Assembly: GCA_010672925.1 (NCBI GenBank)
Contig: JAAHFP010000055.1
Span: 1 to 39,586 of the forward strand
Direction: 5' to 3'
DNA length: 39,586 nt
Origin: Symploca sp. SIO1C2
GTDB taxonomy: Bacteria; Cyanobacteriota; Cyanobacteriia; Cyanobacteriales; Coleofasciculaceae
Both the position numbers and the translations under genes were made by a program. A model generated the notes under the pieces. It did not search any database and was not told the origin of the DNA. It worked only from the letters and a program-made list of their open reading frames with translations. Below are positions 1 to 39,586 of this stretch, piece after piece (the first letter of the stretch is position 1; every line of letters starts with the position of its first letter).

Positions 1-55
1 AGTTATTTACATTTTGTTACAAAGGAAGAAGAACTTTTGTGGATGCGCAATGGTT

Positions 56-850
56 ATGTTTGGTGGCTTCGCCGGTACAACAGGAAATTCTGGCACTGAC
101 TGGGGAGAGCAAATGCTCAACACAGTTGCCAGCAAGACGATTCGCCACCTATTTACACGGAGCGAGTCAGTAGAAGTTTCAGTTCGTTGTTTTCCCTCCA
201 GCAAGTTGTTGCAGGGCAGTATTGACAGCTTTAAAATGAGTGGTCGTGGTTTGGTGATTCGTCGGCAATTCCGAGCCGATGAGATGTCTTTTGAAACTGA
301 TGCAGTTTCTATCGACTTCGGTTCGGTGCTCAAGGGGGAAATGAATCTCAAGCAACCCACCCAGGCAATTGCTAAAGTAATCCTGACTGAATCTGATATC
401 AACCAAGCCTTCCAAGCTGAGTTGGTGAAACAACGCTTAGAAAATCTTTCCCTACCTGCTTTAACTGAGTTGTCTGGTGGTCAGCCAGTTTCCTTCACCG
501 ATATCAAGTTGAAGCTACAACCCAACAATCGGATACAGCTTTTAGCTCAAGCTGACTTACCCAATCATGGTTTAGTACCGGTTAGTTTAACATCGACTCT
601 GGCAGTAGAGCGGCGGCGTCGGATACTTTTTCAAAATTCCCAATTTGAACTAGATGCTGTACCTGAGTCTTTGCAATCAGTTTCTCAAACTTTAACCGAG
701 ATACTCGATAAGATTTTGAATAAAATGGTTGATTTGGATCGCTTCAACTTAGATGGTGTCACGATGAGGATTAATCGCCTAGAGACCCAAGGTGATAAGT
801 TAATTTTCAGTGGCTACGCACAAATCGATCGTATTCCCAATAATCCCTAG
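56..850 (+). CDS. DUF2993 (LmeA-like) family protein
   Basis: The protein resembles the cyanobacterial DUF2993 family, which is related to the phospholipid-binding LmeA-like proteins; its biochemical role in cyanobacteria is not something I can state. Visible landmarks are an N-terminal TDWGEQMLNTVAS stretch, then SKLLQGSIDSF and the RGLVIR segment typical of the family, and a C-terminal GYAQIDRIPNNP end. No signal peptide or membrane helix is evident. The frame is open to the left edge of the window. In-frame ATG codons lie at 50 and 56, and the residues from 56 (MFGGFAG) look like the usual start, so the gene is probably complete. The start remains uncertain. A 9-bp repeat array begins about 28 bases after the stop. 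Confidence 0.8.
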   Translation: MFGGFAGTTGNSGTDWGEQMLNTVASKTIRHLFTRSESVEVSVRCFPSSKLLQGSIDSFKMSGRGLVIRRQFRADEMSFETDAVSIDFGSVLKGEMNLKQPTQAIAKVILTESDINQAFQAELVKQRLENLSLPALTELSGGQPVSFTDIKLKLQPNNRIQLLAQADLPNHGLVPVSLTSTLAVERRRRILFQNSQFELDAVPESLQSVSQTLTEILDKILNKMVDLDRFNLDGVTMRINRLETQGDKLIFSGYAQIDRIPNNP

Positions 851-878
851 GTAAATGTTGGTCATTAGTAGGGTAAGG

Positions 879-992
879 GAGCTGGGGGAGCTGGGGAAGC
901 TGGGGAAGCTGGGGAAGCTGGGGGAGCTGGGGAAGCTGGGGGAGCTGAGGGAGCTGAGGGAGCTGGGGGAGCTGAGGAAGCTGGGGAAGCTA
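879..992. repeat. 9-bp tandem array, unit (G/A)AGCTG(G/A)GG
   Basis: About twelve nearly perfect 9-base units follow one another without interruption. Because the period is a multiple of three, both strands give long low-complexity reading frames here, which I do not regard as genes. The same unit recurs in arrays at about 11023-11090, 35990-36060 and 39088-39152. Confidence 0.9.
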
Positions 993-1051
993 GTCTTGTC
1001 CAAATATTAAAGTCCTGACATACAAACTTCCTTCTCCTGCCTCTTGCCCCC

Positions 1052-1263
1052 CATTGGTGACAAGTTAAAAAGTCGTGCATTTTGTCAACTCCCATATATG
1101 GCGTAGTAGTTCTAAAAAACCTATATATGGAAATACTCCAAGGGTTAAGGAAAATTGTATTCTTCTTCCTCCGCTCCTCCGCTCCTCCGCCCCTCTGCTC
1201 CTCCGCCCCTCTGCTCCTCCGCTCCCTTGACAACGACACTTTTTCCTTAACTTATCACCAATG
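1052..1263. mobile_element. MITE-like element with 17-bp terminal inverted repeats
   Basis: The left end CATTGGTGACAAGTTAA (1052-1068) matches the reverse complement of the right end (1247-1263) at 16 of 17 positions. No transposase frame lies inside. The interior holds a second inner inverted repeat (GTTAAGGAAAA near 1145, TTTTCCTTAAC near 1241) around a CTCCTCCGC minisatellite. The flanking 9-mers (1043-1051 and 1264-1272) agree at 6 of 9 positions, a weak hint of a target duplication. The right half recurs at 17322-17421. Similar ends bound the element at 24994-25197. Confidence 0.6.
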
Positions 1264-1355
1264 CCTGCCTTCTGCCTTCTACCTTAAAATCAAGCAGCTA
1301 GTTGCCTTAATGTGTCAAGATCGATGGGGTATCGTAACTCCAGCCAAAATTCCCC

Positions 1356-4304
1356 GTGACTTCATCTAGTCCTTCTCCTTCTCTACCAGACTCCAGTAGC
1401 TCCTGGCATACTCTGTCAGTGGAACAGTCTCTTACTGCATTAGACACTAATGCTGAAACTGGCTTAACCTCTCAGCAGGTAACAGAAAGGTTACAACATT
1501 ATGGTTTAAATGAACTAGAGGAAACCCAAGCTCGCAGTTCTTTGGGAATTTTCCTTGAGCAATTCGGTGACATTATGTTGCTGATGCTGATTGCTGTAGC
1601 CATTATCTCTGGAATTTTAGATCTCATCAACTTGCAACAGGATGGGTTAGCCGAAAGTGGATTTCCCTTTAAAGATACGATCGCGATTCTGTCTATTGTA
1701 ATCCTCAATGCGGTTCTAGGTTTTGTTCAGGAAAGCCGTGCAGAAAAAGCTTTGGCCGCCCTCAAACGCTTAGCCTCTCCCAAGATGCAAGTTAGAAGAG
1801 ATGGGAGAATAGTGGAATTAGACAGTAAGCAGTTGGTACCAGGAGATATCGTGCTGCTGGAAGCTGGGGGACAGGTAGCGGCAGATGGAAGGTTGATAGA
1901 GGATTACCATTTGCAGGTGCGGGAATCTGCAATGACGGGAGAAGCTAATGCTGTCGATAAAGATGCTAGAGTGCAGCTAGGAGAAGATACCCCATTAGGC
2001 GATCGCGTTAATTTAGTCTTCCAAGGTACTGAAGTTATCCATGGAAGGGGCATATTCCTAGTTACCAACACTGGTATGAAGACGGAGCTAGGGAAGATTG
2101 CCGAAATGTTGCGAGAGGTAGAAAGTGAACCGACTCCTTTGCAACAGCGGATGTCTCAGTTGGGCAATGCCTTAGTTAGCGGTTCCCTAGCCTTAGTAGT
2201 GCTGGTGATTGGTGGTGGTATGCTCAACAGCTGGCTGAGTTCCGGCAAATTCGATGGGGGTATTTTCCAACACCTAGTAGAAGTTTCTTTGAGTATGGCA
2301 GTAGCTGTAGTGCCAGAGGGTTTACCAGCAGTAGTTACCGTCACCTTAGCTTTGGGAACCAGGCGGATGGTACGTCGCCAAGCCTTGATTCGCAAACTCC
2401 CGGCGGTGGAAACCCTAGGGAGCGTAACCACTATCTGCTCCGATAAAACCGGGACTCTGACACAAAACAAGATGGTAGTAGAATGGGTAAGTACCATCAG
2501 TAGGCTGTTCCAAATTACTGGTGAAGGTTATACTCCGGCGGGTGAATTTCTGTTGCTCAATGGAGAACAAGAAGAGAATTTTTCTACAGAGAATCGGAAC
2601 TTAAATAGTTCTACTAGTGGTTACTATTTGCCCTCTGCCGCCGCATCTGATGCTAACTCCACCAGCGAAGTAACCCTAGAGCAATATCCAGAACTCGAAC
2701 CCCTACTCTTGGCTTGTGCTCTGTGTAATGATGCTAGTTTGCAGCATGAGCAAGGGGAGTGGAAGATTTTAGGAGACCCTACGGAAGGAGCCCTGATTAC
2801 CCTTGCCGGTAAAGGAGGTGTGGATAAAGAACCCGTGAGCCAGCAACTGCCTCGTGTTGGTGAGTTTCCTTTCTCCTCCGAGCGCAAGCGCATGAGTGTG
2901 ATTTGTCAACTACCAGCAGTTAATAGTCAGTGGTCAGTAGTTCAACAACCGACAAGGAACAATGGACAACTAACACCTTATATCATGTTTACCAAAGGTT
3001 CCCCAGAGTTGGTGCTGGAACGTTCTAGTTTATTTCTTGCTCAGGAGCAGACTGAGTTACTAACGGATGCTCAAAGGCAGAAAATTCTGGAGCGCAATAA
3101 CCAGATGGCGGGAGCAGGCTTACGAGTGCTGGGTTTTGCCTACAAGCACCTAGAAACTTTATCAGAAGAAGACTCTGAAGCTACGGAACAAGGCTTAGTC
3201 TGGTTAGGATTGGTAGGAATGTGGGATGCTCCTCGACCAGAAGTACTCGAAGCCGTAAGAGAATGTCAGGAGGCAGGAATTCGACCAGTGATGATTACTG
3301 GAGATCACCAGCTTACTGCAAAAGCGATCGCTTATGGTTTGGGAATTGCCAATCAAGGTGATCATGCCCTCACTGGTAAGGAATTACAAGCCCTCTCCCA
3401 GGAAGAATTAGAGCAACAAGTAGACGAAGTTAGCATTTACGCCCGTGTTTCCCCAGAGCATAAACTAAGAATTGTACAAGCACTCCAAAGTCGCGATAAG
3501 TTTGTGGCGATGACAGGAGATGGGGTTAACGATGCTCCAGCCCTCAAGCAAGCTGAAATTGGTATTGCGATGGGTATTACTGGCACTGATGTTAGTAAAG
3601 AAGCCAGCGATATGGTGCTACTAGATGACAACTTTGCTACTATTGTTGCTGCTACAGAAGAAGGACGCACCGTTTACGATAACATTCGCCGGTTTATTCG
3701 ATACATCCTGGGTAGCAACATTGGTGAACTGTTGACTATTGCAGCTGCACCCCTTATTGGCTTAGGGGATGTACCTCTGATTCCCTTGCAAATTCTCTGG
3801 ATGAACCTAGTCACCGATGGTTTACCAGCCCTCGCCCTAGCCGTAGAACCAGCGGAACCAGATGTGATGCAGCGTCCCCCCTTTAGCCCCCGTGAGAGTA
3901 TCTTTGCTAGGGGACTGGGTTCCTATATGATTCGTATCGGTATTGTCTTCGCTGTAGTGACTATTGCCTTGATGACCCTAGCTTATCAATATTTTCCAGA
4001 GCATTGGAAAACCATGGTCTTCACCACCCTCTGCATTGCTCAAATGGGTCATGCTTTAGCAGTTCGCTCCAATACCCGCATAACTTTGGAATTAGACCCT
4101 TTCTCTAATCCTTATTTACTGCTATCGGTGACAGTTACTACTAGCTTACAGCTGATGTTAGTCTATGTACCATTCTTACAAAATTTCTTTGGTACTGAAC
4201 CCCTAACCCTACAAGAACTTGCCATTTGTCTCGGTTTTAGTACCTCATTATTTGTTTGGGTGGAGTTGGAAAAGGTATTCTTTCGTTGGTACAAGAGTCG
4301 TTAG
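1356..4304 (+). CDS. P-type cation-transporting ATPase, SERCA/PMR1-like (probable Ca2+ pump)
   Basis: This is an integral membrane P-type ATPase of type IIA that pumps a cation, probably Ca2+, using ATP. Visible motifs are TGEA in the A domain (about 194-197), PEGLP in TM4 (about 320), the phosphorylated Asp in DKTGTLT (D363), KGSPE in the N domain, and TGDGVND (about 720-726). Cation-site residues recognisable by comparison with SERCA are the Glu of PEGLP, N and E of SNIGEL in TM5, and N, T and D of NLVTDGLP in TM6. The TM8 Glu of SERCA appears as Gln (IAQMGHAL), so fewer ions per cycle, as in PMR1, is plausible. The start is a GTG; the 982-residue length is normal. Residues about 521-540 are encoded by intergenic-type repeat DNA (see findings). 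Confidence 0.93.
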
Positions 4305-4349
4305 TTATTTGTTATTTGTTGTTTGTTGTTTGTTGACTAGTGATACCAA

Positions 4350-5645
4350 ATGAGCCAACCAATTCTTCAGTTCATAAAAACTAACAATTACAAGAATCTT
4401 CGTTTAGATGAGCAAGTTACCATCAAAAATCTGAATATACTGATAGGTACGAATGGTTCAGGCAAAAGTAACTTGCTCAGTTGCTTGAAATTTTTAAAAG
4501 ATTGCCTAACCAGTCTTCCAGATGAAAGTCGAGGTATCAGTAGTTTTGAGGATGCAGTTGCCAAACTTGGAGGCAATAGAATTTTAGATAGTAATGTTGA
4601 AAGTCCCGCTAAATTAGGCATCTCTTATGGATTTTCACAAATTCTCCAGACTGGCATCCCCAACCAAGATAGTGGCATATTGGTTTTAAAGCTTTATGTT
4701 GACAAACAAACAAGAGTTAGTATTGCTGAAGAATATTTATATAGTGGAAAAGATTTACATGGGCTTGGATTATCTCAAAGTTTTTATTATTATCACTTTC
4801 ATAATAGACAAGCTGGCAAAGGAACTGTAACATGCTCTAGTTCTATGGTATCAGATTTTTTTCCAAGTCTAGACGATATTCCAATCAATATATTGGGTCT
4901 TTTAGTTCTTCCCCGACTACTTGAAAATAGCCCATTTCCTCCAGAAAATGCGCCTGTTTATAAAATTAGAAGAGAGTTAGTAGAATTTATTACCAACTGG
5001 CAGTTTTACAATGCCAATAATATGGACTTACATCAAATTAGAACAGCGGAGCCGCAAATAGGTAGAAGCGATATTTATTTGTCTTCATCAGGAGATAACT
5101 TACCATTGGTGTTGGACAATTTAAACCAACAAAATATCGACTTTGAGGATAGTATTAATGAAGCAATGAAGTTGATTCTCCCTCAAACTCGCCGCCTGAG
5201 GCCAATACGTTCTGGTCGTTTATCTCTTACTGTAGAATGGTACTTTGAGGGCATACCGGAACCTTTCTTTTTGACAGATATGTCTGATGGAACAGTCAGG
5301 ATGTTGTGTTGGGCTACTCTCTTGCATTCTCCAGTTTTGCCTTCATTACTAGTTATTGATGAGCCAGAATTAGGATTACACGTAGCATGGATGCCAATTT
5401 TGGCTGAATGGATCAAACAAGCTGCCCAAAAAACTCAAATAATTGTTACTACCCATAGCCCTGACCTTTTAGATCATTTTACAGATTGCTTAGAAAATGT
5501 TCTTTGCTTTGCTTCAGACAATAGAACGCATTTTTCCATTAAACCTCTTTCCAAAGCAATGCTGGAGCCAAAACTGGAAGAGGGATGGCAATTAGGAGAC
5601 CTTTACCGTGTTGGCGATCCTAGTATTGGAGGATGGCCGTGGTAA
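4350..5645 (+). CDS. RecF/AAA_21-type ATPase, partner of a TOPRIM-like protein (candidate defence ATPase)
   Basis: A 431-residue ATPase of the ABC/SMC-like class that includes OLD and RecF relatives (AAA_21 type). Walker A is GTNGSGKS (33-40), a signature-like SDGTVR is at about 312-317, Walker B is LLVIDEPELGLH with D337/E338, and a switch histidine is in TTHSPD (H369). The middle (about 60-300) is a variable insertion with no recognised domain. The stop overlaps the start of the next gene by 13 bases, so the two are translated as a unit. Such ATPase plus nuclease-like pairs (OLD, PARIS, AbiL) act in phage defence; that role is inferred from architecture. The pair is visibly more AT-rich than recF downstream, and both ends abut intergenic repeats, suggesting acquisition. 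Confidence 0.85.
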   Translation: MSQPILQFIKTNNYKNLRLDEQVTIKNLNILIGTNGSGKSNLLSCLKFLKDCLTSLPDESRGISSFEDAVAKLGGNRILDSNVESPAKLGISYGFSQILQTGIPNQDSGILVLKLYVDKQTRVSIAEEYLYSGKDLHGLGLSQSFYYYHFHNRQAGKGTVTCSSSMVSDFFPSLDDIPINILGLLVLPRLLENSPFPPENAPVYKIRRELVEFITNWQFYNANNMDLHQIRTAEPQIGRSDIYLSSSGDNLPLVLDNLNQQNIDFEDSINEAMKLILPQTRRLRPIRSGRLSLTVEWYFEGIPEPFFLTDMSDGTVRMLCWATLLHSPVLPSLLVIDEPELGLHVAWMPILAEWIKQAAQKTQIIVTTHSPDLLDHFTDCLENVLCFASDNRTHFSIKPLSKAMLEPKLEEGWQLGDLYRVGDPSIGGWPW

Positions 5646-6352
5646 TATGGGTTTTTGCTGGAGGTGGTGAAGCTGAAGTTAGAGGATTGATTCCTTTTCT
5701 AGAAAAAACTTTTCCTGGGTGTAGATTTGAACGAAAAACACCAGTCGGTAAAAAACCTGGTCCAAAACCTAATAAAGCAGCTAGTTATGGTAAAACAGGT
5801 AAAAGCTTAATTGAGCAAATTAAGAAAGAATTACCAATTGCCTTGAAAAACGAACCAAATAGATGTAACCTCATTTTAGTATTTGATGATTTGGATTGTC
5901 GAGATCCTGTGGTACAAAGCAAAAAAATATTGCAAGAGATCTTACAAATACCTGGATGTGCTGATATTGATAAGTATGTTGGTTTTGCTGCCCCTGAACT
6001 GGAAGCTTGGATTATTGCTGATTGGGATAATTCCCTAGCTAAAAGTTCAGATTTTAGAAATAGACATCAGCGTATGCGTTGGTGGCTGAGTACGAAAAAG
6101 CATATTCCTTTTGATGAACCAGAATCATTTAGCGAGTATGATCAACAAAGAGATTGTTGCCTAGATAAACTCTCAAGTGCACTAATTGAGTCAACTGTGC
6201 AAGATGAAACTGACCGCAATCAGCCACGCTTTTCTAAAGGGTTACATACTCCTTTGTTATTGAGAGCAATCAATCCCGATGAGGTTCAAAGAAAATGTCC
6301 CTTGTTTCGTGAAATGTATAACTATCTTAATGATTTTTGTCGTTTTGAATAA
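5633..6352 (+). CDS. DUF4276-like protein with TOPRIM-like acidic motifs
   Basis: A 239-residue cytoplasmic protein that I place near the DUF4276 family. It begins with a hydrophobic strand followed by a glycine-rich turn and glutamates (VIWVFAGGGEAE, E13 and E15), then a second strand ending in FDDLD (84-88) and a conserved-looking PELEAW (E122, E124). A glutamate after the first strand plus a DxD after a later strand is the TOPRIM pattern of OLD-family nucleases, so a metal-dependent nuclease role is plausible but inferred. A basic stretch KKPGPKPNKA follows the first motif. The ATG lies inside the preceding gene (13-base overlap), indicating translational coupling with the ATPase. Confidence 0.75.
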   Translation: MAVVIWVFAGGGEAEVRGLIPFLEKTFPGCRFERKTPVGKKPGPKPNKAASYGKTGKSLIEQIKKELPIALKNEPNRCNLILVFDDLDCRDPVVQSKKILQEILQIPGCADIDKYVGFAAPELEAWIIADWDNSLAKSSDFRNRHQRMRWWLSTKKHIPFDEPESFSEYDQQRDCCLDKLSSALIESTVQDETDRNQPRFSKGLHTPLLLRAINPDEVQRKCPLFREMYNYLNDFCRFE

Positions 6353-6367
6353 TTAAGAAGTTGAAAT

Positions 6368-6415
6368 ACTATAGCGTTTCTCATACTTGTGGGGTAAATT
6401 CGTTATTGTTTTTTG
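6368..6415 (+). repeat. Dispersed repeat ACTATAGCGTTTCTCAT, copy 1, within the 6353-6567 gap
   Basis: The first 17 bases (6368-6384) recur in inverted orientation at 17461-17477, and weaker similarity (TTCGTTATTG, GGTA) continues for about 50 bases in both copies. The rest of the 215-base gap before recF holds a GGGGAAT-type array (about 6415-6470) and an ACAAATG/ATAACCA array (about 6524-6567) that runs right up to the recF start codon. I see no gene. Confidence 0.7.
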
Positions 6416-6567
6416 GGAATGGGGAATCGGGAATGGGAAATAGATAATGGGGAATGGGGAATAGGAGATGTACCTCACGGATGCGAGAATTGCTATATCG
6501 AGGCTTGAATTTTGCTAAAGTTCCAATAACCAATGACAAATGACAAATGACAAATAACCAATAACCA

Positions 6568-7704
6568 ATGTACCTAAAAACCCTACAACTCCGACAGTTT
6601 CGTAACTACCAGAATTGTTTAGTGCATTTTAATGCTCCTAAGACGATTTTGGTGGGGGACAATGCTCAGGGGAAATCGAACCTGCTGGAGGCGGTGGAGT
6701 TGTTGGCAACTCTTAAAAGTCATCGCTCAGTGCGCGATCGCGAGTTAGTATGGGAAGAGGCTGCAGTTGGGGAAATTCGGGCTAATTTGGAGAGAGCCTA
6801 TGGTTCAGTGGATTTATCTATTACCCTACGTAATCAAGGAAGGCGTACTGTTGCCTTAAATAAGGAATCCTTACGTCGCCAACTAGATTTTTTGGGTATC
6901 CTCAATGCAGTGCAATTCTCCAGTCTAGATTTGGAGCTAGTGCGGGGGGCTCCGGAAAGGCGTCGCCATTGGCTGGATGCCATTCTCACTCAGCTAGAAC
7001 CAATTTATGCCTATATCTTACAGCAATATAATCAGATACTGCGGCAACGCAATGCTCTCCTCAAAAAAATTCGTAGGCAGGAAATGGAAGGCACAGATGA
7101 GTTACCATACCAAGACCAGATTGACCAACTAGCTCTCTGGGATGCCCAACTAGCCACTGCTGGCTCACGAGTTACTAGGCGTCGAGGGAGAATGCTGCAA
7201 CGACTGGCTCCCATTGCCAGGGAATGGCACACTAGTATCAGTGGGGCAACGGAAGTGCTAGATATTAACTATGCTCCCAATGTCAGTATCGAGCAAGATG
7301 ATCCAGAAGAGGTACAAAAAGCATTTCTCGACAAAATTCAGCAGCGTCGCCTCCCGGAAAGGCATCAAGGTACAACTCTGGTTGGCCCCCATCGAGATGA
7401 AGTAGAGTTTACCATTAACCAAACTCCTGCAAGATCCTATGGTTCTCAGGGACAGCAGCGGACATTAGTATTAGCTTTGAAGCTAGCGGAGTTAAAGTTA
7501 ATTGAAGAAGTGGTAGGAGAACCACCTCTACTATTGCTAGATGATGTGTTAGCAGAACTAGATCTTAATCGACAAAATCAGTTACTTGAAGCGATTCAAG
7601 AGCGATTTCAGACTTTGATTACCACCACCCATTTAGGAGCTTTTGATTCCCAATGGTTGAAGTCTTCACAGATTCTTTCTGTAAAAGCAGGGCAGATTAT
7701 ATAG
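6568..7704 (+). CDS. recF: DNA replication and repair protein RecF
   Basis: RecF binds gapped DNA with RecO and RecR and helps load RecA at single-strand gaps. The 378-residue protein has the family's length and motifs. It starts MYLKTLQLRQFRNY, the classic RecF opening. Walker A is GDNAQGKS (30-37), the ABC signature is in YGSQGQQRTL (about 291-300), and Walker B is LLLLDDVLAELD with D325/D326. The coiled-coil arm in the middle contains a basic helical stretch (LRQRNALLKKIRRQEM). The ATG immediately follows a run of AATAACC/CAAATGA microrepeats, with no Shine-Dalgarno sequence visible. A hairpin at 7738-7760 is a likely terminator. Confidence 0.96.
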   Translation: MYLKTLQLRQFRNYQNCLVHFNAPKTILVGDNAQGKSNLLEAVELLATLKSHRSVRDRELVWEEAAVGEIRANLERAYGSVDLSITLRNQGRRTVALNKESLRRQLDFLGILNAVQFSSLDLELVRGAPERRRHWLDAILTQLEPIYAYILQQYNQILRQRNALLKKIRRQEMEGTDELPYQDQIDQLALWDAQLATAGSRVTRRRGRMLQRLAPIAREWHTSISGATEVLDINYAPNVSIEQDDPEEVQKAFLDKIQQRRLPERHQGTTLVGPHRDEVEFTINQTPARSYGSQGQQRTLVLALKLAELKLIEEVVGEPPLLLLDDVLAELDLNRQNQLLEAIQERFQTLITTTHLGAFDSQWLKSSQILSVKAGQII

Positions 7705-7737
7705 CGCTACAAGTTTAGGTTAGGGCATTCTAAGTTA

Positions 7738-7760
7738 ACAAGGGGCTGCCATCCCCTTGT
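7738..7760. terminator. Hairpin between convergent genes; part of a 35-bp dispersed repeat
   Basis: ACAAGGGG (7738-7745) pairs perfectly with CCCCTTGT (7753-7760) around a 7-base loop. It sits 33 bases after the recF stop and 26 bases before the end of the convergent dehydrogenase gene, so it could end transcription from both sides; there is no long T tract. The surrounding 35 bases (7732-7766) recur perfectly in inverted orientation at 33296-33330. Confidence 0.55.
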
Positions 7761-7786
7761 CCTAACCATTGAGACATTCCTCAACC

Positions 7787-8668
7787 CTACTGAGAATAAG
7801 CACGAATCATTGCCTGGGTTCCCTGTTCACTTCCCTTACCATCATCTAGATCTTTAACTATTTTAAATAACTCCTCAGCCATATCCACTCCAGGTAATTG
7901 ATAATTCGACTGTTTTAGTGCTTCCTGTACTAATCTCAAATCCTTGAGCATGTGCTTAATCATAAAACCAGGTTGGAGATCCGACTCAGCAATTTTCGGT
8001 CCTAGATTGGATAAAGCCCAGGAGCCAGCAGCACCAGTACTGCAAACCTCTATGATTAAGTTAGGGTCAATTCCCTGTTGCTGGGCTAACTGCATCGCCT
8101 CACACAGAGCTATCATATGAACCGAACCAAGTACTTGGTTACAAAGTTTTACCGCCTGCCCACTACCAACTGCCCCACAAAGGCGAATCGTTTTGCCCAA
8201 AACTTCTAGCAGTGGCTTGCTCTCCTCAAAATCAGTCGGCTCACCCCCAACCATAATCGTCAGAGTACCATTTTTGGCTCCGATATCTCCGCCGGAAATA
8301 GGAGCATCAAGAAAGCGTAGTTGACGTTGCTTAAGCTCGGCAGCTATATTTCGAGCAGCATTTGGCCCAATAGTACTAGTATCAATTACCAAAGTACCAG
8401 GTCGAGCCGACTCAGCAACTCCCCCAACTCCCAAGATTACTTCTTCTACATCAGGCACGTCACCGACGCACAGAAATACCACGTCTGCTGTTTCCACTGC
8501 CTCCTGGATTGACGATACGACTTTTGCTCCAGCATTGGCAGCTACCTCAATACCAGGGCGATGAGGAGTGCGATTCCAGGCTGTTACAGAATAGCCACTG
8601 CGGGCTAAATTCGCTGCCATTGAACTACCCATCAAACCAAGTCCAAGAAAGGCAATCTGTTGCTTCAT
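7787..8668 (-). CDS. NAD(P)-dependent beta-hydroxyacid dehydrogenase (3-hydroxyisobutyrate dehydrogenase / glyoxylate-succinic semialdehyde reductase type)
   Basis: A soluble oxidoreductase of the 6-phosphogluconate/3-hydroxyisobutyrate dehydrogenase superfamily. The N-terminal Rossmann motif is FLGLGLMGSSMA (G9, G11, G14). NRTPHRP at 32-38 follows strand 2 and resembles the NADPH-preferring GLYR type. The substrate-binding DAPISGGDIGA has SGG at 125-127, and the catalytic lysine is K174 in GSGQAVKLCNQ. At 293 residues it is of normal length. The substrate cannot be read from the sequence; in cyanobacteria such enzymes often reduce glyoxylate or succinic semialdehyde. It is convergent with recF and divergent from the receiver-kinase gene. 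Confidence 0.88.
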   Translation of the reverse strand: MKQQIAFLGLGLMGSSMAANLARSGYSVTAWNRTPHRPGIEVAANAGAKVVSSIQEAVETADVVFLCVGDVPDVEEVILGVGGVAESARPGTLVIDTSTIGPNAARNIAAELKQRQLRFLDAPISGGDIGAKNGTLTIMVGGEPTDFEESKPLLEVLGKTIRLCGAVGSGQAVKLCNQVLGSVHMIALCEAMQLAQQQGIDPNLIIEVCSTGAAGSWALSNLGPKIAESDLQPGFMIKHMLKDLRLVQEALKQSNYQLPGVDMAEELFKIVKDLDDGKGSEQGTQAMIRAYSQ

Positions 8669-9064
8669 CTTTCTTCCAGTTGCTTGCTCATAAGTTTAGC
8701 TTAACAGCGAGAAGGCAACAGGAGGGTCGGGGGGAATTATTTCTGTCGCGCTACACTAAGCTAAGACGCATTTCCATTGGTTCTGCCTAATCTGATGCGT
8801 CTAGGTGCATCAGCACCAATAACTCCCTTCGAGAGAAGGAACAACAGCTCATCTGGCAACGGTAAAATTTGTTCCCAAGGCAACTTTGAGACAACTGGTT
8901 GGTCGGTTAGGGAAGTTGGGGTAGAGTAGTGTGCACCCCATGCAACATATTTTTTGGCTTCCCTCTTTCCTGTTACTGCCCTGTAGAGGTTTTAATATTG
9001 AAGTAAGCATTTGCCACTTCCCTCTGTCTCAAGGAACTAGCGAAACTGAACAAATAACAAGGCA
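8669..9064. other. Divergent intergenic region with a nested inverted repeat
   Basis: About 395 bases between two divergent genes. The clearest structure is CTGATGC (8792-8798) pairing with GCATCAG (8807-8813), flanked farther out by ATTGGT (8775-8780) and ACCAAT (8815-8820). Promoters for both genes must lie here, but I cannot assign -35/-10 boxes with confidence. No gene is seen. Confidence 0.5.
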
Positions 9065-10144
9065 ATGACAAAAATTTTGGTGATTGAAGATGAAGAATTG
9101 GTGCGAGAGAATCTCCTAGATTTTCTTGAGGCTGAGGATTATCAAACCATTGATGCTTGTAATGGCAAAATTGGTGTCGAATTAGCCCAAAAGCACTTAC
9201 CGGATTTAATTATCTGCGACGTAATGATGCCAGAACTTGACGGTTATGGTGTACTGGAGAAACTTAGCAACAATTCAGCCACAGCGACGATTCCGTTTAT
9301 CTTTCTCACTGCTAAAGCCGACAAAACAGATCGACGGGACGGAATGAATCTGGGTGCAGATGATTACTTAACTAAGCCATTTACCATCATGGAACTGAAG
9401 AGTGCCATTGAAGCTAGGTTAGGAAGACAAAGGGAGATCAAGAAAAAATTTGATGACTTGCGTAACAGCATTACCTTGGCTTTACCCCATGAAATGCGGA
9501 CTTCTCTCAATGGGATTCTGGGTTCGTCTCAACTAATGATGGATCCTGATTCCTTAGACTCGGAAGAAATCCAGGAAATGGCAGAAACTATCTATAACTC
9601 TGGTAAACGTTTATTACGGTTGACCGAGAACTTTCTACGTTACACAGAAGTGGAAATTCTAGCAACAGATCCAGAGCGGATTGATCAACTGCAAAATAGT
9701 ATGAGTAGCTCTGTCGAAGAGATTATCACTAAGCTTACTCAGCAAGTAGCACGGAAGCGACGAAGGGAAGCTGATGTACACGCACAACTGCAAGATGCCT
9801 CTGTGCGAATGTCTGATGGCCGATTCAAAACTATGGTTGAAGAATTAATTGATAATGCTTTTAAATTCTCCGACGTGGGAACACCGGTGCAAGTAGTCAG
9901 CACTGTCGAAAATGATACTTTTATTCTATCAGTTAATGATCAAGGAAGAGGTATGACCAAGGCTCAGATTGCCGATTTGGGAGCCTACTTACAGTTTGAT
10001 CGCAAAGAATATGAACAACAAGGTATAGGCTTAGGATTAGTCCTTGCTAAACGTTTAGCCGAATTACATGGCGGTCAGTTAACCATAGAAAGTATCCTTG
10101 GAGAACAAACAACTGTCAAGGTTATTTTACCTCTATCTCTTTAA
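9065..10144 (+). CDS. Response regulator receiver / histidine kinase hybrid (REC-HisKA-HATPase)
   Basis: A cytoplasmic two-component protein with its receiver at the N-terminus. The receiver (1-120) has the phospho-acceptor D52 in IICDVMMPELDG and K104 in LTKPF. The HisKA box is ALPHEMRTSLNGILG with H142; the usual Pro after RT is Ser here. The HATPase has the N-box EELIDNAFKFS (N264), G1 DQGRGM (292-297) and G2 GIGLGL (320-325). There is no membrane helix or separate sensor domain, so input probably comes through phosphorylation of the receiver by another kinase. No cognate output regulator adjoins it; yebC lies 96 bases downstream across microrepeats. Confidence 0.93.
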   Translation: MTKILVIEDEELVRENLLDFLEAEDYQTIDACNGKIGVELAQKHLPDLIICDVMMPELDGYGVLEKLSNNSATATIPFIFLTAKADKTDRRDGMNLGADDYLTKPFTIMELKSAIEARLGRQREIKKKFDDLRNSITLALPHEMRTSLNGILGSSQLMMDPDSLDSEEIQEMAETIYNSGKRLLRLTENFLRYTEVEILATDPERIDQLQNSMSSSVEEIITKLTQQVARKRRREADVHAQLQDASVRMSDGRFKTMVEELIDNAFKFSDVGTPVQVVSTVENDTFILSVNDQGRGMTKAQIADLGAYLQFDRKEYEQQGIGLGLVLAKRLAELHGGQLTIESILGEQTTVKVILPLSL

Positions 10145-10240
10145 CAGTTATTTCATTTGTTATTGTTATTGGTTATTTGTTATTGGTTAATATGACGAGA
10201 CTATTCAACAAAAAACTAACAACATAGGACAAAGAACTAG

Positions 10241-10996
10241 ATGGCAGGACACAGTAAATGGGCAAATATTAAGCGACAGAAAGCAAGGGTTGACGCCGTT
10301 AAGGGCAAGACTTTTGCTAAACTATCACGGGCAATTATTGTCGCTGCTCGTAGCGGTGTTCCTGACCCAGAGGCGAACTTTCAGCTAAGGAATGCAGTTG
10401 ATAAAGCCAAAGCCGCTGGCATTCCCAATGACAACATAGAAAGAGCGATCGCTAAAGGGTCTGGAAAACTCGGAGCAGATGGGGTTCATCTCGAAGAGAT
10501 TCGTTATGAAGGCTATGGAGTTGGTGGTGTGGCAGTTTTGATTGAAGCTTTGACGGACAATCGCAATCGCACTGCTGCGGATCTGCGCTCAGCATTTACG
10601 AAAAATGGGGGCAATCTTGGTGAAACTGGCTGTGTCAGCTGGATGTTTGAGCAAAAGGGTGTAGTTACTCTGGCTGGTACAGTTGAGGAAGATCAGCTGT
10701 TGGAAGTGGCTTTGGAAGAAGGAGCAGAAGATGTCAAAACTGATACAGAGTTGTCTGAGGTATTTACGGAGATAAGTAACCTAGAAGCCCTCAATCAGAC
10801 TTTGAAAAGACAAGGCTTACCGGTGGTTGAAGCAGAGTTGCGGTGGATTCCAGGAAATACCGTAGAGGTTACTGATCTAGACTTAGCGCGATCGCTCCTC
10901 AAATTAATGGATGCTCTAGAAGAGCTAGACGATGTGCAAAATGTTACCGCTAACTTTGATATGACCGATGAACTAATGTCCCTGATTATGAGTTGA
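10241..10996 (+). CDS. YebC/PmpR/TACO1 family protein
   Basis: The 251-residue protein opens MAGHSKWANIKRQKARVDA, diagnostic of the YebC/TACO1 family, and contains the family stretches KAKAAGIPNDNIERAI, RYEGYGVGGVA, and TDNRNRTAADLRSAFTKNGG. Members have been annotated as transcriptional regulators, while TACO1/YebC proteins are also linked to translation of difficult sequences such as polyproline. I cannot tell which activity applies. The gene is preceded by an ATTTGTTATTGGTTA-type microrepeat and followed by a 9-bp array, so it is probably monocistronic. Confidence 0.95.
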   Translation: MAGHSKWANIKRQKARVDAVKGKTFAKLSRAIIVAARSGVPDPEANFQLRNAVDKAKAAGIPNDNIERAIAKGSGKLGADGVHLEEIRYEGYGVGGVAVLIEALTDNRNRTAADLRSAFTKNGGNLGETGCVSWMFEQKGVVTLAGTVEEDQLLEVALEEGAEDVKTDTELSEVFTEISNLEALNQTLKRQGLPVVEAELRWIPGNTVEVTDLDLARSLLKLMDALEELDDVQNVTANFDMTDELMSLIMS

Positions 10997-11022
10997 TAGC
11001 TCTATCATGGGGAGTATGGGGA

Positions 11023-11157
11023 GCTGGGGGGATAGGGAGCTGAGGGAGCTGGGGGAGCTGAGGGAGCTGGGGGAGATGGGGAGATGGGGAGATATTCCTA
11101 ATTCCCAATTCCCAATTCTCAAACAACCAATAACAAACAACCAATAACAAATAACAA
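11023..11157. repeat. 9-bp array plus AACAA/CAATAAC microrepeats
   Basis: From about 11023 to 11090 there are GAGCTG(A/G)GG units as at 879-992. They are followed by CCCAATT copies and then a CAACCAATAACAAA-type array running directly into the start codon of the next gene. The short reading frames on the opposite strand are repeat-encoded and rejected. Confidence 0.85.
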
Positions 11158-12372
11158 ATGACCAATAACAAACAACAAGTATATGACTTAGCAATTGTGG
11201 GGGGCTCGATTGTGGGAGCAACCCTTGCCTGTGCTTTAAAAAACTCTGGGTTAACTGTAGCTTTAATTGAGTCGCAACCTCAGTCTGTGGCAGTGGCCAG
11301 AAGGCAAGCTTATGCTCTTTCTATTCTATCGGGGCGGATTTTTGCCGGAATTGGAGTCTGGGATAAAATACTGCCTCAGATTACGGATTTTCGACAAATT
11401 TGCCTTTCCGATGCAGACCATAATGGTATTGTGCAGTTTCAACCAACTGACTTAGGTACGGAAGCTTTAGGATACGTAGGAGAACATCGTCCTATCCTGA
11501 GTTCACTGCAAGAATTTTTGGCAGATTGTCCCCATGTCAGCTGGCTATGTCCGGCTGAGGTAGTGGAGGTAGAGTATCAAGCCTCGGTCGCAAAAATCCA
11601 CCTCAAGGTAGATGGCGTAGAGACTCAGCTTAGAACTCGCTTAGTAGTGGCGGCAGATGGGGCGCGATCGCGTCTTCGTCATGCTGTGGGGATTGGCACT
11701 CATGGCTGGAAATACTGGCAATCCTGCGTAACTGTCAGAATTAAGCCGGAGAAGTCCCACAATAATACTGCTTTTGAGAGGTTTTGGCCTAGTGGTCCAA
11801 TGGGGGTTTTACCCTTACCAGATAATCGCTGCCAAGTGGTGTGGACAGCACCCCATGCAGAAGCAAAGGCTTTGAGAGATTTAGACCAAAAAGAGTTTCT
11901 AGAACTGCTCGAACACCGTACAGGGGGACTATTGGGGCGCTTGGAACTCGAAAGCGATCGCTTATTATTTCCAGTGCAGCTGATGCAAAGCGATCGCTAT
12001 ACAAAATCAAGACTAGCACTAATAGGGGATGCGGCTCACTGTTGTCATCCCGTTGGTGGACAAGGGCTGAATATGGGTATTCGGGATGCTGCTGCTTTGG
12101 CACAAGTACTGCAAGAAGCGCACCAGAAAGGGGAAGATATTGGCACAATGGCGGTACTCAAGCGCTATGAGCGTTGGCGAAAATGGGAGAATCTGGTAAT
12201 TTTGGCTTTTACCGATACCCTAGACCGAATGTTCTCTAACAACTGGTTGCCAGTGGTCGGGATTCGCCGGTTGGGTTTATGGATGTTGCGCCGGATTCGT
12301 CCTGTTAAGATTTATGCTTTGCAATTGATGACAGGTTTGAGAGGACTTCCTCCCCAGGTAGCTCAACGTTAG
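11158..12372 (+). CDS. UbiH/VisC/COQ6-family FAD-dependent monooxygenase
   Basis: A flavin-dependent aromatic hydroxylase of the UbiH/COQ6 group. The N-terminal dinucleotide fold is LAIVGGSIVGATLA (GxGxxG-like, about residues 12-20). The middle motif is VVAADGARSRLR, and the FAD-ribose motif is LALIGDAAHCCHPVGGQGLNMG. Cyanobacteria make plastoquinone rather than ubiquinone, so a ring hydroxylation in quinone synthesis is a reasonable but unproven role. The protein is 404 residues, a normal size. The start ATG and first codons (MTNNKQQ) are themselves part of the upstream AATAACAAATGACC microrepeat, so this N-terminus is repeat-derived. A 32-bp palindrome lies 36 bases past the stop. Confidence 0.88.
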   Translation: MTNNKQQVYDLAIVGGSIVGATLACALKNSGLTVALIESQPQSVAVARRQAYALSILSGRIFAGIGVWDKILPQITDFRQICLSDADHNGIVQFQPTDLGTEALGYVGEHRPILSSLQEFLADCPHVSWLCPAEVVEVEYQASVAKIHLKVDGVETQLRTRLVVAADGARSRLRHAVGIGTHGWKYWQSCVTVRIKPEKSHNNTAFERFWPSGPMGVLPLPDNRCQVVWTAPHAEAKALRDLDQKEFLELLEHRTGGLLGRLELESDRLLFPVQLMQSDRYTKSRLALIGDAAHCCHPVGGQGLNMGIRDAAALAQVLQEAHQKGEDIGTMAVLKRYERWRKWENLVILAFTDTLDRMFSNNWLPVVGIRRLGLWMLRRIRPVKIYALQLMTGLRGLPPQVAQR

Positions 12373-12408
12373 TAATGTTAGCCCCCGTTTTCAGCAAACC
12401 TCGAAATC

Positions 12409-12440
12409 TTGTAGAGACGTTGCATGCAACGTCTCTACAA
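12409..12440. terminator. Perfect 32-bp palindrome after the UbiH-like gene
   Basis: TTGTAGAGACGTTGCA (12409-12424) is followed directly by its exact reverse complement (12425-12440). A transcript would form a 14- to 16-bp hairpin, suitable as a terminator, but no T tract follows. The same TAGAGACGTTGCATGCAACGT motif is, from memory, a widespread cyanobacterial palindrome. Confidence 0.6.
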
Positions 12441-12530
12441 TGTGGACATAACGGGTTTGTTTATACCGGATTTGGTGTTTAGATAAAGGCAGAACCCACC
12501 CCTAACCCCTCCAAGGAGGGGAACCGGAGG

Positions 12531-12594
12531 CAGGAGAGAAGAAAGAAGGTGGCAAGGGAGAAGGGAATTATAACTGTTTATCCGAACTTGATAT
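12531..12594 (+). repeat. 64-bp dispersed repeat, copy 1
   Basis: This block matches 32951-33014 in the same orientation at 60 of 64 positions. The shared core includes GGGAATTATAACTGTTTATC. It is preceded at about 12491-12530 by CCCACCCCTAACCCCTCC and GGAACCGGAGG, a second repeat also found near 28580-28615. Confidence 0.85.
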
Positions 12595-12603
12595 AATCCA
12601 GTC

Positions 12604-13422
12604 TTACTTTTCCCCCTGTTCTCTACTCCCTGCTTCCTTGACTTCATTTGGCGGACTCTTACTGTTCTTTTGCAGCACCTCTGTCCATTGCTTAGCTAAA
12701 GTGATGATATCAGATGGCATCATCACCAACGTAGTAGTGTTGTTCTCAGAGCCAATTTCTGTGAGCATTTGCAATCGGCGTAATTCCAAAGCAGCTGGAT
12801 TCTCTACTATTTTTTGGGATGCTTCTGATAACTTCAGGGAGGCTTCCTGTTCTGCAGAAGCTTTAATTAAGCGAGCCCGTTTTTCCCGAACCGCTTCTGC
12901 TTCCTTGGCCATAGCCCGCTGCATGGCAGAAGGAATCTCAACATCCTTAATTTCCACCCGTTCAATCACCACACCCCAAGACTCAGTGATTTCATCTACA
13001 ATTTCTTGCACCTTGTGGTTAATTTTGTCCCGGTTTTGCAAAACATCATCCAAGATATTTTGCCCAACTACATTCCTTAAAGTGGTCATTGCTGCTTGAT
13101 AAACCGCCATCTGGTAGTTTTCCACCTTATTGATGGCTCTCGACGGCTCCAGGATGCGGTAGTAGAGCACTGCATTAACTTTAATGGTAACGCTGTCAGC
13201 AGTAACAGCTTCTTGAGGGGCAATATCCACTGTTTTAGTGCGGATATCCACTTGGGCTTTTTGGTCAAGAAGGGGGATAATCCAATACATTCCTGGTCCC
13301 TTAACACCTCTTAACCGACCTAACCGAAAAATGACGCCTCGCTCGTATTCTCGGTCAATCTTTACTCCAGTGATCCCTAATAATAAAGCTAGACCAAAAA
13401 GAGTACCCAGAATAGCATTCAT
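12604..13422 (-). CDS. Stomatin-like SPFH/band 7 protein (slipin)
   Basis: A membrane-anchored scaffold protein of the prohibitin/stomatin superfamily. An N-terminal hydrophobic segment (about 4-20) is followed by the band 7 domain (about 22-190), with RGVIFRLGRLRGVKGPGMYWIIPLLD and the stomatin signature around RVEIKDVEIPSAMQRAMA. An Ala/Glu-rich helix (about 165-205) would drive oligomerisation. The length of 272 is typical. The Shine-Dalgarno AGGAG seven bases before the ATG supports the start. Stomatins often pair with an NfeD protease; none adjoins it. The last dozen residues (KEAGSREQGEK) are encoded by GCAGGGAGTAGAGAACAGGG, which resembles intergenic microrepeat DNA. Confidence 0.93.
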   Translation of the reverse strand: MNAILGTLFGLALLLGITGVKIDREYERGVIFRLGRLRGVKGPGMYWIIPLLDQKAQVDIRTKTVDIAPQEAVTADSVTIKVNAVLYYRILEPSRAINKVENYQMAVYQAAMTTLRNVVGQNILDDVLQNRDKINHKVQEIVDEITESWGVVIERVEIKDVEIPSAMQRAMAKEAEAVREKRARLIKASAEQEASLKLSEASQKIVENPAALELRRLQMLTEIGSENNTTTLVMMPSDIITLAKQWTEVLQKNSKSPPNEVKEAGSREQGEK

Positions 13423-13946
13423 CTTCCAACTCCTGTGAGAATCTCTGCTAACTCTATTCTAGTTAATACTCCTCTGGCTCAATGGTATCAGCGGGTTAAA
13501 TTTTTTAAAAATGATTGCGAAAATAACCCATCAGTTTTAAATAGGTAGAATCCTTACTCTATAAGTATTTTGAATTTTTAGTTTTGAATTTTTAATTCCA
13601 CACAGTTGCACTAGCTAATAATATGCTCCTGCCAGTCGAGATGGTAAAAAGTGTTAAAAGTTACAATTGAACATTTACTGGGCACCAGACAGCTTTCCTC
13701 AAATATAGGTAAGATCTGGAAAACTCATCAAATCTATTAATACTAGCTCGGTCTTAGTTGCCAAAATATCAAAATAAGAGTAAATTTAATCTCGGTTAGT
13801 AACTTGTGTTGACAAGTGAACACTCCTGAAAAATGTACTTCTTTCATTCATTGCTAGTAGCTCACCCCTAAAGCTCCAGTTTAGCGGTAAGCTCAGTGCT
13901 AGCAATAATACTTTATTTACTCCAAGACCGTGAGGATGTAATACAT
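13423..13946. other. Intergenic region between divergent genes; weak promoter
   Basis: About 520 bases with no convincing gene. It holds a short TTTGAATTTTTA repeat (near 13570-13600). A TTGACA at 13809-13814 could be the -35 box of a promoter for the secreted-protein gene, but no clean -10 box lies at the right distance. Confidence 0.35.
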
Positions 13947-14435
13947 ATGATGTTAAAACTGCAAGTTTTCACAGGAACAACCTTAGCACTTCTGCTTTCT
14001 GCCGTGTCGGGAGCTTCTGTGCTAGCGCTCGAAAATACTCAGACTACGACACAACAGCCAACCAATACTCAGCTAGCCCATGCAGGGGATAGGGTAACCA
14101 TCTCAGGTATTGTCACTGATATTGATGACGATGTAGTGACTGTAAGAACAACAGATGGCGATACCAAAGATTTGTGGATCTCAGAGGACTTACAAGATGA
14201 GCTTGGCATCGAAGTTGGTGACGCAGTTAGCGGAACTACCCACGATCCTGATGACGACGTAATACCTGTAGATTTTGTCACTCGCCGTGAAGTGGAGCGT
14301 GTAACCATCGAGTTCACTGAAAGAGAACGCAGGAGAACAGTAACTCGTCCTGCTCCGACAACTCGTCCAGCCCCAGCCCCAGCCCCACGCCCAATTCCGC
14401 AGGCTCAGCCTAGACCAATACCTGGACTTTGGTAA
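13947..14435 (+). CDS. Secreted hypothetical protein with an OB-like acidic core and Pro-rich tail
   Basis: I start this at the ATG pair 13947/13950 because GAGGA lies ten bases upstream and the result has a classic signal peptide (MMLKLQVFTGTTLALLLSAV then SGASVLALE). An upstream in-frame start at 13896 would add 17 residues that spoil the signal. The mature part (HAGDRVTISGIVTDIDDDVV and following) is a glycine/aspartate-rich beta pattern resembling small OB-fold domains such as DUF5666. The C-terminus is a PAPAPAPRPIP-type proline-rich tail ending in PGLW, likely periplasmic or wall-associated. No function is assigned. Confidence 0.75.
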   Translation: MMLKLQVFTGTTLALLLSAVSGASVLALENTQTTTQQPTNTQLAHAGDRVTISGIVTDIDDDVVTVRTTDGDTKDLWISEDLQDELGIEVGDAVSGTTHDPDDDVIPVDFVTRREVERVTIEFTERERRRTVTRPAPTTRPAPAPAPRPIPQAQPRPIPGLW

Positions 14436-14512
14436 AGTTGCTTACTGTGGGAGTTCACGAAAGCGTAGCACCCCCCTTATGAATAAAAAATGGGGGAATG
14501 TAGGGGCGCACC

Positions 14513-14568
14513 GACGTGCGCCCTTTGACGTGCGCCCTTTGACGTGCGCCCTTTGATGTGCGCCCTTT
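14513..14568. repeat. Four 14-bp tandem units GACGTGCGCCCTTT
   Basis: Units begin at 14513, 14527, 14541 and 14555; the last has one change (GATG). The array overlaps the final two bases used by the stop codon of the minus-strand gene ending at 14567, so an expanding repeat has reached the edge of a gene. Confidence 0.9.
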
Positions 14569-14983
14569 AAATTGAATTCTCCTCTTCAATAGTTGCCGAT
14601 GGGCTTTCTGAAGAAACAGGTTGCTGATTGTTTCCAGACTGCTGATTGTTCCACTGCTCTATTTGTTGAAGCCGGAAATCATCGACCGCATTATTTATAG
14701 TGTCTGGTAGTCCACGTCTGTATTCAAAAGGGCTGATTGAACCAGCTTGTTGGGCATTATGAATCAAGTCAAAAGGGTTTACATTTCCACCGGCTCCTGT
14801 TAAGGAATCTACTTCATTTTGTGGACCAATATCTCCTAAGGCATCGGCGCCTTGTGCCCAAGTAAGTTGAGGTAGCACAGCAGAGGTAATGCCAATCACT
14901 ACGGTGGAGATGCCTATGCTCAGAGTGAGGCGAGTTATTAGCTTTGAGGGCAATACAGAAGAAAACTGGGTACTGATATTCAT
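14567..14983 (-). CDS. Secreted hypothetical protein (NPFDLIH motif)
   Basis: A 138-residue protein with a signal peptide: a basic start, hydrophobic core ITRLTLSIGISTVVIGITSA and a likely cleavage after TWAQ. The mature part has a Gly/Asn-rich stretch and the motif NPFDLIHNAQQAG followed by SPFEYRRG, which I recall from small exported cyanobacterial proteins of unknown function. The tail is rich in Gln, Asn and Ser and probably disordered. It converges on the other small secreted gene; the 131 bases between them hold a tandem repeat. No function can be given. Confidence 0.7.
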   Translation of the reverse strand: MNISTQFSSVLPSKLITRLTLSIGISTVVIGITSAVLPQLTWAQGADALGDIGPQNEVDSLTGAGGNVNPFDLIHNAQQAGSISPFEYRRGLPDTINNAVDDFRLQQIEQWNNQQSGNNQQPVSSESPSATIEEENSI

Positions 14984-14992
14984 AGCATTTTA

Positions 14993-15027
14993 TGGAGAAT
15001 GGAGAATGGAGAATGGAGAATGGAGAA
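14993..15027. repeat. Five TGGAGAA units
   Basis: A perfect 7-bp tandem array in the gap between the start of the small secreted gene and the end of the ABC permease gene. Confidence 0.9.
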
Positions 15028-15108
15028 TGTGGAAGACAGTCCCGATGAAAAAATTTTTCACCATTAGGTTATGAAAGTCTCTTCCTCCCTGTTGCCTACT
15101 TCCTAATT

Positions 15109-16002
15109 TTAACCAAAGCGACGACGTAGTAGAGGTTGGATTGCCAGTAACACCACGGTAGCAAAAATCAGGAGTATCAGTAATGCTCCGCCAAAGCTCA
15201 TGGACGCCCAAGGTGCTTCGAGTACAATACTAGCTAAAGACCAATCGCTGTGGAGATAGAGATAGCGAATAGGTTCAATCGCATAACTGAGAGGATTGAG
15301 ACAGGCAACGATTTGCAACCATCCCGGCATAAAGGAAAGAGGAGCCAAGGCAGTGCTAGCAAACAGTAAGGGCAGGGTCATCACAAAAATAACTGCAATC
15401 AGCTCAATATGACCAGGTAGGGCAAAAGCTAATCCCAAACTCATGGCAGTGATGCCCACAACTAGGAGGAAGATAATCAGTCCAATCATCCCCAAACCTA
15501 ATAAATTGGGTAAACCTGCTCCTAAAAAAGCACTAGCTGTGACTATTACCACTGTTTGCAGTAAGCTCAGGGCAATAATATAGATAGCGGAAGCAGCAAC
15601 AATGGAGAATCGGGAAGCTAAAGGTGCTACTAGTAAGCGGTTCAAAAAACCAAATTCCCGATCAAACATTACGGGCAATCCCGCATTGAGGGCTCCGGCG
15701 AAGGCAGTGAAAACAATTACCCCTGCACCCAGGAATTCGCCATAGCTCAAACTATCACCAAATAGTCCTTGGGGAGCATTTTGGAATAAGGCTCCAAACA
15801 GAATTAGCCACATCAGAGGCTGAATCAACCCAGCCACTAAGGTAGAAGGGCGTCTTTTTAACTGAATAAATAGACGCTTAGTTAGAGCCCGAGTTTCCTG
15901 GATAAATTCACCGATACCAGGAGTATCACTAACGGGAATTTTACCAGCTGCCTCTGGTGGCAAGCTGATATTAGGTTTAGATGGAGTAACAGTTGTGCTC
16001 AT
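15109..16002 (-). CDS. ABC-2 type permease (DrrB / Ycf38-like)
   Basis: The membrane half of an ABC exporter. A cytoplasmic N-terminal part (about 1-60, with TRALTKRLFIQLKRRPSTLV) precedes about six membrane segments, starting at LVAGLIQPLMWLILFGALF and ending near ALLILLIFATVVLLAI; the protein closes with LLRRRFG. The ABC-2 pattern NPLSYAIEPIRYL before the last helices fits the family. Cyanobacterial relatives are called Ycf38-like. Its ATPase partner is the next gene upstream on the same strand, 203 bases away across a hairpin array. The exported substrate (drug, lipid or glycan) is unknown. Confidence 0.88.
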   Translation of the reverse strand: MSTTVTPSKPNISLPPEAAGKIPVSDTPGIGEFIQETRALTKRLFIQLKRRPSTLVAGLIQPLMWLILFGALFQNAPQGLFGDSLSYGEFLGAGVIVFTAFAGALNAGLPVMFDREFGFLNRLLVAPLASRFSIVAASAIYIIALSLLQTVVIVTASAFLGAGLPNLLGLGMIGLIIFLLVVGITAMSLGLAFALPGHIELIAVIFVMTLPLLFASTALAPLSFMPGWLQIVACLNPLSYAIEPIRYLYLHSDWSLASIVLEAPWASMSFGGALLILLIFATVVLLAIQPLLRRRFG

Positions 16003-16020
16003 AGTTAGGTGTTAGGTTGG

Positions 16021-16195
16021 TGGAACTGGCATCCTGCCAGTAAAACTGTGGAACTGTGGAACCGGCATCCTGCCAGTAAAATTGTGGAACTGGCATCCTG
16101 CCAGTAAAACTGTGGAACTGGCATCCTGCCAGTAAAACTGTGGAACCGGCATCCTGCCAGTAAAACTGTAGAACTGGCATCCTGCCAGTAGTAGG
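16021..16195. repeat. 28-bp tandem array of identical hairpins between ABC transporter genes
   Basis: Full 28-bp units begin at 16021, 16057, 16085, 16113 and 16141, a partial unit is at 16049, and a last one begins at 16169. Each contains (A/C)(C/T)GGCATCCTGCCAGT, in which CTGGCA pairs with TGCCAG around a 3-base loop. The array is transcribed between the ATPase and permease genes if they form one operon. Confidence 0.92.
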
Positions 16196-16205
16196 TGATA
16201 TATTT

Positions 16206-17225
16206 TTAGCGCATACTTTGTTTACGCTCTGCTTTCACATCTCGCTTCCCGGCAGCAGCTAGTTCAGCATCCATTAAAGTTTTACCAGTAGCAGCGAGGT
16301 AGACATCATCTAAACTAGGTCTTGACTGAGCAATACCAAAAGTCGGTAAACCGATATTTTGCAAAGATTGCTGAATAGTCAGCAAAGCATCGCTTCTGGG
16401 TTGCACTACTAGGTTGAGGGAGTTACCCTGAGCATTATTTATAATCACTTCCTGCACAAAGGGGAGAGCTTGCAACAAATCTTTGGCTTTCTGAGCCTCT
16501 TCTGGGGGAGAAAACTCTCGGATGCGTAGAGTAATGCGATCGCCTCCTATTTGATCTTTTAATTGGGAAGGTGTACCCTCAGCTATAACCTGGCCTCTAT
16601 CAATAATTGCCACTCGGTCAGCCAAGGCATCAATTTCTTCTAAATAATGGCTACTTAGCAAGACTGTGGTTCCTGCCTTCTGTAGTTGGCGCAGAAACTC
16701 CCAGACGACAAAGCGACTTTCAATATCGAGTCCCACCGTTGGTTCATCTAGCACCAAAACCTCTGGTTGGTGGAGTAATCCTGCTGCCATATCTAAGCGC
16801 CGACGCATACCACCGGAATAGCCACCAGTTTTTTTGTCTACGTATTCCTCTAACCCCAGAAGAGCAATCATCTGATTGATTCGCTCTTTAGCAAAAGTAC
16901 TGGGAAGATGATAAAGGTCAGCTTGCAGCGCCAACAGTTCTCTACCGGTTAGCACCTTATCTAGGGCAACTTCCTGAGCAACATAGCCGATTCTGCGGCG
17001 CACTGCCCTAGGGTGATCAAGGGCGGATATCCCAGATACTTCTACTTTACCAGCATCCGGTGCTGTTAAGGTACACAAACAGCGAATAGTTGTAGTTTTA
17101 CCTGCACCATTAGGGCCAAGTAAGCCAAAAATCTCACCCGGTTCTACTTGAAAGGAGATGTCTTTGACAGCTTCGACATCACCGTAGCGCTTTTGGAGAT
17201 TCTGGACTAAAACAGCGGCAGCCAT
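16206..17225 (-). CDS. ABC exporter ATP-binding protein (DrrA/CcmA type)
   Basis: The nucleotide-binding half of the exporter whose permease lies downstream. Walker A is GPNGAGKTT (37-45), the signature is YSGGMRRRLDMA (136-147), Walker B is VLVLDEP with D160/E161, and the switch histidine is H193 in LLSSHYLEEI. A C-terminal DrrA-type extension (about 230-339) ends in the SRPSLDDVYLAATGK motif seen in daunorubicin-resistance-type ATPases. A good Shine-Dalgarno (AGAGGA) precedes the ATG. The tail after about 318 is basic and probably disordered. Expression of the permease may depend on reading through the intervening hairpin array. Confidence 0.93.
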   Translation of the reverse strand: MAAAVLVQNLQKRYGDVEAVKDISFQVEPGEIFGLLGPNGAGKTTTIRCLCTLTAPDAGKVEVSGISALDHPRAVRRRIGYVAQEVALDKVLTGRELLALQADLYHLPSTFAKERINQMIALLGLEEYVDKKTGGYSGGMRRRLDMAAGLLHQPEVLVLDEPTVGLDIESRFVVWEFLRQLQKAGTTVLLSSHYLEEIDALADRVAIIDRGQVIAEGTPSQLKDQIGGDRITLRIREFSPPEEAQKAKDLLQALPFVQEVIINNAQGNSLNLVVQPRSDALLTIQQSLQNIGLPTFGIAQSRPSLDDVYLAATGKTLMDAELAAAGKRDVKAERKQSMR

Positions 17226-17321
17226 AATTATTCCTCTAGCCAGTCGAGGCTACACAAATCTAAACAATCTTTCCTTATTATTCTAATGTGCGGTTCTAGA
17301 AAAATGAGCGATCGCTTCAAT

Positions 17322-17421
17322 AAGGGTTAAGGAAAATTGTCTTCTTCTTCCTCAGCTCCTCAGCTCCTCCGCTCCTCCGCTCCCTTGAGAACGACATCTT
17401 TACCTTAACTTGTCACCAATG
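17322..17421. repeat. Partial copy of the 1052-1263 element (right half)
   Basis: AAGGGTTAAGGAAAATTGT, a CTCCTCCGC-type stretch, CTCCCTTGA(C/G)AACGAC and TTAACTTGTCACCAATG match 1140-1263, with weaker similarity reaching back to about 17291. No left terminal repeat is seen upstream, so the copy looks truncated. Confidence 0.75.
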
Positions 17422-17426
17422 CCCAT

Positions 17427-17477
17427 TCCCCAAAACCAATAACGAATGTACCTCATCTCAATGAGAAACGCTATAGT
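17427..17477 (-). repeat. Dispersed repeat ACTATAGCGTTTCTCAT, copy 2 (inverted)
   Basis: The last 17 bases (17461-17477) are the exact reverse complement of 6368-6384; similarity continues into CCAATAACGAATGTACC. It ends 36 bases before the next start codon, so it lies in that gene's leader or promoter. Confidence 0.7.
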
Positions 17478-17513
17478 GTATCTAAAATTTAATTGTCTAG
17501 GGGGTAGTATACT

Positions 17514-18104
17514 ATGAATCATACTTTTGGCGACTTTATTCAAGCATTTCCCCCTAATCATGATTCCTTAGAACTCAGTTTTACCCCTACATCTGAGCGC
17601 ATCAAGAATCGATGGCGCAATCAACGACTTTCAGCTCATTTTATGGCTGACTATATTGCAAATTTTTTGCCCCTAAATAAAAATAAACCAGAAGAAGAAA
17701 AGCGAATTAAAGAAATCAAAGGAGCAGTCAGCTATATTGCCAATGAACTGTTGGAAAATGCGATGAAATTTAATCTAGAAACCTCCAGCAGTAAGGTCAA
17801 ACTTGGTGTTCATTTTTTAGATGCAGCGGAGCTGATTGTGGCTATGTTCACCAAGAACAGCATTGATCTAAACAGTGCAGAGAAGTTTCAAGTATTTATC
17901 CAAACCCTGTTAGCCTCTGATCCAGAGGAACTTTATATACAGCAAGTTGAAGCCAGTGCTGAGGACGAAAATGCTGAAATGTCTGGCTTGGGTTTTCTAA
18001 CCATGATCAATGATTACCAAGCTAAGTTAGGCTGGAAGTTTGAGCCACTACCCTCAGCACCAGGAATGATCACAGTGACGACTATGGCTCAGGTAAGTGT
18101 CTAA
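17514..18104 (+). CDS. HATPase-like regulator (DUF6272 / slr1658-type)
   Basis: A 196-residue cytoplasmic protein with an anti-sigma-kinase-like ATP-binding fold: an N-box IANELLENAMKFN (E78, N82), a middle sheet, and a G-box-like MSGLGFLTMINDY (158-161 GLGF). I recall cyanobacterial homologues as 'slr1658 superfamily regulator' or DUF6272, related to SiaB-like kinases. The partner is the STAS-like slr1659-type protein encoded next. A phosphorylating or binding role towards it is inferred. No DxGxG G1 box is obvious, so ATP binding may be unusual. The 146-base gap to the next gene contains two strong hairpins. Confidence 0.75.
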   Translation: MNHTFGDFIQAFPPNHDSLELSFTPTSERIKNRWRNQRLSAHFMADYIANFLPLNKNKPEEEKRIKEIKGAVSYIANELLENAMKFNLETSSSKVKLGVHFLDAAELIVAMFTKNSIDLNSAEKFQVFIQTLLASDPEELYIQQVEASAEDENAEMSGLGFLTMINDYQAKLGWKFEPLPSAPGMITVTTMAQVSV

Positions 18105-18139
18105 CTTCAGTTCACTTGAGTAGTAAGAATTCTCAAATA

Positions 18140-18216
18140 AGAGTAATATATTAAGTGTAAAAATATTACTCTAGATAGATTACAGATCTTGGTCAATCAA
18201 ACGGTTTTGATTGGCC
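18140..18216 (+). promoter_or_regulatory. Two hairpins in the leader of the STAS-like gene
   Basis: AGAGTAATAT (18140-18149) pairs perfectly with ATATTACTCT (18163-18172). GGTCAATCAAA (18191-18201) pairs with TTTGATTGGCC (18206-18216) with one G-U pair and a 4-base loop. They lie between two genes that should be co-expressed and could set their relative levels by attenuation or mRNA processing. No T tract follows either stem. Confidence 0.55.
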
Positions 18217-18250
18217 TGATGTCAAACTATGTACAAGGAAGTTTAACCCC

Positions 18251-18604
18251 ATGAGTGTCCAAGAAATTAAAGGTGAAGACTACGTCGTTCGATATGATGC
18301 GGATTCCGTCTCGGTCAGTTTTCAAGGGGAGTTAGCGTTGGGAGGTCCTAAGGAATACGCTCCTATTAATGAACTCCTCAGTGAAATTGCTGATAGTTCT
18401 CCTGAAGAGATGACGATTGACCTCAAAGGGTTGGCATTTCTCAATAGTTCTGGTATTAGTATGTTGTCTAAATTTGTGCTGGGCTTGCGCAAAAAAAAGG
18501 ACATTCAATTAGTAATTTTGGGTTCCAATGACATGCCTTGGCAGGGCAAATCTTTAAAAAATCTCCAGAAGTTTCTTCCTAGCCTGAGGTTAGAGATGGA
18601 ATAA
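18251..18604 (+). CDS. STAS-like regulator (slr1659-type)
   Basis: A 117-residue protein with the layout of an anti-sigma-factor antagonist: beta strands, then MTIDLKGLAFLNSSGISMLSKF, in which NSSG (65-68) occupies the place of the DSSG phospho-serine motif of SpoIIAA, then QLVILGSND and a helical end. Homologues are, from memory, named 'slr1659 superfamily regulator'. With the upstream HATPase-like protein it probably forms a partner-switch pair. It is 18 bases upstream of the MscS start codon used here, so it is likely co-transcribed with the channel. Confidence 0.8.
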   Translation: MSVQEIKGEDYVVRYDADSVSVSFQGELALGGPKEYAPINELLSEIADSSPEEMTIDLKGLAFLNSSGISMLSKFVLGLRKKKDIQLVILGSNDMPWQGKSLKNLQKFLPSLRLEME

Positions 18605-18622
18605 GTTATTGAGAGGGACGTG

Positions 18623-20284
18623 ATGCAGCTTGACCTATTTGCCGTTGAACTTCAAGAAATACTACAAGAAGCGCTATATGTCCTGATTGATTTTGTAACA
18701 AAGCTTGCTGGGGCAATAGGTCTATACTTTACCTTGTTTTATCTTTTGCGATCGCTCTTTCGCAAATTTGAACGGGACATTGCTTTAGTCACGCTGAACG
18801 TTTCTTCTTCTCCTATTTTAGCTATATTTGTACTGATTAGTTTTAAAATAACTATCCAAAATACAGTGAGCTTAGCAACTGTTGCTTGGTTAGACCGACT
18901 ATTCATCGGTGGCATTATCATCACCATCAGTTATTGGTCTCTACAGTTATTTAAACAAGTTTTGGTCTACTACCTGAAGGAGTATGCTGCCATCACAGAA
19001 GTGATGTGGGATGATGTCTTAATTCCTTTACTAGAAGGTGTTATCCCCGCAGTAATTGTTTTGGTGGGTGGTTCTGCTGTCCTGCAATTATGTTTTGGTC
19101 TAGATTTAACTGGAGCCTGGTTAACTTTAGGCGGCGGTGCGTTTGTTATTGGTTTTGCTGTCAAGGATATTCTGGCTAATTTTTTCAGTGGTATTGTTCT
19201 ACTGTTAGACAGTCCATTTCAGTTTGGGGATGTGCTCCGGATTGAAACTGAAAGTGGTACTCAACTAGGTATCCTCCGCAAAATTGGAGTGCGGGTGACT
19301 CGTTTCTATATGTTTGAAACTCACACAGAGGTCTATATTCCTAATAGTGTGATGCAAAGCCAGAGGATCACTAATCTGAGTCGTCCGATTGAGCCGGTTT
19401 ATTTTTTCACAACCATTGAGTTAACCCCCAAATGTGATCTAGAACAGGCGAGGCAGGTGATGCAGGAGATCATTCAAGCTCATCCCGATACTTTGGGAGA
19501 TATTGATACCAAATTGGACTGTTTGGAAAGGTATTATGACTGGACAGATGTTGCCGATGACTTTGTTGCCAAAAAAGAAAATGGCAAGAAGCGCCTGTTA
19601 GCGGAAAATGCAGTCAATGAAAAACTAGAAGAGATTGAACAATCCCTAGAAGCGCTAATTATTACTCTTCAGTTTGTGGAAGAAGGGGGGTTAACCCAAG
19701 ACGAAATAGAAACCGTTCAACAAGAATTTAACGATGTACTGGAATTAATTGGTTTGACGGTGCTCCATCAATCGGTTCGTCGTAGAAGTTCGTTTTTCAA
19801 ACTAAAGCAAGTTCCAGCATCTTTTAATCTTGAAGAAACCCAAGATGCAGATTCCTTAATCAGGCTAGTGCGCCAATGGTATCGCATGTGGTTAAGAGAC
19901 CCCAATGTGGTAGATCAAGATGAATACGTGTTACCAGAAATTTGGGAGCATAAAATCAAACTCCTCAAGCGGCGAGTTCAGAAGTTGCACCAGAAAATTC
20001 TCAATCCACTTCAGGAAGAAACTCGATTAGATGATTATGTCAAAAGGCTAGTAGAATGGTTACGCGATCGCTTTAAGCAAGCCCGCAGTCAGTGGCAGGA
20101 ACCTCAAGTCAGAATGGAAGGGGTAGTTCATTACGAAGGATACACCTATATCCAATTTGTCCTCAACTACTATGTCGATGATATCCGTCTCGAAGATGGT
20201 GCACGAGGGATTCGAGTCAATAGTGATATTCACCGAGAGATTATGCGTCATCTCAAAGAAGATTGTCAGAGTCGAGGAGTTTAG
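18623..20284 (+). CDS. MscS-family mechanosensitive ion channel with long C-terminal extension
   Basis: An inner-membrane small-conductance mechanosensitive channel. The N-terminal half has several hydrophobic segments; the pore helix and adjacent region read GGGAFVIGFAVKDILANFFS (about 170-190). The beta domain follows, with DSPFQFGDVLRI and FETHTEVYIPNS. The long cytoplasmic part after about 270 includes a charged helical stretch (EKLEEIEQSLEAL) and an unusually extended end, making 553 residues against about 290 for E. coli MscS. I chose the ATG at 18623 (GAGAGG six bases upstream) over a GTG at 18620. Its position after two partner-switch regulators suggests osmotic-stress signalling. Confidence 0.88.
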   Translation: MQLDLFAVELQEILQEALYVLIDFVTKLAGAIGLYFTLFYLLRSLFRKFERDIALVTLNVSSSPILAIFVLISFKITIQNTVSLATVAWLDRLFIGGIIITISYWSLQLFKQVLVYYLKEYAAITEVMWDDVLIPLLEGVIPAVIVLVGGSAVLQLCFGLDLTGAWLTLGGGAFVIGFAVKDILANFFSGIVLLLDSPFQFGDVLRIETESGTQLGILRKIGVRVTRFYMFETHTEVYIPNSVMQSQRITNLSRPIEPVYFFTTIELTPKCDLEQARQVMQEIIQAHPDTLGDIDTKLDCLERYYDWTDVADDFVAKKENGKKRLLAENAVNEKLEEIEQSLEALIITLQFVEEGGLTQDEIETVQQEFNDVLELIGLTVLHQSVRRRSSFFKLKQVPASFNLEETQDADSLIRLVRQWYRMWLRDPNVVDQDEYVLPEIWEHKIKLLKRRVQKLHQKILNPLQEETRLDDYVKRLVEWLRDRFKQARSQWQEPQVRMEGVVHYEGYTYIQFVLNYYVDDIRLEDGARGIRVNSDIHREIMRHLKEDCQSRGV

Positions 20285-20318
20285 GAGCGTACTTTTAAGA
20301 AACGGTATGAGTAATGAG

Positions 20319-20397
20319 CAGTAGTAGGACTTCAGTCCAAAAAGAAGTCAAAGTGTAAGTATTCAACCAGTAGTAGGACTTCAGTCCAAAAAGAAGT
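20319..20397 (+). repeat. Two perfect 30-bp direct repeats
   Basis: The 30 bases at 20319-20348 recur exactly at 20368-20397, separated by 19 bases. Each copy contains GGACTTCAGTCC, a small stem. They follow the MscS stop by 35 bases. Confidence 0.9.
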
Positions 20398-20519
20398 TAG
20401 AAACAATGGTTCGGACTCTGTTTTGGTTATTGCAACATCAGGAATACCAACCAAATTAGTTTTATTCCCGTTACTTTCATCCCAGAGATAAATCCGTGTA
20501 CCGTGACACACCTAAAAAT

Positions 20520-20597
20520 GTAGGTTGGGTGTAACGAAGTGAAACCCAACGAAACCTGCGACCATGTTGGGTTACGCTACCGCTTCACCCAACCTAC
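20520..20597. repeat. 78-bp REP-like inverted repeat
   Basis: GTAGGTTGGGTG at the left end is the exact reverse complement of CACCCAACCTAC at the right end, with an inner AACCCAAC/GTTGGGTT pair. This is a common cyanobacterial palindromic repeat and lies between the convergent MscS and AAA_35-RlpA genes, where it may help end transcription. Confidence 0.8.
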
Positions 20598-20679
20598 GTC
20601 TATTTCACTGTTGCCAGATGAGCTGTTGCCTTTTGCCTCCCCTCACAAGTCAATTTTCGACAGGCGTGCAAGATCTAAG

Positions 20680-22833
20680 TTAATCCTCTGCTGCTTCTAG
20701 TTGCACTCGGATGATACCTTCTTTCTTCGTTAGTCCAATCTCTTGAGCAGCAGATTGAGACAAGTTAATGATTCGACCTGTTTTACGCGCAGGTCCGCGA
20801 TTGTTGATTCGCACTACTACAGAAAGATCTGTTTTTGGATTTGTTACCCGCACCCTTGTGCCAAAGGGTAAATCACGGTGAGCAGCTGTCTTTTCAGTTG
20901 GATCAAATTTCTCAAGGCTAGCAGTGAGTTGACCTTGCTCACTAAAACCAGAAAAAGATGCTGTACCTTGGGTGAGATACTGAGAATAGTAACTGTTGAG
21001 CAGTTCTTTTTCACCCTTCTGAAAGTATTCCTGTGCTTTTTCTTCGTTTCCCAATGCTCTGTAGGCATGGCCTAGATAATACAGAGATTCAATTATCCCT
21101 TCCTTACTGTTATTGTTTTTTGCTAATTCATAACTCATTTCATAAACTTCAATGGCTCTAGAATATTCTTGATCAGCAAAAAAAGTACGGCCTAGTTTTC
21201 GATAAAGTTCTTCTTTTCTATCACTCTCTGTTATTTGTTCAATTCTACTTATATATTTTTCATAAGCAGTAATAGATTCACTGACTTGATCTTTAATAAA
21301 GTTAGCTAACTCTTTCTCAGACTCAGTTAACTCCTTCTCTAAGGCATCTACATTATTCTCCGACTTAGTTATATTATCCTCCGACTCAGCTAACTTTTTC
21401 TCAGACTCAGCTAACTTCTTTTCTAAGTAAGCTGATTTAATTTCTAACTTTTGAGAGTATTGATACTTGTCAATAGCAAATGCTGTACTGCCTAAAGTTA
21501 ATACTATACCTAATATAAAAGTAATTCGTTTAAAATTTTCCCATTTTTCCTGTGTTGCCAATTGTTGACTTTTGTTTAAAAACCTATGATCATGAATACT
21601 TAAGTTTTTGTTTGCAGACCATTTCTTGGCTTCCTGTAGTTTATGACCTCGTAATAACCATGATTCATCTTGATAATCAGATGCTTCCCAAGCTAATATT
21701 TCTTTTGCATAGGGTCGTATTTTAAAAGGGCCATTGAGCCAATCTTTATTAAAAACTGACTCATAAATACGGTTAGAAATCTTTAAATTGTTTTCTTTAT
21801 TAATGACTAAACCTGATAATCGCAATTGTAATTGCCCTGGACTGTTGTCAAATGTGATTTGTCCTTGTTGTAAAATTATTTTATAAATTCCCAAGAGCTG
21901 TAGGGCGTTTTGCTCATTACCGGAGATGCGATCGCGTATTGTTCTCAAATGCTCCGGATCATCCTGAATTTCCCAGTGATCAATCACTTGCATTTGTACC
22001 AAATTTTCTATTTTTTCTTCTTCTTTTCCTTCCTTAATATCATTATAAGTAGTAACAATTAATCTGCACAGTTTTTGGGTTAAAAATGGTTGACCATTTG
22101 TCCAATATAGCACTGCTTTCAAGACTGTTTGAGGATTGCGAATTTCTTTGCTAAAGCCTTCTGTTAGTGGTTGAGCCTCATGTAACTGAAAACCATTGAG
22201 TGGGATTGATTTGCCAATATTAAATGGTGTCTTGGTTTTGTCTTTAACCAAGTCATAGGGAGTCGCAACTCCTAGCAATGCAAAGGTAAGGCGTCTGTAT
22301 GCTGATTTTTCAGCTCGTTTATTATAGAAACCTCGAATCAGAGCGAAAAAATCTTCTTTGAAGTTGAGGTTGATAACTTGATCAATTTCATCGATAAAAA
22401 TGACAATATTGTGAGTTATCTTGGTTAGTAGCACTTCTTCAATAAATTCAGTGAAGCGCTCTTCAGGAGAAAACCTCTCGCGTGTACTAGACCAATTTGT
22501 CCAATCAGGCTTAAACTTTGTCGCTAGTTCAAAGTAATTACTCAGACTGCTGATTAAACTACCATACCATTGCTCTGCTGTTACCTGCTGACTACCAATC
22601 ATCGTCAGATCAATGACGGCGCAGGCAATACCTTCAGCTTGCAGCTTTTCCATAGTTCTGATGCACAAGCTGGACTTACCCATCTGCCGGGAATTCAACA
22701 CATAACAAAACTCTCCTGCTTTCAACCCTTCGTAGAGTTCTTCGTCTGCTTGACGCGATACATAACTAGGAGCATCGGGAGGTAAACTGCCTCCAATCTG
22801 GTATTCAAAGCTGGTATAGGTTATTGTGTTCAT
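20680..22833 (-). CDS. AAA_35 ATPase - TM - coiled coil - TPR - RlpA-like fusion protein
   Basis: A 717-residue protein with an unusual order of domains. Residues 1-365 are a cyanobacterial AAA_35 ATPase: Walker [10 protein letters not shown] (47-55), Walker [10 protein letters not shown] (143-151), [13 protein letters not shown] (244-256) and a winged-helix-like end. The segment [15 protein letters not shown] (411-425) usually precedes a membrane helix, here about 437-454. A heptad-rich coiled coil (about 465-515), TPR-like helices (about 541-615) and an RlpA-like double-psi beta-barrel (622-713, from [12 protein letters not shown]) follow. The predicted topology puts the ATPase inside and the RlpA domain in the periplasm. 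E641 and H652 of RlpA are retained, but the NDRGP Asp is Asn (N678). The gene lies 38 bases after the frameshifted HTH-AAA_35 gene and is probably in its operon. A wall-remodelling or defence-effector role is inference. Confidence 0.85.
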
Positions 22834-22871
22834 AAATTACTCTGAAAACTAAAATTCATTGGTTAATTAAT

Positions 22872-24160
22872 TTACCGATGTACTTTCCTATTTTCAGAAT
22901 TTATACTCCTCCATAAAATACTATCTATGCGCTCTTGAAAATACTTCTTATACAAATTGCAGCTAATTTTTACCTTATTCTCCTGCAAATGTACTAATCC
23001 CAGACTATGTAAAACATAAAATTGCTTGAGATGTGATTTTATCTTCATTGGTTGAGCTGATTCAACTACTGTCTTGAGTGCTTTACCTAGTTCATGGTTT
23101 TCTTAAAATTAGGCCAATAGGAGCGCAGATGACTACTATAAATTCCCGTCTCTATGGGGGCTTCTTTTAACAAGTCATCAAATGAGCTATCCTGAGCATT
23201 TTTCAGATCATTTAAAGCTTCTTGTAGTAAATAAGGATGTTTTCCCACCAGATCTGTCAATTTTTCAGTTTGCTTTTGGGTCAAATGTAAATCGTGCTGA
23301 CTGATTAAATCATTGACTTGTTTGTCTGTAAATTCTGGTAAATTTATTGTTGATCCCACATTGAACGGTGAAGCATTGATATCTAGCTTGATATAGACAT
23401 CTGTTGAGTGAACAAGCACCAAGCGTAGTCTTTTCCATATCTTGCTAATCTTACTTTTTTCATGCCAAGCCCGTAACATCCCTAGAAAATCCTGGGCAAC
23501 TGCTGCATAAGGAAAAACCAGATCAACGTCATCCAAGCATAAAATGACAGGACTGTCTGCTCTTTGATTCAACAAGTAAGCTTCAAAATAGTTGGTGCAA
23601 TTCATCTTACTGGTAGAATATTTTTCATCCCAGTAAGTATTTAGCTTATTCTCTAGCCCTAGAGCTTGACCAACACTGATACACAACCATTTTAAAAGCT
23701 TATCAAGCTCTTCTAAGTCGGTTTGTTCCGCCAAACGAAAGGGTAAGTAAGCTCCTTGGTAATTCTGCTTTTGTTCCAGCTGTTGAATAACCTGAGTTAT
23801 CAGTGATGTTTTACCTAGCCTTTTAGGTGCTTTAATCCGAATCACGGCTCCCGGCTTCACAAGTTTTTGATAACATTTATCTTCAAGCTCAGGACGTTGC
23901 ACATAGATAGATGCTTCTGTGTCATTACCTTCACTGCTATCTTCTAAAACAGCAATCTTTTGCCAGTCTTGCCCCAATACCTTACAGATTTCTCTAAAAT
24001 ACTTCCTGTCAACAGGTCTGCCATTGAGGAAGCTACTGATGGTGGTCAGAGAGCAGTCTAGATCAGCCGCGAGATCAATCTGCCTTGAGTAACCCTTGTT
24101 TCGGAGGGCTGATTTAACTTGTGGGATATACTTTTTGTCAACTCTGAGGGAGCGTGGCAT
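22872..24160 (-). pseudogene. HTH-AAA_35 ATPase, frameshifted near the 3' end
   Basis: The intact frame runs 24160-23087 (357 residues). An XRE-like HTH occupies about 25-65 (SRQIDLAADLDCSLTTISSF then NGRPV), followed by an AAA_35 ATPase with Walker A APKRLGKTSL (111-120), Walker B VILCLDDVD (205-213) and KHPYLLQEAL. It stops at KKTMN, but the missing C-terminal part continues in the -1 frame from about 23099 to the stop at 22872 (HELGKALKTVVESAQP to CNLYKKYFQERI), matching the normal family end. One A lost from AAGAAAACC at about 23097-23104 explains it (restored reading KKNHELGK, about 429 residues). Sequencing error or a functional truncated form remain possible. Confidence 0.8.
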
Positions 24161-24197
24161 AACTGGTTCTGCTAGAACTACTGGAATTATGGCAAGT

Positions 24198-24241
24198 TTA
24201 ACTCGATAACAAACTCATTAACTCGATAATAACTTGTTATT
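24198..24241. promoter_or_regulatory. Putative operator: 12-bp direct repeats plus inverted repeat
   Basis: TTAACTCGATAA occurs at 24198-24209 and 24218-24229, exactly 20 bases (about two helical turns) apart. Adjoining them, AATAAC (24228-24233) pairs with GTTATT (24236-24241). They lie 38-81 bases upstream of the HTH-AAA_35 start codon, the right place for self-regulation by its HTH domain. Binding is inferred. Confidence 0.5.
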
Positions 24242-24440
24242 AACACATGATGGGAGTTCGTTGAGTTTGTTGTACCCTTATTGAATAAGGCCAAGCACAT
24301 TTAATATGCTTAGCCGTAATTAGAACAAACAAATACACAAGATTAACTGCGTATTGCCAAAAATTTAAGGCTTGACAACATAGATGTAACAGTGATTAAG
24401 GATAGAAAAATAATCCTGTACAGTCGCTCGCAAGCTCAGG

Positions 24441-24743
24441 CTACTTCCTCCTTATCCAGCTCAGTAAGGAATCAAGCACAGTTATAGTGAAACCCAAAAG
24501 ACCAAATATATCTTTTGGACTGTGCCGAACGAAGGCAATAATGTACGGCAGAACTAGGAAAATTCTCAGAAAGAGAATTTTATCTCTGAGCCTCCTTACG
24601 AGAAGAGCGACTGTGGATACAAGAGACAAAAAATTTGTCAGGATAATCTGTATCCCCCGATATTTAGGGAGCGGATCTTTAGAATTCATGAGCTTTCTGT
24701 CTTGTTTTACTGAGTGCTGGCTCTTCGAGCCAGTGCTTTCCAT
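24441..24743 (-). CDS. Possible small membrane protein, unrecognised
   Basis: A 100-residue frame with two hydrophobic stretches (ILTNFLSLVSTVALLV and the ILFLRIFLVLPYIIAFV region, then FGLLGFTITVLDSLLSWI) and a basic C-terminus. I recognise no family. No Shine-Dalgarno sequence is visible before the ATG and the opposite strand is also open here, so this may be chance. It is the only candidate gene in the 24161-25438 gap; the rest of that gap holds the operator-like repeats, HIP1-containing 20-base repeats (about 24811 and 24935) and the element at 24994-25197. Confidence 0.3.
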   Translation of the reverse strand: MESTGSKSQHSVKQDRKLMNSKDPLPKYRGIQIILTNFLSLVSTVALLVRRLRDKILFLRIFLVLPYIIAFVRHSPKDIFGLLGFTITVLDSLLSWIRRK

Positions 24744-24993
24744 AGATATACTATCTATAGGTCACATTGGGCAACCCCCCTGATAAAAAAAACTCTGAGC
24801 GCAGATATTGTAGTGCGATCGCGAATCTTGTAAGCGGCTTTAGCGAAGCGGATACTGCTAGCGAAACATTGTTGGAAATTGTGACAGCCTTGATATCGCG
24901 TAATTAGCCGTAAAAGGGCATTGTAGCAATATTCAGTGCGATCGCAATCTTGTAGGTTGAATTGAGGGCACAACCATTGAGGGCGCAAGCATT

Positions 24994-25197
24994 CATTGGT
25001 ATCAACTTAAGTTAGGGATAGCTTAAAGACTAGCTTCCACACCACCCAGAACTCAAGTTCTGGGCTAATAGCTCAAGTCCACTCAAGTGGACTGAAGATT
25101 TTAGGGAAAATTGAGTCATCTTTAGATGACTTGAGCTATTAGCCGGTCGTTTAAACGACCAGTGGGATAAGAGTTTAACCTTAAGTTGACACCAATG
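24994..25197. mobile_element. MITE-like element: terminal inverted repeats, 9-bp target duplication, nested hairpins
   Basis: The left end CATTGGTATCAACTTAAG (24994-25011) matches the inverted right end (25180-25197) with one mismatch. The flanks GCAAGCATT (24985-24993) and GCAAGCCTT (25198-25206) agree at 8 of 9, as a target duplication would. Inside are stems 25045-25053/25056-25064, 25076-25083/25086-25093, 25114-25121/25124-25131 and palindrome 25145-25160, with an enclosing perfect 16-bp stem (25063-25078/25129-25144). There is no coding frame. It may be moved by a transposase encoded elsewhere. Confidence 0.75.
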
Positions 25198-25344
25198 GCA
25201 AGCCTTGCGCCCCTGCATCAATATTTCTTCATTTACCCCACAGCAGTAAGATGGGGAAGACTATCTGTTCTAAGAATTAGTCGGGAACTTCAATGGTGAT
25301 TTGTGCCACAGTGCAACTTGGGTTAGGGGGGTTCGTCTATCCAC

Positions 25345-25373
25345 TGTAAACTTTTTTCGGTAAGTGGTATAAA
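25345..25373 (+). promoter_or_regulatory. Candidate promoter of the rsbRST genes
   Basis: TGTAAA (25345-25350), 17 bases, TATAAA (25368-25373) preceded by TGG. The -10 box is good and the -35 box poor. It lies 65 bases upstream of the start codon. Confidence 0.4.
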
Positions 25374-25438
25374 AGTAAACAATTAACAGTTTTGGGTACG
25401 CTAAACCAAGCGGATATTAAACATTGAGGATTTAACCC

Positions 25439-26356
25439 ATGAATTTATCAGAAAATAGTTATGATATCCCTGCTGTCGATCATCGCAGTGCCAAAGTTTT
25501 GCAAGGACTATACAAAATAGACGAGACAGATCTGAGTTTGATCAAGAAATCAGGTTCTCTGATGTTGCCGCAAGTGGAAGACATAGTAGGCAATTGGTAC
25601 AGTTGGCTGGAAACCCAACCAGAATATGAGCAGTTTTTCTCAGATCAAAGAATTCTCAACCATGTTCGCCAGAAACAACATAATTACTGGCAAGAGTTTA
25701 TGACTGGTGATATCAATGAAAATTACGTTAAACAGCGTCGCATCATCGGAGAAACTCATGCCAGGATTGGGTTATCGATGACAGTATTTTTCGCTGGCAT
25801 GAGCATTTTCGATCAACTGTTCAGTGACATGGTGAAAAAACAAAACTTGGCAGAAAATGAACAGATGAAGATGTCTGATGCCATTGCCAAACAGTTGCAT
25901 TTAGATGCCGGTATTGTCTGTGAAATGTTCACCTATATGATGAATGAGTTAATTTCTGGACAAAGTAAGGCTCTACTGGAAATGTCAACCCCAGTCACAG
26001 AAATTTGGCAGGGTATTCTCCTGTTACCTGTGGTGGGCATTGTTGACTCTAAACGGTCTCAAGATATTATGAATTCTGTCCTAGGCATGATTGCTAAAAC
26101 CCAGGCTAAAGAATTTATCCTGGATATTAGTGGAGTAGCAGTGATTGATACTGCTGTGGCTAATTACTTGATCAAAATTACCAAGGCGACTCGACTGATG
26201 GGCTGTGAATCAACTATATCGGGACTTTCTCCAGCGATCGCCCAAACAATTGTACAATTGGGAATTGATGTCGGTACAGTCAACACGACTTCAACGATGA
26301 TGGATGCTTTAAATAAAGCTTTTCAGCGTCAAAATCTTAAAATTGTTGGGATATGA
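25439..26356 (+). CDS. Globin-coupled RsbR-type stressosome protein (protoglobin-STAS)
   Basis: A cytoplasmic stress sensor of the stressosome shell. The N-terminal half (about 20-175) is a globin-coupled-sensor domain; the likely heme ligand is H107 in RRIIGETHARIGLS, so O2, NO or redox sensing is expected. The C-terminal STAS domain (about 185-300) contains FILDISGVAVIDTAVANYLI and GLSPAIAQTIVQLGIDV. T238 (VIDT) and T270 (AQT) match by position the two RsbT-phosphorylated threonines of B. subtilis RsbRA. The next two genes encode RsbS and RsbT, and the gap to rsbS is 12 bases, so this is an operon. What ligand it binds is not visible. Confidence 0.9.
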   Translation: MNLSENSYDIPAVDHRSAKVLQGLYKIDETDLSLIKKSGSLMLPQVEDIVGNWYSWLETQPEYEQFFSDQRILNHVRQKQHNYWQEFMTGDINENYVKQRRIIGETHARIGLSMTVFFAGMSIFDQLFSDMVKKQNLAENEQMKMSDAIAKQLHLDAGIVCEMFTYMMNELISGQSKALLEMSTPVTEIWQGILLLPVVGIVDSKRSQDIMNSVLGMIAKTQAKEFILDISGVAVIDTAVANYLIKITKATRLMGCESTISGLSPAIAQTIVQLGIDVGTVNTTSTMMDALNKAFQRQNLKIVGI

Positions 26357-26368
26357 TAATCATCGAGT

Positions 26369-26734
26369 ATGGCTCAATTAAATCAGCAACAAATCCCTTT
26401 GCAAATATCTCAGAATTGTGTAGTCGCTTCAATTCAGATTAATTTAACCCCAGAATTGTTGCAACAGCTATGTCAAGATTTATTAGAAAAATTACATGGT
26501 AGTGGAGCTAGTGGAGTCATTCTTGATGTCTCAGGGGTAGAAATCATCGATTTGACTGATTTTACTGAATTGAGAAAAATTATTAACATGGTAGAAATAA
26601 TGGGAACAAAGACAATTATTTCTGGCTTAAAACCGGGAGTAATTTCTGCCTTGGTTGATTTGGATGCGGATATCGATGGTATTAATGCTGTCTTAAACTT
26701 GGATGATGCTTTCGTCTTAATTGATACTTTGTGA
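26369..26734 (+). CDS. rsbS: RsbS-type STAS protein, phospho-serine position is Leu
   Basis: A 121-residue single STAS domain protein that in stressosomes holds RsbT until RsbT phosphorylates it. The family pattern is clear: CVVASIQINLTPELL, GVILDVSGVEIID, GLKPGVISALVDLDADIDGI and LNLDDAF. The residue aligned with Ser59 of B. subtilis RsbS (MIDSF) is L62 (IIDLTDF), with T63 next to it. The canonical phospho-switch is therefore missing or moved to Thr. It follows the globin-RsbR gene by 12 bases and precedes rsbT by 150 bases of microrepeats. Confidence 0.88.
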   Translation: MAQLNQQQIPLQISQNCVVASIQINLTPELLQQLCQDLLEKLHGSGASGVILDVSGVEIIDLTDFTELRKIINMVEIMGTKTIISGLKPGVISALVDLDADIDGINAVLNLDDAFVLIDTL

Positions 26735-26740
26735 GTATTG

Positions 26741-26862
26741 GAGGAATTTAGAATTTAGAATTTAGAATTTAGAATTTAGAATTGAAAGAAATATTATGTC
26801 TTCTGCCTTCTGCCTCCTGCCTTCTGCCTCCTGCCTTCTGCCTCCTGCCTCCTGCCTTCAAA
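26741..26862. repeat. GAATTTA and TGCCTTC/TGCCTCC microrepeat arrays
   Basis: About five GAATTTA units are followed by an alternating CTTCTGC/CTCCTGC 7-bp array between rsbS and rsbT. The 7-bp family recurs at about 32925-32957 and 38902-38990. Confidence 0.9.
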
Positions 26863-26884
26863 ACACTAGTGGCCAATAATTTCT

Positions 26885-27289
26885 ATGATACATGAACAAA
26901 GAAGCCAGATTCACATACGAGTTGAAGCCGATACCATCCGAGCAATAATGGCTAGCAAGCAGACAGCTAATCGTTTAGGATTTGATAACTATCAATGTCA
27001 AATGATTTCTACAGCAGTATCGGAATTAGTCCGCAATATTTTGAAATACGCCGGTTCTGGTGAAGTGATTATTGTTCCCCTTACCCAAGGAAGAAGGACA
27101 GGTCTTGAAATTATTGTCAAAGACCGGGGTCCAGGTATTGCTGATTTAGAGCAGGCAATGCAAGATGATTTTAGCTCTAGTGGTACTTTAGGACTGGGTT
27201 TGCCTGGAGTTAAACGATTAATGGATGAGTTTGAAATTAATTCCGAACTGAATGTAGGTACAGAGGTTGTTATCAGGCAGTGGTTGTAA
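26885..27289 (+). CDS. rsbT: RsbT-type serine/threonine kinase (GHKL fold)
   Basis: The 134-residue switch kinase of the stressosome. ATP-site motifs are complete: N-box AVSELVRNILKY (E47, N51), G1 KDRGPGI (D80, G82, G84) and GTLGLGLPGVKRL (100-112). It should phosphorylate the RsbR and RsbS STAS domains and, when released, act on a downstream partner. No RsbU, RsbX, sigma-B or diguanylate cyclase partner is in the window, so the output is unknown. It is separated from rsbS by repeat DNA but remains on the same strand. Confidence 0.92.
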   Translation: MIHEQRSQIHIRVEADTIRAIMASKQTANRLGFDNYQCQMISTAVSELVRNILKYAGSGEVIIVPLTQGRRTGLEIIVKDRGPGIADLEQAMQDDFSSSGTLGLGLPGVKRLMDEFEINSELNVGTEVVIRQWL

Positions 27290-27388
27290 GTTGAGCCATT
27301 GGAAATTTTAGATTTTAGATTTTAGATTTTAGATTACTGACTTGTTTATTATCGGGATCTGAGCAAAAATCAATTTTGAATTTTGAAT

Positions 27389-27436
27389 TTTGAATTTTGT
27401 TTGCGTAGCATGGTGAGCAAAGCGAGGCAAATTTTG
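27389..27436 (+). repeat. 48-bp direct repeat, upstream copy
   Basis: Identical to 28427-28474. The core is GCGTAGCATGGTGAGCAAAG followed by CGAGGCAAATTTTG. It lies 29 bases before the TauE/SafE gene. The preceding bases (27303-27335) are a GATTTTA array. Confidence 0.92.
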
Positions 27437-27465
27437 AATTCCCCATCAGGTGCTTATTACTTAAA

Positions 27466-28266
27466 ATGAACATCCCTATAATTTTTGCAGGTGCTGGTAT
27501 TGTAGCGGGAATTCTCGCAGGATTTCTCGGTATTGGTGGTGGCACGGTTCTTGTACCCTTATTAATGGCATTGGGATATAACTATCCTCAAGCGATTGCC
27601 ACTAGCAGTATGTCCATCGTGATTACAGCAACTTCTGGTACTTTACAAAACTGGCAGCAGAAAGCTTTGACCTGGGAACGAGTGCTGATGATTGGGTTGC
27701 CTGCTATAGTCACAGCTCAAATTGGAGTCTATTTCACCAAGTTATTTCCCGATTATTGGCTCAAAGCAGCTTTTGGAATGCTGCTTTTATTTAATATCTA
27801 CCTAGTACAACTGCGCAAATTGCTCAATAAACAACAACAGCAAGGGCTCCCAAAAATACCAATAAAGAAAGATGCCTTCAGCAGGGTGAACAAAAGTACG
27901 ATTACCAGCATTGCCACTGGCAGCATAGCGGGAGTTTTGGCAGGTTTATTTGGTATCGGTGGGGGGGTAATTATGGTACCGTTGCAAATTTTATTCCTGC
28001 AAGAAACGATTAAAACTGCAATTCAGACTAGTTTAGCAGTAGTTGTGATTACCTCTATTTCAGCTTGTTTAGGACATGCGGTAGATGGCAATGTTTTGTG
28101 GTTTGAGGGTCTATTCTTGGGTATAGGGGGTTTTGGAGGAGCGCAAATTAGTACACGCTTTTTGCCTAAGTTACCTAATCAATTAGTCAGTTTCATCTTT
28201 CAGACTTACTTAGGAATGCTTTCCCTTTTCTTCTTCTGGAAGGCTTGGCAAAGTTATTCTATGTAG
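27466..28266 (+). CDS. TauE/SafE (DUF81) family membrane transporter
   Basis: A 266-residue polytopic permease with the family's internal duplication. The two halves each carry a glycine motif: AGFLGIGGGTVLVPLL near the N-terminus and AGLFGIGGGVIMVPLQ near residue 160. They are joined by a basic cytoplasmic loop (KLLNKQQQQGLPKIPIKKD). Members export sulfite, sulfoacetate or related organic anions; the substrate cannot be read here. The gene is on the same strand as rsbRST but is bracketed by 48-bp direct repeats, so linkage to the stressosome may be incidental. Confidence 0.9.
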   Translation: MNIPIIFAGAGIVAGILAGFLGIGGGTVLVPLLMALGYNYPQAIATSSMSIVITATSGTLQNWQQKALTWERVLMIGLPAIVTAQIGVYFTKLFPDYWLKAAFGMLLLFNIYLVQLRKLLNKQQQQGLPKIPIKKDAFSRVNKSTITSIATGSIAGVLAGLFGIGGGVIMVPLQILFLQETIKTAIQTSLAVVVITSISACLGHAVDGNVLWFEGLFLGIGGFGGAQISTRFLPKLPNQLVSFIFQTYLGMLSLFFFWKAWQSYSM

Positions 28267-28806
28267 GGCTTGCCTCATCGAGTCGATTGATTCGGGTTTT
28301 GAAGTAATAAGTAATAAGTAATAAGTCAAAACAATTCAAAATTCAAAATTATCAATTAAAAATTTAAGAAAATTAGTGGGGGCTTGTACCCAGAATTAAT
28401 CAATTCAAAATTATCTTTTCCTACATTTTGAATTTTGTTTGCGTAGCATGGTGAGCAAAGCGAGGCAAATTTTGCATTTTGAATTCAAAAAATGGTCATA
28501 AGTAAAGAGTCTATGAGAGTTTGCTGGATAAGCTTTTGAGGTCTTTTGTAACATACACCCTCCACGGGGTGAGTCAACCCACCCCTAAACCCCTCCCAAC
28601 AAGGGAACCGGAGTGAGGTATTCCAATCAATTTTTAATTCTTATATTTCTTTGACATTTCTTAAGGACTATGTCTTAATGTAGATTAACTTTAATTGAAT
28701 TTCCACAAAATCATTCATACTAACATCGCCAATGACTAACTCCAGTTCCGAGGGAGATGCTTTGGCGAACAAATATTTGTGCCAGTAAAAGCAACCGCTA
28801 TTGTCT
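28267..28806. other. Repeat-filled intergenic region without a gene
   Basis: It contains a TAATAAG array (about 28305-28325), the second 48-bp repeat (28427-28474), and CCCACCCCTAAACCCCTCC with GGGAACCGGAG (about 28580-28615), which is related to 12491-12530. A promoter for the adhesin gene probably lies within the last 150 bases but no clear boxes are seen. Confidence 0.6.
28427..28474 (+). repeat. 48-bp direct repeat, downstream copy
   Basis: Perfect copy of 27389-27436, located 160 bases after the TauE/SafE stop, so the two copies bracket the gene in direct orientation. Confidence 0.92.
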
Positions 28807-31800
28807 ATGTACCAGCAATTAGAACATTACCTTACCCAATTATTATCCCTCTTACTCTGCTGTTGGGGACTCAACCTGAAGATTACTCCCGTTGCGGCTC
28901 AATCCATTACCCCTGCACCAGATGCTACGGGAACAATAATTAATCATAATGGCAATACTTATAATATTGATGGGGGAACCCAAGCCGGAGCAAATTTATT
29001 CCATTCCTTTACCGAATTTGGCTTAAATCCCGATGAAGTTGCAAACTTTCTCTCCAACCCCCAAATCGACAATATCTTGGGCAGAGTAACTGGGGGCAAT
29101 GCCAGTGTTATCCAAGGTTTAATTCAACTAACTGGAGGTAACTCCAACCTTTATTTAATGAACCCTAGCGGTTGGGTGTTTCACCAAGGAGCTAGTTTGG
29201 ATGTGCCTGGTAGTTTTGGTGTGACGACTGCTACCAGGATGGGTTTTGGTAATGGTTACTTTAATGCTGATGGCGCTAATGTTTATCGCAACTTAACTGG
29301 TAATCCCACTAGTTTAATCTTTGACCAGGATAATCCTAGTTGGATTATTAATGAAGCGGACTTAGAGGTCAATTCCGGAGCTAGTCTTTGGGCAGTGGGA
29401 GGAGGTATTATTTCCACTGGGACTATGGCAGGAGGAGAGATTACCTTAGCGGCGGTTCCTGGGAATAATCAAGTGAGGCTTTCCCATGAAGGGATGGTAT
29501 TAAATCTTGTCCTAGATGCTGCACCAGCAGGAGGGAGCAATAATACTGTAACCGGTATTCAGTCGGTGGATATTCCCCGTTATTTGACTGGGGGTAGTGA
29601 AGTTGGTCATGTTAATTATGCGATCGTTGAGGCGGATGGTAGCGTTAGGTTAGTTAATCGTGACACAGTAGTTGAAGATGGTGACACGGTGATTGCTGGA
29701 GAAGTGACTGCCGAAGATATTACCTTAATGGCAGCAGGGAGAGTCAAACCTACGGATTATGATTTACTCAACAATAATCCGGTAGTGGTGTTATTTCCCG
29801 AAGAGATTGGGGATAACCTGGAAACCACCTTTATTGATGAAGGGATTAATGATTATCAAGGGGAAGATGCTTATCAAGCTTTCCTCTATGGGGGGAAGCA
29901 AGGGACAATTTCCCAGGTAGTTACCCATGAAGAAGGGGAGGGTATTGCTACTGTAACTCGGATGTTGGCTGCGATCGCTAATCAAGGAGGCAAGGTTAGT
30001 GCGATTCACCTACTCACGGAAGGTAATGAAGGGAATTTTTGGTTAGGCAGGGATTATGTTGACTCGGAAAATATTGGGGAGTATCAACAGGAATTACAAC
30101 AGTGGGGTGCAGCACTAACTGCGGGAGCTGATATCTTACTTTATAGTTGCTTTACTGCTTTGGGAATCACAGGAGAGCAGTTGATTATTGCCTTGGCTAA
30201 CTATACTGGTGCTGATGTCGCGGCATCGACGGATTTAACTGGTAGTGAGGCTTTGGGGGGTAATTGGGTATTTGAGAAGCAAACGGGAGAAATTGAAGCT
30301 GGGTTAGGGTTTGAGTCACAGGTATTAGCGGATTTTACTGGTAAGTTGCAGGTGTTTACCGCCGGTAATGCTGCTGATTTGATTGCCCACATTACTACAG
30401 CTAATGGGAATGGTGAAGCGGATACGATTAATTTGACAGGGGATATTACTCTGACGGCGGTGCATAATACTGATCCTGACGATGGGGCTAATGGTTTACC
30501 TTCGATTACCGATGACGGTGGTAACAAACTGACGATTGATGGTATGGGTTTTACCATTGCTAGGGATGCAGGTGGCATGACTCCTAACTTCCGCTTGCTG
30601 CATATTTTACTAGGAGCTGAGTTAGAGCTTAATAATACGACCCTTTCCAATGGGATGGCTAATGATGGTGGGGGAATTCTGAATCGGGGAACCCTGACTC
30701 TGAACAACAGCACTGTTTCTGGTAATACGGCAACCAACCGAGGTGGTGGCATCTTTAACTTCGGATATGAGGCGAATGCAGCTACACTCACCCTGAACAA
30801 TAGCAAGGTTTCTGATAATATAGCAGGCAGCAACGGCGGCGGCATTTTCAACTATGGATATGATGGTGCGGATGCAGCCAGACTAACGCTGAGCAATAGT
30901 ACAGTTTCTGGTAATACAGCAACCAACAATGGTGGTGGTATCTATAATTATGGAAATACCCCGAATGGAGCTACGGTAGACCTAACCAGTAGCACGGTTT
31001 CTGGCAATAAGACAACCAACAACAACGGCGGCGGTATTTTCAACTATGGCAATGATGCAGATGCAGCCACGGTAAACCTAAGCAATAGTACAGTTTCTGG
31101 CAATACAGCAAACAACAAAGGCGGCGGCATTTACAACTATGGAAATGCAGCGGATGGAGCTACTGTAACCTTGAGCAATAGTACGGTTTCTGGTAATATG
31201 GCGACCAACTATGGTGGCGGCATTTACAATTATGGATCTGAGGCGGGTGCAGCCACGGTAACAGTGGGTAACAGTATCATTGCTGACAACACTGCCCCCA
31301 CAGATACTGATGTAGGCAGAAGTGATGCTGATAATGCCCCTATCACTGATAATGGCAACAACCTGATTGGCATCGATAGCATAACAGCATTTAACACCAG
31401 CACCCTTGTTGGGGATGCAATGAACCCCCGCGATCCTAAACTCGCACCTTTAGGAGACTACGGTGGTCCTACTCAAACCCATGCTCTCCTACCGGATAGT
31501 CCTGCTCTTGATGCAGGAGATAACGCCCAATTAATGATGTTAGCCAATGACCAACGAGGAGCAACTAGGGTTATTAATACTACAGTAGATATTGGTGCTT
31601 TTGAAGCTCAAGGATTTACCTTGAGTGCAGTAGCAGGAAATGGACAAAGTTCCACTGTTAATACCAATTTTGCTACGGATTTACAAGTTCAGTTAACAGA
31701 AGACTTTGACAATAAACCTCTTCCTGGTGTAACTATTACTCTCACTCCTCAGGGCACAACAGCCAACGCTAACTTAAGTGATACCACTCTAATCACTGAT

Positions 31801-32880
31801 GCTAATGGTATTGTCACTACTACAGCTACTGCTAATACCACTACAGGAACTTATCAAGTAGCAGCAACTGCTACCGGAGTTACTGGGGTTAACTTCAACC
31901 TCACTAATGAGCCTGGTGCTGGTATCTTAACTATCCTAGCAGGCAATAACCAGAGCACTACTGTTAACACCGCTTTTGCTAATAATCTCCAAATCCAAGT
32001 TAAGGATGAATTTGGCAACGTACTACCAGGATTAACTGTAACTCTCACTTCTCCAACAACAGGAGCTAGTAGCAGTTTCGGTAGTATCTCTTTAATCACC
32101 AATGATCAAGGCATCGCCACTACCACGGTTACCGCTAACACCATCGCCGGGAACTACCAAGTAGAAGCTAATGCTACCGGAGCTACTGGGAATAACTTTA
32201 ACCTCACCAACAATCCTGGTGCTGCTGCGATTGTAAATATCTTAGCAGGCAATAACCAGAACACTACCATCAACACTGCTTTTGCTGATAACTTGCAAGT
32301 TCAAGTTACCGATGAATTCGGTAACGGGGTCTCAGGAGTAACTGTCACCCTCTCTCCTCCCGGCACAGGAGCCAGTGCCAGCTTGGGTAGTATTTCTTTG
32401 ACAACCGATGCTACTGGTTTAGCTAGTACAACAGCAACTGCTAACTCTATTTTAGGAGACTACCAAGTAAGAGCGGACATTGGAGTTAGTGAGGCTAACT
32501 TCGACCTGAGTAATATTTCTGCTCCAGTGGTAGTCCCTGGTGATTCTACTCTTGTGATAGTTCCTGGTGACTCTACTCTTGTGGTAGTGCCTGGTGACTC
32601 TACTCCAGTAGTAGTCCCAGCTAATTCTAGCCCAGTGATAGTTCCTGGTAACTCTACTCCAATTCTAGTCACCGGCGACTCTAGCACTAACAATATCCCC
32701 GACTTTACCTCTATTTGGCAATCAGTATTAGAAGAGTTGCCCGAGTCAGGATTAGAGGAGTCTGCCTGTACAACTGCCCCAGCTATAGTTATCAATTCTA
32801 CTCAGGAGGAGGAAGAAATTACTTTAGATGAGGAGATAGAAACCGCAATTCAACGCAATCAAGATTGTTCACCTGAGTAG
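28807..32880 (+). CDS. Two-partner-secretion adhesin with DUF4347, beta-helix and Ig-like domains
   Basis: A roughly 1357-residue exported protein. A signal peptide ends near VAAQS. The TPS/haemagglutination domain (about 35-290) has TGGNSNLYLMNPSGWVFHQG. A DUF4347 domain (about 361-514) ends in the typical ADVAASTDLTGSEALGGNW. Its usual SHG and YGC motifs read TEG and YSC here. A parallel beta-helix (about 530-930) contains six 31-residue repeats with STVSGN and GGGIYNYG, then SPALDAGD and DIGAFE. Three invasin-type Ig domains (about 935-1238), a VPGDST repeat stretch and an acidic end with two Cys (CTTAPAI, QDCSPE) follow. The TpsB (FhaC) pore it needs is not in the window. I start at ATG 28807; a TTG at 28801 is the alternative. 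Confidence 0.88.
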   Translation: MYQQLEHYLTQLLSLLLCCWGLNLKITPVAAQSITPAPDATGTIINHNGNTYNIDGGTQAGANLFHSFTEFGLNPDEVANFLSNPQIDNILGRVTGGNASVIQGLIQLTGGNSNLYLMNPSGWVFHQGASLDVPGSFGVTTATRMGFGNGYFNADGANVYRNLTGNPTSLIFDQDNPSWIINEADLEVNSGASLWAVGGGIISTGTMAGGEITLAAVPGNNQVRLSHEGMVLNLVLDAAPAGGSNNTVTGIQSVDIPRYLTGGSEVGHVNYAIVEADGSVRLVNRDTVVEDGDTVIAGEVTAEDITLMAAGRVKPTDYDLLNNNPVVVLFPEEIGDNLETTFIDEGINDYQGEDAYQAFLYGGKQGTISQVVTHEEGEGIATVTRMLAAIANQGGKVSAIHLLTEGNEGNFWLGRDYVDSENIGEYQQELQQWGAALTAGADILLYSCFTALGITGEQLIIALANYTGADVAASTDLTGSEALGGNWVFEKQTGEIEAGLGFESQVLADFTGKLQVFTAGNAADLIAHITTANGNGEADTINLTGDITLTAVHNTDPDDGANGLPSITDDGGNKLTIDGMGFTIARDAGGMTPNFRLLHILLGAELELNNTTLSNGMANDGGGILNRGTLTLNNSTVSGNTATNRGGGIFNFGYEANAATLTLNNSKVSDNIAGSNGGGIFNYGYDGADAARLTLSNSTVSGNTATNNGGGIYNYGNTPNGATVDLTSSTVSGNKTTNNNGGGIFNYGNDADAATVNLSNSTVSGNTANNKGGGIYNYGNAADGATVTLSNSTVSGNMATNYGGGIYNYGSEAGAATVTVGNSIIADNTAPTDTDVGRSDADNAPITDNGNNLIGIDSITAFNTSTLVGDAMNPRDPKLAPLGDYGGPTQTHALLPDSPALDAGDNAQLMMLANDQRGATRVINTTVDIGAFEAQGFTLSAVAGNGQSSTVNTNFATDLQVQLTEDFDNKPLPGVTITLTPQGTTANANLSDTTLITDANGIVTTTATANTTTGTYQVAATATGVTGVNFNLTNEPGAGILTILAGNNQSTTVNTAFANNLQIQVKDEFGNVLPGLTVTLTSPTTGASSSFGSISLITNDQGIATTTVTANTIAGNYQVEANATGATGNNFNLTNNPGAAAIVNILAGNNQNTTINTAFADNLQVQVTDEFGNGVSGVTVTLSPPGTGASASLGSISLTTDATGLASTTATANSILGDYQVRADIGVSEANFDLSNISAPVVVPGDSTLVIVPGDSTLVVVPGDSTPVVVPANSSPVIVPGNSTPILVTGDSSTNNIPDFTSIWQSVLEELPESGLEESACTTAPAIVINSTQEEEEITLDEEIETAIQRNQDCSPE

Positions 32881-33543
32881 GGGCTTATTGCATCAAGTTC
32901 GGTAGAATAACACTTCGGTGGCAATAAGGCAGAAGGCAGAAGGCAGAAGGCAGGAGGGAAGAAAGAAGGTTGCAAGGTAGAAGGGAATTATAACTGTTTA
33001 TCCTAACTTGATATTACAGCAACCGCCAAGGTAGTTAGGGTTTGCTGAATAAGTCAGACAAGGGAGACAAGGAGGACAAGAAGGACAAGGGAGACAAGGA
33101 GGACAAGAAGGACAAGGAGGACAAGAAGGACAAGGAGGACAAGGGAAATAATAATTGTAGAGAACGCAAAATGTTCATCATTTGTGCAAGAAAAATGAGC
33201 CTATCAATACAATTTCCTTGCACTTTTTCAGGTAAAAAATGACTGAAAGCACTGTCTGGTATAGCTTACACGCTTATGCAGCAACCGCCAAGGTAGTTAG
33301 GACAAGGGGATGGCAGCCCCTTGTTAACTTGCCGTACCTGAGAATGTCTTAACCACCCTGGCGACTGCTATATCTATCCTTCTATTGAAAACTTAACTCT
33401 GAAGTTTATATATAAGCGCATACCTTCCCTATTATGAAATAATAATAGCACAAAATAACCCTGTTGAGTTACGCGATCGCCCAATTCCCAATTCCCAATT
33501 CCCAATTCCCAATTCCCAATTCTTAATTCTCAATTCTTAATTC
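32881..33543. repeat. Repeat cluster: 7-bp and 9-bp arrays and dispersed repeats
   Basis: No gene is seen in these 663 bases. Contents: a GGCAGAA array (about 32925-32957); the second 64-bp dispersed repeat (32951-33014); a 23-bp perfect direct repeat at 33017-33039 and 33279-33301; a 9-bp GACAAG(G/A)AG array (about 33057-33143); the inverted 35-bp hairpin repeat (33296-33330); and a CCCAATT/TCTTAAT array (about 33480-33555) that reaches the urtD stop region. Confidence 0.85.
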
Positions 33544-34665
33544 TTAATTCTCAATTCTCCTCACCACCTCTTCCGGTAAATTGAGAAGCTTCACCAACTC
33601 TTGGTAAGCCGCCGCTTCTTCGTCATTAATCAATGGTTCATCAGCAGTGCGGGAACTAGCTTGAATCACATCATAACTCAGTTGCAAAATTAGCTCCCTC
33701 TCTTCAGGAGTTTCCAACTCCGCAACCAACTCATTAATATCTAAATCTTGCGCTAAATAATCCCGCAACTCCTGTTGCAATTGTTCCTGTTCTTCAACAT
33801 CAGTAGCAAATAGCTTACTAAAACGGGATAACATCACCTCTATTTCTTCCGCAGCTAGGCTACCATCTGACCAAGCCATAGCAGTAACAATCCGCAGCAT
33901 TTTCAGTTGGTGAGAACTGATGGATGGTCTTTGTCCTAAATACACCTCAATCACCTGAGGGTCATTCTGCACCTGTTCCATACTACCTTCGCAGAGTACC
34001 GACCCTTCATGCAAGACGGTCACCTTCCGCGCAATCTGCCGGACGAATTCCATATCATGTTCAATCACCACAATGGAATGACTCTCCGCTAAAGCCAGGA
34101 GCAACTCTCCCACATTTTCCGTCTCCTCATCCGTCAAACCCGCTACTGGTTCATCTACCAACAACAAATCCGGCGACTGAGCCACTAACATACCAATTTC
34201 CAGCCGTTGCTTTTCTCCATGAGAGAGTAATTCTGCTGGTAAATCTGCTTTGGGGATTAAACCAATAGTTTCCAACAAACCTCCCACAGTTCGACGTTCA
34301 GATGCTGAAGATTTGCCAAACAAACTGGCAAAGACATTTTTATGCCGATTACAGGCAAGTTCCAGGTTCTCCCTTACTGTCAGTTTCAGGTAGACTCTAG
34401 GTGTTTGGAACTTACGACCAATTCCTAAACGAGCCACTTGATGTTCTGAGAGGTGTCGCAAACTCCGCCCCTTAAATAACACCCTTCCTTCTGTCGGTTG
34501 TACCTTACCGGTAATTGCATCCAAAAATGTAGTCTTTCCAGCACCATTGGGACCAATTACCACCCGCAACTCTCCAGCATCCATACTAAAATTGAGAGCA
34601 TTGAGAGCCTTAAACCCATCAAAACTCACCGTCAAATTCTCAATCTGCAGAATCTTCCCACTCAT
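33544..34665 (-). CDS. urtD: Urea ABC transporter ATPase UrtD fused to a TerB-like domain
   Basis: Residues 1-247 are a LivG/UrtD-type ATPase of the high-affinity urea transporter. Walker A is GPNGAGKTT (38-46), GIGRKFQTPRVY (81-92) is typical of UrtD, the signature is LSHGEKQRLEIG (147-158), Walker B has D171/E172, and the switch is H203. Residues about 254-371 are an all-helical TerB-like domain with two DG/DExxxxxE half-motifs (AWSDGSLAAEE and ADEPLINDEE). At 373 residues it is about 120 longer than usual UrtD. I start at the internal Met (34665); the upstream ATG at 34707 would add MFLERTTKTQRTQS, encoded by an ACCACAAAGACACAAAGGAC intergenic repeat. urtE does not follow. Confidence 0.9.
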   Translation of the reverse strand: MSGKILQIENLTVSFDGFKALNALNFSMDAGELRVVIGPNGAGKTTFLDAITGKVQPTEGRVLFKGRSLRHLSEHQVARLGIGRKFQTPRVYLKLTVRENLELACNRHKNVFASLFGKSSASERRTVGGLLETIGLIPKADLPAELLSHGEKQRLEIGMLVAQSPDLLLVDEPVAGLTDEETENVGELLLALAESHSIVVIEHDMEFVRQIARKVTVLHEGSVLCEGSMEQVQNDPQVIEVYLGQRPSISSHQLKMLRIVTAMAWSDGSLAAEEIEVMLSRFSKLFATDVEEQEQLQQELRDYLAQDLDINELVAELETPEERELILQLSYDVIQASSRTADEPLINDEEAAAYQELVKLLNLPEEVVRRIEN

Positions 34666-34793
34666 GCTCTGTGTCCTTTGTGTCTTTGTGGTTCTCTCAA
34701 GAAACAATTTTAGATTTTAGATTTTAGATTTTAGATTGATTCAATCTTTCATAACGGATACTGCTGTGCCATTGGGACTGCTTGCAAAGATCC

Positions 34794-35909
34794 CTACCTC
34801 CCCAACTCCTCCCGTTCCTGCTGTACTTCCAGATCCTCCTCTAAGCTAGGATAAGTCAACACTTGCCTACGGCTCTTCAGCAGAGATTGCAACCACCCTA
34901 CTAACCCATAAGGTAAAACTGTTACCACCACTAAAAACAAAGCTCCCTGGAAAAATAGCCAGATATCAGGAAATTGCTCACTCAGTAGGCTCTTAGCAAA
35001 ATTTACCACCACTGCTCCTGATACTGCTCCTACCAGAGTTGCCCGACCCCCCACTGCTACCCAAATTACCATTTCAATCGAAAAAGCAATATCCATTGCC
35101 TTAGGGGAAATAATCCCTGTCTGAAGGGTAAACATGGCTCCCGCAATACCAGCTAAACCAGCGGAAATAGCAAATACTAGAACCTTAAAACCAGTAGGAT
35201 TGTAACCAGTAAAGCGCACCCGGCTCTCATCATCACGAATAGCAATTAGTAGGCGTCCAAAACGACCACTAGTGAGCCAACGGCACAGAGCATAACATAT
35301 CCCTAGTAACAGGACTGTTATCACATAAAAACTAAACTGAGTCTGATTGCTATTAACATCTGCTCCCAGTATAGTGTCATAATTGGTCAGACCATTTGTA
35401 CCATTGAAGAGTTTCTGCTGACCATTAAAAAAGTTGAAAAAAACAATAGTTGCGGCCTGGGTGAGGATGGAAAAGTAAACCCCTTTAATACGATTACGGA
35501 ATACTAAATAGCCTAATACAGCTCCGAGTAAACTAGGAATAAAAATAACAGCAAGAGCAGCAAAACCAAAGGCATCAAATGCTCCCCAAAACCAGGGAAG
35601 TTTCTCGACTCCATAGAGCCCCATAAATTCCGGTAGGCTACCAGCTTCCAGCGGTGCTAATTGCAGATGCATCGCCAGGGCATAACCTCCCAGAGCAAAG
35701 AAGATACCATGACCAAGACTCAACAACCCTGTATAGCCCCAAATTAAGTCAATACCCAGGGCAACGATCGCTAAAGCTAAAAATCGCCCCAAGAGATTGA
35801 GGCGAAAATCCGAAAGAATTGCTGGCATCAAGAAGATCAGAATTAGCGCGATCGCAACGACAATTCCTCCCTCCACCAGCAACTTACTTTGCTTTTTGTC
35901 ATTTGTCAT
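34794..35909 (-). CDS. urtC: Urea ABC transporter permease UrtC
   Basis: A LivM-type inner-membrane permease, 371 residues with about ten hydrophobic segments. Family landmarks are LGIDLIWGYTGLLSLGHGIFF, GYALAMHLQL, the EAA-like GRFGRLLIAIRDDESRVRFTGY and AVGGRATLVGAVSGAVVV. It pairs with UrtB to form the urea pore. The first codons (MTNDKKQSK) are encoded by an ACAAATGACAAATGAC microrepeat, so start and N-terminus look repeat-derived; homologues I recall have a similar basic N-terminus of differing sequence. Gaps of 128 bases to urtD and 182 to urtB are filled with repeats. Confidence 0.94.
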   Translation of the reverse strand: MTNDKKQSKLLVEGGIVVAIALILIFLMPAILSDFRLNLLGRFLALAIVALGIDLIWGYTGLLSLGHGIFFALGGYALAMHLQLAPLEAGSLPEFMGLYGVEKLPWFWGAFDAFGFAALAVIFIPSLLGAVLGYLVFRNRIKGVYFSILTQAATIVFFNFFNGQQKLFNGTNGLTNYDTILGADVNSNQTQFSFYVITVLLLGICYALCRWLTSGRFGRLLIAIRDDESRVRFTGYNPTGFKVLVFAISAGLAGIAGAMFTLQTGIISPKAMDIAFSIEMVIWVAVGGRATLVGAVSGAVVVNFAKSLLSEQFPDIWLFFQGALFLVVVTVLPYGLVGWLQSLLKSRRQVLTYPSLEEDLEVQQEREELGR

Positions 35910-35989
35910 TTGTTATTTGTTATTTGTTGTTGGTTATTTGTTGTTGGTCATTGGTCATTGGTCATTGGTTATTTGTCATTTGTCTCCCT

Positions 35990-36085
35990 CAGCTTCCTCA
36001 GCTTCCCCAGCTCCCTCAGCCCCCTCAGCCCCCTCAGCTTCCCCAGCTCCCTCAGCTCCCCATCTCCCCCATCTCCCCATCTCTC
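35990..36085. repeat. 9-bp CCCTCAGCT/CCCCAGCTT array between urtB and urtC
   Basis: This is the complementary-strand version of the 879-992 array, preceded at about 35895-35985 by TTATTTG/GTCATTG microrepeats. Both would be transcribed within the urt operon. Confidence 0.88.
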
Positions 36086-36091
36086 TCCACT

Positions 36092-37258
36092 CTAGGCATC
36101 AACGCTGCGTCCTTTTTGTGGGAAAATTCCCCCAGGTCGCACTTGCAGGAAGGCAATAATTAGAGCAAATACCATTACCTTGGCCATGCTGGTGGTAGCA
36201 AAGAAGGTAAAGACATCAAATAACGCCTTCGACTTCTCTGGATCAAATGCTAAAGCAAGTATTCCTGAACCAATGGTGTAATTCACTGTACCGATTGCTA
36301 AAGCTGCCACAATTGTGCCTACCAATTTACCTACACCGCCGACAACTACCACCATAAAGGTATCAACAACATAATTCTGGCCGGTATTCGGACCTACCGA
36401 ACCCAGTAAACTGATGGCACAACCGGCAACCCCTGCTAATCCAGAACCAAGAGCAAAGGTTAAAGCGTCTACCTTTTGAGTGGGAATTCCTAGACAGGAA
36501 CTCATACTGCGATTTTGGGTAACTGCACGAATCCGCAAACCCCAGGTTGAACGCTGCAAGAACAGGTAAATAGCCACCACACAAAGGATAGTTAGGCCAA
36601 TAATAAACAAGCGGGCGTAGGGCAGTTGAAAGTTACCCATTGGCAAACCCCCTCGTAGCCAACTAGGTGCTGTAACATCTACGTTTTGAGCACCAAACCA
36701 AGGCTTGGTTACTGCTAGTTTATAGGTTTGACCTAAGAATGAGCCCGTAGCGATCGCAATACCTAAGGATAGGGGTAACATTACTGTCACTATCCAGTTA
36801 CGGATGCGCTCAATATCTGGGCGTCGAGAGAGAATCCACATTCCCCCGAAAAACAACAGACAAAACAGGGCAATCCCAATCACTAATACCCAATTTACAC
36901 TGCGGACAAACTGCTGCAAAATCAAGCTGACGCCCCAAGTTGCCAGCAAAGTTTCTAGGGGGCGTCCATAGAGATAGCGGATTACCCCCTTCTCCAACAA
37001 TAAGCCGACGGCACCGGCTACGAAGAAAGCAGCAATGAGGGCAAAGAAAATATAAACTTCAAACCAGGATTCACCCAGCATTTTGAAGCCATTTTGCACC
37101 ACAAAAGTTGTGTAGGCTCCCAGCATCATCAACTCACCATGAGCTAAGTTGATCACCCCCATCAGCCCAAACACAATTGCTAGACCTAGTGCCGAAATCA
37201 ATAAAACTGCACCAATACTGATGCCGTTAAATAAACTACCTAAAAGTCCTTCTAGCAC
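36092..37258 (-). CDS. urtB: Urea ABC transporter permease UrtB
   Basis: A LivH-type permease of 388 residues. It begins MLEGLLGSLFNGISIGAVLL and contains GLMGVINLAHGELMMLGAY, the family's first signature, LETLLATWGVSLILQQ, STWGLRIRAVTQNRSMSSCLGI (EAA-like loop) and VVGGVGKLVGTIVAAL. The end FLQVRPGGIFPQKGRS is typical of UrtB. It forms the membrane channel with UrtC. It lies 131 bases after urtA, in a spacer with no recognisable element, and should be expressed from the NtcA-type promoter upstream of urtA. Confidence 0.95.
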   Translation of the reverse strand: MLEGLLGSLFNGISIGAVLLISALGLAIVFGLMGVINLAHGELMMLGAYTTFVVQNGFKMLGESWFEVYIFFALIAAFFVAGAVGLLLEKGVIRYLYGRPLETLLATWGVSLILQQFVRSVNWVLVIGIALFCLLFFGGMWILSRRPDIERIRNWIVTVMLPLSLGIAIATGSFLGQTYKLAVTKPWFGAQNVDVTAPSWLRGGLPMGNFQLPYARLFIIGLTILCVVAIYLFLQRSTWGLRIRAVTQNRSMSSCLGIPTQKVDALTFALGSGLAGVAGCAISLLGSVGPNTGQNYVVDTFMVVVVGGVGKLVGTIVAALAIGTVNYTIGSGILALAFDPEKSKALFDVFTFFATTSMAKVMVFALIIAFLQVRPGGIFPQKGRSVDA

Positions 37259-37389
37259 GCTCCTTCTCTTGGTTGTTGGAACAAGTAAAGCTTGGAAAAA
37301 TTGGATTTTGTTAAGCTAAGAAGCATTGAAATTGGTTTGTCCTAATCTTTGCGTCAGAAACAATTTACAATTTTTCGGTGCATAACAGC

Positions 37390-38712
37390 TTAGCTTTCTT
37401 CTGTTTTATATTTTTCACCCTTGGTTGTATCAGACCAATCACAAGCATATCCCTTAGTTTCCGCTACAAATTGGTTCCAGGGTATGGGAGCAATTGCCTT
37501 GTCAGTGGAAGAGACAATTTCAAAGAGACCATCTTCTGCGATTTCACCAATCCGCACTACCTTAGAAAGGTGATGGTTAGCGTTCATCGTTACTGTACCT
37601 TCCGGAGCATCCAAAGTCTGACCATAGGCTGCTTCCCGCACTGCATCTAGATCATCAGCCGTTTTAGCTTTTTCTACTGCTTGCTTCCACATATAAACCC
37701 CAATGTAACCAGCTTCCATTGGGTCATTAGTCACTCGGTCTGCGCCGTACTTTTCCTTGAATGCCTCAACAAATTTTTTATTCTCTGGGGTATCTACGGT
37801 TTGGAAGTAGTTCCAGGCAGCATAGTGACCTTTGAGATACTCTACCCCAATGGCTTGAACTTCTTCTTCCGCAATACTCACTGACATTACAGGATACTTG
37901 TCAGGTCCCAAACCTGCACCTTGCATCTGCTTGAAGAAAGCCACGTTGCTGTCACCGTTGAGGGTGTTGAAGATTACTCCTCCATCTGGCAGCGCCGCTT
38001 TAATCTTAGTAATGATGGGGGTAACTTCTGTATTACCTAGAGGTAGATAGTCTTCTCCGACAGTTTTGCCGCCTTTTTCTTCTAACTGTGCCTTAATAAT
38101 TGTGTTAGCAGTACGGGGAAACACATAGTCAGAGCCCACTAGGAAGAACTCTTTGCCCTTTTCTTCTAGTAACCACTCAACTGCCGGTTCAATCTGCTGG
38201 TTAGGAGCAGCACCAGTATAGAAGATGTTTTTATCACATTCTTGACCTTCATATTGCACTGGATACCAGAGCATATGTTTTTTCTCTTCAAAGACTGGTC
38301 TTACCGCCTTGCGACTAGCGGAAGTCCAGCAGCCGAATACTGCTACAACTTTATCCTGGTCAATCAGTTTTTTGGCTTTTTCCGCAAAAGTCGGCCAATC
38401 TGATTGTCCGTCTTCCTGAATTACTTCAATTTGCTTACCGAGAACACCGCCAGCTTCGTTGATTTCGTCAATTGCCAGCATCTCAGCATCGACTACACTC
38501 TTTTCACTAATCGCCATAGTGCCGCTGAGGGAGTGGAGAATACCAACTTTGATCGTGTCACCACTATCTCCACCCCCAGTAGCAGTTGCATCTCCGGTAG
38601 AATCTGTTGCTGAATCAGTTGAGGGAGCACCGCAAGCTTTCAGTAACAGACTAGTTGCCAAACCTGTAGAACTGTAGAGGAGAAACTTACGTCGCCCGAA
38701 TCCATTGGTCAT
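37390..38712 (-). CDS. urtA: Urea-binding lipoprotein UrtA
   Basis: The periplasmic urea-binding component. The N-terminus has a twin-arginine motif ([10 protein letters not shown]7-R8) and a lipobox-like LLKAC (C27), so it is probably Tat-exported and lipid-anchored, followed by a Ser/Thr/Gly linker. The mature domain starts [20 protein letters not shown] and contains [42 protein letters not shown] and [13 protein letters not shown], all typical of UrtA. Length 440 fits. AAGGA ten bases before the ATG supports the start. It is the first gene of urtABCD; expression should rise in nitrogen limitation through NtcA. Confidence 0.96.
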
Positions 38713-38775
38713 AATCCATATATCCTTATTTTTAGCTAAGCTTGTTGATAGAGATAAACCCCTTCAAGCTGAGAT

Positions 38776-38817
38776 ATATTAAAGTGGGTTTGCTCAATTA
38801 GTTGTTACTTACGATAC
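38776..38817 (-). promoter_or_regulatory. NtcA-activated promoter of the urt operon
   Basis: Read on the minus strand, GTATCGTAAGTAAC (38817-38804) matches the NtcA consensus GTAN8TAC with one change (AAC for TAC). Exactly 22 bases later lies TAATAT (38781-38776), fitting the TAN3T -10 box of class II NtcA promoters. Start of urtA is 63 bases further down. Confidence 0.75.
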
Positions 38818-38901
38818 GAAAGTTAAAATTTTCATAAAAATCTACCCCTAGATCGATGTCATAATTTACGTGAGTATATCAATTATTGCTGTTCAAGAAA
38901 A

Positions 38902-38990
38902 GGAGGCAGGAGGCAGAAGGCAGAAGGCAGGAGGCAGAAGGCAGAAGGCAGGAGGCAGGAGGCAGGAGGCAGGAGGCAGGAGGCAGAAGG
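38902..38990. repeat. 7-bp GGAGGCA/GAAGGCA array
   Basis: About twelve consecutive 7-base units upstream of the urt promoter. The same unit appears inverted at 26804-26862. Confidence 0.92.
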
Positions 38991-39087
38991 CTCTGAGATA
39001 GGATAAAGTGTTTCAATCTTATTTCAAATCTAGTTAGAGAACTCCAAGAAGTAGATGCTCCCAATTAATTTTTGGACAAGACTAACT

Positions 39088-39152
39088 CCCTCAGCTCCCC
39101 CAGCTCCCCCAGCTTCCTCAGCCCCCTCAGCTCCCCCAGCCCCCAGCTCCCA
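39088..39152. repeat. 9-bp CTCCCCCAG array upstream of tRNA-Asn
   Basis: Fourth array of the 9-bp family in this window, here in the same orientation as 35990-36085. Confidence 0.88.
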
Positions 39153-39243
39153 CAGGCGTTTAAAAAAAATTTGCTCAAAGTGCTTGCCAAAATATATGTT
39201 TTATAGTTAATATAGATAACGGTGTTAAACATTAACACTGCAA

Positions 39244-39315
39244 TCCTCAGTAGCTCAGTGGTAGAGCGGTCGGCTGTTAACCGATTGGTCGTAAGTTCGA
39301 ATCTTACCTGGGGAG
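39244..39315 (+). tRNA. tRNA-Asn (anticodon GTT)
   Basis: A complete 72-base cloverleaf. TCCTCAG pairs with CTGGGGA (one G-U), the D arm is GCTC/GAGC, the anticodon stem GTCGG/CCGAT (one mismatch-prone end) encloses CTGTTAA with anticodon GTT at 39276-39278, and the T arm is GTAAG/CTTAC around TTCGAAT. Discriminator base G; CCA is not encoded. Confidence 0.96.
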
Positions 39316-39586
39316 TTAGATGATTAAATATGGTTGTACCCATCATACGGTGCGTTCTGCTTTGCTGCGATGCTGGTAGCGAAATATCTCGTAATGTATT
39401 TCAGTTACTGGATGCCCCCTAAATCCCCATTTAATCCCCCTCCCGTCCCCCTTTGAAAGGCAGGGCTAATTCATTGTGATGAGAGAAAATTAGGACAGCC
39501 AGAAAAAGTGCGTAAACTATTCTCAGTGAACGAATATGTGGAACTCTCTTACTTCTCCAGGAATGAAAACTAATCTTCTTGAAGCT
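39316..39586. other. Downstream of tRNA-Asn: dispersed repeat, no certain gene
   Basis: It contains a CCCCCTAAATCCCCATTTAA / CCCCCTTTGAAAGG low-complexity repeat (about 39414-39462). An ATG at 39563 opens eight codons (MKTNLLEA) to the window edge and may begin a gene, but there is too little to judge. Confidence 0.4.

Follow-up and report, generated by a model that had tools for sequence, protein, structure and literature searches.

The locus described here raises the question of whether an RlpA-like domain fused across a membrane helix to a cytoplasmic NTPase is a cell wall enzyme under intracellular control or part of a sensor. It lies on contig JAAHFP010000055.1 of Symploca sp. SIO1C2, of which a stretch of 39,586 nucleotides (the window) was analysed. 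A preliminary description, made from the sequence alone, had taken the product for a conflict-system-type NTPase that acts from the inside out on a cell wall enzyme or anchor. Following the domains, the partner gene and the relatives of this protein, we arrive at a different picture: it seems to belong to one of many interchangeable pairs of receptor and output genes and not to be a cell wall enzyme, and it is a new variant on a known theme, that of paired STAND systems.

Domain layout of the protein

The frame reported earlier at 20680-22833 is real, intact and 717 amino acids long, but its strand, left unstated at the time, is the minus strand; the plus strand in the matching register is riddled with stops. 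Searches with Pfam and NCBIfam bore out the proposed domain order, with AAA_35, TPR and DPBB all above curated cut-offs, and the boundaries first given for the helix (437-454) and the RlpA-like domain (622-713) were accurate when set beside ours (Table 1). The AAA_35 profile scored 119.3 bits against a cut-off of 27, TPR_12 scored 38.4 against 30.1 over its best stretch, and the RlpA-like region was recognised both by DPBB_1 (residues 630-711, 57.4 bits against 28.8) and by TIGR00413 rlpA (92.2 against 82.15). The protein belongs to the second of two AAA_35 classes described below, and its AAA_35 domain is 50-58% identical to that of 13 other class II proteins. It carries a ten-residue Walker motif at residue 47, a Walker B motif (VIFIDEID) at 144 and the sequence TNGQP at 245. 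Across 14 class II proteins the Walker residues G52, K53, S54, D148 and E149 are invariant, as are G247, Q248 and P249, which we take to be the GxP motif of STAND proteins.

Table 1. Features of the AAA_35 locus and of the related frame in Symploca sp. SIO2E6. Positions refer to the window unless a locus is named.
Feature	Position	Strand	Basis
Class II AAA_35 gene: AAA_35-TM-coiled coil-TPR-DPBB, 717 aa	20680..22833	-	ORF + Pfam + NCBIfam
AAA_35 STAND-type NTPase, residues 15-362	21748..22791	-	Pfam
Linker after AAA_35, residues 363-436, RFLNKSQ from residue 417	21526..21747	-	sequence
Membrane helix, residues 437-455	21469..21525	-	hydropathy + position in class II proteins
Heptad coiled coil	21277..21459	-	inferred from heptad repeat; 21-nt tandem repeats 21304-21450
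TPR repeats, residues 543-606	21016..21207	-	Pfam
RlpA-type double-psi beta-barrel (DPBB), residues 623-714	20692..20967	-	Pfam + NCBIfam
Class I partner: weak HTH match + AAA_35, 357 aa, cut by frame change near 3' end	23087..24160	-	Pfam
Rest of the class I partner, coding for the end of its AAA_35, other frame	22932..23086	-	AAA_35 search
Stretch with AAA_35 pair, 5.1 kb, absent from congener G390	20288..25417	.	comparison with G390
MscS-like channel gene, flank of pair	18620-20284	+	comparison with G390
Protoglobin-STAS gene, other flank of pair	25439-26356	+	comparison with G390
Dispersed repeat, about 100 bp, many copies in genus, downstream of pair	20498..20613	.
Dispersed repeat, about 240 bp, many copies in genus, upstream of pair	24977..25234	.
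C-terminal half of TIR + helix + TPR + DPBB frame	L118 198-1223	+	Symploca sp. SIO2E6 MAG

The hydropathy peak at the helix is 1.87, the next best value outside residues 416-460 being 1.16; its height was matched by 95 of 1000 whole-protein shuffles and is therefore not significant on hydropathy alone. The helix is supported by its position, because 61 of 84 class II proteins, this one among them, have a helix directly past AAA_35 (hydropathy of 1.6 or more; L087, in which AAA_35 comes last, was left out of the count), and the membrane-crossing layout thus stands. The stretch between the helix and the TPR repeats is encoded in tandem repeats of 21 nt (7 aa).

The RlpA-like domain

We aligned the DPBB with 32 relatives, of which 29 came from other genomes, two from this genome and one from Symploca. 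The aspartate of the NDRGP motif, present in all 32 relatives, is an asparagine (N678) in the window protein, and that of the DLS motif, present in 31 of the 32, is likewise an asparagine (N690). In addition, the motif TASGE reads TASLE, its G being invariant in the relatives. Of the RlpA-type site the window protein retains H652, a histidine in all 32, and E641. The aspartate of NDRGP is presumably catalytic in RlpA, and we assume, rather than compute by superposition, that N678 is the position corresponding to Asp82 of expansin. According to PMC5072189, the active aspartates are Asp82 and the residues matching it in GH45 enzymes and in the lytic transglycosylase MltA, an Asp308 equivalent is named, and the bacterial expansin BsExlx1 is inactivated by the change of Asp82 to Asn. 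The proposal of a controlled cell wall enzyme loses its footing here, as the aspartate common to all relatives is replaced by asparagine, the residue that inactivates the expansin at what is presumably the corresponding position. A DPBB with such an aspartate need not be an enzyme either, since the papain inhibitor 5ntb keeps a similarly placed one.

The likeness to RlpA lytic transglycosylases (TIGR00413) is nonetheless clear, and the domain also matches the solved RlpA relative 4avr (PA4485) with a phmmer E-value of 2.7e-21. It differs from RlpA in the Asp-to-Asn change, in TASLE, in its fusion behind an NTPase and a helix, and in the absence of a SPOR match at E 1 or better in a profile search of the protein. 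A C-terminal SPOR domain is a feature of RlpA (PMC6895207), though some RlpA-family proteins have none. Compared with the related frame L118 of Symploca sp. SIO2E6, the DPBB has a dN/dS of 0.72 and the TPR part one of 0.35, so that constraint on the former may be relaxed or changing. From these substitutions we favour the reading that the domain is non-catalytic and would bind without cutting. Among solved proteins, PDB 8kea chain A, named 'hub' and judging by its name probably a phage protein, has an RlpA-type DPBB in which the NDRG motif is kept.

Two classes of AAA_35 proteins

The genome (8.67 Mb, 245 contigs) contains 58 AAA_35 matches, fragments included, in two score classes, and 14 control genomes contain none. 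Strong-scoring class I proteins consist of an output domain followed by a C-terminal AAA_35; the weaker-scoring class II proteins mostly have an N-terminal AAA_35, usually a helix, and a variable C-terminal domain. Fifteen class I proteins, two of them from named plasmids, were scanned for N-terminal domains, yielding HTH, HTH-TIR, trypsin-TIR, CHAT, PNP_UDP, Pkinase and sigma70_r4, with no domain match in three (L087, L096, L102). The score limit gave 22 class II loci in the window's own genome, whose variable parts comprise WD40, Peripla_BP_6, TPR-COP23, trypsin-COP23, CHAT, CHASE2, GUN4, GAF, Macro, a dynamin-like domain and the DPBB; only AAA_35 was matched in L093, and L100, L102 and L106 lay outside the domain scan. 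AAA_35 comes last in four of these loci (L087, L100, L102, L106), preceded in L087 by receiver and PAS domains.

To these we added the 60 best-ranked class II places outside the own genome, a set biased towards near relatives of the window AAA_35 and drawn from a search that scored two candidates per genome (another scored up to nine), so that absence from it weighs little. Their C-termini are WD40-type in 37 cases (32 by motif, five by Pfam), GUN4 in six, CHASE2 in four, Peripla_BP_6 in three, and trypsin-COP23, GAF, histidine kinase, FHA and protein kinase in one each; four had no match over the cut-off and one was too short for scanning. The 27 C-termini scanned with Pfam contain no wall domain, the 32 motif-called WD40 proteins having been checked for extra domains by local DPBB and Amidase_3 profiles only. 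With these local profiles, DPBB was found among 84 class II proteins solely in the window protein and Amidase_3 solely in a protein of plasmid pNsp_e of Nostoc sp. ATCC 53789. The common cyanobacterial AAA_35 (PF14516)-TM-WD40 type shares with our protein the AAA_35 domain, the linker, the helix position and often the location beside a class I gene, whereas the C-terminal part of our protein is coil-TPR-DPBB and not WD40.

The pNsp_e protein (L051 6001-10329, plus strand) is a class II AAA_35-TM-WD40 protein that ends in Amidase_3, and its gene has as neighbours a class I gene of the trypsin-TIR-AAA_35 type and a member of the CU044_2847 family. Its zinc-ligand and catalytic motifs look kept. 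This fusion looks rare, since a search of 60 genomes of the order with the amidase domain listed no match in a frame longer than 740 aa.

Pairing of class I and class II genes

With gaps of -300 to 1500 bp allowed, a class I gene precedes the class II gene on the same strand in 14 of the 22 own-genome class II loci and in 36 of the 60 from other genomes, which together with two named plasmid loci makes 52 pairs; 24 of the 60, some at contig ends, are without a partner within these limits. The frameshifted class I gene of the window is directly upstream of the class II gene on the same strand with a gap of 251 bp. The first suggestion of an NTPase in the style of conflict systems is supported, in that the locus pairs a class II AAA_35 with another AAA_35 gene. 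The AAA_35 distances of the two classes are correlated over 48 pairs (Mantel r 0.77, p 0.0001), four pairs with short domains (L086, L092, L095, L168) having been left out, and nearest neighbours agree in 24 of the 48. With one pair per genome the correlation was 0.645 (32 pairs, p 0.0001); within the own genome it was 0.90 (11 pairs), or 0.52 (10 pairs, p 0.02) without the divergent L096. Judging from these sequence distances, the pairs tend to be inherited as units, and shared species history may account for part of the cross-genome correlation.

Topology

Lysine and arginine in the 20 residues before the helix outnumber those in the 20 after it in 50 of the 61 class II proteins with a helix, equal them in six and are fewer in five. 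An earlier, narrower motif had found the helix in 20 of 26 class II proteins, with more K+R before it in 17, equal numbers in two and fewer in one. The window protein has five on either side, so that charge speaks for neither orientation of its own helix. Domains were then sorted by the side of the membrane on which they generally occur. A helix precedes those of extracytoplasmic type in 13 of 14 proteins (Peripla_BP_6 4/4, CHASE2 5/6, COP23/trypsin 3/3, amidase 1/1) and those of cytoplasmic type in none of seven (two GAF, Macro, histidine kinase, FHA, kinase, dynamin). With hydropathy values of 1.55 and 1.56, one CHASE2 protein and the FHA protein narrowly miss the 1.6 threshold. GUN4, a tetrapyrrole-binding domain not known as extracytoplasmic, follows the helix in five of seven class II proteins (L133, L157, L165, L170, L095) and so appears on an unexpected side.

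Rarity of the fusion and mobility of its tail

We queried 130 genomes of the order, the own one included, with the DPBB and scored all first-look candidates. Among the matches listed the window frame measures 718 aa from stop to stop, the next longest is 518 aa, and none besides the window lies in a frame above that length. A search of 20 genomes of the family gave, leaving the own genome aside, a best match of 62% identity in a 347-aa frame of G389, the remaining listed ones being at most 52% identical. A scan of GTDB contigs with two TPR-DPBB peptide patterns found one relative locus, L118 of Symploca sp. SIO2E6, which is placed in the same genus as the window genome; the locus is on the same contig as the 347-aa match. 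Its TPR-DPBB part is about 59-62% identical to that of the window protein and stands behind a hydrophobic stretch there too, but in place of AAA_35 it has the C-terminal half of a TIR domain, and it keeps the aspartate (NDNGP). The stretch before the tail aligns, at up to 62% identity, with the class I part that ends the TIR domain; the N-terminal TIR half is absent from the frame and Pfam makes no TIR call in the short remnant. Since it also follows this TIR remnant, the TM-TPR-DPBB tail is a movable module, which within a single genus has either of two cytoplasmic signalling domains in front of it.

Three scans of viral contigs (with the DPBB, the whole protein and the class II AAA_35 alignment) gave no relatives. 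Among plasmids, 102 records had a DPBB match, and the 40 listed are RlpA, hypothetical or unannotated proteins, none of them AAA_35. The architecture called unusual in the preliminary description has kept that standing, no second AAA_35-DPBB fusion having turned up in the searches made.

History of the locus

In the congener G390 the AAA_35 pair is absent, and about 130 bp separate the genes that flank it in the window. The dispersed repeats on both sides (Table 1) possibly had a role in the movement of the pair. Nearest in sequence to the window pair are, in G389, a class I gene and the initial part of a class II gene (81% and 85% identical), the contig ending inside the latter, before the tail. 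This pair is not directly beside the flanking genes of the window; frames that we named by eye as ketol-acid reductoisomerase-like and histidine-tRNA ligase-like lie about 4.5 kb from it. The class I copy of G389 is intact, while that of the window is frameshifted. In this comparison class I has a dN/dS of 0.26 and the AAA_35 part of class II one of 0.22, so that both were under purifying selection. The HTH matches of the window class I protein fall short of the Pfam cut-offs, at 18.4 bits (cut-off 22) and 18.1 bits (cut-off 23), and the class I relatives L090 and L095 pass them. PADLOC gave no match at 0.01 for the class II protein and only PDC-S01 (E 0.002) for class I. Rfam found only a tRNA in the window, and promoter and terminator scans of it gave no more than shuffles did.

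A proposed split receptor and its alternatives

We favour a non-catalytic envelope sensor working from the outside in over a controlled wall enzyme, because receptor domains (Peripla_BP_6, CHASE2, GAF) are found at class II C-termini. The scheme that we put forward, tentatively and with a likelihood a little short of even, is a split transmembrane STAND receptor in which class II senses across the membrane and the output comes from class I. In the periplasm, the TPR-DPBB, having lost its cutting activity, may bind glycan or a wall-associated protein; through the coiled coil and a single membrane helix it would be joined to the cytoplasmic AAA_35 NTPase, and the latter would be switched when a ligand binds or the wall changes. 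The switched class II protein would then engage the neighbouring class I protein by AAA_35-AAA_35 contact, and the N-terminal domain of the latter (in the window a weakly matched, probable HTH) would provide the output. We infer sidedness, binding, heteromeric assembly, signal direction and output, and our confidence is limited by the fact that direction is argued from domain company and not from experiment. Counting against the sensor are the enzymes at class II C-termini (trypsin, CHAT, histidine kinase, Amidase_3), the frameshifted partner with its sub-cut-off HTH, GUN4 behind the helix and the 24 unpaired loci of 60. As for the broken class I gene, its output may be lost or supplied by another class I protein, or the break may be a sequence error.

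The opposite direction, that of the preliminary description, would have a cytoplasmic AAA_35 sense an intracellular trigger and switch a periplasmic wall-acting domain, leading to lysis, division arrest or control of the septum. This direction is disfavoured by the receptor domains at the equivalent position of other class II proteins, and the Nostoc plasmid amidase is a contrary case; we think it unlikely and retain it mainly on account of that amidase. Wall domains do occur twice at class II C-termini (the window DPBB, and the Amidase_3 with motifs apparently intact), trypsin and CHAT are found there as well, and H652 and E641 are conserved in the DPBB. Furthermore, PMC7159879 reports wall-cutting effectors of lysozyme-like and papain-like type for another conflict system. 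The loss of the invariant RlpA aspartate tells against a switched wall enzyme, as do the 27 Pfam-scanned C-termini free of wall domains and the occurrence of DPBB and Amidase_3 in a single protein each of the 84. A decaying or accidental chimera, that is, a mobile AAA_35 pair that gained an RlpA-like tail and, with its partner broken, has no present function, is doubtful too. The frameshift, the absence of the pair stretch from G390 with dispersed repeats on both sides, the DPBB dN/dS and the half TIR domain of the SIO2E6 frame would all agree with it, yet the 717-codon frame is intact, the low dN/dS of both genes against G389, where class I is intact, argues for constraint, and the TPR-DPBB module has been retained in two lineages at 62% identity. 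Finally, the DPBB might be a static tether that merely anchors the NTPase to the wall or septum while the trigger is cytoplasmic. A non-catalytic DPBB with a long coiled coil and TPR would suit anchoring; this is nevertheless quite improbable in our estimate, as class II proteins with soluble GAF sensors (L091, L125) have no helix and Peripla_BP_6 or CHASE2 at the same position suggests ligand sensing.

If the split receptor is right, cyanobacteria possess a large family of two-protein, membrane-crossing STAND receptors with sensor and output on separate NTPases, and the use of a non-catalytic cell wall domain as sensor would tie wall integrity to an immune-type switch. With 52 pairs at hand the idea is directly testable. 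A bolder extension, to which we give little credence, is that paired AAA_35 proteins are split NLR-like receptors with a cartridge-like ectodomain and that the dead RlpA is an integrated decoy or wall-damage gauge; such a domain would bind what the cell's RlpA binds and report a phage or predator attack on the wall.

Closest described systems

In the literature searched, with most subscription journals outside its coverage, we found neither AAA_35 pairing nor an AAA_35-RlpA fusion described. Our guess is that the AAA_35 proteins correspond to the Npun2340/2341 family. An 'Npun2340/2341 family' of STAND NTPases is mentioned in PMC8195603, which also describes nSTAND2, a system of two adjacent genes with STAND NTPase cores in both and variable fused domains. 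The window likewise has AAA_35 in both neighbouring genes; nSTAND2, however, belongs to another NTPase family and, according to the same source, has a partner with eroded NTP-binding motifs and GT4 or HEPN effectors. In contrast, the class II protein keeps Walker A and B and has a helix and an extracytoplasmic-type domain, and Pfam finds GT4 or HEPN in neither gene of the pair.

The EACC1 system, as given in PMC7159879, resembles the AAA_35 pair in its two genes, its membrane association and its variable C-terminal domains, which include a TM with an extracellular periplasmic-binding-protein domain. Its core is EACC1 plus a caspase and not paired AAA_35, and Pfam finds no caspase-type peptidase in either gene of the window pair. 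The iSTAND ternary systems treated in the same paper differ in being MoxR-vWA based with an inactive STAND. A subset of them is said there to work probably near the membrane and perhaps to contact the cell wall; the idea that STAND systems touch the wall is thus not new, though the word RlpA occurs 0 times in the text of PMC7159879. STAND sensors diversified by DGR, one of them predicted to be periplasmic, appear in PMC10907252.

Neighbouring genes

The genes around the pair form surroundings of their own. On one side, a slr1658-family regulator (SiaB-like), a slr1659-family STAS protein and the MscS-like channel stand in a row on the plus strand (17514-20284). On the other, a protoglobin-STAS protein, a STAS protein and a HATPase_c anti-sigma-type kinase follow each other at 25439-27289 (plus strand), and this trio looks like a globin-coupled stressosome set, RsbR/RsbS/RsbT-like by resemblance. 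In G390 the slr1658/slr1659/MscS row directly adjoins the stressosome genes; the AAA_35 pair of the window thus sits inside a partner-switching cluster. Further along, a plus-strand frame of 1359 aa (28801-32880) with a TPS secretion domain, DUF4347 and Big_1 repeats probably encodes a two-partner-secreted surface protein.
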